From Bacteroidales bacterium (GTDB lineage Bacteria > Bacteroidota > Bacteroidia > Bacteroidales > Salinivirgaceae): 64,000 nucleotides of DNA. Within the stretch, counting starts at the first letter, position 1, and the number at the start of each line of letters is the position of its first letter. The stretch spans positions 1 to 64,000 of the forward strand of contig JAAYQU010000013.1 in assembly GCA_012519055.1 (NCBI GenBank). Reading direction: 5' to 3'. Below the pieces are notes generated by a model. It saw nothing but the letters and a program-made list of their open reading frames with translations. It searched no databases and was not told where the DNA came from. The translations under genes and the position numbers were made by a program. Positions 1-64,000 of this stretch are shown piece after piece.

Positions 1-1158
1 AAAGGTTCGTCAAAAATTATTGCATATTTGGGAATTTCACTAATAGTGATTTTCGGGACTCTCTCGTTTTTAGGTTATTTAATTACACCCGACTCATCTC
101 CAAATGCTAATAGCCAACTCTCCACTATCTCATTACAAAATCCAGGTACAACCGTTAATGCATTGAAAGTCAGAAACAATAACATTACACAAAAAAAGGG
201 TGTTTTTTACAAATGGTTGAGAGGTGAGGATAATGATTATAGATTAATCCCTTACGATTCGTTAAAATGGGACAATATTTCAGTCACTATATATGAGAAA
301 AGCGATGGTAACTCTAGCCATGTTTTTGAACTAACACTATTTTACCATGATATTTTATTTCAAGTTTTAGAACCTGAAAGTTACACTATAAATGGCGACA
401 CGATTGTTTTTACAGATATCGTAGGAAACAAAATTGAGGAAAACATTATCGATATGCGTAAAACAATTAATGAACAAAACTTGATTAAAAAACGCTATAT
501 CCTGGGTACAGACCGTTTTGGTAGAGATATGTTAAGTCGTTTGATAATTGGCGGAAGAGTATCGTTATCGGTTGGTCTTGTAGCAGTGCTTGTTTCGTTA
601 GTAATAGGGATTTTATTAGGCTTAATATCAGGATACTATGGTGGAATTATTGACAAACTAATTGTTTGGATAATTAATGTTTTCTGGTCTGTTCCTACCC
701 TTTTATTAGTTATTGCTGTTTGTATGGCTCTTGGAAAAGGATTTTGGCAAATTTTTCTTGCAATCGGGCTTACCATGTGGGTTGAAGTAGCACGTGTTGT
801 AAGAGGAAAGGTTTTACAACTTAAAAATATGGAGTACATCGAAGCTGCAAGAGTTTTAGGATTCTCAGATTTTAGAATTATGTTAAAACATTTACTACCA
901 AACATTATAGGTCCTATTATGGTAATTTCAGCATCGAATTTTGCATCGGCAATATTAATCGAAAGTGGTTTAAGTTTTTTGGGAATTGGAATTGAACCAC
1001 CTGCACCAACCTGGGGCGCTATGATTCGCGATCATTATGGTTACATAATAGTCGGTAAAGCCTGGCTTGCTATGACTCCTGGAATTGCAGTAATGGCAAT
1101 GGTGTGGGCTTTTACAGTATCGGGGGATTACTTGAGAAAGGTTTTTAAAGTTGATTAG
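1..1158 (+). CDS. Oligopeptide/dipeptide ABC transporter permease, DppC/OppC type (5' end outside window)
   Basis: Inner-membrane permease subunit of a peptide-type ABC importer. The frame is open from base 1 with no stop and an ATG is lacking, so the gene begins upstream; the TTG at 28 is only the first possible start inside the window. One membrane segment (about residues 10-27) is followed by an unusually long hydrophilic stretch of roughly 130 residues. The standard DppC signature LGTDRFGRDMLSRL and the BPD_transp_1 domain follow, with the EAA-loop motif EAARVLGFSDFRIMLKHLLPN and the C-terminal FLGIGIEPPAPTWGAMI. The family is normally about 290-300 residues, so the extra length lies in the periplasmic insert, which I have the impression is usual in Bacteroidota homologues. 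Partner permease, ATPases and binding protein would lie upstream. The family call is secure; the substrate is inferred. Confidence 0.9.
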   Translation, partial: KGSSKIIAYLGISLIVIFGTLSFLGYLITPDSSPNANSQLSTISLQNPGTTVNALKVRNNNITQKKGVFYKWLRGEDNDYRLIPYDSLKWDNISVTIYEKSDGNSSHVFELTLFYHDILFQVLEPESYTINGDTIVFTDIVGNKIEENIIDMRKTINEQNLIKKRYILGTDRFGRDMLSRLIIGGRVSLSVGLVAVLVSLVIGILLGLISGYYGGIIDKLIVWIINVFWSVPTLLLVIAVCMALGKGFWQIFLAIGLTMWVEVARVVRGKVLQLKNMEYIEAARVLGFSDFRIMLKHLLPNIIGPIMVISASNFASAILIESGLSFLGIGIEPPAPTWGAMIRDHYGYIIVGKAWLAMTPGIAVMAMVWAFTVSGDYLRKVFKVD

Positions 1159-1191
1159 TCAAAAAAAAATAATAACATATACTTAATTTAT

Positions 1192-1199
1192 TAATTTTG
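1192..1199 (+). promoter_or_regulatory. Candidate -7 box for FISUMP gene
   Basis: TAATTTTG matches the Bacteroidota -7 consensus TAnnTTTG and lies 50 bases before the ATG at 1249. No clear TTTG -33 box at 19-21 bases. In AT-rich DNA this motif can occur by chance. Confidence 0.4.
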
Positions 1200-1248
1200 T
1201 CGTTATATAATCAATATTTATTAATAGTTAAACAAAAAACTTAAGGTT

Positions 1249-2124
1249 ATGAACAAATTAGCAAACATTTTAGTTTTACTGACCATATTCGCAATTTCTG
1301 CTACCGCACAAGAAAACAGATTAAGCAAAATGGATGATAAACCAGAACAAAAACCTACTTCAGAACAACAAGAGGGCACAATATTGGGTGCTAAATTAAA
1401 TATATTGTTAAAAGCTGATAATACGTGGGTAGTTAACAATGAGAAATATATTACTTTGACTGCTGATGACGGAGAAAAATACGTACTGTTCGCAAATGGC
1501 AACTGGAGTGATATAATAACAATAAAAGATATTGACGGAAATTCATACGATGCAGCTAAAATTGGCAAATACTATTGGACTTTACAGAACTTACGAACAA
1601 CCAAGTATAACGATGGTAAAACAATCACTTTTGCCCCAACAAATCATGATGCTTGGAGAAATAGTGCAGGTGCATATACTAACGTTGAGGACAAACCCGA
1701 AAACAAAAACAAACAGGGATTGCTATATAGTTGGCATGCTGCAGATAAGCCTAATTTGTGTCCGGAAGGATGGAGGGTTCCAACTGAAGCAGAATGGCTT
1801 GATCTGATAGATAATGTAGGTGGTTCTGCTACTGCTGGTAAGGAACTAAAATCAGAAAATGGATGGAAAGCTTTTGAAGGAAGTGATAAAAAAACAGCTG
1901 GTGAAGACAACTACATGTTTAACGCAATGCCAACAGGTTACAGACAACTACATGCCGATAAGAGAAATTTCTACCAGGTTGGTGGCGAGGCTACATTTTG
2001 GAGTAAGACTTCAAAAACAAAATCACAAGCAGTCTCTATAACATTTACCCTTAACGAAAATGTACTAAGAGGTCATTGGCCCAAAGAGTTTGGCAGATCT
2101 ATCAGATGTATTAAAAATGATTAA
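1249..2124 (+). CDS. Exported FISUMP-domain protein
   Basis: Secreted or surface protein of unknown function. Residues 1-20 form a signal peptide ending in SATA, with Gln21 as predicted first mature residue. After a short charged linker, the C-terminal 180 residues are a FISUMP domain (Fibrobacter succinogenes major paralogous domain). Recognisable parts are YYWTLQNLRTTKYNDGK, GLLYSWHAA, LCPEGWRVPTEAEWLDL, MPTGYR and the terminal GRSIRCIKND. The gene stands alone between the permease and a bidirectional terminator. A lipoprotein with the same domain lies at 28729-29463. FISUMP domains resemble C-type-lectin-like folds and often sit on surface proteins of Bacteroidota, but no ligand is known. 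Family confident, function unknown. Confidence 0.85.
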   Translation: MNKLANILVLLTIFAISATAQENRLSKMDDKPEQKPTSEQQEGTILGAKLNILLKADNTWVVNNEKYITLTADDGEKYVLFANGNWSDIITIKDIDGNSYDAAKIGKYYWTLQNLRTTKYNDGKTITFAPTNHDAWRNSAGAYTNVEDKPENKNKQGLLYSWHAADKPNLCPEGWRVPTEAEWLDLIDNVGGSATAGKELKSENGWKAFEGSDKKTAGEDNYMFNAMPTGYRQLHADKRNFYQVGGEATFWSKTSKTKSQAVSITFTLNENVLRGHWPKEFGRSIRCIKND

Positions 2125-2144
2125 CCCCGTAAATAAAATTACAA

Positions 2145-2175
2145 TAAAAAAGTCAGTGTTCCACTGACTTTTTTA
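2145..2175. terminator. Bidirectional intrinsic terminator
   Basis: Perfect hairpin: AGTCAGTG at 2151-2158, loop TTC, CACTGACT at 2162-2169, flanked by A6 and T6 runs. It serves both convergent genes, the FISUMP gene and the SlyD-like gene. Confidence 0.9.
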
Positions 2176-2179
2176 TTAA

Positions 2180-2214
2180 CTTTTCCCTTGCTCCTTGCAC
2201 CTTGTCCCTTTTAA
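2180..2214. repeat. AAGGTGCAAGGAGCAAGG-type intergenic repeat
   Basis: Read on the minus strand this stretch is a run of short imperfect units (AAGGTGC, AAGGAGC, AAGGG). A degraded relative sharing AAGGAGCAAG occurs at about 10391-10410. It lies between the terminator and the 3' end of the SlyD-like gene and is not coding. Similar low-complexity intergenic repeats occur in other Bacteroidota genomes, as I recall. Confidence 0.4.
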
Positions 2215-2744
2215 TGACATCCACCACTACTACAATCTCCACCTCCACAGCCACTACAACCACCTGTGTTAAACATCATTAAGTCCTCTTCCGATGGTTC
2301 TGTAACTGATATAACCTTTCCTGTGAAATGCAACTGTTTTCCCGCCATCACATGGTTAAAATCCATTGTTACGAAATCTTTTTCGATCTTTAAAACCACG
2401 CCTGTTAAACGGTTTCCTGCAGAATCCATCATTGGTATAGAATTCCCAACTTTTACAAGGCTTTTGTTTTCTGGTTTATCTAATTCAAAAACAGATGAAG
2501 GTATTTCAATTATGTTATCTTCGGAGTATTCACCATACGCATCTGTTGAATCTAATATAAACTCAAAGCTTTCCCCTACTTTTCTACCCAGTATATTCTC
2601 TTCAAATTTTGGCAACATCATTCCTTGTCCATAAATAAAAGTTAATGGATTATCTTCTGTAACTGTCTCGATTACCTCTCCATTAGCATTGTCTGATTTC
2701 AGTTGATATGTCAGCGAAACCAATTTGTCATTTTCAATAATCAT
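2211..2744 (-). CDS. slyD: SlyD-like FKBP-type peptidyl-prolyl cis-trans isomerase
   Basis: Cytosolic prolyl isomerase and folding chaperone that may also carry metals. There is no signal peptide. The FKBP half-domain is clear (LVSLTYQLKS, PLTFIYGQGMMLPKFEENILGRKVGE), interrupted by the insert-in-flap (IF) domain that defines SlyD (DAYGEYSEDNIIEIPSSVF ... VVLKIEKDFVTMDFNHVMAGKQLHFTGKVISV). The C-terminal tail is rich in Cys, Gly and His (GGCSGCGGGDCSSGGCH), like the nickel-binding tails of SlyD proteins. 177 residues is typical. The gene follows rpoD on the same strand after 158 bases that hold a structured region, and I see no separate promoter box, so it may partly depend on readthrough from rpoD. 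Confidence 0.88.
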   Translation of the reverse strand: MIIENDKLVSLTYQLKSDNANGEVIETVTEDNPLTFIYGQGMMLPKFEENILGRKVGESFEFILDSTDAYGEYSEDNIIEIPSSVFELDKPENKSLVKVGNSIPMMDSAGNRLTGVVLKIEKDFVTMDFNHVMAGKQLHFTGKVISVTEPSEEDLMMFNTGGCSGCGGGDCSSGGCH

Positions 2745-2775
2745 AAAATAAAGTTTGTTATTTGTTAGAAATAAA

Positions 2776-2889
2776 AAAATCTGTCTTCAAAGTAATTCGT
2801 TAGTATGATTTTAGCTAATTTCTTTACTGAAAGTTAACATGATTTTTGTTTAATCATACTGCTGAAATTAATCTTTTCTGACAGATTTT
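2776..2889 (-). terminator. Nested stem-loop region downstream of rpoD, probable terminator
   Basis: Outer arms AAAATCTGTC (2776-2785) and GACAGATTTT (2880-2889) pair perfectly. Inside them AGTATGATT (2802-2810) pairs with AATCATACT (2852-2860). On the minus strand the outer stem is followed by a run of seven U residues, as in an intrinsic terminator, but the enclosed loop of about 94 bases is unusually large and itself structured. It sits between the rpoD stop and the slyD start. Pairing is seen directly; function is inferred. Confidence 0.5.
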
Positions 2890-2902
2890 AAATTGTTTTT
2901 TG

Positions 2903-3763
2903 TTATCCTAGATAAGCTTTAAGAAGTTTACTGCGTGATGTATGACGCAATCTCCTAATAGCTTTCTCTTTAATTTGACGAACTCGTTCGCGTGTTAATC
3001 CAAAACGTTCTCCAACTTCTTCTAAGGTCATCTCTTGACATGAAATTCCGAAATGCAATTTAATAATATCACGCTCTCTTTCGGTAAGAGTTGACAAAGC
3101 ACGCTCTATCTCCTTGCTCAACGATTCTTTCATTAGAATTCCGTCAGCATCCGGGCTGTGGCTATTTTCAAGCACGTCAAGCAGACTGTTATCTTCGCCT
3201 TCTACGAACGGTGCATCAACCGAGATATGACGACCTGAAACACGAAGTGTATCGGCGACCTTCTCTTTTGGTATCTCGAGAATTTCAGCTAACTCTTCTG
3301 TAGTCGGGGTACGCTCGTTCTCTTGTTCAAACTTTGCATAAGCTTTGTTTATCTTATTTAACGAACCCACTTGGTTTAATGGCAAACGAACAATACGAGA
3401 CTGCTCGGCTAAAGCTTGTAAAATTGATTGACGAATCCACCAAACGGCATAAGAGATAAATTTAAAACCTCGTGTTTCGTCAAACTTTTCTGCCGCTTTT
3501 ATTAAACCTAAATTTCCCTCGTTAATAAGGTCCGGCAAGCTAAGACCCTGGTTTTGATACTGCTTGGCAACCGATACCACAAATCTTAAATTTGCTCTTG
3601 TAAGTTTCTCAAGAGCTTCACGGTCTCCTTTGTGAATACGCTGTGCTAATTCAACTTCTTCTTCAACTGTAATTAGATCTTCTTTACCAATTTCCTGCAA
3701 ATACTTATCAAGCGAAGCACTCTCACGATTGGTAATGGATTTTGTAATTTTTAATTGTCTCAT
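2903..3763 (-). CDS. rpoD: Primary RNA polymerase sigma factor, sigma-70 family
   Basis: Housekeeping sigma factor that directs RNA polymerase to promoters. It is short (286 residues) and starts almost directly with region 1.2, as in the Bacteroides primary sigma; the E. coli region 1.1 and non-conserved insert are absent. Visible regions: 1.2 ([21 protein letters not shown]), 2.1-2.4 ([55 protein letters not shown]), 3 ([19 protein letters not shown]) and 4.2 with its helix-turn-helix ([30 protein letters not shown]). It is preceded by a good -7 box and a short leader. Low-GC Bacteroidota sigma of this type recognises TTTG/TAnnTTTG, which matches many boxes in this window. Confidence 0.96.
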
Positions 3764-3797
3764 ACTAATATTTAAGATATTATCCGAAAAAACTATG

Positions 3798-3828
3798 CAA
3801 ATCTACAACATTAGATCTTTAAAGTCAA
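3798..3828 (-). promoter_or_regulatory. rpoD promoter, TTGA-N19-TAGATTTG
   Basis: On the minus strand TAGATTTG (3805-3798) matches TAnnTTTG exactly, and TTGA (3828-3825) lies 19 bases upstream at the -33 position. Predicted transcription start near 3791 gives a leader of about 28 bases to the ATG at 3763. Confidence 0.6.
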
Positions 3829-4132
3829 TAGCAACAAAAAAAAGAACGCATCAATTTAAACTTTACTCGAAAGATTTATTAAAAATCTGCGTAATTTCCA
3901 TACGATTTTAAACTTAAAAAACTTTCAACATACGGAACTGTTAACACTCTCGTTTTATTATGTTACTATTGATTATTTCTCCTTACATAACAAGACAAAC
4001 CTAATAATTGTTTATAAAAACAGTACACTTTGATTATTGACACTAAAAAATCAGGCTGTCGAATAGATTATGTTTGCGTTTTACAACTTGTAATCGCCAT
4101 TCATATAATGTATTATTCGTAAGGCATTTTAC

Positions 4133-4157
4133 AATTTGATATTTTTTATATCAAATT
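4133..4157. other. Perfect AT-rich hairpin in gene-free region
   Basis: AATTTGATAT (4133-4142), loop TTTTT, ATATCAAATT (4148-4157): ten perfect base pairs. It is about 150 bases past the kinase gene and 330 before the rpoD promoter. Neither side has a convincing U-run. It could be an operator, a weak terminator or chance in AT-rich DNA. Confidence 0.35.
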
Positions 4158-4234
4158 ATATATATAAATGTCGTTATTATTTAATTTTACGTCAATTATT
4201 GCAACAAAAACTATACCACGTTATTACGTTTAAA

Positions 4235-4259
4235 CTCTCATTAATACATATTTTGAGAG
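4235..4259 (-). terminator. Weak terminator candidate after lipid kinase gene
   Basis: CTCTCA (4235-4240) and TGAGAG (4254-4259) form a six-base-pair stem 45 bases after the kinase stop codon. On the minus strand it is followed by TTTAAACG, a poor U-run. Confidence 0.35.
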
Positions 4260-4303
4260 CAATATCACAATTATGATAAAAGTACTTAAAATAGGTAATA
4301 ATC

Positions 4304-5191
4304 TTAAAATATTGCTGTTATTGACTTTTTATTTATCTCTACTTCAAAACGTGTATCAATAACATAAGGACTTCCATCAATATGCGAAGCTACAGGTGTT
4401 TTGGTGATTATAGAAACCTTTTTAGTCCGAATAATTTCTAAATGCTTACTTTTATGCATCCTTTTGGTAAACAATCTTGCAGCAACCACAATAACACTTT
4501 TAAAAAAAGAAAATGGTTTTAATATGCAAACCTCCATAGCACCATCGCTAACATCGGATATTGGAGAAATTGTAGCATTATAGCCAAATTGCGATGAATT
4601 AGCAAATGTAACAAGCAAGGCTTTTCTTTCAAAAGTCTGATTTTCAATGGTAATAGTGACTTCTATCGGCTTAAAACCAAAATAAACACGAATTGTATTT
4701 TTGAAATATGACCATATTCCTCGTCTTGCACTTTCTGCAAATTTATGCGCCACCAGGGCGTCAAAGCCTATTCCCGATACATTTATAAATGGCTTTCCGT
4801 TAAACATAATAGTATTAATACTATGCTCTTGCCCGTTTTTAATGGCTTTTAAAGCTCTAGCACTATTTAAGGAGATTTTTAGATGCCTTGCTAAACCGTT
4901 TCCACTTCCACACGGGACAATTCCAAGCTTTGTATCAGTATTTAAAATACCTCTGACAACTTCATTTAAAGTCCCATCGCCACCAACAGCTACAACGATG
5001 TCATGATTTTTTGACATTTCTGAAGCTAAATCGATTGCATGTCCCTCATATTCAGTTTCAACAATCGTATATTTAAAATTGCCGTCACCAAAGATCTTCG
5101 GGATTTGTCTTCTGATTTTTTTCTTCTGACTTATTCCTGAAATTGGATTAATAATAAAAGCAATATTTACCTCTGATGATTCGATCGCCAT
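4304..5191 (-). CDS. Diacylglycerol kinase-type lipid kinase (YegS/DgkB/BmrU family)
   Basis: Probably phosphorylates diacylglycerol or a related lipid at the inner face of the cytoplasmic membrane, returning it to phospholipid synthesis; sphingoid substrates are also possible in this phylum. The catalytic domain has the nucleotide-binding motif GGDGTLNE (residues 70-77), the GSGNGLAR motif (95-102) and the later ISPISDVSDGAMEVCILKPFSFFKS segment of the family. At 295 residues it has the usual length. It is monocistronic on the minus strand: rpoD lies 540 bases downstream and pbpC 103 bases upstream. A TATTTTTG box lies 37-50 bases before the ATG. Family certain, substrate inferred. Confidence 0.9.
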   Translation of the reverse strand: MAIESSEVNIAFIINPISGISQKKKIRRQIPKIFGDGNFKYTIVETEYEGHAIDLASEMSKNHDIVVAVGGDGTLNEVVRGILNTDTKLGIVPCGSGNGLARHLKISLNSARALKAIKNGQEHSINTIMFNGKPFINVSGIGFDALVAHKFAESARRGIWSYFKNTIRVYFGFKPIEVTITIENQTFERKALLVTFANSSQFGYNATISPISDVSDGAMEVCILKPFSFFKSVIVVAARLFTKRMHKSKHLEIIRTKKVSIITKTPVASHIDGSPYVIDTRFEVEINKKSITAIF

Positions 5192-5234
5192 GAAAAGGTT
5201 TTTGATATTTTTTCTTATTTACACTCTAGGGTTG

Positions 5235-5242
5235 CAAAAATA
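5235..5242 (-). promoter_or_regulatory. Candidate -7 box for lipid kinase gene
   Basis: TATTTTTG on the minus strand, exact TAnnTTTG match, with predicted start near 5228 and a leader of about 37 bases. No clear -33 box. Confidence 0.45.
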
Positions 5243-5294
5243 GCACATAATTCTAAACTTCGTAACATAAAAGTCAACACAAAAATCTAATTTA

Positions 5295-7703
5295 TTAATT
5301 TTCGGATTTTGATAAAGAAATATAAAACATAGTTTCATCAATACTTCCGTCCTCTCCTATTACTGTAAGCTCATGTTGTCCTTGTGGTAGCAAGACCTGC
5401 AATTTATGTTCATATTGCGTTGTTGCGACTAATTCACTGTCAATATACCAAAAAACTGATACTGCATTGTCGGTGTGTGCTACCTCAAACAGCACTTTCC
5501 CCTGTTTTCCGTCTATCTCGGTAGGAATGTGTATTTTAGAGTTCCTGTCGGGATATATAATCTTCAAGTTCTGCTTATTTAAGGTAACTGTTATTTTGGG
5601 GTCAAATTTAGGCAACGGTTGGTACAGTAAATTTCGTCTTTTATAGTAGCGCGAAATAATTGGCGGAAGCGAAAACCACACTGTATCAACTCTTTGATTG
5701 CTATATTCGGGTGTTGTTCTGTATTTTCTATCGGCAGTGAGGTAAACCGGTTTGTGATAAGGACACTTTCCTGTAACAAACTCAACGTCTGATGTGTAAA
5801 TTGTATCTATCTCGGGGCAATATTCAGAGGGTAAAAAACCTGATTTACTGCATACTGCAACCTCAGTTAAATGGTCATGCGGTTGCGGAAACCACGACTC
5901 TGCTTTTGGCAATATTGCAAAAACCTCGAACAAAACAGGTGCAGCTTTTGAAATTCCTAATAATCCCGAGGCTGAAACTCCGCTTGAGTTTCCAACCCAA
6001 ACTCCTACTGTGTATTCGGGATCGGTGCCTATTGCCCACGCATCGCGAAATCCAAAACTTGTTCCTGTCTTCCAAGCTACGCGCCTTGATGATGGAAAAT
6101 ACTCCCAACCTCTCTCAATATCAGGACGTTCAGGTTTTTGCAAAGCCTCAAACGCTGCCCATATTCCAGATGGTGAAATTGGATAATCTTCTGTTTCTGA
6201 ATAGATTGGATAAGTCTCTGTACTATATAATAGTGGTGCATGTATATCTAACTTGTCGTAACGACCAGAGTTTTCGCTATAGTTTAGCAAAATCCGCCCG
6301 AGTGACGCGTAAACACCTGTCGTTTCCCAAAGTGTCGTCTCTGCTCCGCCCAAAATTATTGACAATCCGTAATGACCAGGACTTTTGGTCAAAGTAGTTA
6401 TCCCCATCTTTTTTAGGGTTGTATTGAACTGTGCTATACCGTGTTGCTGTAGCAGTCTTACGAACGGAACATTAACGGAACGACATAAAGCGTCATCTGC
6501 TGGGAGTGCGCCATTCCAGAGCCCGTCGAAATTGCGTGGCAGGTATCCGTCAATATTTGTGGGATAGTCGGGCACTAACATTTTGGGCAAAAGCTCGCCA
6601 CGACCAACCATAGAGGCATACAAAATTGGTTTCAAGGTACTTCCTGGACTTCGCAGTGCAGAAATATTATCAACCCACTGATTTTCTGCACCTTTCAGTG
6701 TCGAGTTGCCTATATATGCCAAAACATTACCACTTTTTGTTTCCATTACCAAAACAGCAATATTATGGATATTAGTTTGCTTATACTGAGCTGAATAGCT
6801 TCTAACAATTGTCGATACTCGCTCCTGCAAATAGGAGTCAATGGTTGTATTCACTTTTTTGTAAGGATTTTGTCCTGTAAGTTTTGAATGAGACTGCAAA
6901 AGCCATCTGCCTGTTTCAGGAAATGTATATATTGATTGCGGAACGGGCTCATCGAACGACAATTCGGCGGTTGTTTCGTCAATTATTCCAAGCTTTGCGA
7001 GTTTGACAAGTAGTCTGTCGCGTTTTTCTTTAAGTTTTTCACTGTTTTTACCCGGTATAATCAAAGCAGGAGCATTTGGTAAAACAGCCAAAGTTGCAGC
7101 TTCAGCCCAGCTTAAATTGTCGGCAGACCGCCCAAAATAACGCCATGCAGCTGCCTCATATCCAACCACATTGCCTCCGAAAGGGGCATGAGTCGCCCAA
7201 AGGGTCAAGATACTGTCTTTACTTAAATGCAAATCCAAACGGACAGCTTCATACAACTCCTTAAACTTAACCCAAACCGTTCTTTTACCCACTCCTTTAG
7301 ATATTCTCACAACCTGCATGGTAATAGTGCTTGCGCCACTTACAACTTTGCGATTGCTGATATTTTGATACAATGCCCGACCTAAAGCCCTTATATCTAC
7401 ACCAATATGACTACGAAACCGTTTATCCTCAAACACTTCAATACATGTTTTAAGTTTCTCGGGAACTGAGTCTGAAGGGAAAAATCGAAACTGATTATCT
7501 TCCGCAAGTGCGGCTGATATTAGGTTCCCCTTTGAATCATATAAGACTGGAGACCAAGGCGACGAGAAACGTATAGAGTTGAAAAACAGCGATATAACAA
7601 ACAATAAAAGCAAAACTATTCCCAAAAGGAGTAGTTTTTTTCTTACACTCAACTCCTTATAGTTTGCCAAGCCACGCTTTAACGTATCAAGAAATCGTTT
7701 CAT
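5295..7703 (-). CDS. pbpC: Penicillin-binding protein 1C
   Basis: Bifunctional class A penicillin-binding protein anchored in the cytoplasmic membrane, with its catalytic domains in the periplasm. One membrane segment (residues 23-42) is followed by a GT51 glycosyltransferase domain (FEDKRFRSHIGVD with Glu92 as catalytic candidate; SGASTITMQVVR). The transpeptidase has SPGSTLKP with nucleophile Ser355, the SVN motif (RSVNVPF) and KTG (WKTGTSFGFRDAWA). The C-terminal 100 residues form the BiPBP_C immunoglobulin-like domain, which separates PBP1C from PBP1A. 802 residues fits the family. In Bacteroidota pbpC often follows an alpha-2-macroglobulin gene; here it is instead divergent from a glutaminyl cyclase gene. 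Confidence 0.94.
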   Translation of the reverse strand: MKRFLDTLKRGLANYKELSVRKKLLLLGIVLLLLFVISLFFNSIRFSSPWSPVLYDSKGNLISAALAEDNQFRFFPSDSVPEKLKTCIEVFEDKRFRSHIGVDIRALGRALYQNISNRKVVSGASTITMQVVRISKGVGKRTVWVKFKELYEAVRLDLHLSKDSILTLWATHAPFGGNVVGYEAAAWRYFGRSADNLSWAEAATLAVLPNAPALIIPGKNSEKLKEKRDRLLVKLAKLGIIDETTAELSFDEPVPQSIYTFPETGRWLLQSHSKLTGQNPYKKVNTTIDSYLQERVSTIVRSYSAQYKQTNIHNIAVLVMETKSGNVLAYIGNSTLKGAENQWVDNISALRSPGSTLKPILYASMVGRGELLPKMLVPDYPTNIDGYLPRNFDGLWNGALPADDALCRSVNVPFVRLLQQHGIAQFNTTLKKMGITTLTKSPGHYGLSIILGGAETTLWETTGVYASLGRILLNYSENSGRYDKLDIHAPLLYSTETYPIYSETEDYPISPSGIWAAFEALQKPERPDIERGWEYFPSSRRVAWKTGTSFGFRDAWAIGTDPEYTVGVWVGNSSGVSASGLLGISKAAPVLFEVFAILPKAESWFPQPHDHLTEVAVCSKSGFLPSEYCPEIDTIYTSDVEFVTGKCPYHKPVYLTADRKYRTTPEYSNQRVDTVWFSLPPIISRYYKRRNLLYQPLPKFDPKITVTLNKQNLKIIYPDRNSKIHIPTEIDGKQGKVLFEVAHTDNAVSVFWYIDSELVATTQYEHKLQVLLPQGQHELTVIGEDGSIDETMFYISLSKSEN

Positions 7704-7759
7704 TCAGCCAGTAAAAAGTTAAATATTGTGTTAATATTCTGAATTAATCTAAGTTTGAC

Positions 7760-7767
7760 TATTTTTG
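7760..7767 (+). promoter_or_regulatory. Candidate -7 box for glutaminyl cyclase operon
   Basis: TATTTTTG, exact TAnnTTTG match, predicted start near 7774, about 47 bases before the ATG at 7821. It faces the minus-strand box at 7783-7790. Confidence 0.45.
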
Positions 7768-7782
7768 TGTTTCAATATAATG

Positions 7783-7790
7783 CAAATGTA
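7783..7790 (-). promoter_or_regulatory. Candidate -7 box for pbpC
   Basis: TACATTTG on the minus strand, exact match, predicted start near 7776, giving a leader of about 73 bases to pbpC. The two promoters would overlap face to face. Confidence 0.45.
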
Positions 7791-7820
7791 GTTTATAACG
7801 TAAAAACAACCAACAAATAA

Positions 7821-8930
7821 ATGATACACACAAAATTAAATTCACTTTTTTACAACTCTGCGACCATCGCGATATTTTTATTTTTTGCAATTATTTTAAA
7901 CGCTTGCAATTCCCAACCCACAAGCAGAACCGATGAGGTAAAAACAACGCAACCAAAATATAGCGTATCTATTACCAAGCCATCGAGAAATGATGTTTTT
8001 CGCATTGAAGACGAAATAAGTTTTAATTTTCGAGTATCGGATTCTATAAAATTCGACAGTATTAAAATAATAATCAACAACTTAGATATAATTTCATTTA
8101 ATGATATTAATGCTGTAAAATGGAACTCTACAAATGCTAAAACCGGCTCAAACCACGTAAGATTTGTTTTCCATGTCGATACTTTACAGATAAGCTCATC
8201 GACATCGTTACGTTTTTTGGCTGCGAATAAGCCTATAGAATACGGATACAAAATAGTTAACACCTACCCTCACGATACAAAAGCATACACCCAAGGGTTG
8301 ATGTTCGAAGATGGTTACTTGTACGAAAGCACTGGGCAATACAACGAATCATCATTAAGGAAGATTGATTTAAAAACTGGCAAAGTGTTGAAACAATACG
8401 ACTTACCTGATGAGGATTTTGGCGAGGGAATAGCCCGCTATGAAGACAAAATTTATCTTCTGACTTGGGAGTCGAAAAAGGGATATGTATTTAATTTACA
8501 AACCTTTGACCTTGTTCTTGAGTTTCCAATTTCAACCGAAGGTTGGGGACTTACATACGATGACAAGCATCTAATTCGCAGTGATGGAACTCACATTCTG
8601 CACTTTATTAGCCCTGAGCAATTTTCGGAAGTCGGGACAATTGAAGTTTACGACCATGAACGCAAAATAACAAGGCTTAACGAACTTGAATATTACGACA
8701 ATAAAATTTGGGCTAACGTTTACGGCGAAGATTATATAGTTACAATCGATCCAAAAAGTGGACAAGTATTAGAAAAAATCGACCTGCAAGGACTTCTTAG
8801 CGAGCAAGATAGAAGAAATTACCGCGTAGATGTTCTAAACGGAATTGCATGGGACAGGAAAAACAGACGACTGTTTGTAACGGGAAAATTATGGCCCAAA
8901 TTGTTTGAAATTGAACTTGTAAAAAAATAG
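7821..8930 (+). CDS. Lipoprotein glutaminyl-peptide cyclotransferase, plant-type beta-propeller
   Basis: Cyclises N-terminal Gln of exported proteins to pyroglutamate. Residues 1-28 are a lipoprotein signal with lipobox LNAC (Cys29). Residues about 40-135 form an extra Ig-like beta domain with no motif I can name. The rest is the Glu_cyclase_2 propeller: YPHDTKAYTQGLMFEDGYLYESTGQY, GEGIARYEDKIYLLTWESKKGYVF, GWGLTYDDKHLIRSDGT, LNELEYYDNKIWANVYGED and DVLNGIAWDRKNRRLFVTGKLWPK. The substrates are apparent in this same window: most Sec-exported proteins here carry Gln after the predicted signal-peptidase I site. The next gene starts four bases after this one ends, so the two form an operon. Confidence 0.9.
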   Translation: MIHTKLNSLFYNSATIAIFLFFAIILNACNSQPTSRTDEVKTTQPKYSVSITKPSRNDVFRIEDEISFNFRVSDSIKFDSIKIIINNLDIISFNDINAVKWNSTNAKTGSNHVRFVFHVDTLQISSSTSLRFLAANKPIEYGYKIVNTYPHDTKAYTQGLMFEDGYLYESTGQYNESSLRKIDLKTGKVLKQYDLPDEDFGEGIARYEDKIYLLTWESKKGYVFNLQTFDLVLEFPISTEGWGLTYDDKHLIRSDGTHILHFISPEQFSEVGTIEVYDHERKITRLNELEYYDNKIWANVYGEDYIVTIDPKSGQVLEKIDLQGLLSEQDRRNYRVDVLNGIAWDRKNRRLFVTGKLWPKLFEIELVKK

Positions 8931-8934
8931 AATT

Positions 8935-10386
8935 ATGATACAAATAAAGAGCTTTGCAAAATTATTAGTTGCCTTAGTATTAGTATTCACAACTGTTTCA
9001 TGCCAGAGTCAAGGCATTCAAGATAGAACTGTTACCGTTTACTTACGTGGGGTTTCAATGGCTCGTGTGTCATTCTCTCCTCTTACAGGATCAAATGCAT
9101 ATAAGCCAATAAAAGTTTTTGAGCAGGTGCAAAACGGACAAAACGTTACCTTTACAATAAAAAAAGAGCTGATACCCAGCGACTTTCAATTGCGTTTTGA
9201 TTATTTTGATGTTAACTCTGGCAAACCCTCAGCTTCCGAGCAACGTATTTTTGTGAACAAGCAAAACGTTAATCTAAACATTAATCCAATTTATGCCACA
9301 ATTGCCGATAGCGTTATTTTTTCTGATAACGACAAAGAAAACAAAATATATCAGCAGTTTAGTATTCAAAATCAATCAATTAAGGAAAATATTGGTTTAA
9401 TTCAAATGGTTTTATCCAAATATGATGACAAAAACAGCAGTTTCTATAAAGAGGGGTTAAAAGAGTACAAACAGAGAATCAAACAACACGCTGATTGGCT
9501 AAAACAACAGGCAAAAGAACATAAAGACCTTTTTGTAAGCCATACTTTTGTACTTCAGGAGGTTCCGGAAATTGATTTTTCACTTGATGAAAAGGCTCGA
9601 AAGAACGCAATGCTCGAAAACTATATCAACATAATTGATTTTAAAGATACTCTACTTACACACTCTTTCGATTATCGAAAATGGTTAGATAATTTTGTTA
9701 GCATGCACTTTGACAGGAGTTACACGGCTGTTCAAACCGACTCAGCTTTAGTATCGGCAGGCAGAAAACTGATTGAAAGGGCAAAAACAGGCGACCCTGT
9801 TGTTTGTGGAAAAATGTTGGACTATTTTTTCGAGGGATACGAAAGTATGGGAATGGAATCGGGCATTCAAATGCTTGCAGAACATCTTAATAATCCTAAG
9901 TGTCCGGCAACAAAAAAAGAAGCTATCATCAAGCGCATTGAGGGAATAAGTAATCTTAAAATTGGTACAACTGCACCCGATTTTGATATTACCGACACAG
10001 AAAACAGTTCCATAAATTTCCACAATTTTGGAAAATCAAAACCATATAAACTGCTTATGATATGGAGTGCCGATTGTGAACATTGTCAAGAGGTTACGCA
10101 GCAGCTATATATGTTTTACACAAATTCACATGTTAGTTCAAAATTCGATGTCTTGGCTGTAAGCATTGATGAAACTGAGACAGAAATTCCTAAATGGGAA
10201 AGCAATATAAAAGACCTTCCGAAATGGACACATGCACTAAGCAAAGGTGGGCTTTTAAGTCAGGTTGCGAAAATGTATTATGTTGTATCAACGCCGGTTT
10301 TGGTAATTGTTGATACAGAAAGCAATAAGATTGTTGGACTGCCTAAGACGGCAAGGGATGTTGCTATGTTTTTTAGCGAAAATTAG
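8935..10386 (+). CDS. TlpA/ResA-like thioredoxin-fold lipoprotein
   Basis: Periplasmic thiol-disulfide protein, probably reducing. It has a lipoprotein signal with lipobox TVSC (Cys23). Residues about 30-130 are a beta-rich domain of the kind that precedes TlpA domains in Bacteroidota, residues about 135-340 are helical, and the C-terminal 140 residues are an AhpC/TSA-thioredoxin fold: IGTTAPDFDITDTENSSINF, then SADCEHCQEV with redox pair Cys381/Cys384 (CEHC in place of the common CxPC), then a cis-Pro segment VVSTPVLVIVD. It starts four bases after the glutaminyl cyclase stop, suggesting a joint role in maturing exported proteins. Partner unknown. Confidence 0.82.
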   Translation: MIQIKSFAKLLVALVLVFTTVSCQSQGIQDRTVTVYLRGVSMARVSFSPLTGSNAYKPIKVFEQVQNGQNVTFTIKKELIPSDFQLRFDYFDVNSGKPSASEQRIFVNKQNVNLNINPIYATIADSVIFSDNDKENKIYQQFSIQNQSIKENIGLIQMVLSKYDDKNSSFYKEGLKEYKQRIKQHADWLKQQAKEHKDLFVSHTFVLQEVPEIDFSLDEKARKNAMLENYINIIDFKDTLLTHSFDYRKWLDNFVSMHFDRSYTAVQTDSALVSAGRKLIERAKTGDPVVCGKMLDYFFEGYESMGMESGIQMLAEHLNNPKCPATKKEAIIKRIEGISNLKIGTTAPDFDITDTENSSINFHNFGKSKPYKLLMIWSADCEHCQEVTQQLYMFYTNSHVSSKFDVLAVSIDETETEIPKWESNIKDLPKWTHALSKGGLLSQVAKMYYVVSTPVLVIVDTESNKIVGLPKTARDVAMFFSEN

Positions 10387-10417
10387 ATTAGAAGGTAAAA
10401 GGAGCAAGATAAAAGTG

Positions 10418-10436
10418 TATTGTCCGTTGGACAATA
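10418..10436. other. Perfect inverted repeat TATTGTCC-GTT-GGACAATA
   Basis: Eight-base arms with a three-base loop, 32 bases after the TlpA-like stop. A second weak stem and T-run follow at about 10449-10478 (CCTAAC/GTTGAGG, then T6). Together they may end the upstream operon, but the first stem has no U-run of its own and could be an operator. Confidence 0.4.
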
Positions 10437-10528
10437 TGTGATTTACTCCTAACTCCGCTCAGTTGAGGAAATTTTTTCTAATATCTTTAAAATAAACAAT
10501 TTACAGCTGATTACCAATACGTTACAAC

Positions 10529-11629
10529 ATGGTTTTTACACTTGAATTAATTTTAATAGTTGGATTTACAACAGTAATATTCCTTTATTTTCTATCTGTC
10601 TGTGTTCTATCTATTAAGCTAAACAAAACAGAAAGCAACACCAACTTAAAACCAGAAACTTGTGTTGACATCGTAATAGCTTTTCGCAACGAAGAACAGA
10701 CAATAGTCGCCCTAATTGATTCATTAATTAGACAATCGTACCATAATTGCAAATTTATTTTGGTTGACGACCACTCCACCGACAACAGCCTCTCTATAGC
10801 TATTGCGAAAACGAAAAACGAACAACGTTTTCAAATTCTTCAACTACCCGACAATTTGGTAGGAAAAAAAGATGCTTTAAAGTACGGCATAAAACAGTGC
10901 AAAGGAGAGTTTATTCTATTTACCGATGCCGATTGCGAGATAAGTCCAAACTGGGTTGAAACAATAACAAAAGAAATGACACACAACAACTTAGAGTTTT
11001 GCTCTGGAGCGTTGCTAATACACGATTGCAAAAACATTTTGCAAAAACTCCAAGCAGTTGAAACTCTGTTTTTAACAGCAGTTGGGCACTCTTTAATTTC
11101 ATGTAAAAAACCTGTTTTGTGCAATGGAGCAAACATAGCCATAAAACGAGAAACTAACGATACTACGCTACTAAACCACGTTTCCTCCGGAGACGATATC
11201 TTTAGACTTCAACAGGCTGTTAAAGCAAAAAGAAGAATTGGATACACAACTACAAAAGAGGCACAAATATTCTCAAAAGCCGAACCTACTTTATTGAAAA
11301 TGATACAGCAAAAGGTGCGTTGGATAGGAAAATCAAAACATTACATAGAGACATTTTCATTAATATTCACGGCTTTTATTGGTCTTTCCCAAGTTGTTGC
11401 AGCTGTTTCGATATTTATCTTGCCTGTAAAAATATGGATAACGCTTTTGGCTACAAAAATTCTTTCGGAAACAATCTTAACCGTTAAGGCTATGAGCGTT
11501 TACGATCATAAGGTCTCGCCGTTTAATATTTTTGCTGTTGGAATTTTATACCCGTTTTATAGTGTTGCTATTGCTATTATTTCGCTTTTTTATAAACCAC
11601 AATGGAAAGGGCGAAAGGTAAAGGGTTAA
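10529..11629 (+). CDS. Family 2 glycosyltransferase, membrane-anchored
   Basis: Inverting GT-A glycosyltransferase, probably acting on a lipid or polysaccharide acceptor at the inner face of the cytoplasmic membrane. There is an N-terminal membrane segment (about residues 5-28), then the GT2 fold: VDIVIAFRNEEQTI, LVDDHSTDNS (Asp80/Asp81), the metal-binding DxD-like TDADC (Asp133, Asp135) and the C-terminal QQKVRWIGKSKHY, which is the Q/RxxRW-type motif of processive and ceramide-type GT2 enzymes. Two or three membrane helices end the protein. Length 366 is normal for membrane-associated GT2. It is isolated from any polysaccharide cluster, so donor and acceptor cannot be stated. Confidence 0.85.
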   Translation: MVFTLELILIVGFTTVIFLYFLSVCVLSIKLNKTESNTNLKPETCVDIVIAFRNEEQTIVALIDSLIRQSYHNCKFILVDDHSTDNSLSIAIAKTKNEQRFQILQLPDNLVGKKDALKYGIKQCKGEFILFTDADCEISPNWVETITKEMTHNNLEFCSGALLIHDCKNILQKLQAVETLFLTAVGHSLISCKKPVLCNGANIAIKRETNDTTLLNHVSSGDDIFRLQQAVKAKRRIGYTTTKEAQIFSKAEPTLLKMIQQKVRWIGKSKHYIETFSLIFTAFIGLSQVVAAVSIFILPVKIWITLLATKILSETILTVKAMSVYDHKVSPFNIFAVGILYPFYSVAIAIISLFYKPQWKGRKVKG

Positions 11630-11646
11630 TTATCTTGGTAGTAATT

Positions 11647-11736
11647 TGAACACAGAACACACGGATTAAACAAATTTTCACAAATTAAGGTCAAAAAATC
11701 TGTGAAAATCCATTAAATCTGTGTCATCTGTGTTCC
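11647..11736. repeat. Long imperfect inverted repeat of the CACAGATT/AATCTGTG type
   Basis: Left arm 11648-11686 and right arm 11697-11736 are near-complementary over about 38 bases, sharing GAACACAGA, ACAC, GGATT and TTTTCACA elements, with a spacer of about ten bases. It is non-coding and sits between the convergent glycosyltransferase and rarA genes, so a transcript from either side would fold into a long hairpin. I recall related ACGGATT/AATCTGTG repeats between genes in many unrelated bacteria, without an assigned mechanism. Confidence 0.7.
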
Positions 11737-11746
11737 TGAAACAAAC

Positions 11747-13027
11747 TCAATATTTATACCGCTTCGCCCACCAACGCTTTAACCGTTCAAGTATATTTTT
11801 CTCCATAGGGTTGTCACAGGGCTCGTAAAAGACTGTGCCATCAAGCTGGTCAGGTAAAAATTGCTGTTCTATGAAATGTCCTGCTCCTTCGTGTGAGTAT
11901 TTGTAGTTTTTGCCGTAATCTAAGTTTTTCATAAGCTTTGTTGGGGCATTTCTAAGATGCAGAGGTACAGGTGCATTGCTTGTTTTTAAGGCGCTCTCTA
12001 TAGCATTGTCAATTGCCAAGTATGCCGAGTTGCTTTTTGGCGATGTTGCCAAATAGATAGTCGTTTCTGACAAAATAATTCGCGCTTCGGGCATTCCAAT
12101 TTTATGCACAGTGTCGAAACAGGTATTTGCCAAAAGCAGTGCGTTGGGATTTGCCAGCCCAATATCTTCGGCAGCCAAAATTATTAATCTTCGTGCAATA
12201 AATTTTACATCTTCTCCCCCATTTATCATGCGAGCCAGCCAATACAAAGCCCCATTTGGGTCTGACCCACGCACAGATTTTATAAATGCTGAGATAATAT
12301 CGTAGTGCAACTCGCCATCTTTATCGTAAACAGCGATATTGTCTTGCAAAACGTTTACAACTATCTCGTCATTTATTACAACCGTTTTATCTTCGGGGGT
12401 TTGATTTACAACTATTTCCAAGATATTCAGCAACTTACGGGCATCACCACCTGAATATTGAAAAATGGCATCGGTTGATTGTACGTCGAATGTTCGTTTT
12501 TTAAGCTCCGTATCAGTGCTTAACGCTCTATCTAACAGGGTTTGCAGATGATGTTTCTCTAAATGCTTAAGCGTATAAACCTGACAACGTGAGAGTAGTG
12601 GTCCAATTACCTCGAAAGAGGGATTTTCGGTTGTTGCGCCAATAAGAACTATTACACCTTGCTCGACTGCTGCTAATAGCGAATCCTGCTGCGATTTGCT
12701 AAATCGATGTATCTCATCAATAAACAATATCGGTGCCTGTGGGTTAAAAAAACGTGCTTTTTCGGCTTTAGCAATTGTTTCGCGAACATCTTTAACGCCA
12801 GACGACACTGCACTCAGCACATAAAATGGTCGTTCAATTTTATTGGCAATAATTTTTGCCAACGTTGTTTTCCCTACTCCTGGCGGACCCCACAGTATCA
12901 TATTGGGAATGAAGCCTTTATCAAACGCTTTACGCAGCGGAGCGTTGGGTGAAACGAGATGCTCCTGACCGATATAATCGTCAATAGATGTAGGTCTTAA
13001 ACGTTCTGCTAAAGGTCTGAAAGACAT
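11747..13027 (-). CDS. rarA: Replication-associated recombination protein A (MgsA/WRNIP1 family AAA+ ATPase)
   Basis: AAA+ ATPase that acts at stalled replication forks and single-strand gaps. Walker A is GPPGVGKT (residues 47-54) and Walker B is LFIDEIHR (101-108, Asp104/Glu105); sensor 1 follows (IGATTENPSFEV) and then the lid segment SGGDARKLLNILE. The C-terminal half is the MgsA tetramerisation domain (DKDGELHYDIISAFIKSVRGSDPNGALYWLARMINGGED). 426 residues matches the family. A TATTTTTG box in the three-base-separated end of the upstream VWA gene suggests its own promoter. Confidence 0.95.
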   Translation of the reverse strand: MSFRPLAERLRPTSIDDYIGQEHLVSPNAPLRKAFDKGFIPNMILWGPPGVGKTTLAKIIANKIERPFYVLSAVSSGVKDVRETIAKAEKARFFNPQAPILFIDEIHRFSKSQQDSLLAAVEQGVIVLIGATTENPSFEVIGPLLSRCQVYTLKHLEKHHLQTLLDRALSTDTELKKRTFDVQSTDAIFQYSGGDARKLLNILEIVVNQTPEDKTVVINDEIVVNVLQDNIAVYDKDGELHYDIISAFIKSVRGSDPNGALYWLARMINGGEDVKFIARRLIILAAEDIGLANPNALLLANTCFDTVHKIGMPEARIILSETTIYLATSPKSNSAYLAIDNAIESALKTSNAPVPLHLRNAPTKLMKNLDYGKNYKYSHEGAGHFIEQQFLPDQLDGTVFYEPCDNPMEKNILERLKRWWAKRYKY

Positions 13028-13052
13028 ATTGATAAATATTTGATATTGAACC

Positions 13053-13060
13053 CAAAAATA
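13053..13060 (-). promoter_or_regulatory. Candidate -7 box for rarA
   Basis: TATTTTTG on the minus strand, between the BatA-like stop (13064) and the rarA ATG (13027). Predicted start near 13046. Confidence 0.4.
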
Positions 13061-13063
13061 GGG

Positions 13064-15076
13064 TTATTTATTTGAAACTACTCTTTTATTTCGAGTAAGT
13101 AACACTATTTCGGCTAAAAAACAACAGAGTGCCAAAAGAGCAAATAGTTGCCACGGTTGAAACCACGAATCTGTTTGATTTGAGTCAAAAGGCATATCGA
13201 TTTTTGAAAAGTTTTGCATACTTTTGAGGTTCTCATCTTGCACCAAATAGTTTGGAACCGATTCCGTTCTACTGTAGTTCAAGGCTACTTTCGCTTTTAT
13301 TTCTCCATCAGTTTTTAAATCCCAAATACCAGAGCTATGTGCCTGATTATTAAGACATAGCTTTAAATTAAGATTACTGATTTGAAAACGCGGAATAAAT
13401 TCAAACTGCTGCTTAGTGCTCACAAAAAGAGGAACTTTATTGTTATCCCACTCATCTACAGGGATATCGAAACAGAGATTACTTTCAATGGTATAAACCG
13501 GCTCTAATGAACCTGCAATAAATTGTGCCATATTAATAAATAGCGGTACAAATATTGGATGTTGCGAAAACTGTTGATTTCCAATAATATCCACATTAAT
13601 TACATAAACCACTCCTTTCCCGATATTCTTTGAAATTACGACAGGATCTTCCAAATCAGTTGACATAATTGTGTTTGATAACGCAAACGGAGGTCTGAAT
13701 TTTCTAATACGCTCTATATTAGGCATTTTGGTATCTTTATCGATACTCAATATCGCTTTGTTAAAAATATAGTGGTTTAGATTGATATTGTTTACAATTG
13801 CTTTTATGTTTGACACTGTTGCTGGTTGCTGAATATCAAAGCGTTGCAAGAATTGTTTTTCAGCTTCAACATTGTTAACGGTATCGACCAAAAGCACCAA
13901 GCTTTTTCCCTCTGTAACACTATTGTAGAGGTGTTCGGCAAATCCTGCTGACAATTTTTCGGAATTTCTAACAAATATGCACGATACGGAATCGACCATT
14001 GCAGGAGTAACAAACTGGTGTTGAGAAACTTCAGAATGAATATATTGTGACACGACGTAAAGTTTTTCAAGAGGTTTGAAATAATCCTCATCGCCAATCA
14101 GAAGCACTTTTCGTTCATTCTGCAAGAAGTATGTAAAATAGTAACTGTTGTCGAAAACAATCGGATAATCGTGGATTCCGACACACCCCTCAATCCAGCT
14201 CGAACGGCTTGTGGTATATGAGAATTTCAGAGTTATCGACTCACCTTTCTGTATATCAAACGATTGCACGGATGTCAGTGTGTCGTTCAGAAGCAGTCGC
14301 AACGGGATATTTGTACGTGTCTCGGAACCCCTGTTTGTCACTCTGACATTAAGATTTTGTTCTAGGTTTACGTTTCTAAAAGGTGTATCGAACCAAACCG
14401 TGTCGATTGATATATTCTGCGGCTCGTAGGGGTCAATCTGCACGGGGATTATGTTGAGGGTTGTATCGGCGAGTTCAAAAAAGGTACGCCAGTAGTTTTC
14501 CTGCATATCGGATATAATCCAAAATTGAGAATTGTCGCGGTTTTCGACAGCCGAAAAGAGCTGCAAAAGCGACTGTGGCGAGATTGTCGTAGCCGAATAA
14601 TCAATATTTTTAACCGTTTCGTTTACTAACTTTGGACTGATTTTGTCGGCAACCAATCCGGCGTGCGACAAAACCATAACTCGCGTGGTTTCGGACATGG
14701 TCACTATCCGCTTAATCGCATACTGTCGAGCCTGCTCTAACAGATTCCCATTTCTGTTCTCTGCCTGCATGCTTAGCGAGTTGTCAATAAATATCACAAC
14801 AGACGATGTCGCTTTATTGATATGTTCCGTATCGCTATCGAAACTTGGTTTTGCAAAAGCAAACACTAACAGTCCGATGGCTAACATTCTGAATATCAAC
14901 AACAAGATATTATTAACTTTTCTTGTCCTTCGGCTCTCTTTTTCAACTTTTTTCAGAAACGAGGTTTGACTGAAATATATTACCTTATGTCGATGAAGGT
15001 TAATTAGGTGGATAATCAACGGTATCGCCATTGCCCATAATGTCCACAAAATAGACGGATTTGAAAAACTAATCAT
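13064..15076 (-). CDS. BatA-like double-transmembrane VWA-domain protein
   Basis: Inner-membrane protein of the BatA/aerotolerance type; the molecular role is not established. From the preferred ATG it begins MISFSNPSILWTLWAMAIPLIIHLINLHR, which is the standard start of the N-terminal double-transmembrane domain (TIGR02226-like), followed by a second helix LLLIFRMLAIGLLVFAFAKP. A von Willebrand A domain follows with a complete MIDAS start DNSLS. A long beta-rich region and a final helix (WQLFALLALCCFLAEIVLL) end the protein. A TTG at 15100 could extend it by eight residues, but the ATG at 15076 fits the family start better. Unlike classical Bat operons there is no MoxR ATPase nearby. Confidence 0.82.
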   Translation of the reverse strand: MISFSNPSILWTLWAMAIPLIIHLINLHRHKVIYFSQTSFLKKVEKESRRTRKVNNILLLIFRMLAIGLLVFAFAKPSFDSDTEHINKATSSVVIFIDNSLSMQAENRNGNLLEQARQYAIKRIVTMSETTRVMVLSHAGLVADKISPKLVNETVKNIDYSATTISPQSLLQLFSAVENRDNSQFWIISDMQENYWRTFFELADTTLNIIPVQIDPYEPQNISIDTVWFDTPFRNVNLEQNLNVRVTNRGSETRTNIPLRLLLNDTLTSVQSFDIQKGESITLKFSYTTSRSSWIEGCVGIHDYPIVFDNSYYFTYFLQNERKVLLIGDEDYFKPLEKLYVVSQYIHSEVSQHQFVTPAMVDSVSCIFVRNSEKLSAGFAEHLYNSVTEGKSLVLLVDTVNNVEAEKQFLQRFDIQQPATVSNIKAIVNNINLNHYIFNKAILSIDKDTKMPNIERIRKFRPPFALSNTIMSTDLEDPVVISKNIGKGVVYVINVDIIGNQQFSQHPIFVPLFINMAQFIAGSLEPVYTIESNLCFDIPVDEWDNNKVPLFVSTKQQFEFIPRFQISNLNLKLCLNNQAHSSGIWDLKTDGEIKAKVALNYSRTESVPNYLVQDENLKSMQNFSKIDMPFDSNQTDSWFQPWQLFALLALCCFLAEIVLLTRNKRVVSNK

Positions 15077-15184
15077 GGATATCTGTTTCTTAAGGTGCAA
15101 AGAAACAAAATTTTAACTGAAATATTTGTGTTATTGCAAATTCAATTTGCTTCACAGTATGATACAAAAAATAAAACTTATGGT

Positions 15185-15192
15185 TATTTTTG
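15185..15192 (+). promoter_or_regulatory. Candidate -7 box for phosphodiesterase-regulator operon
   Basis: TATTTTTG, exact TAnnTTTG match, predicted start near 15199, giving a leader of about 18 bases to the ATG at 15217. Confidence 0.45.
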
Positions 15193-15216
15193 TATCTATA
15201 TTATTAGTAATTCGAC

Positions 15217-15723
15217 ATGACTAAAGCTCTCCGAATAGGTTTATTATCAGACACCCACGGTTGGTTGAATCCCAAAATCATAAAACATTTTGCCAATGTT
15301 GACCAAATTTGGCATGCAGGAGATATTGGTAGTTTAGAGGTTATCGAGGAGTTAGAGGAGATTGCCCCTGTTAAAGCGGTTTATGGCAATGTTGATGATT
15401 TTGATGTTCGCAGAACTTTTCCGGAAATATTAGAGTTTAAAGAACATAACGTAAAAGTGCTGATGACACATATTGGTGGATATCCCGGACACTATTCCCC
15501 GAATATCAAACAAAGATTGTATGAAGTGAAGCCAAAACTGTTTATATGTGGTCATTCTCATATATGCAAAGTGATGAACGACAAAACGTTAGGACTATTA
15601 CACATCAATCCTGGTGCAGCTGGCAGACAAGGCTTCCACGAAATTTCAACTGTGGTAAAATTTTCAATATCAAATGAACAAATAAGCGATTTAGAGGTTA
15701 TAGAGTTTAGTAAACACGGTTGA
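15217..15723 (+). CDS. YfcE/MJ0936-family metallophosphodiesterase
   Basis: Cytosolic dinuclear-metal phosphodiesterase. All metal-ligand motifs of the family are present: SDTHG (Asp12, His14), GDI (Asp36), GNVDD (Asn58), THIGG (His85) and GHSH (His113, His115), ending in the typical NPGAAGRQG. 168 residues is normal. Homologues hydrolyse model phosphodiesters and in some cases 2',3'-cyclic nucleotides; the physiological substrate is unknown. The stop codon TGA overlaps an ATG (TGATG) of the next gene, implying translational coupling to a MerR-type regulator. Confidence 0.9.
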   Translation: MTKALRIGLLSDTHGWLNPKIIKHFANVDQIWHAGDIGSLEVIEELEEIAPVKAVYGNVDDFDVRRTFPEILEFKEHNVKVLMTHIGGYPGHYSPNIKQRLYEVKPKLFICGHSHICKVMNDKTLGLLHINPGAAGRQGFHEISTVVKFSISNEQISDLEVIEFSKHG

Positions 15724-16631
15724 TGTTTAGAAAAATGGCTATTTACTCTATAAAAGATCTCGAGCAGCTAACTGGCATAAAAGCCCACACCATAAGGATG
15801 TGGGAAAAGCGATATAACGTTGTTACTCCTGAACGCACCGACACAAATATTCGCCACTACAACGAGGAGCAACTGAAACGTCTGTTAAACATATCGTTGC
15901 TCAACAAAAATGGACAAAAGATTTCAAAATTAGCAACGCTTTCTGATTCGGAACTGTGCAAAGAAGTGAATAAACTTAATGCAGAATGTGGCGATAAGTC
16001 ACTGCAAATAAACCAGTTAGTAAAAGCAATGATAAACTTGGACGAAGCTGAGTTTAACCATACTTTAAATAAACTTATCGTAAAAAATGGTTTCGAGGAG
16101 ACTATTATAGAAGTTGTTTGTCCGTTTTTACAGCAGTTAGGGGTGTTGTGGCAAACAGGCACCATAAGTCCTTTGTGTAAATATTTTGTTTCCACAATTT
16201 TAAAACAGAAAATCTATGCTGCTTACGATAAAATTTTGGTATCGCCCAACGAAAATGCACAAACAATAGTTTTTGCTTTAAACGAAAAAGAGTACCACGA
16301 ACTGTCGTTATTAATTGGCAACTATATCGCTAAACGCTTAGGATACAATACTGTATATGTTGGACAGGCTGTCCCATACTCTAATCTGTGCGAAATTATT
16401 GAACGGACAAAATGTGATTTTTTTGTCACTAACTTTATATCTCAACAGGATAAAAAACATACTGGGAACTACCTAAAAAGGCTCTCCTCCGATTTTCCAA
16501 ACCTAAAGATATTGGCAAGTGGCTGTGACATACAAACAACAGACAACAATTTACCAAAAAATGTTATACAAATTCACGACTCAATTATGCTAAAAAAGAG
16601 ATTGAAAGAATTTAAAATTACGCCTTATTAG
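15723..16631 (+). CDS. MerR-family regulator with cobalamin-binding domain (CarH/LitR-like)
   Basis: Probable DNA-binding regulator. An N-terminal MerR winged helix (YSIKDLEQLTGIKAHTIRMWEKRYNVVTPERTD) is followed by a helical B12-binding cap and a Rossmann B12-binding domain. In CarH the adenosylcobalamin pocket uses a Trp-x9-Glu-His cap motif and a Glu-x-His base ligand. Here the Trp survives (VLWQTG) but the Glu-His is replaced by Lys-Tyr, while the lower-ligand motif is retained as EYHELS. So cobalamin may bind differently or not act as a light switch. Start options are TTG 15720, ATG 15723 and ATG 15735; the last (MAIYSIKDL) is also plausible. No carotenoid or photolyase target gene is visible, but a B12 uptake locus lies 3 kb away. 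Confidence 0.85.
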   Translation: MFRKMAIYSIKDLEQLTGIKAHTIRMWEKRYNVVTPERTDTNIRHYNEEQLKRLLNISLLNKNGQKISKLATLSDSELCKEVNKLNAECGDKSLQINQLVKAMINLDEAEFNHTLNKLIVKNGFEETIIEVVCPFLQQLGVLWQTGTISPLCKYFVSTILKQKIYAAYDKILVSPNENAQTIVFALNEKEYHELSLLIGNYIAKRLGYNTVYVGQAVPYSNLCEIIERTKCDFFVTNFISQQDKKHTGNYLKRLSSDFPNLKILASGCDIQTTDNNLPKNVIQIHDSIMLKKRLKEFKITPY

Positions 16632-16661
16632 AATATTTCTCAACCACTACATTCTATAATA

Positions 16662-16697
16662 AAAAAATGCCGTTAGTTTTCACTAACGGCATTTTTT
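16662..16697. terminator. Bidirectional intrinsic terminator
   Basis: Stem ATGCCGTTAGT with loop TTTC and ACTAACGGCAT, flanked by A-run and T6. It separates the convergent MerR-type gene and gdhA. Confidence 0.92.
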
Positions 16698-16713
16698 GAA
16701 GTATAACTAAATA

Positions 16714-18054
16714 TTAAACAACACCTTGTTCAACCATTGCGCGAGCAACTTTCATAAAGCCAGCAATGTTAGCACCTTTTACGTAGTTTACATAACCACC
16801 TTTTTCTGTTCCGTGAGTAACACATGCTTCGTGAATGCTTTGCATAATTTCGTGAAGTCTGTCATCAACCTCTTTCTCGCTCCATGACAGGTGCATAGCA
16901 TTTTGAGTCATCTCTAGACCTGAAGTTGCAACTCCACCTGCGTTAACAGCTTTACCCGGTGCAAATAAAATTTTTGCTTTTTGGAATTCGTGAATTGCCT
17001 CTGGTGTACAACCCATGTTCGATACCTCTGCAACTAAAGTAACTCCGTTTTTGAGCAACTCTTTTGCATCATTACCATCTAACTCATTTTGGAATGCGCA
17101 AGGAAGAGCGATATCGCATTTCAAGCTCCATGCTTTTTTACCTGGAGTGAAAGTAACACCTTTAAATTTAGTTGCCATTGGTGCAACAACGTTGTTGTTC
17201 GATGCTCTTAGCTCCAACATATAGGCGTTCATTTCGTCTGTCATACCATCAGGAATGTGGCAAACGCCGTCTGGTCCAGATATACCGATAACTTTTGCGC
17301 CAAGTTCTTTTGCTTTTTGTGTAGCACCCCAAGCAACGTTTCCAAAGCCTGAGCAAACAACAGTTTTACCTTTTAAGCTTTTACCAGCTTTGCTCAACAT
17401 ATGCTCAACAAAATATAGAGCACCGTAACCTGTTGCTTCTGGACGAATTTTTGAACCTCCCCAGTTGATACCTTTACCTGTGAAAACTCCTACGTTATAT
17501 TCGCGAGCAAGTTTTGTGTACATACCATACATGTAACCAACTTCGCGTGCTCCAACGCCAACGTCTCCTGCAGGAACGTCAGTGTCTTTGCCTAAGCAAC
17601 GCCACAATTCCCACATGAAAGCTTGGCAAAAACGCATGATTTCGCCGTTTGATTTTCCAACAGGGTCAAAATCGGAACCACCTTTACCACCGCCCATAGG
17701 AAGCGTAGTCAAAGCATTTTTAAATGTTTGTTCGAAGCCCAAGAACTTCAACATTGAAAGGTTTACAGCCTTGTGAAATCTGATTCCACCTTTGTATGGT
17801 CCAATTGCACCGTTAAATTGAACTCTGTAACCCAAGTTTGTTTGAACTTTACCTTTATCGTCAACCCATGCAACGCGGAAAGTAAAGACTCTGTCGGGTT
17901 CAACAATACGTTCCAAAATGCCATTTGCAGCAAACTCAGGATGTTTTTCATAAACCTCTTGAACTGATTCTACTACTTCATGCACAGCTTGCAAATACTC
18001 CTTCTCACCTGGGTGTCTGGCTTCTAAGTCAGCCATAAATTTCTTTAGATCCAT
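16714..18054 (-). CDS. gdhA: Glutamate dehydrogenase, hexameric NAD(P)-dependent
   Basis: Reversible amination of 2-oxoglutarate to glutamate, the main ammonium-assimilating route in many Bacteroidales. The N-terminal substrate domain has PYKGGIRFH and the catalytic-lysine motif PMGGGKGGSDFDP (Lys124). The loop PAGDVGVGAREVGYMYG and the Rossmann domain VVCSGFGNVAWGATQKAKELGAKV follow. 446 residues fits the small-hexamer class, which is usually NADPH-specific; cofactor choice is inferred. Monocistronic, with a strong terminator downstream and about 500 bases upstream. Confidence 0.96.
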   Translation of the reverse strand: MDLKKFMADLEARHPGEKEYLQAVHEVVESVQEVYEKHPEFAANGILERIVEPDRVFTFRVAWVDDKGKVQTNLGYRVQFNGAIGPYKGGIRFHKAVNLSMLKFLGFEQTFKNALTTLPMGGGKGGSDFDPVGKSNGEIMRFCQAFMWELWRCLGKDTDVPAGDVGVGAREVGYMYGMYTKLAREYNVGVFTGKGINWGGSKIRPEATGYGALYFVEHMLSKAGKSLKGKTVVCSGFGNVAWGATQKAKELGAKVIGISGPDGVCHIPDGMTDEMNAYMLELRASNNNVVAPMATKFKGVTFTPGKKAWSLKCDIALPCAFQNELDGNDAKELLKNGVTLVAEVSNMGCTPEAIHEFQKAKILFAPGKAVNAGGVATSGLEMTQNAMHLSWSEKEVDDRLHEIMQSIHEACVTHGTEKGGYVNYVKGANIAGFMKVARAMVEQGVV

Positions 18055-18434
18055 AATATGTTTGTTTATAAGTTAATGGTTATTAAAAAAATATTAATTC
18101 TAATTGTTTTTCAATACAAAATAAAGTGATTATTCTCGATTTTACAACTAAATCGCTTGCAAAAAAGTAAATTACTGTGGCTTTATAAAACAGACTATAA
18201 GAAATATTTATTTTAATTTATTGCAACACATTGTTTCTATGATGATTTGTCAATATTTCCAATAAACATAATTTATAAAACTGCGTCCCAATTGCTTAAA
18301 TAACCAACTTTTTTAAAAACAGTCACGAATATACGAATTAAAGGTAAGAAAAGCAAACTATAATAAATATGAAGTTTTTTAGGACAACATCAACTAAAAC
18401 ACGTCGCGCTAACAACAGGAGAAATAACACATTA
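18055..18434. other. Gene-free region upstream of gdhA
   Basis: AT-rich leader and promoter region of gdhA. I see no exact TAnnTTTG box, no small ORF worth calling and no repeat. The neighbouring btuG terminator occupies 18435-18484. Confidence 0.5.
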
Positions 18435-18484
18435 CAAAAAAAACGAGAGCTGTCACAAAAGAGTAAATCTTTTTTTGAACAGCC
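18435..18484 (-). terminator. Terminator of btuB-btuG operon
   Basis: On the minus strand GGCTGTTC, an A-rich arm, a short loop, a complementary arm, then GACAGCTC and a T8 run (plus A8 at 18436-18443). Some mismatches, but the U-run is strong. Confidence 0.75.
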
Positions 18485-18557
18485 CCCGAAAAGCTTACCC
18501 AATTTTTGATGTCAGAACAGTAAAGGGTCTCTTTTTTAAAGTTTGTTTTAAAGCTTA

Positions 18558-19595
18558 TTAGTCGCGAAATAAAACATAAGTTGGTCCTATTCCTGCAGGA
18601 ATTGTATCTAAAGCCGTGCCTGTATTAGCATCAAAAACACACACTTTACCATCAGATGACCAGTCACCTGCATCAGTGGCGTATAGTTTACCTGATTTGT
18701 AGAAAAGTTTGTAAAAATATCCACTTACAAAATGCTCTGCTGGAGCTTGTGTGTCGTTAATGCTAGCTTTGTTAATGCCACCATTAAACAAATAATATAG
18801 GTTGTCTCCGTTTGAACAGAGAGAACTAGCCATGCCTGATTCAAAATCAATTTTAGACATAACCTCGTTTGTAGAGGGGTTAATTTTTGCCAAACCTGCA
18901 CCTGAAACTGACCAATCTGCATTATATTTTCCTTGCAAAAGCACCCATAAGTTATCGTTATTATCAACGGCAAAGCTACCTGGATTGTATCCAACATTTA
19001 TTGTTTCTACTTGACTGTTAGCAATATTAACAACTGATACTGTCGAGTCTACTTCATAACCTCCTGAATTTGCAACATACAGTTTGGTACCTATAAGTTG
19101 CATTCCTTCTGCTCCTCTACCAACAGAAATCCTTTCCAAAACTGCTCCATTTGATGGCGATAATACCAGGACCCCTTCATTACCCCAACTTGTTACATAG
19201 CATTTTCCTGCATTAAATTTTAAAAAACGTGGTTTAGCAACACCTTCAAAAACTGCAACGCTTTTAAAATTCATATCAACAACCTCTATTTTATCGCTAT
19301 TATTTACAACGATATAGTATTTGTTATCGTAAAATTCAATACTTTGCCCGACGTCTCCTAACGCACGACTGTTTACAGCACTAAAAATATCTTGCTGTGC
19401 CTGCTTAGTGCTTGGGTTATAATATGTAACCTCAGACGTACCGTGTTGAAACAGTCCTTCATTTAAGATAAAAATACCTTTTTCATAGTTGCCAATTTCC
19501 TCTTTTTTTTCTGGTTTACAAGAAACTGCAACAACTGCTAACAAAAATATTGTAGCAATTCTCGATAATGATGTTAATTTTTTTGTTGTTTTCAT
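18558..19595 (-). CDS. btuG: BtuG-like cobalamin-binding surface lipoprotein (beta-propeller)
   Basis: Predicted surface lipoprotein that captures vitamin B12 and passes it to the TonB receptor encoded just upstream. A lipoprotein signal ends with lipobox VVSC (Cys26). The mature protein begins GIFILNEGLFQHGTSEVTYYNP and continues as repeated propeller blades (DKIEVVDMNFK, VLVLSPSNGAVLERISVG, KLYVANSGGYEVDSTVSVVNI, NLWVLLQGKYNADW). This is the DUF5074/YncE-like pattern of Bacteroides BtuG, a seven-bladed propeller that caps BtuB. 345 residues fits. It starts 13 bases after btuB, and the pair sits under a cobalamin riboswitch. The propeller is clear; the B12 role rests on context. Confidence 0.85.
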   Translation of the reverse strand: MKTTKKLTSLSRIATIFLLAVVAVSCKPEKKEEIGNYEKGIFILNEGLFQHGTSEVTYYNPSTKQAQQDIFSAVNSRALGDVGQSIEFYDNKYYIVVNNSDKIEVVDMNFKSVAVFEGVAKPRFLKFNAGKCYVTSWGNEGVLVLSPSNGAVLERISVGRGAEGMQLIGTKLYVANSGGYEVDSTVSVVNIANSQVETINVGYNPGSFAVDNNDNLWVLLQGKYNADWSVSGAGLAKINPSTNEVMSKIDFESGMASSLCSNGDNLYYLFNGGINKASINDTQAPAEHFVSGYFYKLFYKSGKLYATDAGDWSSDGKVCVFDANTGTALDTIPAGIGPTYVLFRD

Positions 19596-19607
19596 TTTGT
19601 TTTAGTT

Positions 19608-21467
19608 TTAATGTTTATATCTGATTGTTAATGAAATTTCGAAAGTGCGAGGTGGCGTAGGATAATGTCTTATCACTTGATATTCTGAGTTATATAAGTT
19701 TCTAACCACACCAGATATTTTAAATTGATACCTTTTGTAATCAAATGATTTGCCGCAACTTAAATTAGCTACATTGAAACCATCAAGCCATTTTGTATTT
19801 TGTTTGTTGGTGTATCTGAATGATGTTAAGCTGTGATTATAGTTTAAATAATAACCCCGATAATCAACGTGTAACCCTATTGCCCCCTTGTGATTTGGGA
19901 CATATATCATTTCGTATCCATCGCTAAAGCTTTTAACCCAAGTGTAATGCAACTGTACTCCACAATTAAATTTTTCACTTTTCCAAAACAGATAATCTGT
20001 CTCTGCCTCTATTCCGAAGCTTACAACACTGTCCTGGTTTTCCGGCTTCCAAATAGAGCCGTATGGTAGCCATACAATCATATCACTAATGTCATTATGA
20101 AATGCCGTTAATTGAGCAAAGTAACGCGACTTTCCAACGTTGTTTGAATATTTTACTGAAACTTCTTTGTTTATGGCATCTTCGGGAACTAGATCTCGAT
20201 TCCCCCAGCCTGTCCAGTACAAATCATTAAAAGCTGGCAACCTATAACTCCTTGAAACAAAAGACGAAATAGTTATTTTTTCACTTGCCGAGAAATCAAC
20301 ACCAATTGCAGGAGTAAAAGGAATAAATTTATTATTAACAACCTCTTGTCTAACAATCAAAGCTGCCTCAAGCCGTTTCCATAGATATTTAGCAATACCG
20401 TACATGGAATATCTGTTTCTTTTAGGATTTTTTTGCAAATCGGTACTTGTCATCCATTCTAATGACTGATTTATAGTGGCTTTCCATTCAATTAATGTGT
20501 TATCTTGCCCAATAGAAATTTCGTTTAATTGATTGTTTGTGAAGTGGTTAGAAACTATATCGCCTGCATATTTCATATATCCATAAAGATATGCCGAACG
20601 AAAATCGATGGAAAGATTATTGTTACACCACTCCCAGTGTAGCACTGAACGTATGTTGTCATCATTTGTATAATGTCCCTTTGGTGGGATAAGCATTGTA
20701 CCCGCGTCTTCGGTGTGCTGCTTTGTAAACCATAAATGCAAGTTGATTGCACTTTTTTTGCCTAATAAAAGCTTTGAACTACTAAGCGCTGATAACTTTG
20801 AAAAGGCACCGTTCGTGTTTGTATCAACCGGACTACCAAATCTCGAAGTATTTATATAGGTAAAGTCATTTTCAGCGGTTGAGTTTGATAATAGTAATCT
20901 TGTAGCAAACCTTTTACTCGACTTTTCTATCGATAAATATTGCCCATACTGTTTTAACATCCCTGCCGTTAACGTCAGCTCGGCTTTTATTTCATCATCA
21001 AGGGACAAATGATTGTCTATAAACACTGTTCCACCAATACTTCCACTGCCAACCTGTGCACCTGTTCCGCCTTTTACAAGCATTATTTTGTCGGCAGATG
21101 CGATTGGTAACGAGGCAAAATTAAATTGTCCGGTCTGAATATTCTGTATATTAATACCATTCCACACTACCCCCGTATGTGATGCTCCTGCTCCTCTCAC
21201 TGAAACCGTCGAAATTCCCGACAATCCATAAGACCTTATGTTTACAGAGGTATTTTGCTCCAATGCTTCGCCCAAATTCAAAACATAGCTACTTTTGCCT
21301 TTTATTGCAGTGAGATTTTGTGACGATTGTCCCGGTACTTTTGCATAATTGACTTTTTCAACAACAACTATCTCATTTAACAATAGTGTGTCGATAAAAT
21401 CTTGCGCCTGTACAACTATTTGCGAAAAAGTTGCTACAAAAAATAAACAGTATTTAAAAAATCTCAC
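19608..21467 (-). CDS. btuB: TonB-dependent vitamin B12 receptor
   Basis: Outer-membrane 22-strand barrel for TonB-driven cobalamin uptake. The start is GTG; the in-frame stop shortly upstream leaves no ATG option. A signal peptide ends VVQA with Gln as first mature residue. The plug domain is visible (LNEIVVVEKVNYAKVPGQSSQNLTAIKG, SVNIRSYGLSGISTVSVRGAGASHTGVVWNGINIQN, GGTGAQVGSGSIGGTVFI), followed by the barrel with YRLPAFNDLYWTGWGNRDLVPEDA and a terminal aromatic strand. 619 residues matches BtuB-size receptors without the SusC-type extra domain. The cobalamin riboswitch upstream and BtuG-like gene downstream identify the substrate. Confidence 0.92.
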   Translation of the reverse strand: MRFFKYCLFFVATFSQIVVQAQDFIDTLLLNEIVVVEKVNYAKVPGQSSQNLTAIKGKSSYVLNLGEALEQNTSVNIRSYGLSGISTVSVRGAGASHTGVVWNGINIQNIQTGQFNFASLPIASADKIMLVKGGTGAQVGSGSIGGTVFIDNHLSLDDEIKAELTLTAGMLKQYGQYLSIEKSSKRFATRLLLSNSTAENDFTYINTSRFGSPVDTNTNGAFSKLSALSSSKLLLGKKSAINLHLWFTKQHTEDAGTMLIPPKGHYTNDDNIRSVLHWEWCNNNLSIDFRSAYLYGYMKYAGDIVSNHFTNNQLNEISIGQDNTLIEWKATINQSLEWMTSTDLQKNPKRNRYSMYGIAKYLWKRLEAALIVRQEVVNNKFIPFTPAIGVDFSASEKITISSFVSRSYRLPAFNDLYWTGWGNRDLVPEDAINKEVSVKYSNNVGKSRYFAQLTAFHNDISDMIVWLPYGSIWKPENQDSVVSFGIEAETDYLFWKSEKFNCGVQLHYTWVKSFSDGYEMIYVPNHKGAIGLHVDYRGYYLNYNHSLTSFRYTNKQNTKWLDGFNVANLSCGKSFDYKRYQFKISGVVRNLYNSEYQVIRHYPTPPRTFEISLTIRYKH

Positions 21468-21603
21468 TATTACAAATGGTTTAAAATTAAACTCTTAAAA
21501 CATTTGTAACCAACGAAATGCGTTTTGGGAAATTGTTTTTCTGTATTATGCAGAGACCTCTGACCCATTTTACGCTTTTATCCCGAAAGCTACAACTATG
21601 TTT

Positions 21604-21781
21604 TCAACAGGCAGGTCTTCTGACTTACTCTAATTTCGGATGCCTTCCCATTTCGTTAAAAAACAGTGGCGGAGAGTTTCCGAAATCTAAAAAAGAGCTT
21701 ACAGCAGCGGGAACTGTCCGGGATTTGCACCCGATTCCCTTTTAAGAGTGTTTTCCGAATAAGGAAAACGTCTCACCTGTA
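21604..21781 (-). ncRNA. Cobalamin riboswitch (AdoCbl aptamer) in btuB leader
   Basis: Read on the minus strand, the leader has ACAGGTGAG at the 5' end, the conserved GGGTGCAAATCCC (21732-21720), GCGGGAACTG core, the B12-box segment GCCACTG (21670-21664) and the closing GAAGACCTGCCTGT. The ACAGG near 21778 pairs with CCTGT near 21606 to close P1. About 137 bases then separate the aptamer from the btuB GTG and contain a CAGAG/CTCTG inverted repeat at 21551-21562 that may belong to the expression platform. B12 binding would be expected to reduce btuB-btuG expression. Confidence 0.95.
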
Positions 21782-21787
21782 GTCCGA

Positions 21788-21795
21788 CAAAGTTA
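21788..21795 (-). promoter_or_regulatory. btuB promoter -7 box
   Basis: TAACTTTG on the minus strand, exact TAnnTTTG match. Predicted start near 21781 coincides with the 5' end of the riboswitch aptamer. Confidence 0.6.
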
Positions 21796-21860
21796 ATATT
21801 TTTTTACAATAAGAACATTGTTTACGTAAAAATATTTGTATTTGTCAGTTGAATCTCCTA

Positions 21861-21892
21861 TTTGCAGAAATAAAACAAAATATATAAATTTG
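21861..21892 (+). promoter_or_regulatory. tRNA-Leu promoter, TTTG-N20-TAAATTTG
   Basis: TTTG at 21861-21864 and TAAATTTG at 21885-21892 with a 20-base spacer, a full Bacteroidota promoter. Predicted start near 21899, 16 bases before the mature tRNA. Confidence 0.75.
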
Positions 21893-21914
21893 CAGTCCTT
21901 AAAAACATGTCTAA

Positions 21915-21998
21915 GCCCAGATGGTGGAATTGGTAGACACGCTACTTTGAGGGGGTAGTGTCCGTAAGGATGTGCAAGTTCGAGTCTTGTTCTGGGCA
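21915..21998 (+). tRNA. tRNA-Leu(GAG)
   Basis: 84-base type II tRNA with a variable arm. Acceptor GCCCAGA (21915-21921) pairs with TCTGGGC (21991-21997), and the discriminator base is A. The anticodon stem CTACT/GGTAG encloses loop TTGAGGG, giving anticodon GAG for CUY leucine codons. The T-arm has GTTCGAGTC. CCA is not fully encoded. Confidence 0.95.
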
Positions 21999-22008
21999 CA
22001 AATATTGA

Positions 22009-22044
22009 AAACCTCTTGTGAAATCGTTGTTTCACAAGAGGTTT
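22009..22044 (+). terminator. tRNA-Leu terminator
   Basis: Perfect stem CCTCTTGTGAAA / TTTCACAAGAGG with loop TCGTTG, preceded by an A-run and followed by a T-rich stretch, directly after the tRNA. Confidence 0.85.
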
Positions 22045-22149
22045 ATTTATTTAACACCACAGATAAAACAGTCCTATAAAATAAAGTTTACATTGTGCAA
22101 ATATCTAAAAAGTAAGTAAATTGCAACCGAAACTCAAAAGTAAAGAAAC

Positions 22150-24102
22150 GTGCGATTTTTTGAAAATCTGAAATTGCAAAAATGGACGTTGGTCATAATA
22201 GTTGTATTGCTCAATTTCAATACGCTAAGAAACCAGTATGCACTTGATGATGCCATTGTAATTACAAAAAATCAACATGTAGAAAAGGGATTGAGTGGCA
22301 TTCCCGACATACTTAAAAACGATACTTTTCAAGGTTTTTTCGGTTCACAACAAGATTTGGTTGCAGGTGGAAGATACAGGCCACTATCACTTATTACATT
22401 TGCCATTGAATATCAGTTTTTTGGACTTAACCCAGTGGTTGGTCATTTTATCAATATTGTTATATATGCAATAATTGTCGTATTACTTCTGTTGGTGCTT
22501 CGTGAATTGATTCCAAACGCAAACAATCAATGGCTTAAGATTGCATGGCTTACAGCATTTCTGTTTGCAATACATCCAATCCACACGGAGGCGGTAGCAA
22601 ATATCAAAGGGCGAGATGAGCTTATGACACTGCTGTTTGCGCTGTTAGCGTGGCTATCAGTTTTCAAATGGATTAAAACCGATAAAACTAAACATCTGAT
22701 TTTAGCCTCTTTATATATCTTCTTAGGGAGCATGAGCAAAGAACATGCTGTAGCATTTGTATTCGTAATACCTTTCTCGCTTTGGTTTTTCAATCACGCC
22801 AAACTACGTAAATCAATAATCGCTGTAGTTCCTTTATTTATAGGTGCACTTGCTTTTGTTATCATAAGACAAAATGTTTTAGGCTCGTTCTCATTCGACC
22901 CAGGCGATGAGTTGATGAACAATCCTTTTGCTGACGCTTCTGTGGGTCAAAAATATGCAACAATACTATTTACATTTGTTTGGTATCTGAAACTGCTATT
23001 TATGCCGCATCCGCTGACATTCGACTATTATCCGTACCACGTCCGGTTGGTTGAACCAACATCACTAATTGCGATTTTATCGCTATTGATTTTTATAGTT
23101 ATGATTTTCATAGCTTTATATGGATTGAAGAGACGTTATTACGCTTCGTTTTGGATAATTTTCTTTCTTGCAACTTTCGTGTTAATGTCAAACCTACTAT
23201 TTACAGTAGGAACCTTTATGAACGAACGTTTTATGTTTATACCTTCCATTAGTTTTGCATTTGGATTGGCTTGGTTTTTGAGTTGGTTACTACAGAAAAA
23301 CAAAAAAATTGCAATATCAGGTTTGATATTAATTACTGCGCTCACATCATTTAAAGTATATTCTCGTAACAAAGTTTGGTACGACGATGCCACTCTATTC
23401 TCAACCGATGTGAAGACATCATCTAACTCAGCAAAAAGCAATACAACTATGGGGGGAATGCTTTTTGAAAAGGCTCAAAAAGAGAAAGATAAAGAAAAAC
23501 AGCACGATATTTTAGTTGAAGCCGATAAATATCTGAGCAAAGCATTAGAAATTCATCCTAACTACAACGATGCCAGACTTTTAAAAGGGAATGTGGTATT
23601 CCAACTGCAATCGCCCGATTCGGCTATGCGTTGGTATTTTGATATTTTTAAAAAGTCGCCAAGCCACGCGCACGCATGGAAAAATGCACTTATTGTAGTT
23701 GAAAGTATTTCTGATATTGACAGTAGAATTGACACGTACACTAAACTATATAGTATTGATTCTAGCCGATTTGAAATTACTTATAATTTGGGACTTCTAT
23801 ACTCTAAAAATAAGAGTGATTATACACAAGGAACCCTATTTTTAGAAAAGGCAGTAAAATCAAACCCCAATAATAAAAATGCTATACGCGATCTTGGGAT
23901 AACGTATGGAATGCAAGGCGATTATACAAAATCGGAAGCATTGCTTTCCGATGCGGTCAAACGTTTTCCTAATGATGGTCAACTATTTTATAATTTGGCT
24001 ATTACGCTCTATAATTTGAAAAAATACGAAGAGGCTCAAAAAGCTTTTAACAAAGCATCAGAATTGGATTCTTCAATAAAACCTGTTAAATTAGTGCAAT
24101 AA
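22150..24102 (+). CDS. TMTC-like multi-pass membrane protein with TPR repeats
   Basis: Resembles the TMTC / protein O-mannosyltransferase-like GT-C family. The N-terminal 400 residues are multi-pass membrane with the family loops NQYALDDAIVITKNQHVEKG, AGGRYRPLSLITFAIEYQFFGLNP, FAIHPIHTEAVANIKGRDELM and ERFMFIPSISFAFG. The C-terminal 210 residues are tetratricopeptide repeats (LSKALEIHPNYNDARLLKGNVVF, LEKAVKSNPNNKNAIRDLGITYG). The start is GTG at 22150; an in-frame TAA lies nine bases upstream and no ATG offers itself. It leads an operon with the kinase-RapZ fusion (14-base gap) and the murU-like gene. A lipid-linked sugar donor is expected for GT-C folds, but donor and acceptor are unknown. 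Confidence 0.8.
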   Translation: MRFFENLKLQKWTLVIIVVLLNFNTLRNQYALDDAIVITKNQHVEKGLSGIPDILKNDTFQGFFGSQQDLVAGGRYRPLSLITFAIEYQFFGLNPVVGHFINIVIYAIIVVLLLLVLRELIPNANNQWLKIAWLTAFLFAIHPIHTEAVANIKGRDELMTLLFALLAWLSVFKWIKTDKTKHLILASLYIFLGSMSKEHAVAFVFVIPFSLWFFNHAKLRKSIIAVVPLFIGALAFVIIRQNVLGSFSFDPGDELMNNPFADASVGQKYATILFTFVWYLKLLFMPHPLTFDYYPYHVRLVEPTSLIAILSLLIFIVMIFIALYGLKRRYYASFWIIFFLATFVLMSNLLFTVGTFMNERFMFIPSISFAFGLAWFLSWLLQKNKKIAISGLILITALTSFKVYSRNKVWYDDATLFSTDVKTSSNSAKSNTTMGGMLFEKAQKEKDKEKQHDILVEADKYLSKALEIHPNYNDARLLKGNVVFQLQSPDSAMRWYFDIFKKSPSHAHAWKNALIVVESISDIDSRIDTYTKLYSIDSSRFEITYNLGLLYSKNKSDYTQGTLFLEKAVKSNPNNKNAIRDLGITYGMQGDYTKSEALLSDAVKRFPNDGQLFYNLAITLYNLKKYEEAQKAFNKASELDSSIKPVKLVQ

Positions 24103-24116
24103 AAGTATTACAGATA

Positions 24117-25538
24117 ATGTATAAAGTATTTTATAATCTTTGCAAAGAACACCTCAGTGAGGAGTTAGAAAAAGTTGAAAAAATGCCACAAGGTGGCTCC
24201 GAAAGGCAATATTTTAGGTTGTTTTTAAAAAACGACAAAACAATATTAGGTGTATTTAACCCTAATGTTCCAGAAAACGAGGCTTTTATTAAACTACAAG
24301 GTGTATTTCAAAAACAAAGTTTACCTGTACCGGTCATATTTGGAATTGATAAAAGTAAACAATACTATTTGTGTTCCGACAATGGAAAAAACACTTTGTT
24401 TGACTTAATAAAAAAAGATGAAGCCGGTAATTTAGAAAAGTCTGTTTACGAATATTTTGAACAATCTATCAAATACTTAGCACATTTTCAAACATCATTT
24501 ATTAAAGAACCCAATATCTTTGAATATTGTAATGTTCCTAAAGAGTTCGACAGACGTTCCATAATGTGGGATTTGAATTATTTTAAGTATAACTTTCTTA
24601 AAGTAAGGTCTGTTCCATTTAACGAAATCGCTTTGGAAGATGATTTTGAAAAGCTATCATCAAAAATTGCTTCTATACCAATGCGAGGATTTATGTACCG
24701 CGATTTTCAGTCAAGAAATATTATGATTGACAATGGAAAACCTGTATTTATTGATTTTCAGGGAGGTCGTCACGGTCCTTTGCAATATGACGTGGTAAGT
24801 ATTCTTTGGCAAGCGTTAGCCGAATTGTCAGAACAAGATAAAGAGAGTTTAATTAAATCGTACATCATTGAACTGCAAAAGACACTGCCAAAAAGTCAAG
24901 AGTACTTTTATCGCGATGTAGACGAAGTCATCCTATTAAGACTTCTACAAGTTCTTGGTGCCTACGGCTTCAGAGGTTTAATCGAACGCAGGTCTCATTT
25001 TATAAAAAGTCTCCCTTCGGGCATAAAACAGTTAGTTAAACATTGGGAAAATACCGATTTAGGCAAAAAATATCCTGAATTAAATAGTTGTATATACTTC
25101 ATAAACAAGCAACAAGAGCATCAACAACATAAAATTAAAACTACAGGTCTTACGGTAAATATTTGCAGCTTTTCATATGCTAACGGTAGCTATCCAATTG
25201 ATTTATCAGGACATGGTGGCGGATACGTTTTTGATTGCCGTGGGTTGCAAAATCCCGGAAGGATTGATGGCTACAAACATCTGACAGGGAAAGACAAAAA
25301 AGTGATTGACTATATGAGACTTTATGACGAAGTTGAGAATTTTATAAAAGCTGCTTATCAAATTATTGAAAGGCATGCTACGCTTTACGAAAGTCAAGGC
25401 TACCTATACCTTTTTGCTGCTTTTGGCTGTACAGGGGGACAACATCGCTCTGTATATTGTGCAGAAGAAGTTGCTAAACGCCTCGAATTTAATGGGTTTG
25501 ACGTTCACTTATGGCACAGAGATATTCCGAAAATCTAA
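24117..25538 (+). CDS. Amino-sugar kinase (AmgK-like) fused to a RapZ C-terminal domain
   Basis: Two-domain cytosolic protein. Residues 1-330 form an aminoglycoside-phosphotransferase-type kinase with a Gly-rich start (MPQGGSERQYFRL), catalytic loop YRDFQSRN (Asp196, Asn201) and metal-binding DFQGG (Asp213), as in AmgK, which phosphorylates MurNAc/GlcNAc at the anomeric position. Residues about 345-470 match the C-terminal domain of RapZ (SFSYANGSYP, GGGYVFDCRGLQNPG, LTGKD, GCTGGQHRS at 438-446), which in E. coli RapZ senses glucosamine-6-phosphate and binds RNA and partners. The RapZ ATPase domain is absent. The last 28 bases overlap the murU-like gene, so the products are coupled. The activity of the fusion is inferred. 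Confidence 0.88.
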   Translation: MYKVFYNLCKEHLSEELEKVEKMPQGGSERQYFRLFLKNDKTILGVFNPNVPENEAFIKLQGVFQKQSLPVPVIFGIDKSKQYYLCSDNGKNTLFDLIKKDEAGNLEKSVYEYFEQSIKYLAHFQTSFIKEPNIFEYCNVPKEFDRRSIMWDLNYFKYNFLKVRSVPFNEIALEDDFEKLSSKIASIPMRGFMYRDFQSRNIMIDNGKPVFIDFQGGRHGPLQYDVVSILWQALAELSEQDKESLIKSYIIELQKTLPKSQEYFYRDVDEVILLRLLQVLGAYGFRGLIERRSHFIKSLPSGIKQLVKHWENTDLGKKYPELNSCIYFINKQQEHQQHKIKTTGLTVNICSFSYANGSYPIDLSGHGGGYVFDCRGLQNPGRIDGYKHLTGKDKKVIDYMRLYDEVENFIKAAYQIIERHATLYESQGYLYLFAAFGCTGGQHRSVYCAEEVAKRLEFNGFDVHLWHRDIPKI

Positions 25539-26254
25539 CGCTTTTCATTCTCGCTGCAGGCATTGGTAGCCGCTTGGGCCAATTGACTAAAAACAGACCA
25601 AAAGCCTTGGTGGAAGTGAACAAGACCCCCATGATTTATCTTTTGATAAACAAAATGTTGAGTTATGGTTTTTCAAATTTTGTGGTAAACCTGCACCATC
25701 ACGGAAAAATGCTGGAACGCCACTTATCAAATAACTTTCCAAATCTTAAAATAAGTTTTAGCGACGAAGAAAAAATGTTGCTTGACACGGGTGGAGCATT
25801 AATAAAAGCGAAAGAGTTTTTGCGGAACGATGATCCTTTTTTAGTCCATAATGTTGACATTATTTTGCCATTTAATCCATGTGAAATGCTTGTACAGCAC
25901 ACTAATCGAAAAGCATTGATGACACTTGCGGTTAGTCAACGCAAATCGAAACGCAAATTAATTTTTAACTCTGAAAATGAGCTTTGTGGCTGGACAAATA
26001 CTGAAACAGGAGAATTACGAAAGGCGGAAAACTACACTAAAAACAATAAGCTTCTTGCATATAGCGGTGTTCAATGGGTTTCAACAGATTATTTCGAAAT
26101 TGAGCAAAGAACAGGAAAATTTAGCATAATAGACTCCTGGTTAGATATTTGCCACAAAAAACCTGTTATCGCATATGAACATTCACAAATTGGATGGTTT
26201 GACCTTGGTACTGAAAGCAAGATACAGGAAGCAGAAAGGTTTAGTAATCTGTAA
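25511..26254 (+). CDS. murU: MurU-like sugar-1-phosphate nucleotidyltransferase
   Basis: Probably transfers UMP to MurNAc-1-phosphate to give UDP-MurNAc in peptidoglycan recycling. The nucleotidyltransferase signature LAAGIGSRLGQLTKNRPKAL (residues 14-33) is complete, followed by FLVHNVDIILPFN, LLDTGGALIKAKEF, YSGVQWVSTDYF and WFDLGT. 247 residues is slightly longer than Pseudomonas MurU (about 225). It overlaps the kinase-RapZ gene by 28 bases, as amgK-murU pairs do. A mannose- or glucose-1-phosphate enzyme cannot be excluded by sequence alone; context favours MurU. Confidence 0.82.
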   Translation: MAQRYSENLTLFILAAGIGSRLGQLTKNRPKALVEVNKTPMIYLLINKMLSYGFSNFVVNLHHHGKMLERHLSNNFPNLKISFSDEEKMLLDTGGALIKAKEFLRNDDPFLVHNVDIILPFNPCEMLVQHTNRKALMTLAVSQRKSKRKLIFNSENELCGWTNTETGELRKAENYTKNNKLLAYSGVQWVSTDYFEIEQRTGKFSIIDSWLDICHKKPVIAYEHSQIGWFDLGTESKIQEAERFSNL

Positions 26255-26272
26255 TCTAAAACACCTTGCATT

Positions 26273-26304
26273 TAGTAGAGACGGAGCATGCTCCGTCTCT
26301 ACTA
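26273..26304. repeat. 32-base perfect palindrome of the GTAGAGACG...CGTCTCTAC type
   Basis: Perfect palindrome centred between 26288 and 26289 on GCATGC, with outer TAGTAGAG/CTCTACTA. It lies between the convergent murU-like and pfkA genes and its last three bases supply the pfkA stop codon (plus CTA at 26302-26304). I recall GTAGAGACG-type palindromes scattered in cyanobacterial and other genomes. It would form a strong hairpin in transcripts from both sides but has no U-run. Confidence 0.85.
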
Positions 26305-27396
26305 CACACCAAAGGATATTCCAACTCCTTTTGCAGCGTTGACAAGATAATGATATTTTTGTACAGTATTATATGTTGAAATCGCTTCAGTCAACGGAAC
26401 TGAAATAATATCGGGATGTCTGTATGCAACCATATGTCCATACTTTTCTTCCAAAACCATTTCAAAAGCTTTAACACCATACTGAGTAGCCAAAACTCTA
26501 TCGTAGGCAATGGGTATGCCCCCACGTTGCAAGTGACCCAAAACAGTCTCTCTTATATCGTGATTACATCCTGCACTAATCAATTGATGCCGTAAAGCTA
26601 CCGCTACTCCTCCATATCTTGCATTTTTAAATCCTGTTACACCATCTTCCTGAATGGTAGCATGCCCTTCTTTGGCCATAGCACCTTCTGCAATTACGAC
26701 TATTGCAAATCCTCTATCGCGCCTAAATCTGCTGTTAATTTTTTCAGTTACAATATTTATATCATAAGGTATCTCTGGAATTAAACACAAATCGGCACCA
26801 CCAGCCACTGCTGCATGTAGAGCTATCCAGCCAGCATCACGTCCCATTACTTCAACTATAAAAACCCTATTGTGACTGGCAGCTGTTGTAACAAGCTTAT
26901 CTACAGCTTCGGTTGCAATTTGTACTGCAGTTTGGAAACCGAAAGTAGCATCAGTAGCCGAAAGGTCGTTGTCAATAGTTTTGGGTACCCCGATAATATT
27001 AAGACCCTTTTCATATAGAGCTTGAGATATACGCTGTGAACCGTCTCCTCCGATATTGATAACTGCATCAACACCAAGAAACTGAAGCTTCCTAATTAAC
27101 TCATCACTACGATCGACTGTTGAGGTTGTGCCATCTTTATTTTTAATAGGCCACGCAAAAGGACCTCCTTTATTAGTAGTTTCGATGATTGTCCCTCCTT
27201 GAATATGAATACCTGCAACATTCTCTTCAGTAAGAATTTTTATTTCGGTGGGTTCCCACAAAACTCCATTAAAGGCTTGTATTGAACCTATTATTTCCCA
27301 ATCACGCTCTTGTGCAGCACGTTTTACTATAGCACGAATAACTGCGTTCAAACCAGGACAATCTCCACCTCCTGTTAACACCAATGCTCTTTTCAT
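26302..27396 (-). CDS. pfkA: 6-phosphofructokinase, predicted ATP-dependent
   Basis: Phosphorylates fructose-6-phosphate in glycolysis. Motifs: GGGDCPGLNAVIR at the phosphoryl-donor site, GGDGS (116-120), PKTIDND (138-144, catalytic Asp142), MGRDAGWIA and the C-terminal LGHLQRGG. The donor-determining positions are mixed: Gly119 (E. coli Gly104) is of the ATP type, whereas Lys139 (E. coli Gly124) is of the pyrophosphate type. Enzymes with Gly/Lys, such as those of trypanosomatids and some actinomycetes, use ATP, so ATP is the better guess. 364 residues is longer than E. coli PfkA (320) and fits this subgroup. Its stop codon lies in a palindromic repeat. Confidence 0.93.
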   Translation of the reverse strand: MKRALVLTGGGDCPGLNAVIRAIVKRAAQERDWEIIGSIQAFNGVLWEPTEIKILTEENVAGIHIQGGTIIETTNKGGPFAWPIKNKDGTTSTVDRSDELIRKLQFLGVDAVINIGGDGSQRISQALYEKGLNIIGVPKTIDNDLSATDATFGFQTAVQIATEAVDKLVTTAASHNRVFIVEVMGRDAGWIALHAAVAGGADLCLIPEIPYDINIVTEKINSRFRRDRGFAIVVIAEGAMAKEGHATIQEDGVTGFKNARYGGVAVALRHQLISAGCNHDIRETVLGHLQRGGIPIAYDRVLATQYGVKAFEMVLEEKYGHMVAYRHPDIISVPLTEAISTYNTVQKYHYLVNAAKGVGISFGV

Positions 27397-27518
27397 ATGT
27401 TTGTAATTTATCGATTTGTGACTTAATAGACAACTTGCACTTTCGAACTACTCATACAAGTGATTAACAATATGTTACATAGATTTATAGTGCAACTTAC
27501 AACTAACAATATTATAAG

Positions 27519-27526
27519 CAAATATA
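27519..27526 (-). promoter_or_regulatory. Candidate -7 box for pfkA
   Basis: TATATTTG on the minus strand, exact TAnnTTTG match, predicted start near 27512, leader about 116 bases. Confidence 0.4.
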
Positions 27527-27649
27527 TGAAATTGTAAACACAAAACAATATACAAGTCATAAATTATAAAGCACTCTAAAATATAATGAACTTTAGCTTT
27601 GTTAAAGCTATTTTTTAAATTAAATTGCCTTATTTTAAAATTATTACAT

Positions 27650-27657
27650 TAAATTTG
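27650..27657 (+). promoter_or_regulatory. Candidate -7 box for lipoprotein gene (distal)
   Basis: TAAATTTG, exact match, with a TTG at 27625-27627 at a slightly long 22-base spacing. A second box, TATGTTTG at 27711-27718, is nearer to the gene; which is used cannot be told. Confidence 0.4.
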
Positions 27658-27778
27658 TATATTAGCGTTGTGTTTTATAGTTAATATAAAATAGTGTGAA
27701 TACGACTAATTATGTTTGACATACAAAACATTATTATTTAATAACATTTTAACCTTAAACCAATAAAATTACAGACAT

Positions 27779-28696
27779 ATGAAATACAAATCACTACCTA
27801 TTTTTCTTTTCATTATTGTCGTTATTTTTTCAAGTTGCGACACATCTAGTTCAAGGCTCCGTAAATACTTTATTGGGAACGAATGGTACATTGCAGGTGA
27901 ATTATTCCTTCGAAACGACTCTTCAATTTCGGCCAAGTACTATGATTTTGAAAAGCAGGCTTTAGTCGGTGATACTACTTTCCCGATTATATTAAGCGAC
28001 TCAATGATTATTTATAGTTTGGTGCGTGAAAAGGGTGTGTATAATGACGGACGCTCTTTTGAAGTCACAGGTGATACAATTATTACAGATACTGCTTTTT
28101 ACGATTTCATTTACATTAACGACAAACCTAAGCTAATTCTTTATCTACAAAGCTTCCCCAAAATTTGCGTTTCAAAAAATAAAATCAAACCAAAACCAAC
28201 CAACAATTTTCAACGTGAGAAATTTGAAATAGATGGTTTTTCTATCGGCGATTTAGTTGACCGCGACTTGTTGAAAACGCGCGGAATATACGATTTCGAC
28301 ACATATACTATCGAAGATTGTGAACTCAAAGAAGACAAAGACATAAAAATTAAAATAATAGGTTACAACCAAATATATTCCATTGAACGGCACAATATTC
28401 CTGATTATCGAATCCACAGTGCCATTAAAGTTGTGAGCAATAAGTTGGGAGTTGAACCTGAATATGTGCCTATGCGCCGCTGGGATGAAAGTTCAGACTA
28501 CGAACATGAGTTTTACAGATGGAGTGCCAAAGGAGTTAGAATTAAACTTGAGAGAACCAGATACATAGGTCGTGAACTGTACCGCAATTTATTAGAAACA
28601 GACAAGTGGACGTTACATTACGACGATGATGTACAACGTACAATACTTATAGAACAACATAAAGATAGCAACCCTCAGAGCACAATAATAAATTAA
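27779..28696 (+). CDS. Lipoprotein of unknown function
   Basis: I do not recognise this family. A lipoprotein signal ends at lipobox FSSC (Cys20), so the product is probably anchored in the outer or inner membrane facing the periplasm or surface. The first 110 mature residues are beta-rich (NEWYIAGELFLRNDSSISAKYYDF), the middle has EKFEIDGFSIGDLVDRDLLKTRGIYDF and the end is mixed alpha/beta with many charged residues and no Cys. No repeat, catalytic motif or membrane helix beyond the signal. It stands alone, convergent with the FISUMP lipoprotein 32 bases downstream. Coding status is supported by the long uninterrupted frame, the signal and an upstream promoter box. Confidence 0.75.
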   Translation: MKYKSLPIFLFIIVVIFSSCDTSSSRLRKYFIGNEWYIAGELFLRNDSSISAKYYDFEKQALVGDTTFPIILSDSMIIYSLVREKGVYNDGRSFEVTGDTIITDTAFYDFIYINDKPKLILYLQSFPKICVSKNKIKPKPTNNFQREKFEIDGFSIGDLVDRDLLKTRGIYDFDTYTIEDCELKEDKDIKIKIIGYNQIYSIERHNIPDYRIHSAIKVVSNKLGVEPEYVPMRRWDESSDYEHEFYRWSAKGVRIKLERTRYIGRELYRNLLETDKWTLHYDDDVQRTILIEQHKDSNPQSTIIN

Positions 28697-28728
28697 CTCA
28701 ACCCATACGTTAGCTTACAAAAGTCAAG

Positions 28729-29463
28729 TTAATCTACTTTTACACAACGCACAGAGAAACCCATATTATGTTTTGTGTGATTTTTGTATATTTTTGCTGA
28801 ATAGTAGTATAAACAATGGTACCAGGCACTGCTGTCACCCTGATTTGATGCTGACCACCAAAAACCATAATCTTTAAGGTTTTTATATTTCGATGCAATA
28901 TTTCTGTATCCTCCGGGTAATGCTCGAAATCCAGATGAATTTGTCGCACCAGTATTTGTTGCTGTCCAGTAAAGATTTCCACTATGTTTCATTTTACCTC
29001 CAGCTACATTTTCTCCCTTGAGTGAATCGACAAGCCATTGCCAATTTTCCTCATCGGGGACTTTCCAGCCTTTTGGACATAATTTTTCGCTTTTTACAGC
29101 ATGCCAGTTGTATAAAGCCCCATAGACATCTTTGTATTGCCTGGGATTATTTGAATACCAACAGTATAACGCCGAATCAGTACTTGACCACACAACACTA
29201 TCGGCTCCATCGTTAATGGGAGTGCCATCGTTAAAAGTAGTGGTTTTTAAATTTTCTGCAAACCAAGTTTGATTGTAGATCTTAATTATCCTGTATTGAT
29301 TTCCTTCAATATCCGTAACAGTTTCAAGTAAGTTAAATGCTTCTAGCTCCCTATCCTCTTTCGAACACGCTGACATAAAAACTATTAAAAAGGCAAATAA
29401 ATAGCCGATAAAGAATTCCCTTCGTTTTATTTGATGTATTATATTATTTAATATTCTAAACAT
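28729..29463 (-). CDS. FISUMP-domain lipoprotein
   Basis: Predicted lipoprotein with lipobox MSAC (Cys33) after a somewhat long N-terminus (HQIKRREFFIGYLFAFLIVF). Nearly the whole mature part is a FISUMP domain: DIEGNQYRIIKIYNQTWFAENLKTTTFNDGTPI, GALYNWHAV, LCPKGWKVPDEENWQWLVD, GFRALPGGYRN, GFWWSASNQ and terminal FSVRCVKVD. It belongs to the same family as the secreted protein at 1249-2124 but differs in being lipid-anchored. It begins four bases after hldD ends, so it is probably co-transcribed with hldD, although no functional link is known. Confidence 0.85.
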   Translation of the reverse strand: MFRILNNIIHQIKRREFFIGYLFAFLIVFMSACSKEDRELEAFNLLETVTDIEGNQYRIIKIYNQTWFAENLKTTTFNDGTPINDGADSVVWSSTDSALYCWYSNNPRQYKDVYGALYNWHAVKSEKLCPKGWKVPDEENWQWLVDSLKGENVAGGKMKHSGNLYWTATNTGATNSSGFRALPGGYRNIASKYKNLKDYGFWWSASNQGDSSAWYHCLYYYSAKIYKNHTKHNMGFSVRCVKVD

Positions 29464-29467
29464 AATA

Positions 29468-30433
29468 TCAGATATATTTAGCCTTAATTAAATAGTTTTT
29501 CACGTAGTCATGGACTCCATCTTCGAGTGAATAAAATTCTTTATCATAACCTATTCCTCGAAGTTTACTCATGTTCGCTTCAGTAAAGTACTGATATTTT
29601 TCTCTTATATCTTCAGGTATTGGTATAAACTCGATGTTTTCCGGTTTGCCCATTGCTGAGAATGTATTACGTATTAAATCTAAAAACGTTCTTCCTTTGC
29701 CCGTTCCTACATTATATATTCCGCTATCTTTTCTGTTATTCATTAAGAAACACATTACTTCCGACAGGTCTTTAACATACACAAAATCACGTATTTGACC
29801 ACCATCAACATATTCAGATTTATGAGACTTGAAAAGTTTCATTTTCCCTGTTTCATTGATTTGGTTGAAAGCGTGAAATATAACGGAAGCCATACGACCT
29901 TTATGGTATTCGTTTGGTCCATATACGTTAAAATACTTCAATCCCGCCCAGAAATACGGTTTCTTTACTTGTTGTAATGCCCATATATCGAAGTCGTTTT
30001 TTGAGTGTCCATAGTCGTTTAAAGGTCTGAGCTTTGGAATTATTTCGTGGCTATCGTCATAGCCAAGTTCTCCTGCTCCGTACGTAGCAGCACTTGAGGC
30101 GTAAACAAGCGGTAATCCGTACTCTACACATTTAGTCCAAACTGTTTTGCTATAGTTGAAGTTTAGTTCATCATAAACAGATTTAGGGAATCCTACTGTT
30201 GCCGATTTTGCTCCAATATGAAAAACAAATTGGACCCAACGATGATTAGCATCAATCCAGTCGAAAAATCTATTTCTGTCAACTCGCGCACTTATCTGTT
30301 TTGATTCGATATTTTTATTCTTATCAGGATTTGAAAAATCGTCTACGACAACTATATCCTTAAACCCGTTTGAATTTAACTTGCTAACTAAATTACTACC
30401 GATAAAACCTGCCGCTCCAGTTACTACTATCAT
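29468..30433 (-). CDS. hldD: ADP-L-glycero-D-manno-heptose 6-epimerase
   Basis: Final step in making ADP-L-glycero-D-manno-heptose for the LPS inner core. It is a short-chain dehydrogenase/epimerase with TGAAGFIG (residues 5-12) for NADP, VVDDFS, HIGAKSATV, SSAATYG (113-119), the catalytic YxxxK as YGHSK (Tyr141, Lys145) and KYFNVYGPNEYHKGRMASVI, which is characteristic of HldD rather than of generic UDP-sugar epimerases. 321 residues is typical. The gene is followed at four bases by a FISUMP lipoprotein gene and preceded by the terminator of the SpoIIE-type gene. Confidence 0.94.
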   Translation of the reverse strand: MIVVTGAAGFIGSNLVSKLNSNGFKDIVVVDDFSNPDKNKNIESKQISARVDRNRFFDWIDANHRWVQFVFHIGAKSATVGFPKSVYDELNFNYSKTVWTKCVEYGLPLVYASSAATYGAGELGYDDSHEIIPKLRPLNDYGHSKNDFDIWALQQVKKPYFWAGLKYFNVYGPNEYHKGRMASVIFHAFNQINETGKMKLFKSHKSEYVDGGQIRDFVYVKDLSEVMCFLMNNRKDSGIYNVGTGKGRTFLDLIRNTFSAMGKPENIEFIPIPEDIREKYQYFTEANMSKLRGIGYDKEFYSLEDGVHDYVKNYLIKAKYI

Positions 30434-30459
30434 ATATTTAATTTTTACAGCTATATTTT

Positions 30460-30497
30460 AAAAAAAAGCATGAACGAGATTTACAACCATTCATGCT
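30460..30497 (-). terminator. Terminator after SpoIIE-type phosphatase gene
   Basis: AGCATGAA (30467-30474) pairs with TTCATGCT (30490-30497). On the minus strand the stem is followed by a run of T residues (plus A-run 30461-30466). Confidence 0.8.
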
Positions 30498-30521
30498 CAA
30501 GCTATTTAAAGCAATTAGTTT

Positions 30522-33500
30522 TTAACTCGTACCGTTTATTTTATGTCTATATCCCATCACAACAACGTCATCAATTCTATCAATTCCTTCGTGCCAATCT
30601 AGTAAAGTTTGATCGAGAATTCTATGTTGTTCTTCCATAGGTTCTTTATGAATCTCGACTAATAGCTCTCTAAATCGTTTGCTCATAAATTTCCTTTTAT
30701 CGGGACCTCCAAATTGATCAACGTATCCGTCTGAGAATGTATAAATAACATCTCCATCCTCAAGAATTATTTCTTGATTTTCAAATGGATCATTTTCTTT
30801 TACGTGAATACCTACCGGCATCTTATCTGGTTTATATACAATTGCTTCATTGTCTCTTATAAGAACTAGTGGGTTATTGGCTCCTGCAAATTGGCAAACA
30901 TTTGTTTTGGGGTCAATAATGTAAAGCGCGATGTCCATACCATCTTTGTTTTCTCCTACTTTGCCTGTTTGGTGAAGAGAACGAATAATATTATCTCTTA
31001 AATGATCCAAAATTTCTCCTGCGTTAAGGGTTATATCCTGACCGATAATCTGGTTTAAAAATGATATTCCCATCATGCTCATAAATCCTCCTGGTACACC
31101 GTGACCTGTACAGTCTGCAACTGCACAATATTTTAGTCCTCTAATTTCCGCAACCCAATAAAAATCACCGCTAACTATATCTCGTGGCAAATATAGTATG
31201 AAGTAATCACCAAAAACGCGTGTAATAACTTCAGATGGTGGTAAAACAGCATTCTGAATTTTACTTGCGTAATTAATACTACTTTTTATATGTTCGTTTT
31301 GTTGGAAAATTTTCTCGCTTTGAGCCTCTATTTCTTCTTTTTGTGCTACAACTTCGGCAGTTCTTTCTGCAACGATTCTTTCCAATCGTTCTTTTTCAGC
31401 TATAAGCCTTCGAGTGTATATTTTAACAATTGCAATAACAACTAAAAGCAGTATTAAAACATAACCCAAATACGCGTATATTGTTCTATACCAAGGTGGT
31501 AGTATATTAAAAGAAAATTGAGCTACGTTACTTTCAACACCATAAACATTTCTTGCCTTTACGTAAAAAGTATAATATCCCTCGTTAAGGTTAGTAAAAT
31601 CTTTTTTGTGCTCTGAACTCCAATTTGACCATTGATCTCTATACCCCTCAAGCTTATAGCTGTATTGTGTTTTTTCCGGCTGTAAGAACCACAATGCCGA
31701 CCACTCAATATTCAAACTATTGTTGACATACTCAATCTGTGGAATGTTATGCTCCAACTGTTTATCAACGATTCTCAACTTACCATCTTCAGTTTGTTTG
31801 TAAAATGCTCCACCATATAACAGGCTGTCACCTGCAAAAACTTTTCTAAGTATTACATCGTATGATTTCTTTGACTTGCTTAAACGCGTGTAATCAAGGG
31901 TGTCATTGAGATTGTATACGTATAATGTTGTTGATGCTCCAATATACAACAACGAATCTTGAACATACAAAGCGTCAGCAGTTACGTTTGGAATAATCTT
32001 GAATGGATAGCCATTAGTAATCCACTCTCCATCTTTTTTGCTAATTATTTCAACAACCTTTTGTTCTTCAGATGCTTCTGCTATTGCATAACCATAAGGA
32101 GTTTTAACAATCCTGTGGATATGACGATCTTTTAACAATCCTCCAAAATCATTGGTTTGTACCATCAGGTCTTTCTCTTTATCATATTCGTACATTCCGT
32201 CATCGGCACCGAAGTAAACCTTATCGTCAAAATCAACTATCAACTGACCACAATATGAGGGTAATCCTCGTTCTGTTGAATAAAGATTCAGAGTATCACT
32301 TATATTGAACTCTTCAAACTTATACACTCCTTTTAAATAGCTTCCAATCCAAACATTTCCGTCATTATCTTCGCCTATACTTCTAAAGTCACCTCGTAAA
32401 ACTTGATGATTAAAAGCTATATTGGTTGTAATCCAACTTCCATTAACATAATCCATCCATGTAAACCCGCCTTCAAGGGCAATATATACTCTGTTTGGTT
32501 GTTTTTTAGATTGAATTAATTTCTTTGTTATCAACGCTGGCATGTGTCTTTGTGTATCTTTGAAAATGCGTTTAGCTCTATATCCTTTCACTTCATACAC
32601 TCCATCACGTCCTCCCGTTCCAGCCAAAAGAATGTTCTTTCCAGTTTTTGGGTCTTTAAAATCTAACAATGTCCACGTTAAAGCTGTAATATCATCTATC
32701 TGCCTGAATGTCAGCACTCCAAGTTCGTCAACTGTGCTTGCAAATAAACCAGACATTGTTGCCACATAAATCCGTCCCTCAAAATCAATGATATCTAGTA
32801 TCATTCCGTTAAGTCCGTTTATTTCGTCAAACTTTTTTATCTGAGAACTAACATCAAGGTTTGCAATGCCATTGTTTAATGTGAGCCATAGTATTGGTTT
32901 GTCACTAAACTCCGACGATTCTTGAAAAAGAGATGTAACACTTTCGTCATTAAGCCCAAGCTCGGTGTTTAAGAGGCTTAGCACTTCGCCTTTTTTATTC
33001 ACTTCGATATAACTACATTTGCCTCCAACAACGTAGCCGAATGCAAAATTACCGTTAGCCATTTTTATACCGCTATAAAACATGGCTTCTTTTTCGTTTA
33101 TATAATTAACCAAATTACCTTTTAGTGTCCAGGGTTTAAAAACATTATTTTGGGGGTCAAATAAATAAAACTCGCTCCAGGCTGTTGCTATAAGCAAAGT
33201 GTCCTTATCATATTCTACTATTGCAAAAATGTTTTTTTCTCTAAGTATCTCGGAATTTGGTACAACTTCTATTGTATCGCCAACTAATTTATGTAATCCT
33301 TTTGTAAAGCTTCCAATATATATGTCGTCATCAGCAACAAAAGTCATAAAATTTCCGGTACTACGTGATCCTCCCATCTCAATTGCCGATACAGAATCGC
33401 CATCAAAGAACGCTAATTGCTGTCGTGTAGAAAATAGTATCTGGTTTTTGTAATTATATACTTTCCAGACATCTGCAATAAAGTTGTTTCTAACAATCGT

Positions 33501-33872
33501 ATCTCTGAAATATGGTAACAATGATTCATAATAGAGTGTACCGTTTTTATCTGGTTTTAATCTTCCTATTTCTCCTATTGCTCCAACATAAACCATTCCG
33601 TCGTTTCCGACTGCAAGTGCTCTTATCATTGACGTGTTAGGTACGGGTATCTTTGTCCAGTTAGTTCCATCAAACTCCATGATACCCTCAGATGTTTTCC
33701 CTATGTAATAAACTCCTCTTTTATCCTGAACTACTGACCAGTTTTGCTCTTCACCTTCATACTCTTTAATAGTGTAGTTTTGAAGCTCAGACAGACCATA
33801 CTTGTTAATTTGTCCATTAACAACGCTAGATAAAGCTACTGCAAGAACATATAAAAGTAGTAATATTTTCAT
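30522..33872 (-). CDS. Propeller-Y_Y_Y sensor with SpoIIE/PP2C-type phosphatase output
   Basis: Membrane sensor with a periplasmic input and cytosolic serine-phosphatase output. From the chosen ATG: signal MKILLLLYVLAVALSSVVNGQ, a long region of two-component-regulator-type propeller repeats, a Y_Y_Y domain (YSYKLEGYRDQWSNWSSEHKKDFTNLNEGYYTFYVKARN), a membrane helix (TIYAYLGYVLILLLVVIAIV), a coiled coil (RLERIVAERTAEVVAQKEEIEAQSEKIF) and a PP2C/SpoIIE domain (DIVSGDFYW, ADCTGHGVPGGFMSMMG, DIALYIID, TFSDGY, IDRIDDVVVMG). A TTG at 33905 would extend it, but a -7 box covers that stretch, so ATG 33872 is favoured. 1116 residues. A SiaC-like protein at 36807-37181 is a candidate substrate. Confidence 0.9.
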   Translation of the reverse strand: MKILLLLYVLAVALSSVVNGQINKYGLSELQNYTIKEYEGEEQNWSVVQDKRGVYYIGKTSEGIMEFDGTNWTKIPVPNTSMIRALAVGNDGMVYVGAIGEIGRLKPDKNGTLYYESLLPYFRDTIVRNNFIADVWKVYNYKNQILFSTRQQLAFFDGDSVSAIEMGGSRSTGNFMTFVADDDIYIGSFTKGLHKLVGDTIEVVPNSEILREKNIFAIVEYDKDTLLIATAWSEFYLFDPQNNVFKPWTLKGNLVNYINEKEAMFYSGIKMANGNFAFGYVVGGKCSYIEVNKKGEVLSLLNTELGLNDESVTSLFQESSEFSDKPILWLTLNNGIANLDVSSQIKKFDEINGLNGMILDIIDFEGRIYVATMSGLFASTVDELGVLTFRQIDDITALTWTLLDFKDPKTGKNILLAGTGGRDGVYEVKGYRAKRIFKDTQRHMPALITKKLIQSKKQPNRVYIALEGGFTWMDYVNGSWITTNIAFNHQVLRGDFRSIGEDNDGNVWIGSYLKGVYKFEEFNISDTLNLYSTERGLPSYCGQLIVDFDDKVYFGADDGMYEYDKEKDLMVQTNDFGGLLKDRHIHRIVKTPYGYAIAEASEEQKVVEIISKKDGEWITNGYPFKIIPNVTADALYVQDSLLYIGASTTLYVYNLNDTLDYTRLSKSKKSYDVILRKVFAGDSLLYGGAFYKQTEDGKLRIVDKQLEHNIPQIEYVNNSLNIEWSALWFLQPEKTQYSYKLEGYRDQWSNWSSEHKKDFTNLNEGYYTFYVKARNVYGVESNVAQFSFNILPPWYRTIYAYLGYVLILLLVVIAIVKIYTRRLIAEKERLERIVAERTAEVVAQKEEIEAQSEKIFQQNEHIKSSINYASKIQNAVLPPSEVITRVFGDYFILYLPRDIVSGDFYWVAEIRGLKYCAVADCTGHGVPGGFMSMMGISFLNQIIGQDITLNAGEILDHLRDNIIRSLHQTGKVGENKDGMDIALYIIDPKTNVCQFAGANNPLVLIRDNEAIVYKPDKMPVGIHVKENDPFENQEIILEDGDVIYTFSDGYVDQFGGPDKRKFMSKRFRELLVEIHKEPMEEQHRILDQTLLDWHEGIDRIDDVVVMGYRHKINGTS

Positions 33873-33894
33873 ATTATCAAGATTTGAAGATTCA

Positions 33895-33902
33895 CAAAAA
33901 TA
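33895..33902 (-). promoter_or_regulatory. Promoter -7 box that fixes the SpoIIE-type gene start
   Basis: TATTTTTG on the minus strand, exact TAnnTTTG match. Predicted start near 33888 gives a 16-base leader to ATG 33872 and rules against the upstream TTG at 33905. Confidence 0.5.
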
Positions 33903-34048
33903 CAAAATTGTTTTTATATCTTAACTAAACAATGTTGCATTTAATACTTGATTTTACGCTTATTTTTTTAATAAATAGATTAAATCATAAAACACAAAGG
34001 CGGATAAAAGTCAATGCCTTTACCCGCCTTTAAGTTAATCATTAATAT

Positions 34049-35305
34049 TTATAAACCTTTTGGTATAACAGGGAATTTGTCTTGTTTATAATGTCCTTTT
34101 ACAAGTTTTTCACGACATGCATCAAACGCATCAAGTGTCTCTTTAACATCGTCTAAAGTATGCACTGCGGTTGGAATTAATCTCAATAAAATATCACCTT
34201 TAGGTATTACAGGATATATTACAACCGAACAAAATATTCCGTAATTTTCTCGTAAGTCCATTACCAAACTAGTCGCCTCGATAACGCCTCCATGCATATA
34301 AACTGGTGTTACCGGCGACTCTGTCACGCCAATATCAAATCCTCTCTCTTTTAAACCTGATTGTAGGGCATCTACTATTTTCCAAAGATTAGCTTTTAGC
34401 TCTGGTTTTGTTTGTAAGAGTTCTAATCGTTTTAAAGCTCCAATAACCATAGGCATTGGCAATGATTTTGCAAATGTCTGCGAGCGCATATTGTAGCGCA
34501 AATAATCAACTATGTCTTTTTCAGCAGCAATAAAAGCTCCTATGCCTGCCATTGATTTAGCGAATGTGGCAAAGTAGAGGTCAATTTCATCTTGCACTCC
34601 ATAATGTTCACCAGCTCCTGCTCCTGTTTTACCCATTGTGCCGAAGCCATGCGCGTCATCAACGAGTAACCTGAATTTGAAATCTTTTTTCAAGGCGACA
34701 ATTTCTTTCAAATTTCCCAAATCGCCAGCCATACCAAATACACCTTCGGTAATAACTAAAATTCCGCCATTGGTATTTTCAACTAATTTTGTTGCTCGTT
34801 CTAACTGTTTGCGAAGGCTACTCATGTCATTATGAGGAAAAACAAAACGTTTTCCGATATGAAGTCTCATACCATCGAGAATACAAGCGTGTGATTCGCT
34901 GTCATAAACTATCACGTCATTACGATCAACCATTGAGTCAATTATAGAAACCATGCCTTGATAGCCATAGTTCAAAAGAAAAGCATCCTCTTTTCCTACA
35001 AATTTTGCCAATTTGCGTTCAAGTTCTTCATGATATTTAGTTTGACCAGACATCATCCTCGCTCCCATGGGATAAGCCATGCCAAATTTTTCTGCTGCAT
35101 CGGCATCGGCTTTGCGAACTTCGGGGTGATTTGCCAATCCTAAATAATTATTTAAACTCCAGGTTAATACCTCTTTTCCGTTAAAAATCATTCTTGGTTG
35201 AATGGGACCTTCTAACTTTGGAAATGCAAAATAGCCATGTCCTTGCTTTTGATATTGACCTATAGGTCCTCTGTCTGCTTTTACTTTTTCGAAAATATCC
35301 ATCAT
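34049..35305 (-). CDS. Alpha-oxoamine synthase family enzyme, probable serine palmitoyltransferase
   Basis: PLP-dependent acyl-CoA:amino acid condensing enzyme. In Bacteroidota the best candidate for this type is serine palmitoyltransferase, which makes 3-ketosphinganine for membrane sphingolipids; 2-amino-3-ketobutyrate ligase (Kbl) and 8-amino-7-oxononanoate synthase (BioF) are the alternatives. Visible: WSLNNYLGLANHPEVR, GARMMSGQTKYHEELE, DSESHACILDGMRLH, the PLP-Asp/His site VDDAHGFGTMG and the Schiff-base lysine in TFAKSMAGIG (Lys250). 418 residues is slightly long. No biotin genes or threonine dehydrogenase are nearby, which weakly favours the sphingolipid role. Family certain, substrate inferred. 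Confidence 0.83.
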   Translation of the reverse strand: MMDIFEKVKADRGPIGQYQKQGHGYFAFPKLEGPIQPRMIFNGKEVLTWSLNNYLGLANHPEVRKADADAAEKFGMAYPMGARMMSGQTKYHEELERKLAKFVGKEDAFLLNYGYQGMVSIIDSMVDRNDVIVYDSESHACILDGMRLHIGKRFVFPHNDMSSLRKQLERATKLVENTNGGILVITEGVFGMAGDLGNLKEIVALKKDFKFRLLVDDAHGFGTMGKTGAGAGEHYGVQDEIDLYFATFAKSMAGIGAFIAAEKDIVDYLRYNMRSQTFAKSLPMPMVIGALKRLELLQTKPELKANLWKIVDALQSGLKERGFDIGVTESPVTPVYMHGGVIEATSLVMDLRENYGIFCSVVIYPVIPKGDILLRLIPTAVHTLDDVKETLDAFDACREKLVKGHYKQDKFPVIPKGL

Positions 35306-35445
35306 AATTGTACCATTTTTATTTTTTGCGAAGATACCTCTTTTATTGCTGTATATAATACGCTTTTATACTTACTGATTGAGCTATAAATTGAAAGTTT
35401 TAAAGTTAAATTGGTAGTTAGCAACCTCGTTCCTCTTTTATCTTT

Positions 35446-36069
35446 TTATAGTTTCAGTTCAAACTTATCATTATCGATAGATAAAAATCCGACTTCACGT
35501 AAGTATTGCTCACGTTGTCTATTTTTCCCTGCAATAATAATCTTAGAAAAACCTTTATCTTTAAAATATTGCTTATTTAACACAAAAAGATGTTGTCCTA
35601 CTTTAGTATCACGATACTGTGGAACAACAAAATCCAGCTTTATGTTTAGCCATTGGTTTTCGTCTCTCTTTCCAAGTATTATGGCTGCAATATTCATATT
35701 CCTAAGTATGGCAATACACGTGTCTAATGCATTTGTTTCGAACTCAAAATCAGGATAATAGTGTTTTATCTCCTTCTTGTAATGCTTAACAAAGCTTTTT
35801 ACATACTCACTATCGACAGGTAGTTGTATAATTTTGAGTTCTTTGTTTTGGTTTTTAAGTCTGTAAACTTGATAAATATTAATAATGACTATCAATCCAT
35901 TTAAAAATCCAACCGGGTAGGAACCAATAATAAATCCATACACTGAGAATAAAAATGCTCCTACCAAATTTACAATTCTCAGCTTTACAAATGAACTCAT
36001 CATCATACTGATAACCAGTATTACAGAAGCAGTGTATCCTATTAGTTCTATTAAGGTATTCGATTCCAT
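35446..36069 (-). CDS. YgjV-like membrane domain fused to a GNAT-type domain
   Basis: The N-terminal 75 residues have three membrane helices (LIGYTASVILVISMMMSSFVKLRIVNLVGAFLFSVYGFIIGSYPVGFLNGLIVIINIYQVYRL), resembling the YgjV-type membrane family. The C-terminal 120 residues resemble a GNAT N-acetyltransferase fold (NIAAIILGKRDENQWLNIKLDFVVPQYRDTKVGQHLF, KGFSKIIIAGKNRQREQYLREVGF), though the acetyl-CoA P-loop R/QxxGxG/A is only weakly seen as YRDTKVGQ. It is the last gene of a six-gene operon. Substrate unknown; an inner-membrane location for an acetyltransferase is unusual outside lipid or sugar modification. Confidence 0.7.
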   Translation of the reverse strand: MESNTLIELIGYTASVILVISMMMSSFVKLRIVNLVGAFLFSVYGFIIGSYPVGFLNGLIVIINIYQVYRLKNQNKELKIIQLPVDSEYVKSFVKHYKKEIKHYYPDFEFETNALDTCIAILRNMNIAAIILGKRDENQWLNIKLDFVVPQYRDTKVGQHLFVLNKQYFKDKGFSKIIIAGKNRQREQYLREVGFLSIDNDKFELKL

Positions 36070-36087
36070 ATTATTTGTGTTTTTATG

Positions 36088-36807
36088 TTAATAAAAAAGG
36101 CAATTTTCTTTGGTACATTCTATATTTTCAGGAAAAAATGTACACTTTACACTATCGGGTAGTGGAAGCTTGATATCAAAATCGTCTGCTAAAAAATTCC
36201 TGATTTGCAGTATTCCAAAATATGTACTTCGTTTACAACACCTCGGACCTCCATACTTTGCTACATTAATTAACGTACTGGCTGTAGCACTATTTATGTA
36301 TGAATAGTTTTGTATATCTAACTCATTAACTTCTAGTATAATACTAAAAAACAAACCTACCCCTATTGCTCCTCCACATACTCCATGTGTTGCGCAAATG
36401 CCATCATGTATTTTCAATGCACGGTTTTTTGCATCATCGAGCATCTCATTTTTTAATTCAGACTGTTTTTTATAGTTCAAATATACGCTTAGCATAACGG
36501 CTGGTACTATTAAATGATGTTCGGGTCCGTGTGTTTTTACAATATTTGAACTCATTATTTTGTTTGCTAACTCTATTGGGTTAATTCCATCATAATTCAA
36601 ACACTCGCTAATAATCATGTCATAAACATCACGTCTTGAGCATTCATCACAAACAAAGTGTCCATTTGTGCAGACTGTGTTTGTTCTCACTTCTATACCG
36701 CAATGATAACATCTCTTTGTAACCAGCACTTTTTTATATATCAAAGGCTCGCTACAGATAACACAGTTACTATAAAGCATTAAATATTTCTTCGGAATTT
36801 GTGCCAC
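36088..36807 (-). CDS. DUF5714-type cysteine-rich protein
   Basis: Function unknown. It resembles the DUF5714 family, found in anaerobic bacteria and methanogens. Two N-terminal zinc-binding modules are visible: CVICSEPL ... CYHCGIEV and CTNGHFVCDECSRRD. A helical domain follows with conserved-looking ICATHGVCGGAIGVG and GGPRCCKRSTYF, and the C-terminus has CTKENCLFY. The Cys/His density suggests bound zinc or an iron-sulfur cluster. The start is GTG at 36807, whose G is the last base of the stop codon (TAG) of the SiaC-like gene, implying coupled translation. 239 residues. Confidence 0.72.
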   Translation of the reverse strand: MAQIPKKYLMLYSNCVICSEPLIYKKVLVTKRCYHCGIEVRTNTVCTNGHFVCDECSRRDVYDMIISECLNYDGINPIELANKIMSSNIVKTHGPEHHLIVPAVMLSVYLNYKKQSELKNEMLDDAKNRALKIHDGICATHGVCGGAIGVGLFFSIILEVNELDIQNYSYINSATASTLINVAKYGGPRCCKRSTYFGILQIRNFLADDFDIKLPLPDSVKCTFFPENIECTKENCLFY

Positions 36808-37181
36808 TAACTATCAACAAAAACGAACTCAAATGGTAATTTTACTAAATTTTGATACAACATGCCGTCTGAGTAAAGATCTTCATCATAATATTGCCAT
36901 ACTACTTTTATCGACTTGCCTGCAGCATAAAATTCGGCTAGTTTCCTAAAAACAATTAGTATGTAACGACTTGAAGCTGAATTAAAATATTCTGTATTTA
37001 TTATTAATCTCACAGGATGATCAATTGCTGGAAATACTTTTTCTATATATTCAAGAATGGGTTCAAAAAACGAATAGGGGTCTTCAGGAAACGAACGTCC
37101 TATAATCTCGTAGGTTTGTTTCCCCGGATCAAACACTACTCTAGGTGACGTATCAGTTTGTTCAATAATTAAACTTTCCAT
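36807..37181 (-). CDS. SiaC/DUF1987 family regulatory protein
   Basis: Small cytosolic protein of the SiaC family. In Pseudomonas SiaC is phosphorylated on Thr68 by the SiaB kinase and dephosphorylated by the SpoIIE-type phosphatase SiaA, and the unphosphorylated form activates a diguanylate cyclase. Here the matching segment is EYFNSASSRYI with Ser68 at the phosphorylated position. The N-terminal pattern FDPGKQTYEIIGRSFPEDPYSFFEPILEYIE is typical. 124 residues is normal. It lies four bases from the DUF368 gene and overlaps the DUF5714 gene by one base. No SiaB-like kinase or diguanylate cyclase is visible in the window. Confidence 0.85.
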   Translation of the reverse strand: MESLIIEQTDTSPRVVFDPGKQTYEIIGRSFPEDPYSFFEPILEYIEKVFPAIDHPVRLIINTEYFNSASSRYILIVFRKLAEFYAAGKSIKVVWQYYDEDLYSDGMLYQNLVKLPFEFVFVDS

Positions 37182-37185
37182 GACA

Positions 37186-38127
37186 TTATTCTGATTTAGA
37201 TTGCTTTTTTGATTTTGCAGCTATATATTCTATTACAACTATTGTTATTATGCCGAGTATCATTAATAGTACAGCCTGCCAAAGATGTGGATCTGTATTA
37301 TTATATGTTCCATAAGTTTCAGGCATAACGTTTATAGTTTTTAGTGGTCGTGTTGCGCCATATTTGTCAATATATGTACTTACTACATTTTTCCAGGGCC
37401 ATATTACGGCTAACGAACCTAATATAAAACCTGTCATCAAAGATATTGTTTGGTCTTTATATTTTTTAAATATCCAGCTAAGGAAATAACTGAAAGCTAT
37501 AATTCCCAAAACAGCTCCAATAACTACTGGAATTAACACTGAAAAATCGAAGTTGCTGACAGAGTCTATCATAATAAGCTGATAGTTACCCATTAACAAA
37601 AGAACAAATGAACCACTCAATCCTGGTAAAATCATGGCACAAGCAGCAATTGCTCCAGCAAAGAAATTATAGGGTACTGTATTTGTCTCTTGTGCAGGGG
37701 TTAACATCGTAAATGCAAATGCAATAACAAAACCTATAATAAACACGGTTATAACGCTCCATGTCCATTTAGAGATAGTTTTGCCAACGTAATAAACTGA
37801 CGCTAGTATAAGTCCGAAGAAATATGCCCATACCATTACTTCATAATTCTCAAACAGATATTGTAGTAGCTTGGCAAAAGTAATAATACTAATACCTATT
37901 CCTAAAAAAACTGATAGTAAGAAGTATAAGTCAATATGTTTTGCAAATTCTTTAAATTTCCCTGTAAAAAACAATTTTATAGCCGTAAAATTAAAGGACT
38001 TTAATGCATTTACCAGGCGTTCAAATATTCCTGTTATAAATGCTATAGTACCCCCACTAACTCCTGGGATTACGTTTGCAGCTCCCATTCCTATGCCTTT
38101 AATAAAGGCCAAAAAATATTCACGCAT
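37186..38127 (-). CDS. DUF368 family polyprenyl-phosphate transporter
   Basis: Multi-pass membrane protein of the DUF368 family (PopT), implicated in flipping undecaprenyl phosphate back across the cytoplasmic membrane so that it can be reused for envelope polymers. The signature is complete: KGIGMGAANVIPGVSGGTIAFITGIFERLV at the N-terminus and the pseudo-repeat FFAGAIAACAMILPGLSGSFVLLLMGNY in the second half, each giving a re-entrant Gly-rich loop. About nine membrane segments, 313 residues. It is in a tight operon between the threonine synthase-like gene (11 bases) and the SiaC-like gene (4 bases). A UppS gene is present in the same window. Confidence 0.88.
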   Translation of the reverse strand: MREYFLAFIKGIGMGAANVIPGVSGGTIAFITGIFERLVNALKSFNFTAIKLFFTGKFKEFAKHIDLYFLLSVFLGIGISIITFAKLLQYLFENYEVMVWAYFFGLILASVYYVGKTISKWTWSVITVFIIGFVIAFAFTMLTPAQETNTVPYNFFAGAIAACAMILPGLSGSFVLLLMGNYQLIMIDSVSNFDFSVLIPVVIGAVLGIIAFSYFLSWIFKKYKDQTISLMTGFILGSLAVIWPWKNVVSTYIDKYGATRPLKTINVMPETYGTYNNTDPHLWQAVLLMILGIITIVVIEYIAAKSKKQSKSE

Positions 38128-38138
38128 ATAGGTTGTTT

Positions 38139-39491
38139 TTAGATGTTTTTAATTGCTATTTTGTCATATTCATAAAATGGTTTCCAGAGCTGTGTTCTGT
38201 ACGAATCACGACTAAAGCGTTCACATTCGTCAATAGAGCTGATGTGTTTTGTTGTGTAAATCAACTCTTCCATAAGCTCAGGGGCACGTCTAACTCCCTC
38301 TCCTATATTTATTAAGACCACATCACCATTCTTGATATTATTGTGATATAGTGCTTCAAAAAATCCGCCTACTCCGATACACGAAGCCGGTCCTATACGC
38401 ACGTGAGTTTCATAAGCTATTAATCGTGCAACATCAATGATATTTTTTTCTGAAAACTCTAAAATATCGCCATTAGACTTGTGTACTAAGTTTGCAATAA
38501 TAGGATATGTACCCGGATTTCCTGTTGCAAGGGTTGGTACAGCAGTTACGGGATTCTCAATAATTGGATATTGTTGCAACCAACCTTGTGGAAACCCTTT
38601 TGATTTAGCTTCACGGTATCCAGCTGTCATTGGAGCGCATCGGTCTGGTTGAACCATAATAAAACGTGGCAAATCTCCTAATACACCCGTCTCTTTTAAA
38701 TCGTGATATGCTTTATCAATTGCAATTGGTCCTGTGCCACCACTTAATGCCTGAACATATACTGTTGGCATCTTTTTCATCAGTCTTAACCATTCGAAAA
38801 CCATTGTTTTCTTGGCTTCGACGCGCATTGGGTCAATATTCCCTCCTGAAATCAGAATTTTGTATTTTTCGTTAAATTGGGCTGCAACATTTTTAGCCAT
38901 CGCATAATCGCCATTGACTCTATAAATACGTTGTGCATAGCTACTTACCTCTGCTTCATTAGCCACCAACGCATCTTGAGGAATAAATACAGATAATGAT
39001 ATGCCAGCTTTTGCAAAATAATGAGCATAGGCGTTTGCAATATTTCCAGTACTTGCAATACAGTACTCCTTAATTCCGTTTTCTTTTAACACGCTCGCTG
39101 CAACTGATGCTGCAACATCTTTAAATGTTCCTGTTCCGTTATTCAGGTCGTTTCTATAAGCAAAAACCTCGATATCGATCCCATACTGTTTTTTTGCATA
39201 ATCTGCTAAAAACTTCCACTCTTCAACGGGAATGGCTCCCTCTTCTGATGTTACTATGTTCTCTTTGTTATTAAGTGGTAAGAAGTCAAAATAACGCCAA
39301 AAGTCATTCTGTTTATATGTTTTATCTTCTATAAGAGCCTTTACATTGCTAATATTCTGTTTGTATTCAGTGAATACAAATTTATGTTTACACTTAGGAC
39401 ACATTTGGTTGTGGCTAAACCACTCTTTAAAATCTTTAATAATGTAGTTACATTTAAGGCATCTGAAGTGAAACTTGTTTGTTGGTGTCAT
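38139..39491 (-). CDS. Threonine synthase-like PLP enzyme with N-terminal zinc ribbon
   Basis: Fold type II PLP enzyme. Residues 11-34 form a zinc ribbon (CLKC ... CPKC, Cys11/14/31/34), as in many threonine synthases. The PLP lysine lies in NNGTGTFKD (Lys124), the phosphate-binding turn is STGNIANAYAHY, and the C-terminal part has IGVGGFFEAL. The lysine motif differs from the usual NPTGSFKDRG of threonine synthase, so the product may be threonine or another beta/gamma-replacement product. 450 residues with the ribbon. No thrA or thrB gene is nearby. It is the second gene in a six-gene operon with unrelated membrane and regulatory proteins. Confidence 0.78.
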   Translation of the reverse strand: MTPTNKFHFRCLKCNYIIKDFKEWFSHNQMCPKCKHKFVFTEYKQNISNVKALIEDKTYKQNDFWRYFDFLPLNNKENIVTSEEGAIPVEEWKFLADYAKKQYGIDIEVFAYRNDLNNGTGTFKDVAASVAASVLKENGIKEYCIASTGNIANAYAHYFAKAGISLSVFIPQDALVANEAEVSSYAQRIYRVNGDYAMAKNVAAQFNEKYKILISGGNIDPMRVEAKKTMVFEWLRLMKKMPTVYVQALSGGTGPIAIDKAYHDLKETGVLGDLPRFIMVQPDRCAPMTAGYREAKSKGFPQGWLQQYPIIENPVTAVPTLATGNPGTYPIIANLVHKSNGDILEFSEKNIIDVARLIAYETHVRIGPASCIGVGGFFEALYHNNIKNGDVVLINIGEGVRRAPELMEELIYTTKHISSIDECERFSRDSYRTQLWKPFYEYDKIAIKNI

Positions 39492-39506
39492 TTTATCTGT
39501 TTTTAT

Positions 39507-40907
39507 TTAATGTTTTATGATCTGCATAAAATTTTCAAGGTTCTTTATTTTGGGGTAAAATATAAAAAAATCTTCAAACGGTGCTTTTTTTGTTATTGCT
39601 ATACGTAGCTCTTGTTCTGCTTCGTTAATTCGGTTTAGCTCTATCAAACAGGCAGTTTTAAACAAAATATATTCAGGTTTACCAGGATTCTTTTCTATTA
39701 TTTTACAAATAACCTTGTAGGCTTTATCTATTCCCAGGAAATTGTAAGTGGTTTTAAAATAACAGTCCCATGCTTCATCATTTTTCGGATTACATAATGC
39801 TGCTTTCTCAAATGAACGAGCGGCACCAGAATAACGCCTAAGTTCTAACTGAACGTATCCTAAATAGAGCCATGCGTATTCTAAATCTTGATTCTTGTCA
39901 AGAGTTTTTTTAAGATATTTATAACTCTCCTTGTAATCCTTAAGTTTATAATAGGTTTTCCCTAATCCAAGCCAAGTCAAATATGGGTCAGAATTTGGGT
40001 CATAAGTCATTGATTTTTTGAAATTCTCAATTGCTCTGTCATATTCGCCCATTTCATAATAGCAACAGCCGTTATTATAATAGATATATTCGTCTTCAAA
40101 AAAATCGTCAGTGTACAGCTTATTTACCTCAAGCGATTTTTTATACTCTTTTTGTAAAAAATATAAGTTCGACAATCCGTAAAATGCAAAATAGTTACCT
40201 GGTTCTATTGCAAGCGCATTTTCGTAGGCATCAATAGCTTCGGGAATTTGGTTTAAAGATTGGGAAACATCCCCTTTAAGTTGCCAAAACAGAAAATCTA
40301 ACGGGTCAATATCCAGTCCCAAATCAATCATCCATAGTGCTGACTCATATTCATCTACTTCATAATAAAGACTAGCCAGCTCAAAAATCACATCTAAGTT
40401 TTCTGTATCTATATCATACAGACGATTTAAATACTCTATTGATTGTTGTAACTCTTTCTCTTCACCATAAAAGCGCGCTATAAATAGCAAAGTATCTTTT
40501 AAATCATCGCCGGTGGATTTGGATATTGCTCTCTCGAAAAACATTTTAGCCCTTTGATCTTGTCGGCATTTATGATAATAGAAGCCCCAAGTCAAAATCA
40601 AGTCAATAGAGTCTTCATTGAGCGTTTGAGCAAACTTTAGGATTTTGAATGCTTTATTTAATTCATTTTTCTTTATGTGTACTTCTGCCTTCAATGTTAT
40701 TATATCGACAGATAGTGGATGGAATTTTATTGCAATATCAACAGCTTTCTCTGCCGCATCAACCTTGTTTAAGCTTAAATAAGTGTCGATTATATCAATA
40801 AAGTCGTCAATATCAAAATACTCCTCCTTGTTTGATTTTAACATTTTTTCAAACCTAAACACGAGATTGATAGCTTTATCTTCCCAAAACCCAGGATCAA
40901 AATCCAT
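39507..40907 (-). CDS. TPR-repeat protein
   Basis: Cytosolic scaffold-type protein without a signal peptide. It is made almost wholly of tetratricopeptide repeats, about 11-12 (for example IPEAIDAYENALAIEPGNYFAFYGLSNLYF, YDRAIENFKKSMTYDPNSDPYLTWLGLGKTYY, YSGAARSFEKAALCNPKNDEAWDCYFKT). TPR proteins bind partner proteins. It is the first gene of the six-gene operon, with a TATATTTG box 20-27 bases before the ATG, and is 15 bases from the threonine synthase-like gene. No partner can be named. The length (466) and repeat pattern resemble soluble TPR proteins common in Bacteroidota. Confidence 0.85.
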   Translation of the reverse strand: MDFDPGFWEDKAINLVFRFEKMLKSNKEEYFDIDDFIDIIDTYLSLNKVDAAEKAVDIAIKFHPLSVDIITLKAEVHIKKNELNKAFKILKFAQTLNEDSIDLILTWGFYYHKCRQDQRAKMFFERAISKSTGDDLKDTLLFIARFYGEEKELQQSIEYLNRLYDIDTENLDVIFELASLYYEVDEYESALWMIDLGLDIDPLDFLFWQLKGDVSQSLNQIPEAIDAYENALAIEPGNYFAFYGLSNLYFLQKEYKKSLEVNKLYTDDFFEDEYIYYNNGCCYYEMGEYDRAIENFKKSMTYDPNSDPYLTWLGLGKTYYKLKDYKESYKYLKKTLDKNQDLEYAWLYLGYVQLELRRYSGAARSFEKAALCNPKNDEAWDCYFKTTYNFLGIDKAYKVICKIIEKNPGKPEYILFKTACLIELNRINEAEQELRIAITKKAPFEDFFIFYPKIKNLENFMQIIKH

Positions 40908-40926
40908 AGCGTGATAAATTAATTTA

Positions 40927-40934
40927 CAAATATA
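40927..40934 (-). promoter_or_regulatory. Candidate -7 box of six-gene operon
   Basis: TATATTTG on the minus strand, exact TAnnTTTG match, predicted start near 40920, 13 bases before the ATG at 40907. No clear -33 box. Gaps between the following six genes are 18 bases or less. Confidence 0.45.
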
Positions 40935-41089
40935 ATGCTTTTAACTAATTGTTAACATATAAATAACATACAAACAAAAATAGTCTCACATTTATAGCAT
41001 AACTAAAAAGTTGTATAAAACACCTGTGCTGTAATATGATGTCGTTAAATGTTAAATAACTCCTTTGTCACAAAAATGTTAAATAATTT

Positions 41090-41905
41090 TTATATATGAT
41101 TGATGAGATTGTTCTTTAAAAATGCGTTTACAGCTTCGAAAAAATCATCAGGCTTTTCGGCATGTAGCCAATGTCCTGCACCCTCAATTGTGACAATTTT
41201 TGCTAACGGAAAATACCTACGGATAGCATCTTCTCCTTCGAATGTCACAAAACCACTGTTTGAGCCTTTCAGTATTAAAACTGGGAATAACGTCGCAGGC
41301 TCAAGGTTTTTTGAATCAAATCCGGATACGATATTTATCAAGGAACTTTGCAGAGTTTTAAGATTTAAACGCCATTTGTAGCCTTCTTCAGTTTTGATCA
41401 GATTTTTAAGCAAAAAACGTGTTGTGCGAATATCTCCAACACTCCTATTTAATAAAACTTCCGCTTCTGTTCGATTTTTAATTTTGTCAACCTCTAATTT
41501 TAACATCGCTTTTATAATATCCGAATGATTATATATCCGTTTATCATACATTTTACTCTGATAATTTACAGGAGCAATATCAACGATAATAAGAGACAAT
41601 ATTTTTCCAGGATTTTGCAAGGCAAATAACATTGCTGCCTTCCCTCCCATTGAATGACCCATTAATATTGCCTTTTCAATGTTGTGGTTTTTTAGAAAGA
41701 GTGATATGTCTGAACATATATCTTCGTATGTATGTGTTTCGGAATGAGACGATAAACCGTGGTTTCTTACATCAACCAAATATACTTTGTATCGGTTTTG
41801 CATTCTTTTAGCAAAGGGCAACCAATTATCAGACATTCCATACAAGCCATGTATAACGACGATAGGTTTCCCTTGACCAAAAACTTTATAAGCCATCTCA
41901 ATCAT
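41090..41905 (-). CDS. YbfF-like alpha/beta hydrolase (esterase)
   Basis: Cytosolic serine hydrolase of the YbfF/acyl-esterase type. Oxyanion strand VIHGLYGMSDNWLP, nucleophile elbow GHSMGG (Ser85) and catalytic His in GAGHWLHAEKP (His245); the acid is probably the Asp after strand beta7, which I do not pin down. YbfF enzymes cleave long acyl-CoA or malonyl-CoA and p-nitrophenyl esters; the physiological substrate is unknown. 271 residues. The gene is six bases after pdxJ and so in its operon. Confidence 0.84.
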   Translation of the reverse strand: MIEMAYKVFGQGKPIVVIHGLYGMSDNWLPFAKRMQNRYKVYLVDVRNHGLSSHSETHTYEDICSDISLFLKNHNIEKAILMGHSMGGKAAMLFALQNPGKILSLIIVDIAPVNYQSKMYDKRIYNHSDIIKAMLKLEVDKIKNRTEAEVLLNRSVGDIRTTRFLLKNLIKTEEGYKWRLNLKTLQSSLINIVSGFDSKNLEPATLFPVLILKGSNSGFVTFEGEDAIRRYFPLAKIVTIEGAGHWLHAEKPDDFFEAVNAFLKNNLINHI

Positions 41906-41911
41906 AAAATC

Positions 41912-42628
41912 TTATATAGATAGTTGTTTCAAGTACATTTGAATGGTATTTTCCAAACCATAGTAGAGCGCGTCTGATATAAGCGCATGCCCGATTGAAA
42001 CCTCTGAAACACCTTCTACGTTTTGTACAAAATATTTTAGGTTTTCAAGATTCAAATCATGACCGGCATTTACTTCCAGCCCTTCATTTAGAGCAATTTG
42101 GGCGGCCTCAGCAAATAGCAACACCGCTTTTTCTCTATTAGTTGGATATAACGCAGCATACGGTTCTGTATATAGTTCAATACGATCGGTTCCTGTTTTT
42201 TTTGCACCGACAATGTTTTTCTTATTGGTATCAACGAAAATACTCGTACGTATTCCGCTCGATTTTAACTCTTTAATCACTTCTTGCAAAAAAATTAAAT
42301 TTTTCACAGTGTCCCACCCTGCATTGGAAGTTATAGCGTCGGGTGGATCTGGCACCAGCGTTACCTGATTTGGTTTAACCTCTTTTACTAACGACAAAAA
42401 CTCCGCAGATGGATATCCCTCGATATTAAATTCTGTTGTAATAATGGGTTTTATATCACGTACATCGCTGTACCTAATATGTCGCCCATCAGGTCGAGGA
42501 TGCACAGTAATCCCCTGTGCCCCAAACTTTTGACAATTAATAGCAGCTTCTAATACATTAGGAATATCACCTCCTCGAGCATTACGAATTGTAGCAATTT
42601 TATTGATATTTACACTTAATCTTGTCAT
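41912..42628 (-). CDS. pdxJ: Pyridoxine 5'-phosphate synthase
   Basis: Condenses 1-deoxy-D-xylulose-5-phosphate with 3-amino-2-oxopropyl phosphate to give pyridoxine 5'-phosphate. Family motifs: [17 protein letters not shown] at the start, [31 protein letters not shown] and [15 protein letters not shown], with [11 protein letters not shown] near the end. 238 residues is normal. It leads a two-gene minus-strand operon with an alpha/beta hydrolase and is divergent from a CBS-domain gene, with promoter boxes for both in the 106-base gap. Confidence 0.95.
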
Positions 42629-42669
42629 ATTACGTTTAAGTTTATTATGGATTTGTTATTTTTGTAGAG

Positions 42670-42677
42670 TACATTTG
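42670..42677 (+). promoter_or_regulatory. Candidate -7 box for CBS-nadK envelope operon
   Basis: TACATTTG, exact TAnnTTTG match. An alternative box, TATTTTTG, lies at 42657-42664. Predicted starts are near 42671 and 42684, before the ATG at 42735. Confidence 0.45.
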
Positions 42678-42701
42678 CATTTATAATAAATTTTCAGATT
42701 G

Positions 42702-42709
42702 CAAATTTA
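42702..42709 (-). promoter_or_regulatory. Candidate -7 box for pdxJ
   Basis: TAAATTTG on the minus strand, exact match, predicted start near 42695, leader about 67 bases. It faces the plus-strand box at 42670. Confidence 0.45.
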
Positions 42710-42734
42710 ATCTTTTATCGATTTAATCGAAACT

Positions 42735-43400
42735 ATGTTAGCACATGAAATGATGTCTGATGTTGTTCCATCACTAAAACCAAGTGATAGCGCAAATCGT
42801 TCACTCAACTGGATGAACGTTTTTAAGCTTTCTCATTTGCCTGTTGTAAATGAAGGAGTGTTTCTTGGACTACTTTCCGATGAAATTATATACGACACAG
42901 GAATTTATGAAGAACCCATCGAAAAAATCAGCGATCGTTTTACAAACATTTCAGTATCAAAATACACTCATGTTTTTGAAATAATAGATATTTGTAGCAA
43001 ATACTCACTAACTGCCATTCCAGTTGTTGGTGATGACAATGAATATTTAGGTATTATTGTTTTATCTAAGCTTATTGAAAATATTTCTAAAATAATAAAC
43101 GCACATGTTAGTGGTGGAATAATTGTTGTTGAAGTTCATGTTAACGACTATTCTCTAAGTCAAATAGCTCAGATAGTTGAGGGGAATGATGCTAAAATAC
43201 TTTCAATGTATGTTGTTTCGCAACCTGATTCTATGCGACTTTCAATTACAATAAAACTAAACACTTCAGAACTTACCTCAATTATCAGAACTTTTGAAAG
43301 ATACGAGTATGACATTAAGGCAACGTTTGAAGAAAAAGACACAATGAAAGAGATAATAAAAGAACGTTATAACTCCTTGATGAGTTACTTGAACATTTAA
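42735..43400 (+). CDS. CBS-pair protein, AcuB-like
   Basis: Cytosolic protein with two CBS motifs (about residues 5-55 and 70-125), which usually bind adenosyl ligands, followed by an ACT-like C-terminal region (GGIIVVEVHVNDYSLSQIAQIVEGNDAKILSMYV). The arrangement resembles AcuB. 221 residues. It is the first gene of the plus-strand envelope block, 30 bases ahead of the POTRA/barrel gene and then nadK. The association with nadK and bamA is common in Bacteroidota, but the role of the CBS protein is not established. Confidence 0.78.
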   Translation: MLAHEMMSDVVPSLKPSDSANRSLNWMNVFKLSHLPVVNEGVFLGLLSDEIIYDTGIYEEPIEKISDRFTNISVSKYTHVFEIIDICSKYSLTAIPVVGDDNEYLGIIVLSKLIENISKIINAHVSGGIIVVEVHVNDYSLSQIAQIVEGNDAKILSMYVVSQPDSMRLSITIKLNTSELTSIIRTFERYEYDIKATFEEKDTMKEIIKERYNSLMSYLNI

Positions 43401-43430
43401 TCTTGGCTTGGCCTAAATAGCTTTGAACCA

Positions 43431-44786
43431 ATGTGCTATAAGACAATCTCCCGAGTAATTACTCTATTATTATTGTTTTTATCGTTTTTTAGTAAAGCAC
43501 AAATTATTGAAGATGTTGTAATCGACAATAATGAAGTTACAGAAAATTGGATAATAACACGCGAGCTACTTGTAAACAAAGGCGACACCATAAACAGTAA
43601 CCTTTTTGAAAAGCTCAAGCGTAGCGAAGAAAATCTTTACAACACAAGTTTATTTAACGAAATAAGGGTGGTTGATACCGTTATCAATAATCAAAACGTA
43701 ATTTATGTTTATGTTGCCGAAAGGTGGTACTTTTGGCCCTATCCTATATTAGAACACGCCGACCGCAATTTAGCTACCTTCATACACTCCAAAGAGTGGG
43801 ATCGTATTAATTACGGTATTATGATTATGAAGCACAATTTCAGAGGACGAAAAGAGGATTTGGGCTTCAAATGTCGATTGGGATTTCGACAACAATTCGG
43901 TCTAAACTATTATATCCCGATGATTAACAAAAACAATCAGAAACTTGGATTGTATTTTGACTTATCGATGTTTCGTCAAAAATCATTTTTATACGATATA
44001 GATAGCTTACGATATAAATTCCACGATTTTGAAAACTACGGATACAGGGAGAGTCGTTTTATTGGAGGATTGATATATAGACCTGAACACAATATTACAC
44101 ACTCGGTTCTCGGTACATTTAATCGTTTTAGCATTAATGACACTATCACTCAAGTAAGCCTACCTCTTTACGGCAATAAAACAAAGACAAACAACTGGTT
44201 TTATGTTGATTATAATTTCGTATACTCAACTCTGAATTACATATATTACCCAACCTCTGGACAAAAACTACAAATATCATTGGCAGCCGGAACTGATTTT
44301 GATGTAAACAGTTGGAAAAATATATTAACAAACTATCAATTGCATATCCCGTTTGATTACAATTTAACCTATTCATCATCTTATTTTGGAGAGACGTTTT
44401 TCGACAAATTACCTCCTGTAGGGCTAAGAAAAAACATTGGAGACAACTACTATTTCAGAGGCTATGAAGACAATATTTGGAAAGCACACAGTGTTATAGG
44501 CAGTCGTCAACAGTTATCGTGGAACTTTTTTAAAAAACGCGGTTATCAAATCCAATACATAGCATCCAACAAATTTAATAAACCTTTTTTATCTGTTTAT
44601 GCCACAATGTTTTCCGACTTTGGATATATATACAAAATAAAACCTGATAACAATAATATGATCTTATGGTCGTTAGGTTCAGGTATCGATTTTGTGTCAT
44701 ATTATGACGTTATTGTCCGATTTGAATTTGCATTAAATATGAATATAAACTGTTCGTTTAATATCCATTTAGGCACTACGTTTTAA
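43431..44786 (+). CDS. POTRA-domain outer-membrane barrel protein (BamA/TamA superfamily)
   Basis: Short Omp85-superfamily protein. A signal peptide ends SKA with Gln as first mature residue. One or two POTRA domains occupy about residues 25-105 (VVIDNNEVTENWIITRELLVNKGD, RSEENLYNTSLFNEIRVVDTV). The rest is a barrel of the surface-antigen type, with GDNYYFRGYEDNIWKAHSVIGSRQQLSW carrying the conserved RGY region and a final aromatic strand. 451 residues is much shorter than the true BamA at 49306-51861. Function unknown; a role in outer-membrane protein or lipid assembly is inferred from the fold. Confidence 0.8.
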   Translation: MCYKTISRVITLLLLFLSFFSKAQIIEDVVIDNNEVTENWIITRELLVNKGDTINSNLFEKLKRSEENLYNTSLFNEIRVVDTVINNQNVIYVYVAERWYFWPYPILEHADRNLATFIHSKEWDRINYGIMIMKHNFRGRKEDLGFKCRLGFRQQFGLNYYIPMINKNNQKLGLYFDLSMFRQKSFLYDIDSLRYKFHDFENYGYRESRFIGGLIYRPEHNITHSVLGTFNRFSINDTITQVSLPLYGNKTKTNNWFYVDYNFVYSTLNYIYYPTSGQKLQISLAAGTDFDVNSWKNILTNYQLHIPFDYNLTYSSSYFGETFFDKLPPVGLRKNIGDNYYFRGYEDNIWKAHSVIGSRQQLSWNFFKKRGYQIQYIASNKFNKPFLSVYATMFSDFGYIYKIKPDNNNMILWSLGSGIDFVSYYDVIVRFEFALNMNINCSFNIHLGTTF

Positions 44787-44824
44787 AATTTTATATATTT
44801 TTGGCACAATAAAGAATATTGTAA

Positions 44825-45697
44825 ATGCTAGCCATATTTGGGAAATCATTACCTGACAGTTTCTTACCGCAAGTTGATACAATTTCAGCATTGTTAAAAA
44901 AAAGCGGAACCCCTTTCTGTTGTTTTAAAACTTTACATGACAAGCTGTTAACAAAAGGCATAGAGATGCACTGTCAGACCTATAGCTCATCAGAAGATCT
45001 TCCTTCTGATACCATCCTAATACTATGTCTTGGCGGTGACGGAACTATGTTAGAAACTCTGACAATAGTTAAAGAACGTCAAATTCCAATTGTGGGAGTT
45101 AATACAGGTAAACTTGGATTTTTATCGGAAATTTTTCCACATGAAATTAGCAAATCAATTGACAATTTACTAAAGGGAAATTACATAATTCAACCACGGA
45201 CACTAATTGAGGTCCTGTCAGACGATATATATATACCTACGTATAATTTCGCACTAAACGACTTTACGTTAAGAAAAAATGACCAATCAACACTCGTTCA
45301 GATATCTGTGTCTGTTGACGGCTATTTTTTGAATACATACTGGGCTGACGGTCTTATAATTAGCACTGCTACAGGCTCTACAGCATACTCTATGAGTGTT
45401 GGAGGTCCAATATTGGTACCAGAAAGCAAAAGCTTGATATTAAGCCCGATAGCCTCACACAACTTAACAGTTCGCCCACTAGTAATAGAAAAAAACTCTT
45501 TGATAGAAATATTCATCGAAGGTAGAAATAATCTTCATGTTGCAACACTTGACAATCGTAACATACAAGTACCAACACGTACAAAATTCAAGGTTCGTGC
45601 GGCAGACTTTACACTTGACATAGCTCAATTACCAGATCATCATTTTTTTCATACATTAAGGAACAAATTAATGTGGGGCATTGATAAAAGAAATTAA
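44825..45697 (+). CDS. nadK: NAD kinase
   Basis: Phosphorylates NAD to NADP in the cytosol. The kinase motif LGGDGT (residues 69-74) is followed by VGVNTGKLGFLSE, DGYFLNTYWADGLIISTATGSTAYSMSVGGPI with the conserved NE/D-type region, and HNLTVRPLVI. 290 residues is normal for the family. It lies in the conserved Bacteroidota block that continues with PorG-family genes, uppS and bamA. The gap of about 200 bases to the next gene contains a TATATTTG box, so the downstream genes may have their own promoter. Confidence 0.95.
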   Translation: MLAIFGKSLPDSFLPQVDTISALLKKSGTPFCCFKTLHDKLLTKGIEMHCQTYSSSEDLPSDTILILCLGGDGTMLETLTIVKERQIPIVGVNTGKLGFLSEIFPHEISKSIDNLLKGNYIIQPRTLIEVLSDDIYIPTYNFALNDFTLRKNDQSTLVQISVSVDGYFLNTYWADGLIISTATGSTAYSMSVGGPILVPESKSLILSPIASHNLTVRPLVIEKNSLIEIFIEGRNNLHVATLDNRNIQVPTRTKFKVRAADFTLDIAQLPDHHFFHTLRNKLMWGIDKRN

Positions 45698-45747
45698 GCA
45701 TTTACTCAAAAAACATATAACTTAAATCAATAATAATTGTGAATATT

Positions 45748-45755
45748 TATATTTG
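45748..45755 (+). promoter_or_regulatory. Candidate -7 box for PorG-uppS-bamA genes
   Basis: TATATTTG, exact TAnnTTTG match, 149 bases before the ATG at 45904. No convincing -33 box. Confidence 0.35.
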
Positions 45756-45903
45756 AATTTGATTGTGTATAAAAATATGTCTATTTTTACACCTTATTTA
45801 TTATTTCGAAATGTTTTGGTATTTTTCGTGAACAATACATATTGAAGTATCGTGCTCATTTTATTTAGTGCAAAAGATGTTAACATTACTACAAAGGAAA
45901 AAG

Positions 45904-46815
45904 ATGAATAAAATAATTCTCTTGATAGGAATAACTCTAATATCCTCCACAATAACTTTTGGACAACGCAATGCATGGCAACGTCAAAGATATGATGTTT
46001 TTGCCGGTATTGGAGGAACAAACTTCATGGGAGACTTAGGAGGTGGAAAAGCCACTCACTGGCTAACTGACTTGGACATATCAGCCACACGACCGTTGAT
46101 AGTTGTTGGCGGTAGATATAAAATATTAGAACCTTTAGCAGCAGGAGCCTCACTCTCATTTGGCTACTTAAGAGGAGACGACAAGTGGTCAAAGAATGAA
46201 TTCAGAAATCGAAGGAATTTAAATTTTCGCTCCCCAATTATTGAATTCTCAACTTATGCGGAATACCATTTCTTAAAAGAAAAGTTTGGGCGCAGAGCAC
46301 CCAGACGTAGAGCCAAGTTTTTCAGTTGGCAAACTATCAAATCACTACCTATAAATGCATATGTTTTTGCTGGTGTAGGGCTTTTTTGGTTTAATCCACA
46401 GGGGAAAGCCTACGATGGGAAATGGTACAACCTTAGATCAATTGGAACAGAAGGACAATACGTAATTCCTACAAGAAAACCATACAAAAGAGTACAATTT
46501 GCGATACCATTTGGCGTAGGAGCACGTTATGCAATAAACAGAAAATTCTCTATCGGTTTAGAGTACGGAGGGCGCTTCACTTTTACAGACTATATAGATG
46601 ATGTTAGTCGTAACTACGTTAGCACAGAGTTTTTTACTGATCCAATTGCCCAATATCTAGTAAACCCGGGATTACCTGATGCAAATGGCAATCCCTACTC
46701 AGTCGGTCCCAATGATAAGCGTGGAAATTCTCTTGATGATGATTACTATATGTTTACCGTTATCACTCTATCATATAAAATGAGAACCGGTCGTAGAGGA
46801 TTACCCAAGTTCTAA
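45904..46815 (+). CDS. PorG-like DUF6089 outer-membrane protein, copy 1
   Basis: Predicted small outer-membrane barrel related to PorG, the T9SS protein that links the PorK-PorN rings to the outer membrane. The start is ATG 45904; upstream GTG/ATG codons would spoil the signal peptide MNKIILLIGITLISSTITFG, after which Gln is the first mature residue. Core features: YDVFAGIGGTNFMGDLGGG, NFRSPIIEFSTYAEYHFL, AYVFAGVGLFWFNPQ, YAINRKFSIGLEYGGRFTFTDYIDDVSRNYV. 303 residues, longer than classical PorG (about 230) because of inserts. It is the first of three tandem relatives. Confidence 0.8.
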   Translation: MNKIILLIGITLISSTITFGQRNAWQRQRYDVFAGIGGTNFMGDLGGGKATHWLTDLDISATRPLIVVGGRYKILEPLAAGASLSFGYLRGDDKWSKNEFRNRRNLNFRSPIIEFSTYAEYHFLKEKFGRRAPRRRAKFFSWQTIKSLPINAYVFAGVGLFWFNPQGKAYDGKWYNLRSIGTEGQYVIPTRKPYKRVQFAIPFGVGARYAINRKFSIGLEYGGRFTFTDYIDDVSRNYVSTEFFTDPIAQYLVNPGLPDANGNPYSVGPNDKRGNSLDDDYYMFTVITLSYKMRTGRRGLPKF

Positions 46816-46863
46816 AATATTTTGGCTTTATTTTTGAAAAATTGACTAAAAACGTACAATAGT

Positions 46864-47793
46864 ATGCAATTAATTAAAATAAGAAGAATTCTATTTCTAA
46901 CTACATTGATTGTAGTATTACTGTGCAGTTATTCATCAGCCCAAGTATATAACTGGAAAAGACTTAAATATGAGGGGTATATAGGTCTAGGTGCAACCAA
47001 TTTCATTGGAGATGCAGGCGCAAAAGAAGACTTGGTTTTCAGAAATGTTTGGGTTAACCCTCAAGCTATTAGGTATGTTATGCAGGTAGGAGGCAGAATG
47101 GCACTAGATCCCAGACAAAAAATTAGGGTAAACCTGGCAGTTGGAATGTTATATAATGATGATAGGTACGGTGATTGGCCAGAAAGGTTTCTACAATTTA
47201 GAAGCCCCATAATAGAGTTGTCTGGAATGTACGAATATTTTATTATACGTGAGCACAAAAAAAGAACTCGCTATAAATGGCTTAATTTGCCAAAAAAAAT
47301 TCGTAATAAAATTCCAGGCACATATTTATTTGGTGGTGTAGCTGCTATTTTCTTTAACCCACAAGCATACACAAATGGCAAGTGGCACAATTTACATCCA
47401 TTGCATACGGAAGGACAAGGATTACCTGGATACAATAAACATTATAGTCGAATATCGGTAGCTTTTCCTGTAGGTATTGGAATGAAATTTAAATTAACTC
47501 CATACAGATCTATTGGTATTGAGGCAGGATGGAGATTTGCCATGACTGACTATATTGATGATATTGGAGCCGGTCGTTATCCCTCAACGCAAACCATGTT
47601 AGATAATTTTGGAGAAACTGCTGCCATATTATCATACAGAGGGCACGGACGTACAAACAGCTACGATATTAATTACAAAGGAGGAGAACGACGCGGTGGT
47701 CCTTGGTTTGACCAATATCAATTTATATTAATTAATTACAGTGCTGTTTTAAAAACAAACCGAAAAGGTCGTCCAAGACTAGATTTTTATTAA
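46864..47793 (+). CDS. PorG-like DUF6089 outer-membrane protein, copy 2
   Basis: Paralogue of the preceding gene. A signal peptide ends SSA with Gln as first mature residue. It shares the same landmarks in the same order: YEGYIGLGATNFIGDAGA, QFRSPIIELSGMYEYFII, TYLFGGVAAIFFNPQAYTNGKWHNLHPLHTEGQG, YRSIGIEAGWRFAMTDYIDDIGAGRYPS and a last strand before the terminal KGRPRLDFY. 309 residues. Copies 1 and 2 are closer to each other than to copy 3. It probably forms an outer-membrane barrel; whether it works with T9SS is not shown. Confidence 0.78.
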   Translation: MQLIKIRRILFLTTLIVVLLCSYSSAQVYNWKRLKYEGYIGLGATNFIGDAGAKEDLVFRNVWVNPQAIRYVMQVGGRMALDPRQKIRVNLAVGMLYNDDRYGDWPERFLQFRSPIIELSGMYEYFIIREHKKRTRYKWLNLPKKIRNKIPGTYLFGGVAAIFFNPQAYTNGKWHNLHPLHTEGQGLPGYNKHYSRISVAFPVGIGMKFKLTPYRSIGIEAGWRFAMTDYIDDIGAGRYPSTQTMLDNFGETAAILSYRGHGRTNSYDINYKGGERRGGPWFDQYQFILINYSAVLKTNRKGRPRLDFY

Positions 47794-47844
47794 CCTCCAC
47801 ACTAATTGAGAGATGGTTTCGTTTAAATCAAAAAGATTTTTTTG

Positions 47845-48549
47845 ATGATTAGAAAAGTATTAGCCTTGTGCTTTTTTATGAGCATAACAAGTTGGTCAGT
47901 AGCGATAAAAGGTATCGAAATTGGTGGAATGTTAGGTGGTTCAACATACTTTGGTGAATTAAATACTGTTAATCCCATACATAGAATCAGGCCCGGATTG
48001 CAAGTTTTTGGGCGATATAACTTCCATAGACAGTTGGCTTTACGTAGTAATATTAGTTTTGCTATGCTGTCAGGTAAAGATGCTTTATCAAAATATCAGT
48101 ATCAACTACAGCGCGATATGGTCTTTTCTTCATCTGTAATTTCATTAACATCAAACTTAGAGTTAAACTTTTTACCATACAAGTTTGACAGCAATTATTC
48201 AGTGTTCTCACCTTATTTATCTATAGGAATTGGAGCAACTTTAGTTAATATGCAGTTTGATGATCGTTTCTTTAATAATTTCATGACACCATTTGGTATA
48301 GGCGTTAAATTAAATCTGTCCTACAGATGGAATGCGGGAGTTGAATATATTTTCAACTACACATTTAGAGACGATTTAGACAGAATAACATCGCACCAGT
48401 TTGGTGTTGCAGATTACTTTCCTTTTAAACAACGCTCAAACTCCAGAAATAATGACTCATATTCTTTTTTCGGTTTTTATTTGGCATATAAACTCAAAAG
48501 TTCAGTAGATTGCCCAGCCTTTTCAATGTCACACAATATAATGAACTAA
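47845..48549 (+). CDS. porG: PorG-like DUF6089 outer-membrane protein, copy 3 (classical size)
   Basis: Closest in size (234 residues) and position to Porphyromonas PorG, whose gene precedes uppS, bamA and ompH genes. The start is ATG 47845; a TTG lies three bases upstream. A signal peptide ends near SVA, and unlike its neighbours it lacks a Gln at the mature end (IKGIEIGGMLGG). Features: IEIGGMLGGSTYFGELNTVNPIHRIRPGLQVFGRYNF, SLTSNLELNFLPY, SPYLSIGIGATLVN, WNAGVEYIFNYTFRDDLDRI. It ends two bases before uppS, suggesting coupled expression. The PorG assignment rests on synteny and family. Confidence 0.8.
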   Translation: MIRKVLALCFFMSITSWSVAIKGIEIGGMLGGSTYFGELNTVNPIHRIRPGLQVFGRYNFHRQLALRSNISFAMLSGKDALSKYQYQLQRDMVFSSSVISLTSNLELNFLPYKFDSNYSVFSPYLSIGIGATLVNMQFDDRFFNNFMTPFGIGVKLNLSYRWNAGVEYIFNYTFRDDLDRITSHQFGVADYFPFKQRSNSRNNDSYSFFGFYLAYKLKSSVDCPAFSMSHNIMN

Positions 48550-48551
48550 AA

Positions 48552-49292
48552 ATGTCGGTAAAAGAACAGATACTTAATGATGAAATCCCTAACCATATTG
48601 CCGTAATAATGGACGGAAATGGTAGATGGGCAAAGAAAAAAGGGAACTCGCGAATTTTTGGTCATAAAAACGCCATTAACGCGGTTCGTGAGGTTGTTGA
48701 AGGTTCAGGTGAAATACAGGTTAAATATCTGACTCTGTACACGTTTTCAACAGAGAATTGGAATAGACCAAAAGAGGAAGTAGCAGCGTTGATGTCACTT
48801 CTTGTACAAGCAATACATAATGAAGTTGACAATTTGCACAAAAACAACGTAAGATTAAAAGTAATTGGCGATATGAAAAGTCTGCCATCTGATGTTATAA
48901 ATAATTTAAAACACGCAATAACAAAAACTGAGAATAATAGCGGACTAACTCTTATTTTAGCTTTAAGCTACTCATCACATTGGGAAATTAATAAAGCCAT
49001 TAAAAATATAGTGGATGATATTGTTAACAAAAAAATCGCACCGGAATCAATAAATGAGACTCTTTTCCGTTCATACTTAGAAACAAAAGATATTCCTGAC
49101 CCCGAGCTACTAATAAGAACATCGGGAGAGTTAAGAATTTCAAATTTTTTATTATATCAACTAGCATACACAGAGTTATATTTTACAGATAAACTTTGGC
49201 CCGACTTTAAAAAAGAAGATCTTTTCCGTGCCATTTTAGATTATCAAAAACGTGAAAGAAGGTTTGGAAAAACTAGCGAACAATTGACGTAA
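48552..49292 (+). CDS. uppS: Undecaprenyl diphosphate synthase
   Basis: Cis-prenyltransferase making the lipid carrier for peptidoglycan and O-antigen synthesis. An upstream in-frame start at 48510 lies inside the PorG gene; ATG 48552 gives the usual beginning MSVKEQILNDEIPNHIAVIMDGNGRWAKKKG. Catalytic Asp21 in MDGNGRWA, then GH(K)NAINAVREVV, YTFSTENWNRP, and the end motif PDPELLIRTSGELRISNFLLYQLAYTELYF. 246 residues is normal. It sits between PorG and bamA, as in other Bacteroidota. Confidence 0.95.
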   Translation: MSVKEQILNDEIPNHIAVIMDGNGRWAKKKGNSRIFGHKNAINAVREVVEGSGEIQVKYLTLYTFSTENWNRPKEEVAALMSLLVQAIHNEVDNLHKNNVRLKVIGDMKSLPSDVINNLKHAITKTENNSGLTLILALSYSSHWEINKAIKNIVDDIVNKKIAPESINETLFRSYLETKDIPDPELLIRTSGELRISNFLLYQLAYTELYFTDKLWPDFKKEDLFRAILDYQKRERRFGKTSEQLT

Positions 49293-49305
49293 AACTGAAT
49301 TAAAA

Positions 49306-51861
49306 ATGCAAAAAATATTTTTTACTATAGCCTTTGTGGCACTTTTTTGTTTTAACAACTACTCTCAAGTCATAATTGGCAATGAATTAGACAATATAGA
49401 CTATTCCAAACCTGTTGAATATGAAATAGGGGGAATTATAGTAAATGGGGTGAAATATTTAGACCACTCTGTTTTAATTGCCCTTTCTGGACTTCAAGTT
49501 GGCAACACAATAAAGGTTCCAGGAGACAAAATCTCAAAAGCTATTGAAAGATTGTGGAAACAAGGACTTTTTTCAGATGTAAAAATAGTTGCCACTAAAA
49601 TTATTGGGAATAAAATATTTTTAGAAATACAGCTAGTTGAGAGACCAAGACTTGCATCATTTTCATTTAAAGGAGTAAAAAAAGGCGAAGCTGATGAAAT
49701 TCGCGAAAAAATAAGACTTTTAAGAGGAACACAAGTTACCGACAACACTCTAAGCCGTTCAAAAGGCGTAATAAAGAATTACTACATTAACAAAGGATAC
49801 TATAATGTTGATATTAATATTACACAAACACCTGATACAGTATTAATTAATCATATTAATCTACTATTTGATATAAAAAAGCACGACAAAGTAAAAATAG
49901 AATCTATTACATTCGAGGGAAATACTGTATTTAAAGAAGGTAAGCTTCGTCGAGCAATGAAAGAAACCAAAAAAAAGCGTTGGTATGGAATGTTTAAACC
50001 CTCTAAGTATATAAAAAATCTCTACAATGAAGATAAAAAGAAAATAATTGACAAATACAACGAAAAGGGTTATAGAGATGCCAGAATTGTTTCGGACACA
50101 GTATATGCTTCAGGAGAAAATCTTTTAAAGATTAACATTAAGATTGAAGAGGGAAGACAGTTTTTCATAAGAGATATTTCGTGGGTTGGAAACTCTAAAT
50201 ACACATCAGATTATTTATCTCAAGTATTTGGTATCAAAAAAGGCGACATTTTTGATCAAAAGGTAATGGACGAACGCATGTACCAGGCTCAGGATGCAAT
50301 AAGCTCACTCTACTACGATGACGGATATCTTTTCTTTAACGTAACACCAGTTGAAACAATGGTTCAGAATGACTCCATTGATTTTGAAATGAGGATCTAC
50401 GAGGGTAAACAAGCCCATATCAACCGAATACTAATATCTGGAAATACTAAAACAAACGATCACGTTATTCGAAGAGAGATAAAAACAAGACCAGGTGATC
50501 TGTTCAGTAGAACCAATATAATTCGTTCTCAACGAGAACTTGCTCAACTCGGCTACTTTGACGTTGAAAAGCTTGATATTAAAACAGTTCCACATCCATA
50601 CGACGGAACCGTTGATCTTGAATATGTACTTGAAGAGAGGCCTTCTGATCAAATTGAGCTTTCCGGAGGTTGGGGAGCAAAAATGTTTGTCGGTTCTCTT
50701 CGCCTTACACTGACAAACTTAGCAGTTAAGGACTTTTTCAAAAAGGAAGCATGGCGACCATTTCCCACAGGTGATGGACAACGTCTTTCGATAGCTGCAT
50801 TTACCAACGGGAGATATTACCAGGCTTACAGTATTACGTTTATTGAACCCTGGTTAGGGGGAATAAGAAACAATAGCCTTTCAGTATCTTTATATCACTC
50901 AATATTTTCTAGCGGAGAGCATCTTTTAGATATATCTAAGTATATGAAAGTTACTGGAGCAAGTGTTGGTCTTTCACGACAATTAGAGTGGCCAGACGAC
51001 TATTTTAATATTTCTAATTCATTAAATTATGAAAGGTACAATTTAAAAGATTATGGGGGTGGTCATTTTTTCTTTAGCACAGGAAAGTCAAACAACTTTA
51101 GTTTTACCACTATATTCTCAAGGAATTCAATAGATGCCCCGATTTACCCCCGTAGAGGCGCACTACTATCAGTTTCATTACAAATAACTCCACCATATTC
51201 CCTTTTTAAGCCAAACAAATGGTGGGTACAACCTGCTGTTGACACTGCAGGTCACACTATGGCAGAGATAGCAAATTTAGAAGCAGATAGAGAGCTAAAA
51301 GAGAATAGTCTTAGATATAATTGGATTGAATATCATAAATGGAAGTTTAAAGCGTCAAGCTTCAATACTATTGTTGGAGATTTAGTTCTAAATTCAAAGT
51401 TAGAGTTTGGTTATATCGGACACTATAACAAAGACTTAGGTCCATCTCCTTTTGAGCAGTTCCAGTTAGGTGGAGATGGATTAAGTGGTTACGATTTTTA
51501 TGGTTCAGAACTTATTGGCTTAAGAGGATACGATAATGGACCTAGAAACACAGGTTCACTTACTCCTCTTAAAGGAGGAAATTTATATGAAAAAATAACG
51601 TTCGAGTTGCGCTATCCTTTATCATTAAATCCTAATGCAACGTTCTACGTTCTTGGTTTTGCCGAAGCAGGTAACGCTTGGTATGATATAAAAGACTTTA
51701 CCCCATTTGAACTTAAACGTTCAGCAGGAGTTGGATTACGTGTTTTTATGGCAATGTTCGGTATGATAGGAATCGACTGGGGATATGGATTTGATGAAAT
51801 TCCAAATAGACCTGGCGCAAACAAATCTCACTTCGCATTCTCGATTGGACAACAATTCTAA
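49306..51861 (+). CDS. bamA: Outer membrane protein assembly factor BamA
   Basis: Central subunit of the beta-barrel assembly machine. A signal peptide ends NNYS with Gln as first mature residue. Five POTRA domains span about residues 40-440 (each with an alternating IxVxGNxxxxxxxI pattern, e.g. INRILISGNTKTNDHVIRREIKTRPGDLFSR). The C-terminal barrel has the L6-loop motif GLRGYD (ELIGLRGYDNGPRN) in place of the E. coli VRGF, and a terminal aromatic residue (GQQF). 851 residues is typical for Bacteroidota. It is followed by two Skp/OmpH chaperone genes, the usual order. Confidence 0.95.
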   Translation: MQKIFFTIAFVALFCFNNYSQVIIGNELDNIDYSKPVEYEIGGIIVNGVKYLDHSVLIALSGLQVGNTIKVPGDKISKAIERLWKQGLFSDVKIVATKIIGNKIFLEIQLVERPRLASFSFKGVKKGEADEIREKIRLLRGTQVTDNTLSRSKGVIKNYYINKGYYNVDINITQTPDTVLINHINLLFDIKKHDKVKIESITFEGNTVFKEGKLRRAMKETKKKRWYGMFKPSKYIKNLYNEDKKKIIDKYNEKGYRDARIVSDTVYASGENLLKINIKIEEGRQFFIRDISWVGNSKYTSDYLSQVFGIKKGDIFDQKVMDERMYQAQDAISSLYYDDGYLFFNVTPVETMVQNDSIDFEMRIYEGKQAHINRILISGNTKTNDHVIRREIKTRPGDLFSRTNIIRSQRELAQLGYFDVEKLDIKTVPHPYDGTVDLEYVLEERPSDQIELSGGWGAKMFVGSLRLTLTNLAVKDFFKKEAWRPFPTGDGQRLSIAAFTNGRYYQAYSITFIEPWLGGIRNNSLSVSLYHSIFSSGEHLLDISKYMKVTGASVGLSRQLEWPDDYFNISNSLNYERYNLKDYGGGHFFFSTGKSNNFSFTTIFSRNSIDAPIYPRRGALLSVSLQITPPYSLFKPNKWWVQPAVDTAGHTMAEIANLEADRELKENSLRYNWIEYHKWKFKASSFNTIVGDLVLNSKLEFGYIGHYNKDLGPSPFEQFQLGGDGLSGYDFYGSELIGLRGYDNGPRNTGSLTPLKGGNLYEKITFELRYPLSLNPNATFYVLGFAEAGNAWYDIKDFTPFELKRSAGVGLRVFMAMFGMIGIDWGYGFDEIPNRPGANKSHFAFSIGQQF

Positions 51862-51867
51862 AAATAT

Positions 51868-52389
51868 ATGAACATGTCGCTAAAAAAGATTTTTATAACA
51901 GTACTTGTTGCATTAACAGCACAAACTTTGATAGGACAAAGATTTGCGTATGTAGACACAAGATATATACTCAATAATATCCCCGCATATGAATCAGCGC
52001 AAGAACAGTTGAAAATAATTATGGATGAATGGCAGGAAGAAATAAGTGCAGTTAATGATGAAGCGAACAGACTAATAAAGCTTTATGAAGTAGAAAAAAT
52101 ACTATTAAGTGAAGATCTCAAAAAAAAGCGTGAAGAAGAAATTGATGATAAACAGAAAGAGGCAAAAAGACTTCAAGATAAGTATTTTGGTAAAAACGGA
52201 AGCTTTTTCCAAAAAAGACAGGAATTAATTAAACCGATACAGGATCAGGTGTTTAATGCAATAAAAGATGTTGGTACTGAGGGCAATTTTGCTATTGTTA
52301 TTGATATTGCAAGTGGGTTAGGTGTTGTTTACAATGACCCCAAATATGACAAAAGTGAAGAGGTTCTTCAAAAATTAGGATATCGTTAA
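51868..52389 (+). CDS. Skp/OmpH-family periplasmic chaperone, copy 1
   Basis: Periplasmic chaperone that holds unfolded outer-membrane proteins before BamA. A signal peptide ends LIG with Gln as first mature residue (QRFAYVDTRYILNNIPAYESAQEQL). A charged coiled-coil arm (WQEEISAVNDEANRLIKLYEVEKILLSEDLKKKREEEIDDKQKEAKRLQDKYF) separates the two parts of the Skp body, and the end is FAIVIDIASGLGVVYNDPKYDKS. 173 residues from ATG 51868; ATG 51874 is also possible. It lies six bases after bamA. Confidence 0.9.
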   Translation: MNMSLKKIFITVLVALTAQTLIGQRFAYVDTRYILNNIPAYESAQEQLKIIMDEWQEEISAVNDEANRLIKLYEVEKILLSEDLKKKREEEIDDKQKEAKRLQDKYFGKNGSFFQKRQELIKPIQDQVFNAIKDVGTEGNFAIVIDIASGLGVVYNDPKYDKSEEVLQKLGYR

Positions 52390-52483
52390 CAACACTTTTC
52401 TAGGAATTAGAATTATTACTTATTCTTTATTCTTATATTTGTATGGTAATATTTAAAAATTGAAAATAATAAAACGAACAATA

Positions 52484-52996
52484 ATGAAAAAAGCAATCTT
52501 TACATTTGGGCTTCTTCTATTTTTAGGAGCCGGCGTTAACGCACAGTCGATAAAAATTGGTCATGTTGATTCACATGCAGTAATTCAAGCCATGCCAGAG
52601 CTAGCACAAGCTCAAGAAACTCTTCAGGCACACGCTAAAGAACTCGAAGATGCAATGGCAGAAATGCAACGTGAGTTTCAAACTAAATATCAAGATTATC
52701 AGGCAAAATATGAAACTTTAAGTGCAGTTTTAAAACAATCACGTGAAGAAGAATTACAAGACATTCAAAAGCGCGTTGAACAATTCCGTATAACAGCACA
52801 ACAAGAGCTTCAAAACAAAGAACTTGAACTTCAAGAACCAATAATAACGAAAGTGCAAAAAGCTATAGAAGACGTTGGTAAAGAAAACAACTTTACATAT
52901 ATACTTGATGGAACCCCAGGACAGGGTATTTTGTACAAATCACCGTCATCGGTTGATGTAACAGCATTGGTTAAGAAAAAACTAGGTATTCAGTAA
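52484..52996 (+). CDS. Skp/OmpH-family periplasmic chaperone, copy 2
   Basis: Second OmpH chaperone of the locus. The start ATG 52484 is preferred over a TTG at 52460 because it begins the signal peptide MKKAIFTFGLLLFLGAGVNA, which leaves Gln as first mature residue (QSIKIGHVDSHAVIQAMPELAQAQETL). The coiled-coil arm is AKELEDAMAEMQREFQTKYQDYQAKYETLSAVLKQSREEELQDIQKRVEQF, and the end GQGILYKSPSSVDVTALVKKKLGIQ. 170 residues. A Rho-independent terminator follows. The 70-base gap to copy 1 shows no clear promoter box. Confidence 0.92.
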   Translation: MKKAIFTFGLLLFLGAGVNAQSIKIGHVDSHAVIQAMPELAQAQETLQAHAKELEDAMAEMQREFQTKYQDYQAKYETLSAVLKQSREEELQDIQKRVEQFRITAQQELQNKELELQEPIITKVQKAIEDVGKENNFTYILDGTPGQGILYKSPSSVDVTALVKKKLGIQ

Positions 52997-53011
52997 ACAA
53001 TACTAAACTAA

Positions 53012-53053
53012 AGCCTCCTGTCAAATAGTTAAACTTTGGTAGGAGGTTTTTTT
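53012..53053 (+). terminator. Terminator after second Skp/OmpH gene
   Basis: CCTCCT pairs with AGGAGG and CAAA with TTTG, joined by two G-T wobble pairs, followed by T7 (53047-53053). It ends the bamA-skp transcription unit just before murI. Confidence 0.85.
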
Positions 53054-53072
53054 ATATTATTAATTGGCAAAC

Positions 53073-53861
53073 ATGACCAATAACCCTATTGGAGTTATAG
53101 ATAGTGGCGTTGGTGGATTAAGCGTTCTTAAACACCTTCTTGCGGACATGCAACGAGAGTCATTTGTCTATTTTGCCGATAACTCTTTCTGCCCGTATGG
53201 ACAAAAGGAGTTTGAAGAAATTCGTCAACGATTAAAAAAAATTGTTGACTTCCTTATTAATACATACAATGTAAAAACAGTAGTTGTCGCTTGCAACACA
53301 GCTACAGCTGCGTCAATTGACTTTTTAAGAGAGAGCTACTCCATACCTTTTGTAGGAATGGAGCCCGCAATAAAACCGGCAGCTTTATCTACAAAAAGCA
53401 AAGTTATTGGAGTTTTAGCAACAGAAGGAACTTTCAATGGAAGGCTATTTAAACAAACCTATGAAAAATTTACTTCTGGCGTTAAAGTCAATATTCAAGC
53501 AGGAAATGGATTAGTTGAATTGATAGAAAAAGGAGAAATAGAAGGTAATGAAATAGAAAAACTTCTGGTTAAATATATCTCTCCTATGATAAGTGAAAAT
53601 GCCGATTTGATAGTTCTTGGCTGTACACATTTCCCGTTTTTACAGAAAACAATAAACAAGCTTTTCCCACAAATAGAACTTATTGACCCCGCTCCCGCTG
53701 TATCAAAACAGACTCTCAATATATTATCGAAATACGATATCTTAGGAAACACAAATCAAAAAGAGACCATATTTTTGACTACAGGAAGCGTATCTCAGTT
53801 TGATTCATTTCTAAGCAAACAGATGAATATTAATGTGAAAAGCAAACACATCACAATATAA
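53073..53861 (+). CDS. murI: Glutamate racemase
   Basis: Makes D-glutamate for peptidoglycan. The start is ATG 53073 (MTNNPIGVIDSGVGGLSVLKHL); a TTG nine bases upstream is less likely. Two catalytic cysteines are in place: Cys74 in VACNTATAAS and Cys184 in LGCTHFPF, with the substrate motifs DSGVGG, DNSFCPYG and GMEPA. 262 residues is normal. It follows the Skp terminator and is followed by a bidirectional terminator against ppdK, so it is probably transcribed by readthrough or from a promoter near the terminator. Confidence 0.96.
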   Translation: MTNNPIGVIDSGVGGLSVLKHLLADMQRESFVYFADNSFCPYGQKEFEEIRQRLKKIVDFLINTYNVKTVVVACNTATAASIDFLRESYSIPFVGMEPAIKPAALSTKSKVIGVLATEGTFNGRLFKQTYEKFTSGVKVNIQAGNGLVELIEKGEIEGNEIEKLLVKYISPMISENADLIVLGCTHFPFLQKTINKLFPQIELIDPAPAVSKQTLNILSKYDILGNTNQKETIFLTTGSVSQFDSFLSKQMNINVKSKHITI

Positions 53862-53898
53862 GTTTGCTGCATTCCAAAAAGAATAAAAACTCATCAAA

Positions 53899-53932
53899 AA
53901 AAACCTCTCAAACGTTTGTTTGAGAGGTTTTT
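53899..53932. terminator. Bidirectional intrinsic terminator murI/ppdK
   Basis: Perfect stem AACCTCTCAAAC / GTTTGAGAGGTT with loop GTTT, A-run before and T-run after. Serves both convergent genes. Confidence 0.92.
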
Positions 53933-53954
53933 AGTTGTTATCTAATAATATATT

Positions 53955-56678
53955 CTAACGTATTGCTGCTTGAGCCGCTGTCAACCGAGCAATAGGCACT
54001 CTAAATGGGCTGCATGAAACGTAATTCATGCCTACTCGATGGAAGAATTCTATCGAGCTTGGATCGCCACCATGTTCTCCACATATACCAACTTTTAAAT
54101 CGGGTCGAGCACTACGACCTCTTTTAATACCCAAGTCAACTAATTGTCCAACTCCTTCTTGATCAAGCTGTTGGAACGGGTCGTTTTTCAACATTCCTTT
54201 TTCTATATAAATAGGTAAGAATTTGCTTGCATCGTCACGTGAATAACCAAATGTCATTTGTGTTAAATCATTAGTTCCGAACGAGAAGAACTCTGCTTCT
54301 TTTGCAATCAAATCAGCGGTTAATGTAGCACGAGGTATTTCTATCATGGTGCCAACCAAATAATCGACCTTCACCTTTTTCTCAGCAAAGACCTCCTCAG
54401 CAACTTTGCGAATTATTTGTTCCTGATGTTTAAACTCTTTAACAGAACCAATCAACGGAATCATTATCTCAGGCATTGGGTTTTTTCCTTTTTGTTTTAA
54501 GTTACAAGCAGCCTCTATTACAGCACGTGCCTGCATCTCGGTAATCTCAGGATAAGTAATACCCAAACGACAACCACGATGACCTAACATTGGATTAAAC
54601 TCGTGTAAAGATTCAACTTTTTCTTTAACTTCTTTTACCGATATTCCAAGTTCTTTTGCCATTGCAGCTTGCGAAGTTTCATCGTTTGGAGTAAACTCGT
54701 GCAATGGTGGATCAAGCAAGCGAATTGTTACGCCATATCCATCCATAGCTTCCAAAATACCTTCAAAGTCTTTGCGTTGCATAGGAAGCAGTTTAGCTAA
54801 AGCTTTACGACGCCCCTTCTCATCAGAAGCCAAAATCATTTCGCGCATTAGCATGATTCTGTCACCTTCGAAGAACATATGTTCTGTACGGCACAAACCA
54901 ATACCTTTAGCACCAAATTCGCGTGCAACTTTTGCATCACCCGGAGTATCAGCATTGGTTCTTACGCTCATTCTTGCGTAACGATTTGACATATCCATTA
55001 TACGACCAAAATCGCCATCAAGTGAAGGAGTTATTGTAGCGACTTTACCTTCGTAAACCTCTCCAGTTGAGCCGTTTAATGAAATCCAATCGCCCTCTTT
55101 ATATACTTTCGAGCCTATTTTAAACTCTCTTGCTTGGTAATCAATATGTACGTCACCTGCACCAGAAACGCAACATTTACCCATTCCACGTGCAACAACT
55201 GCTGCGTGTGATGTCATTCCTCCACGAGCAGTTAAAAAGCCTTCTGAAACGTGCATTCCGCTAAGGTCTTCGGGTGATGTCTCTGTACGTACAAGTATTA
55301 CTTTTTCGCCTCTTTTTTTCCACTCTTCTGCTTCGTCAGCAAAGAATACAACGCGACCTGAGGCTGCGCCTGGAGATGCAGGTAACCCCTTAGTCAATAC
55401 TTTTGCTTTTGCTATGGCTGCTGTATCAAATACTGGGTGTAGGAGTTCATCAAGTTTTACCGGTTCCAAACGTAATAGAGCCTCTTTTTCAGTTATATAG
55501 CCCTGATCGAGCATATCGCAAGCAATTTTAACCATAGCTGCGCCAGTACGTTTACCGCTTCTTGTTTGTAACATCCAAAGTTTACCGTCTTGAATTGTAA
55601 ACTCAAGGTCTTGCATATCTTTGTAATGGTCTTCTAACTTTTGCTGCACTGTGTCGAGTGTGGCATAAACTTCGGGCATAACTTCTTCTAATGAAGGAAA
55701 TTCAGCTTTACGTTTCTCTTCTGAAACACCCATTCCCTCGGCCCAACGGCGTGATCCTTCTAAAGTAATTTGCTGTGGTGTTCGAATTCCTGCGACAACA
55801 TCTTCGCCTTGTGCGTCAAGTAGATATTCACCGTTAAAAATGTCTTCGCCAGTAGATGAACTACGAGTAAATGCAACTCCAGTACCCGAAGTTTTTCCCA
55901 TATTTCCGTAAACCATTGCTTGAACATTAACAGCTGTTCCCCATTCCTCTGGGATTTGGTGCATCATACGATAGTATTTTGCGCGTTCAGTGTTCCACGA
56001 ATCAAATACAGCACAAATTCCTCCCCAAAGTTGCTCCCATGGATCTGTTGGAAAATCACGACCTGCATGTTTTTTAACAACTGCTTTAAATTTATCTACT
56101 AAAACTTTTAGGTCGTTGCCAGTAAATTCGGTATCTAACTTATATCCTTTTTCTTTTTTTAATTTGTCTATTTCCACTTCAAACGGGTCATGATGACCTT
56201 TTTCAGCTTGAACACCCATAACAACATCACCGTACATTTGTATAAAACGACGATATGAATCGTAGGCAAAACGTTCGTTGTTTGATTTTTCGGCTAATAT
56301 TTTTACTGTTTTATCATTTAAACCGAGGTTTAATACGGTGTTCATCATACCGGGCATAGAAACACGGGCACCCGAACGAACAGAAAGCAACAACGGGAAA
56401 CCATCTCCGGCTGCATTAAATTTTGCTTTCATTATTTTTTCTACTTGGGTAATTGCAGCCTCAACCTCATCTTTAATAAGATTTACAGCAGCATCTTTAC
56501 CTTTTTGATTGTATATTGTGCAAACTTCTGTTGTAACAATAAATCCTGCTGGAACTGGAACCCCTATAAGATTCATTTCACATAAATTGGCACCTTTACC
56601 TCCTAAAAGGTTTTTCATGTCGGCACGACCTTCGGCTTTTCCGTCTCCAAAGGTGTAAACATACTTCACTTTTGACAT
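53955..56678 (-). CDS. ppdK: Pyruvate, phosphate dikinase
   Basis: Interconverts pyruvate, ATP and Pi with phosphoenolpyruvate, AMP and PPi. The N-terminal ATP-grasp part (NLLGGKGANLCEMNLIGVPVPAGFIVTTE, SVRSGARVSMPGMMNTVLNLG) is followed by the swivelling phosphohistidine domain with GGMTSHAAVVARGMGKCCVSG (His491) and the C-terminal TIM barrel ending in GICGEHGGDPSSIEFFHRVGMNYVSCSPFRVPIARLTAAQAAI, with Cys866 at the active site. 907 residues, slightly longer than the clostridial enzyme (874). Monocistronic, with a TAAATTTG box 56-63 bases upstream. With the phosphofructokinase it frames a PPi-linked glycolysis/gluconeogenesis. Confidence 0.97.
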   Translation of the reverse strand: MSKVKYVYTFGDGKAEGRADMKNLLGGKGANLCEMNLIGVPVPAGFIVTTEVCTIYNQKGKDAAVNLIKDEVEAAITQVEKIMKAKFNAAGDGFPLLLSVRSGARVSMPGMMNTVLNLGLNDKTVKILAEKSNNERFAYDSYRRFIQMYGDVVMGVQAEKGHHDPFEVEIDKLKKEKGYKLDTEFTGNDLKVLVDKFKAVVKKHAGRDFPTDPWEQLWGGICAVFDSWNTERAKYYRMMHQIPEEWGTAVNVQAMVYGNMGKTSGTGVAFTRSSSTGEDIFNGEYLLDAQGEDVVAGIRTPQQITLEGSRRWAEGMGVSEEKRKAEFPSLEEVMPEVYATLDTVQQKLEDHYKDMQDLEFTIQDGKLWMLQTRSGKRTGAAMVKIACDMLDQGYITEKEALLRLEPVKLDELLHPVFDTAAIAKAKVLTKGLPASPGAASGRVVFFADEAEEWKKRGEKVILVRTETSPEDLSGMHVSEGFLTARGGMTSHAAVVARGMGKCCVSGAGDVHIDYQAREFKIGSKVYKEGDWISLNGSTGEVYEGKVATITPSLDGDFGRIMDMSNRYARMSVRTNADTPGDAKVAREFGAKGIGLCRTEHMFFEGDRIMLMREMILASDEKGRRKALAKLLPMQRKDFEGILEAMDGYGVTIRLLDPPLHEFTPNDETSQAAMAKELGISVKEVKEKVESLHEFNPMLGHRGCRLGITYPEITEMQARAVIEAACNLKQKGKNPMPEIMIPLIGSVKEFKHQEQIIRKVAEEVFAEKKVKVDYLVGTMIEIPRATLTADLIAKEAEFFSFGTNDLTQMTFGYSRDDASKFLPIYIEKGMLKNDPFQQLDQEGVGQLVDLGIKRGRSARPDLKVGICGEHGGDPSSIEFFHRVGMNYVSCSPFRVPIARLTAAQAAIR

Positions 56679-56733
56679 AGTTGATTGATTTTATAATTAC
56701 ATTAATATTTTAACATAGTCCATTAAAGAAGCA

Positions 56734-56741
56734 CAAATTTA
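56734..56741 (-). promoter_or_regulatory. Candidate -7 box for ppdK
   Basis: TAAATTTG on the minus strand, exact match, predicted start near 56727, leader about 49 bases. Confidence 0.5.
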
Positions 56742-56875
56742 ACAAAAATTATAACATTATAAAAGCCTATTTAAACCTATAAGTTATCCCGATAATTATT
56801 CTTTTTTTTAATATAACGTAGAGTTTGTACAGCTTATAATTTTTGTTTTTTATGGTTTACTTTTAGATAATAAAC

Positions 56876-56911
56876 AAAAAACTCCCGGAAAATAAATTTC
56901 CGAGAGTTTTA
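56876..56911 (-). terminator. Terminator after rpmA
   Basis: On the minus strand CTCTCGGAAA pairs with TTTCCGGGAG with one mismatch, flanked by an A-run and followed by T6. It lies 24 bases after the rpmA stop. Confidence 0.85.
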
Positions 56912-56934
56912 CTATAAAACCTATTTATCGATGT

Positions 56935-57198
56935 TTAATTTTCAGAGATTGCTTCTACTGATACGTATGATTTGTTGTCATGTTTTTTACGAAAAACAAC
57001 AATACCATCAGTTAAAGCAAATAGCGTATGATCTTTGCCTATACCCACGTTTTGACCTGGGTTGTGTCTTGTGCCTCGTTGACGGACGATAATGTTTCCG
57101 GCTTTTGCAAATTGACCACCGTAAATTTTAACGCCCAAACGTTTGCTTTCCGATTCGCGTCCGTTCTTGGAACTACCTACTCCTTTCTTATGTGCCAT
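56935..57198 (-). CDS. rpmA: 50S ribosomal protein L27
   Basis: Large-subunit protein near the peptidyl-transferase centre. The sequence is standard: [65 protein letters not shown]. It begins directly with AHKKGVGS, so no N-terminal extension of the type cleaved in Firmicutes is present. 87 residues. It follows rplU by 12 bases in a two-gene operon with a strong promoter and a terminator. Confidence 0.98.
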
Positions 57199-57210
57199 AA
57201 TCTAAAATTT

Positions 57211-57522
57211 TTAAGCGTTAATTTCATTAATTTGAATTTGGCTAAAATGTTGGCGATGACCGTTGCATTTCTGATATCCTTTACGACGTTTCTTCTTGAA
57301 AACCAACACTTTTTTACCTTTTATGTGTGTTAACACGGTTGCGGACACTTTTGCTCCTTCTACTACAGGTGTTCCGACTTTTACCTGGCCGTTATTGTCA
57401 ACTAAAAGAACTCGTTCAAATTCAACTTTGTCACCTTCGTTGCTATCTAAGCGGTGTACAAATATTTTTTGATCCTTCTGTACTTTAAACTGTTGACCGG
57501 CAATTTCTACTATTGCGTACAT
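57211..57522 (-). CDS. rplU: 50S ribosomal protein L21
   Basis: Large-subunit ribosomal protein binding 23S rRNA. Standard sequence: [101 protein letters not shown]. 103 residues. First gene of the rplU-rpmA operon, with a textbook promoter 44-74 bases upstream of the ATG. Confidence 0.98.
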
Positions 57523-57565
57523 GTTTGAAAAATTAATTTTTTTCTTTTTATAAAATTTCGAACTG

Positions 57566-57596
57566 CAAAGGTAACTCTTTTATTTTGCCTGACAAA
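57566..57596 (-). promoter_or_regulatory. rplU-rpmA promoter, TTTG-N19-TACCTTTG
   Basis: On the minus strand TTTG (57596-57593), a 19-base spacer and TACCTTTG (57573-57566) match the Bacteroidota consensus exactly. Predicted start near 57559, leader about 37 bases. The promoter lies just after the 3' end of the TlpA-like gene. Confidence 0.85.
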
Positions 57597-57607
57597 TAGT
57601 TATTCAA

Positions 57608-58129
57608 TTATTTTTTATCTAATTCCTCAAAAATTATTTTTTTCATGCTGTCGAACTCATCCTTATTGAAAAGACGTGTCAATGCGATGATTTTTCCTTC
57701 ACGATCAACAATAACATTTCTGGTAACACCTGCGGGTTTTTGAGCATATTGATAAAATATAGCTCCTTCGGGATCTAATGCCAATGGGTAAGTAACTTTA
57801 GTGCGTTTTGCAAACTCTTTAACTTTGTCAATCGGCTCGTCTAAATCTATACCGATGACTTTTAAACCTTTGTTTTTGCCTACTTGCCAAATCTCATTTT
57901 CGATATATGGCATCTCCTTGTTGCAAACAGAACACCAGCTTGCTGTAAATTGCAGCATCACTACACTCCCACGCAAATCTCTCAGTTTATACGACTTGCC
58001 TGATATTTCGTTTATAACAAAATCTGGTGCTGTGTCACCAACTTTTACTAAAAATTGATGTTCATATGGTTGAGTATATCCTGAACAACTAATTGTTAAT
58101 AGGGCTACGCAAATTATTATTATTCTCAT
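57608..58129 (-). CDS. TlpA/ResA-like thioredoxin lipoprotein
   Basis: Periplasmic thiol-disulfide oxidoreductase, probably reducing. A lipoprotein signal ends in lipobox TISC (Cys15). The AhpC/TSA-type thioredoxin fold follows: VGDTAPDFVINEISGKSYKLRDLRGSVVMLQFTASWCSVCNKEM with redox pair Cys66/Cys69 (CSVC), then YPLALDPEGAIFYQYAQKPAGVTRNVIVDREGKI with the cis-Pro region. 173 residues. It is simpler than the TlpA-like protein at 8935-10386. A TACCTTTG box at 58157-58164 lies 28 bases before the ATG. Confidence 0.88.
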   Translation of the reverse strand: MRIIIICVALLTISCSGYTQPYEHQFLVKVGDTAPDFVINEISGKSYKLRDLRGSVVMLQFTASWCSVCNKEMPYIENEIWQVGKNKGLKVIGIDLDEPIDKVKEFAKRTKVTYPLALDPEGAIFYQYAQKPAGVTRNVIVDREGKIIALTRLFNKDEFDSMKKIIFEELDKK

Positions 58130-58156
58130 ACTTATAGTTAATATTTTTTAACCGTA

Positions 58157-58164
58157 CAAAGGTA
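58157..58164 (-). promoter_or_regulatory. Candidate -7 box for TlpA-like gene
   Basis: TACCTTTG on the minus strand, exact match, predicted start near 58150, leader about 20 bases. A small inverted repeat TAGTTG/CAACTA (58163-58179) overlaps the spacer region. Confidence 0.5.
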
Positions 58165-58210
58165 GTTGTTTTGCAACTATGTAAATTCGAGTTTTAAATA
58201 AATATGTTGT

Positions 58211-58244
58211 AAAAAGCCTGTAAATCAAAGTTTACAGGCTTTTT
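58211..58244 (-). terminator. Terminator after T9SS cargo gene
   Basis: Perfect 14-base-pair hairpin AAAAAGCCTGTAAA / TTTACAGGCTTTTT with loop TCAAAG, 27 bases after the stop codon at 58271. It works in both directions. Confidence 0.9.
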
Positions 58245-58270
58245 CAATTGAACATTCATGAATACTAACA

Positions 58271-61200
58271 CTAATTTTTTATAAATTTCAAGAGATTATT
58301 TTTAAATTTTATATAGTACATTCCCTTTTTTAAGTCACTGATATTCACCGAACTCTGTTCTATTTCGCTCTGCTTTAACAATCTTCCATAAATATCGAAA
58401 ATTTTAAAGCTATGTGCTTCACTAAAGTACAGGATATCGTTAGCTGGATTTGGATAAATCGTGTTCTGTAAATTTTCAAATTCATCTGAGCAGTTTACAC
58501 TAACGATATTTGAAAGAGAAGTAGTTCCGTCAAAATCGACCTGTATTAGACGATAATAGAGATTTCCAGAAACTCGATTGATGTCGATATACTTATATTT
58601 TGATATTGACGATGAATTTCCGGCTGCCTGAATTTCGCCTAAATTCTTCCAGCTTATTGCATCATTACTTTTTTGAACAATAAAATAGTCACTGTGAGTT
58701 TCGGTGGCAGTAATCCAAATTAACTCGACATAATTATTATTACATTTAGCTTCAAAACTAATTAACTCGACGGGTAAAACAGTTTCATTGTTCTTAGCAA
58801 TTGAAAACTGCGAGAATGAATCTAATCCAGTTCTTTCAGCGTGAACAGCTCCATCTGTAATGGATTGTGTTTCATTTTCATGATTTCCCTGTAAATACCA
58901 ATCACTTGAAGAGTCGTCTCGTTTAACTACTGTATGTTGTGTGGCGTTATCACCTATATTTGTTGCTCCACGCATATCTAACTTTATGTCGTAATTAACC
59001 TCCGTTAATCCCGGATTGGGAGAAATGGACCAATACCCAGCATCTAATAGTGTTTGTATAAGTGTCCCGCCAACACGAAGGTTGAGAGGTGAAATATCCA
59101 TACTTGCTGTAATATGATCATCAAATCTTATATCAAGATAAGTTAATCCTGAGCTTGAGTTTAATACTATTGTGGCTAATTCGAGATTTGAAGCATTCCC
59201 TACTGGAATGGTGTAAGAACCTGTTTGAGCAACAGCTCGCCTTAAATTTCCGTTTATACACGATAGATTGGTTACGTTTGTTATAATTGCATTGATTGCC
59301 GGATTATTTATATAAACACGATTATCTCCAGTAGTAATTTTCCCTTTGATCAAATTTAAAGTGTTTACAGCAATATCTTTACCAATAATAACGTCAGACG
59401 AAGGTTTATCAATAGTTAATGCTCCAAAAACTATTTCACTGTTTCCGTTAATGTTTTGATTTTCACTTCCGTTCAATTTTATATTTGCTTCAGAGACTTT
59501 GAAATTACCAGAATTGTCAATATTGACATTACCACCTATTTCAAGGTTTATGGTATTACTATCAAAGTTTATACTTCCACCTTCTAACGTGAAATTGCCT
59601 TTTACTTTTAATGAAGCATTCGTGAGATTAGTTATATTGCCTTTTACGATTAAATTCCTACAAATAACAGCCGATGGATCAGCTTGATCGCTTAGTTCCA
59701 GATTTCGTATGCTGACGTTTTGTTGGGGTATTTCCACATCACTATTTTCGGTGGGTACTCTAAAATTATACCAGTTTAAGCATTCGCACCAATCAGTGGA
59801 TTTGTTTCCTGTCCATTTTGTCTCTACTCCATTGTATTCTTCGACATCTATACTAATTCCGTCTCTATAGTTTGGCCCTCCTGATTGAAATTGGGAATTA
59901 GTATCCCAGCCAGTCCAGTTTTGAGTGTCTTTAATTCTTCCTATCCATTCAAATTTATTTGCCGCATCAAGATTTCCTGTATATTTTACTTTGCTATAAT
60001 TTGTAAGTCCTGAGACATTGGTTGTTGCACATTCACTGCCAGGATATATTGTAGAGCCTTCTGTGCTATTGTATCCAGGAGCTGACTCCCATCCTGTTGC
60101 GGTCCAGCCATAAAGAACATTGCCCGTATATATTGCATTATTACTACCTGACGGATTTATCCAACTGCCATTTTGCATAATCCAAAGTTGATCTTTTGGA
60201 TTCAAATCAAAACGATTGGATCCTCCAAGTTTTTCAACTGTCCAGTTTACATTGTCACTTAAGCCGTCAACATAAATATTAATATCTGTACCTATAGTTA
60301 TATTGGGAGACGGACTACCTGCTTGAATTTCAAAAGTTATTACTTTGCCTGCATTTAAAGTTGTGTTTATTCTTGTAATTCTAATTGTGCCTTCAGTATC
60401 GCCCCACTTTCCTGCACTTGCCCTTTCGTAGCAATTATCAGTAAAATCTATTGATGTATTTGGGACTATTGCTTTAAAACACACTATAGATATTTCATCT
60501 CCAGATGTTCCAAAGCCTGACTGTGTGTTTACTGCCAATATAGCTAAATCGCCATGTTCTAAGACGGTATAAATCCTTGGTTTAAGTGTTAGTTCTATCC
60601 CGTTTGACCAATCTGTACCTTTGCGCACAAATATTTTGGCATAATAGGTCGTATCGTTCGTTAAACCTGTTATTGTAAGAGTTGTGCCTGTGCCTTTATA
60701 AACAACATATTCGCCTGAAGCAACTGTATCGCCTGAGCCAAATATGGAATTTGCTGTAAGACCTAACGCATCTCCTGTTGGATTGTAAGTTACATTTGTG
60801 TTTTGTTTGGCGACAACAATAATTTCGTCAAAGCAGGCAGCAGAGGGTAATACCCATGATAATTCGGATTGCATATCACCATCAGTACTTTGAGCAAGAT
60901 TAACATCTGACAAACCAAGATTTGAGATTGTTATTGTTGGACACTGATTATCAGGAAGCCAAGTTGTCCCTTTGTAAACATATGCTTTAACTTTGTAAGT
61001 TTGTCCGGCTGTTAAACCGGTTACTTCAACTAAGTTTCCTGTGCCTTTATAAACCACATAAGAATATGGATCTGTGGAACCGAATGAAGTTCCACTACTT
61101 CCAAATACAGAATTTGCAACTATTGTTGAAGGATCGCCATTTAAAACATGTGGTGGATTCTCTGACTGCCTAAATGCTATAACAACACCATCATAGTCAC

Positions 61201-62344
61201 ATTCCGGGCTTGTCCAAGTAATTTCGGCAGTTGTATTTAATGAGCAGATTAAACTTAAACCGGTAACAGGGGCTAAACTCACTGTTCCGCTACAAGATAC
61301 TATTTTATTGTCTGCTCCTGTAGAACTGACGGTAATATTTTCTGAATTGTAATCTCCTAAATCTAATCCTGCTTTTAATCTTACATATATTGTTGTAATT
61401 GCAACTGTGCCACCTATTTGGCTTATATTTAACGAATCTGTAAATCCTTCTCCCGAACTTGTTGATATTTCGTAGTTCGTTGGTGCTTTAAGCACGATAT
61501 TTTCGGTTAAGTTTGTTCCTGAGACTAAAAAACTCTGTTCTTCGCTGGGGCCATAACCCAAGTAATATGTAAATCCCTGTAAACTTGCGGGATTTACGCT
61601 TATGGTTGGACCTACTGCGCTTCCGTGTGCAGTAATGACAACATCGTCTATTCCTAAGGCTTGTGCATAAGTAGTTGTTGTACCAGAAGTAACGGAATAG
61701 TTCCATGCCAAATAAATCGAATTGCCGGATGTCAACGGTGGGGTTAGCGTGAGCGTTTTGGACATTACCTTTTTTGTTTCTCCGGGAGCTGAAGAATAAC
61801 CACCAGTACTGCCATCGGCAATAAAACTTGTTAGAAAATCATTTCCTGTACTATCCCAGTCCGTACCATTTATAGAGTAGTACATTTGGATTGAAAAACC
61901 TGCCGGATTTATTCCTTTTCTATATTTTTCAACATCATAAGATATTGTAAAATAATTTATTTCAACAGAGCCTGTGTTTTTGAGCTGCACATAAACATTT
62001 ACTGATTTGGAAGCAGTACCTGAAGATAACCCTCCAACAGCTCTATCGCCTGCAGAGGCAGCGTCACCAGCTCCAAAATTGTATATACCATTAGTTGATG
62101 GTATATTATTTCCTCCTAGTCGTTCGGTTTGAGTGCCAGCACTTGAATAAGAACCAACTTTTCTAACAGTCGTGTTTTTATCAACCTTCCAACCTGTTGG
62201 CAGATAGGCTGTATCACTTGCACCCATTCCATCAAAGTTTTCCGTAATTGTACTGCCAGCCGAAATATTTACCTGTCCCAAACCCTCTGTATTAAAAACT
62301 AATACAAAAGCAGCGACCAATGTTATTTGCAATATTTTTTTCAT
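58271..62344 (-). CDS. Large secreted protein with type A T9SS sorting domain
   Basis: Extracellular or surface protein of 1357 residues exported by T9SS. ATG 62344 starts a signal peptide (MKKILQITLVAAFVLVFNTEGLG) with Gln as first mature residue; a TTG at 62362 is less likely. N-terminal beta-rich domain (FDGMGASDTAYLPTGWKVD; IDDVVITAHG), a DUF/Ig-like block (TISVNPASLQGFTYYLGYGPSEEQSFLVSGTNL), two fibronectin-III-like repeats each ending VVYKGTGxxxxVTGLTxGQTYxxKxxVxKGTxW, then a beta-helix-like stretch (NLIVKGNITNLTNASLKVKGNFTLEGGSINFDSNTINLEIGGNV). The C-terminus has LPVELISFEAKCNNNYVELIWITATE and the sorting domain (IYPNPANDILYF ... IFDIYGRLLKQ ... LKKGMYYIKF). No catalytic motif; probably adhesive or structural. 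Confidence 0.9.
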   Translation of the reverse strand: MKKILQITLVAAFVLVFNTEGLGQVNISAGSTITENFDGMGASDTAYLPTGWKVDKNTTVRKVGSYSSAGTQTERLGGNNIPSTNGIYNFGAGDAASAGDRAVGGLSSGTASKSVNVYVQLKNTGSVEINYFTISYDVEKYRKGINPAGFSIQMYYSINGTDWDSTGNDFLTSFIADGSTGGYSSAPGETKKVMSKTLTLTPPLTSGNSIYLAWNYSVTSGTTTTYAQALGIDDVVITAHGSAVGPTISVNPASLQGFTYYLGYGPSEEQSFLVSGTNLTENIVLKAPTNYEISTSSGEGFTDSLNISQIGGTVAITTIYVRLKAGLDLGDYNSENITVSSTGADNKIVSCSGTVSLAPVTGLSLICSLNTTAEITWTSPECDYDGVVIAFRQSENPPHVLNGDPSTIVANSVFGSSGTSFGSTDPYSYVVYKGTGNLVEVTGLTAGQTYKVKAYVYKGTTWLPDNQCPTITISNLGLSDVNLAQSTDGDMQSELSWVLPSAACFDEIIVVAKQNTNVTYNPTGDALGLTANSIFGSGDTVASGEYVVYKGTGTTLTITGLTNDTTYYAKIFVRKGTDWSNGIELTLKPRIYTVLEHGDLAILAVNTQSGFGTSGDEISIVCFKAIVPNTSIDFTDNCYERASAGKWGDTEGTIRITRINTTLNAGKVITFEIQAGSPSPNITIGTDINIYVDGLSDNVNWTVEKLGGSNRFDLNPKDQLWIMQNGSWINPSGSNNAIYTGNVLYGWTATGWESAPGYNSTEGSTIYPGSECATTNVSGLTNYSKVKYTGNLDAANKFEWIGRIKDTQNWTGWDTNSQFQSGGPNYRDGISIDVEEYNGVETKWTGNKSTDWCECLNWYNFRVPTENSDVEIPQQNVSIRNLELSDQADPSAVICRNLIVKGNITNLTNASLKVKGNFTLEGGSINFDSNTINLEIGGNVNIDNSGNFKVSEANIKLNGSENQNINGNSEIVFGALTIDKPSSDVIIGKDIAVNTLNLIKGKITTGDNRVYINNPAINAIITNVTNLSCINGNLRRAVAQTGSYTIPVGNASNLELATIVLNSSSGLTYLDIRFDDHITASMDISPLNLRVGGTLIQTLLDAGYWSISPNPGLTEVNYDIKLDMRGATNIGDNATQHTVVKRDDSSSDWYLQGNHENETQSITDGAVHAERTGLDSFSQFSIAKNNETVLPVELISFEAKCNNNYVELIWITATETHSDYFIVQKSNDAISWKNLGEIQAAGNSSSISKYKYIDINRVSGNLYYRLIQVDFDGTTSLSNIVSVNCSDEFENLQNTIYPNPANDILYFSEAHSFKIFDIYGRLLKQSEIEQSSVNISDLKKGMYYIKFKNNLLKFIKN

Positions 62345-62399
62345 TTGTAAAAAATAAACCAAATTGTTAAAAATTTTAACGGCTACTTATCATCTCAAA

Positions 62400-62407
62400 C
62401 AAAGTTA
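62400..62407 (-). promoter_or_regulatory. Candidate -7 box for T9SS cargo gene
   Basis: TAACTTTG on the minus strand, exact match, predicted start near 62393, leader about 49 bases. A 15-base palindrome (GTTAAAA-A-TTTTAAC, 62366-62380) lies in the leader. Confidence 0.45.
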
Positions 62408-62494
62408 AACTTAAAACATTACAAAGAGCATTAATATATATTACAATTTAGTTAATTTTCAAACTTACACCCTAAACTCCTTGATTTAGAGATA

Positions 62495-63445
62495 TTAGCT
62501 ACTATGTTTTGAGGGGGTATTTTTATATAACTTTCCTTGAAAAGTGTTTCGCTCAACCAATTTATTTTGCACTAAGTTTGTAACATGATAACTCCTAATA
62601 TTTTTCCATACGGAGACTTCTAACAATTCAGGAGCAGCCTGAGAAGCAAAACGTTCTATGGCGATGTCGGGTCTAAGATGCTCTATAAAGTCGACGCATA
62701 GTTCTACATATTCTCGCCAATCTAACAGTTTAACAGACACAGATCCATTACGATACATTTCTGCCAACTTCGTATTTTTAATGATTTGCAATTGGTGCAG
62801 CTTTACGGTAGATATGGGCAGCTTAGATATTTCGTTAGCATGATTTACAATCTCCTCTCTGGTTTCACCGGGAATCCCTAAAATCAAATGAGCTCCTGTC
62901 TCAATACCTGCATTTGATAGTCGATGTACTGAGTCACAAACCTGTTGATAGTCATGTCCTCTATTTAGAAGTTCTAACGAACGATTAAGTGTGCTTTCCA
63001 CACCTAGCTCTACCATCAGAGGTTTTAGGTTGTTGATTTTCAATAAAGCTTTTATAATTTCACTGCCGATACAATCAGGTCGTGTGCTGACAACAACCCC
63101 CACAATATCTTGATTTTCAATCACATCCAATAACTTTCGATAAAGTTTTTCAGGTTCGGTATGGGTATTAGTATATGATTGAAAATATCCCAAATAGGAA
63201 TAGTGTCGCTTGCGTTCAAAAAATTTAATGCCTTTATCTATTTGTTCGGTAATTGAAGTTGAAGGTGTACAGTATTTAGGCGTAAAACTCTGATTATTAC
63301 AATAGATACAGCCTTCGGTACCTATTGTGCCATCGCGATTTGGACACGAAAATCCTGCGTTAATGGACAGCTTTTGAACTTTTGTTCCAAACTTCTGTTC
63401 TAAATACCGACTGTATCTGTAAAACCGTTCGTCATTATTGTACAT
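62495..63445 (-). CDS. YhcC-family radical SAM protein (TIGR01212 type)
   Basis: Cytosolic radical SAM enzyme of unknown substrate. The family start RYSRYLEQKFGTKVQKLSINAGFSCPNRDGTIGTEGCIYCNN contains the iron-sulfur cysteines (Cys in FSCPNRDG and GCIYC), followed by YLGYFQSYTNTHTE, GVVVSTRPDCIG, ELGVESTLNRSLELLNRGHDY and GAHLILGIPGETREEI. 316 residues matches YhcC. It begins three bases after the threonine aldolase gene ends, so the two are co-transcribed. YhcC-type proteins are widespread and often lie near tRNA or translation genes, but no reaction is proven. Confidence 0.92.
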   Translation of the reverse strand: MYNNDERFYRYSRYLEQKFGTKVQKLSINAGFSCPNRDGTIGTEGCIYCNNQSFTPKYCTPSTSITEQIDKGIKFFERKRHYSYLGYFQSYTNTHTEPEKLYRKLLDVIENQDIVGVVVSTRPDCIGSEIIKALLKINNLKPLMVELGVESTLNRSLELLNRGHDYQQVCDSVHRLSNAGIETGAHLILGIPGETREEIVNHANEISKLPISTVKLHQLQIIKNTKLAEMYRNGSVSVKLLDWREYVELCVDFIEHLRPDIAIERFASQAAPELLEVSVWKNIRSYHVTNLVQNKLVERNTFQGKLYKNTPSKHSS

Positions 63446-63448
63446 AAC

Positions 63449-64000
63449 TTACATATGTTTTGAGAAATCTCTGAGCAACTCCACAAACGAATCTATGTCT
63501 TGTTCTGTAGTATCAAAAGAGCACATCCAACGAACCTCCGATGTCTCTTCATTCCATGTGTAAAAGAAATATTTTTTGCACAGCGGTTCTATCCACTCCT
63601 TTGGGATAGTTGCAAAAACTCCATTTGCTTCTACAGGCACTGTTATTTTAATCTGTGGGATTTCAGAAATCGCTTTTGCTAACTTTTGCGCCATAGCATT
63701 AGCGTGTCGTGCATTTTCAAGCCATAAATCATCGGTAAGATAAGCCAAAAACTGCGCTCCTACAAACCGCATTTTGCTATACAACTGCATTGACTGCTTG
63801 CGGCGATACTTAAATCCCTCAGCTAATTTTGGGTCAAATATTAGAACTGCTTCGCCCATCATCATCCCGTTTTTTGTACCACCAAATGATACTACATCAA
63901 CACCACAATCAACAGTAAAAGTGCGGAAAGGCAAATTAAGAGTTGCCGCAGCATTGGCTAATCGTGCTCCATCAACATGCAAAATCATATTGTGTTTATG
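63449..64000 (-). CDS. Low-specificity L-threonine aldolase (5' end outside window)
   Basis: PLP enzyme cleaving L-threonine or L-allo-threonine to glycine and acetaldehyde. The frame remains open to base 64000, so the N-terminal part is missing; the apparent ATG at 63988 is internal (the frame reads HKHNMILHVDGARLANAAA). The PLP-Asp motif is HVDGARLANAA, and the Schiff-base lysine is in SFGGTKNGMMMGE. RFVGAQFLAYLTDDLWLENARHAN is also typical. About 183 of an expected 340 residues are present. The radical SAM gene follows at three bases. Confidence 0.9.
   Translation of the reverse strand, partial: HKHNMILHVDGARLANAAATLNLPFRTFTVDCGVDVVSFGGTKNGMMMGEAVLIFDPKLAEGFKYRRKQSMQLYSKMRFVGAQFLAYLTDDLWLENARHANAMAQKLAKAISEIPQIKITVPVEANGVFATIPKEWIEPLCKKYFFYTWNEETSEVRWMCSFDTTEQDIDSFVELLRDFSKHM

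Follow-up and report, generated by a model that had tools for sequence, protein, structure and literature searches.

What does the C-terminal domain of RapZ (RapZ_C) do when the ATPase domain of that protein is missing and the domain is joined to a sugar kinase? This question is raised by a single gene in a stretch of 64,000 nucleotides of Bacteroidales DNA, referred to below as the window (Table 1). A sequence-only reading of this stretch had described the gene as a one-frame fusion of an AmgK-like kinase with RapZ_C that lacks the RapZ ATPase domain, and this architecture held up in every part. In the Pfam analysis of the fusion protein, the APH domain (PF01636) was matched at residues 22-238 with 46.2 bits against a cut-off of 23.2. 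Residues 345-470 matched PF22740, the RapZ C-terminal domain, with 106.9 bits against a cut-off of 27. The motifs YRDFQSRN, DFQGG and GCTGGQHRS that had been pointed out are all present in the protein. The ATPase domain PF03668 was found neither among the Pfam matches of the 473-residue protein nor, by profile search, in the genome from which the window derives, and a canonical RapZ identity was therefore rejected. The earlier reading had made no mention of the MurU-like gene, which overlaps the fusion gene at its 3' end. On the upstream side, the frame of a 650-residue TPR-repeat protein ends 14 bases before the fusion gene.

Table 1. Positions in the window of the fusion gene, its parts and the gene that overlaps its end.
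Feature	Positions	Strand	Remarks
Kinase and RapZ C-terminal domain fusion gene	24117..25538	+	open frame, 473 aa
AmgK-like kinase part, residues 1-340 (core about 1-330)	24117..25136	+	APH match 22-238
Inter-domain linker, residues 337-343	25125..25145	+	pLDDT <50 in model
RapZ C-terminal domain, residues 345-470	25149..25526	+	Pfam PF22740
Phosphate-binding loop GCTGGQHRSV, residues 437-446	25425..25454	+	reads also as C-X5-R-S
MurU-like nucleotidyltransferase, 247 aa	25511..26254	+	28-base overlap with fusion gene

The fusion is neither a product of chance nor an assembly artefact, because it was verified at 27 of the 30 loci fetched from a genome sample and because 79 of a further 80 loci, related ones taken from named genomes, have kinase and RapZ_C in one frame. 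The sample consisted of 296 genomes drawn from the phylum Bacteroidota, which were searched with the Pfam RapZ_C model. The domain was found in 36 of them, namely fused to the kinase in 27, as a separate gene beside the kinase in seven and unlinked to it in two; the matching frames measured 478-524 residues in 27 cases and 134-155 residues in nine. RapZ_C adjoins the kinase as a gene of its own, in the same order, in seven genomes, G031 and six of family f5, and likewise at locus L085. The two unlinked RapZ_C-only genes, from genomes G180 and G271, lie at L122:5935-6336 and L123:5983-6393 (both on the minus strand), and the kinase is encoded elsewhere in the same genome. The 80 related loci are the best of at least 585 stretches encoding a relative, with fusion status checked for part of these stretches, that were obtained by scanning named species genomes with two RapZ_C peptide patterns, [NH]GGG[FY]VFD and GCTGGQHR. 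They comprise 78 kinase-RapZ_C fusions, one pair of adjacent separate genes (L085) and one triple fusion from a Bacteroidaceae MAG, in which kinase, RapZ_C and MurU-like nucleotidyltransferase are contained in a single frame of 773 codons (L109:5944-8262, plus strand). The titles of these best 80 name Bacteroidales, Chitinophagales, Sphingobacteriales, Ignavibacteriales, Elusimicrobia, Calditrichia, Delongbacteria and Acidobacteriaceae.

Among the 80 loci the MurU-like gene is located directly next to the fusion gene in 59, elsewhere in the locus in three, past a contig edge in two and within the same frame in one, and a look at the locus level did not reveal it nearby in the remaining 15. It was also not seen beside the unlinked kinases at the kinase loci of G180 and G271. 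No other cluster of neighbours occurred in more than nine of the 80 loci. The kinase, RapZ_C and the MurU-like protein are the parts of a conserved three-part module of Bacteroidota and some other lineages.

By its sequence, the kinase part is a diverged relative of AmgK. AmgK was the best family for the kinase of the window, and of 28 kinase domains scanned all 28 were matched by the AmgK model and 27 by a second AmgK model, as compared to four at most for any other family. The score of the window's kinase (71.9-73.2 bits) is below the curated NCBIfam cut-off for AmgK of 550. It should be noted that this cut-off appears to be narrow, since proteins from Acinetobacter (246.5 bits) and Legionella (263.1 bits) that are encoded next to MurU-like genes miss it as well. 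R195, D196, N201 and D213 are invariant in 107 fused relatives, and we take this set to represent the catalytic Asp, the Asn and the metal-binding Asp of APH kinases. The kinase is 24-25% identical to its relatives from Acinetobacter, Legionella and Neisseria. A tree of 42 rows was calculated, of which we use the groups named here only, since its outgroup branches are very long and many of its forks are open. In this tree, the f18 kinases, which occur without RapZ_C, cluster with proteobacterial AmgK-like proteins (support 96/86). The RapZ_C-associated kinases are placed outside this group, with many of their internal forks unresolved. The split kinases of family f5 are grouped with a fused relative (98/93), and that of L014 with the fused L013 (97/91); separate genes for kinase and RapZ_C therefore look like secondary splits of the fusion.

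For the neighbouring nucleotidyltransferase of the window, MurU was the best curated family (96.7 bits, below the cut-off of 250). The solved relatives that ranked best for it were 4y7t and 8hhd, the latter of which is named MurU and the former of which is presumably a MurU structure too. The MurU model matched 22 of 22 scanned nucleotidyltransferases, with the lowest E-value among the families listed. For the f18 neighbour scanned, MurU (3e-41) is in a near tie with a mannose-1-phosphate guanylyltransferase model (4e-40). An APH-fold kinase gene followed by a MurU-type gene, in genomes without MurQ, is the arrangement that the module has in common with the AmgK-MurU pathway of Pseudomonas, which also includes MupP and AnmK. 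The module differs in that its kinase lies outside the group of the Acinetobacter, Legionella and Neisseria relatives in the tree and is joined to RapZ_C, a domain that is lacking from the Acinetobacter and Legionella relatives and from eight f18 kinases. At the eight f18 loci concerned (L147-L154), the AmgK-like kinase is followed in all eight cases by a longer MurU-like gene of 309-324 residues, and the respective genomes have no RapZ_C, no AnmK and no strong match to MurQ.

The distribution of these genes was examined in a panel of 80 genomes, composed of all 36 with RapZ_C and of 44 chosen from the 260 without it; all counts of co-occurrence given here are per genome and not per independent event. 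The kinase model was matched in all 36 RapZ_C genomes (E 2.3e-74 or better), including the two with unlinked genes, and in 11 of the 44 genomes without RapZ_C, all of which belong to f18 and gave weaker matches (E 3e-22 to 5e-46). MurQ is missing from 31 of the 80 genomes, i.e. from 20 module genomes and from the 11 f18 genomes without RapZ_C. All 31 have an AmgK-like kinase, as would be expected if they recycle MurNAc by the AmgK-MurU route. Together with the model matches and the adjacent MurU-like gene, this distribution bears out the earlier naming of the kinase as AmgK-like. The genome of the window contains AnmK, and a profile search of it revealed no MurQ. The module is also present in 16 of the 49 MurQ-positive genomes, so that 16 of the 36 module genomes hold MurQ. 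Among genomes with AnmK, the module was found in 13 of 13 without MurQ versus 13 of 45 with MurQ (Fisher p 3e-6, a value that is no true probability since the genomes are related). AnmK itself was rejected as a partner of the module because the 80 genomes showed no association, with AnmK in 26 of 36 genomes with the module and in 32 of 44 without it. Ten of the 36 module genomes lack AnmK, and seven of these ten lack MurQ too. In 11 genomes behind chosen loci among the best 80 of at least 585, which mostly represent other lineages, AnmK was found in ten (in two of them as fragments only) and MurQ in seven, which indicates that both recycling routes often coexist in those lineages.

In its fold, the RapZ_C domain of the fusion resembles that of E. 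coli RapZ. Its predicted model (pLDDT 91.9) fits the C-terminal domain of the E. coli protein (5o5s) at Z 19 and 1.6-1.7 A, with 38-39% identity. The next matches after RapZ were phosphofructokinases at Z 6-7, which is no better than the Z of about 6 obtained for methyltransferases that are unrelated. A comparison of 117 RapZ_C domains of the module with seven canonical RapZ proteins showed that F181, D182, R184, N188, P189, G200, G246, C247, T248, G249, G250, H252, R253, S254 and H276 do not vary in any of the 117, although this invariance is partly built in for the stretches of the GGG-VFD and GCTGG patterns, through which most of the 117 were found. H190 lies outside both patterns, and the 36 genomes that were found with the Pfam model give the same picture of conservation. 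The fusion shares with RapZ of E. coli and YvcJ the fold, the GCTGG-HRS loop, D182, R184, H276 and the dimer residues, but differs from them by the lack of the ATPase domain and of a basic tail, by an insertion before VFD and by the change of H190 to Gly. In the sample drawn by genome, RapZ_C is more constrained than the kinase part, with 25 invariant positions out of 132 (30 domains) versus 41 out of 340 (28 domains). The corresponding counts for all 107 fused proteins, 21 of 126 for RapZ_C and 24 of 340 for the kinase, are biased because most of these loci were found by RapZ_C peptide patterns. An invariant core as dense as that of RapZ_C is typical of a site that binds a ligand tightly or of a catalytic centre.

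Excerpts from work on E. coli report that glucosamine-6-phosphate binds to the C-terminal domain of RapZ (PMC7073468), that the loop of this domain binds sulfate or malonate in a pocket of defined residues (PMC5737377), and that H190A, G249W, R253A, C247A and C247S each inactivate the protein (PMC9841335). The sequence-only reading had suggested that the fusion senses amino-sugar supply, perhaps with allosteric control of the kinase, and the glucosamine-6-phosphate pocket on which this idea depends was recovered in part. Of the malonate/sulfate pocket residues H190, T248, G249, H252 and R253, the last four are kept in all 117 module domains; the position of H190 is occupied by Gly in all 117, compared with His in five and Tyr in two of the seven canonical RapZ proteins. 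With one exception among the 117, the residue that follows this Gly is basic (Arg or Lys). The ligand of RapZ_C has therefore probably changed to one other than plain glucosamine-6-phosphate.

The explanation that we favour, with somewhat less than even confidence, is that the fusion is a MurNAc-recycling kinase of the AmgK type that is tuned by a dimerising, phosphosugar-sensing RapZ_C. The kinase would act on the anomeric position and convert MurNAc to MurNAc-1-phosphate (and perhaps GlcNAc to GlcNAc-1-phosphate as well), the MurU-like enzyme would convert MurNAc-1-phosphate to UDP-MurNAc, and the wall sugar would thereby be salvaged without MurQ. The protein would dimerise via the RapZ dimer surface of RapZ_C, which would hold one of the phosphosugars of this pathway in the GCTGG-HRS loop and adjust the activity of the kinase to the supply of this compound. 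The ligand would probably be a bulkier or acidic relative of glucosamine-6-phosphate, such as MurNAc-6-phosphate, which would fit the change of H190 to Gly and the basic residue that follows. In favour of this explanation are the uniform matches to the AmgK and MurU models, the adjacency of the MurU-like gene up to its inclusion in the triple fusion, the occurrence of the kinase in every RapZ_C genome and every MurQ-less genome of the panel, the retained RapZ fold and the conservation of the dimer residues. It is weakened by the universal loss of H190, by the low score of the kinase relative to the AmgK cut-off, by the presence of MurQ in a good part of the module genomes, also in the other lineages, and by the 15 loci with no MurU-like gene nearby. 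Allosteric tuning of the kinase by RapZ_C is proposed by analogy, as the full-length predicted model has a pTM of 0.69 and a linker (residues 337-343) of low confidence.

Alternatively, RapZ_C could be a dimerisation or scaffold piece only, which would hold the kinase, and perhaps MurU, in place for substrate channelling and would have no sensing role. We consider this unlikely, even though excerpts from PMC5737377 state that dimerisation of the E. coli domain requires F181 and D182, both of which are kept in all 117 module domains, and even though the occurrence of the three parts in fused, split and triple-fused form would suit a scaffold. Conservation extends beyond the dimer surface to the whole phosphate loop, and the stand-alone, unlinked RapZ_C of G180 and G271 is hard to reconcile with a covalent scaffold.

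The loop of RapZ_C can also be read as C-X5-R-[ST], which we take to be the signature of PTP-like phosphatases. The main rival of the favoured explanation, which likewise seems improbable to us, is that RapZ_C is a cysteine-loop sugar-phosphate phosphatase that removes the 6-phosphate of MurNAc-6-phosphate in place of MupP, a phosphatase of the HAD type. In that case the fusion would catalyse two consecutive steps, from MurNAc-6-phosphate via MurNAc to MurNAc-1-phosphate, and the triple fusion three. Indeed, none of the 117 module domains and none of the seven canonical RapZ proteins has lost the Cys, the Arg or the Ser of this loop; in one of two RapZ_C copies from Streptomyces plasmids the Ser is replaced by Ala. 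No PTP fold was present among the listed matches of the fold search with the RapZ_C model. From the changes at C247, including the inactive C247S, the authors of the E. coli study proposed a catalytic thiol and a 'specialised catalytic function', and they ascribed density in the pocket of a crystal with glucosamine-6-phosphate to what is likely a 'chemically transformed product' (PMC9841335, in excerpt). The binding of sulfate or malonate by the loop would also be in keeping with a phosphatase. Furthermore, all 13 AnmK-positive, MurQ-negative genomes of the 80 have the module, and the window's genome, which belongs to this class, has no PGP_bact match at E 1e-15. However, it does contain three HAD_2 proteins of unknown substrate, whose best families are other HAD-type families. 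In addition, 11 of the 13 genomes hold a PGP_bact-like HAD protein at E 1e-15, in all cases under the cut-off (the exceptions being G000 and G277), and since this may be a phosphatase of the required kind the alternative loses weight. MupP was probed via HAD_2 in the window's own genome and via PGP_bact, a model of the Gph type that matched in 67 of the 80 genomes at E 1e-15 and in none over the cut-off. This test is weak, given that MupP, a HAD phosphatase, and Gph share only 29% identity (PMC5371407, in excerpt). As the only role of RapZ_C, a phosphatase is further disfavoured by the seven module genomes without AnmK and MurQ, which have no obvious source of MurNAc-6-phosphate. If the phosphatase reading were true, it would explain the 'chemically transformed' ligand of E. 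coli RapZ, which would then be a repurposed enzyme.

Rather doubtful is a third alternative, in which the kinase and its neighbour serve a different pair of substrates, for example choline or a heptose, and RapZ_C belongs to that pathway. APH kinases are diverse, and in a fold search with the kinase, which placed APH folds on top, the closest solved structures include corramycin kinase, choline kinase and LicA. Moreover, the nucleotidyltransferases match other sugar-1-phosphate families too: more than 12 other nucleotidyltransferase models cover all 22 MurU-like proteins too, though with poorer matches than MurU. Nevertheless, the best family is AmgK for the kinase part of the window's fusion and MurU for its neighbour, both match every member scanned, and the distribution of the AmgK-like kinase against that of MurQ speaks for MurNAc. 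Finally, the idea that RapZ_C retains RNA binding, which the earlier reading had brought in from E. coli and which would couple the kinase to post-transcriptional control, is very unlikely and was rejected as the main reading: K170, which contacts RNA in the E. coli protein, has a Lys or Arg counterpart in 98 of 106 fused domains and R184 is kept in all, but in the protein of the window this counterpart is Ala, R238 is replaced by an aromatic residue in 117 of 117, the basic-tail positions K270 and K281-K283 are not kept (though they vary among the seven RapZ proteins too), the RNA-binding part of RapZ is described as confined to Enterobacteriaceae (PMC7073468, in excerpt), and no match to GlmY or GlmZ was found within the 64-kb window.

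The favoured reading, i.e. a recycling kinase under the control of RapZ_C, would place the module beside the MurNAc salvage system of Tannerella forsythia, which comprises AmgK and MurU and represents the same phylum and pathway. A member of the fusion family may already have been described in what is probably the key paper on this system (Hottmann et al. 2021). This paper is cited in excerpts of PMC13046382 for the AmgK-MurU pathway in T. forsythia, and the citing source states that MurNAc recycling by AmgK and MurU has so far been observed in few species only. In T. forsythia, AmgK and MurU are presented as the anabolic branch (PMC7670621, in excerpt). Term counts showed no mention of RapZ in PMC7670621 or PMC5790795, and, as judged from titles and abstract beginnings, no paper on a kinase-RapZ_C fusion was among the open-access papers listed by literature searches. 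The module makes the phosphatase step and the control of AmgK-MurU recycling testable outside Pseudomonadota. Moreover, the retention of RapZ_C in an amino-sugar pathway without the ATPase and RNA-binding parts points to metabolite binding, or catalysis, as the original function of the domain, to which RNA regulation would have been added later.

The fusions of Bacteroides finegoldii and Parabacteroides distasonis, known from two annotated records, bear the product name 'RNase adapter RapZ', which is misleading. PF03668 was over the cut-off in none of the 80 panel genomes, with one weak match in G130. Six of the 11 genomes from other loci of interest, two from Elusimicrobia and four from Acidobacteria, contain a frame of RapZ size (294-352 residues) in addition to the fusion, so that the two proteins probably have separate roles there. 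Small RapZ_C-only genes that are also named RNase adapter RapZ are found on Streptomyces plasmids (L164:2495-2881 and L165:2486-2881) among mostly hypothetical neighbours, and 26 Streptomyces plasmid records match E. coli RapZ.

Within the window, an ORF of 364 residues that is convergent with the module (26302-27396, minus strand) looks by eye like a 6-phosphofructokinase; its position beside a domain that resembles a phosphofructokinase subdomain is probably a coincidence. A cobalamin riboswitch (Rfam RF00174, 98 bits) is located at 21593-21795 on the minus strand, just upstream of an ORF of 619 residues (19608-21467, minus strand) that looks, again by eye, like a BtuB-type TonB receptor.
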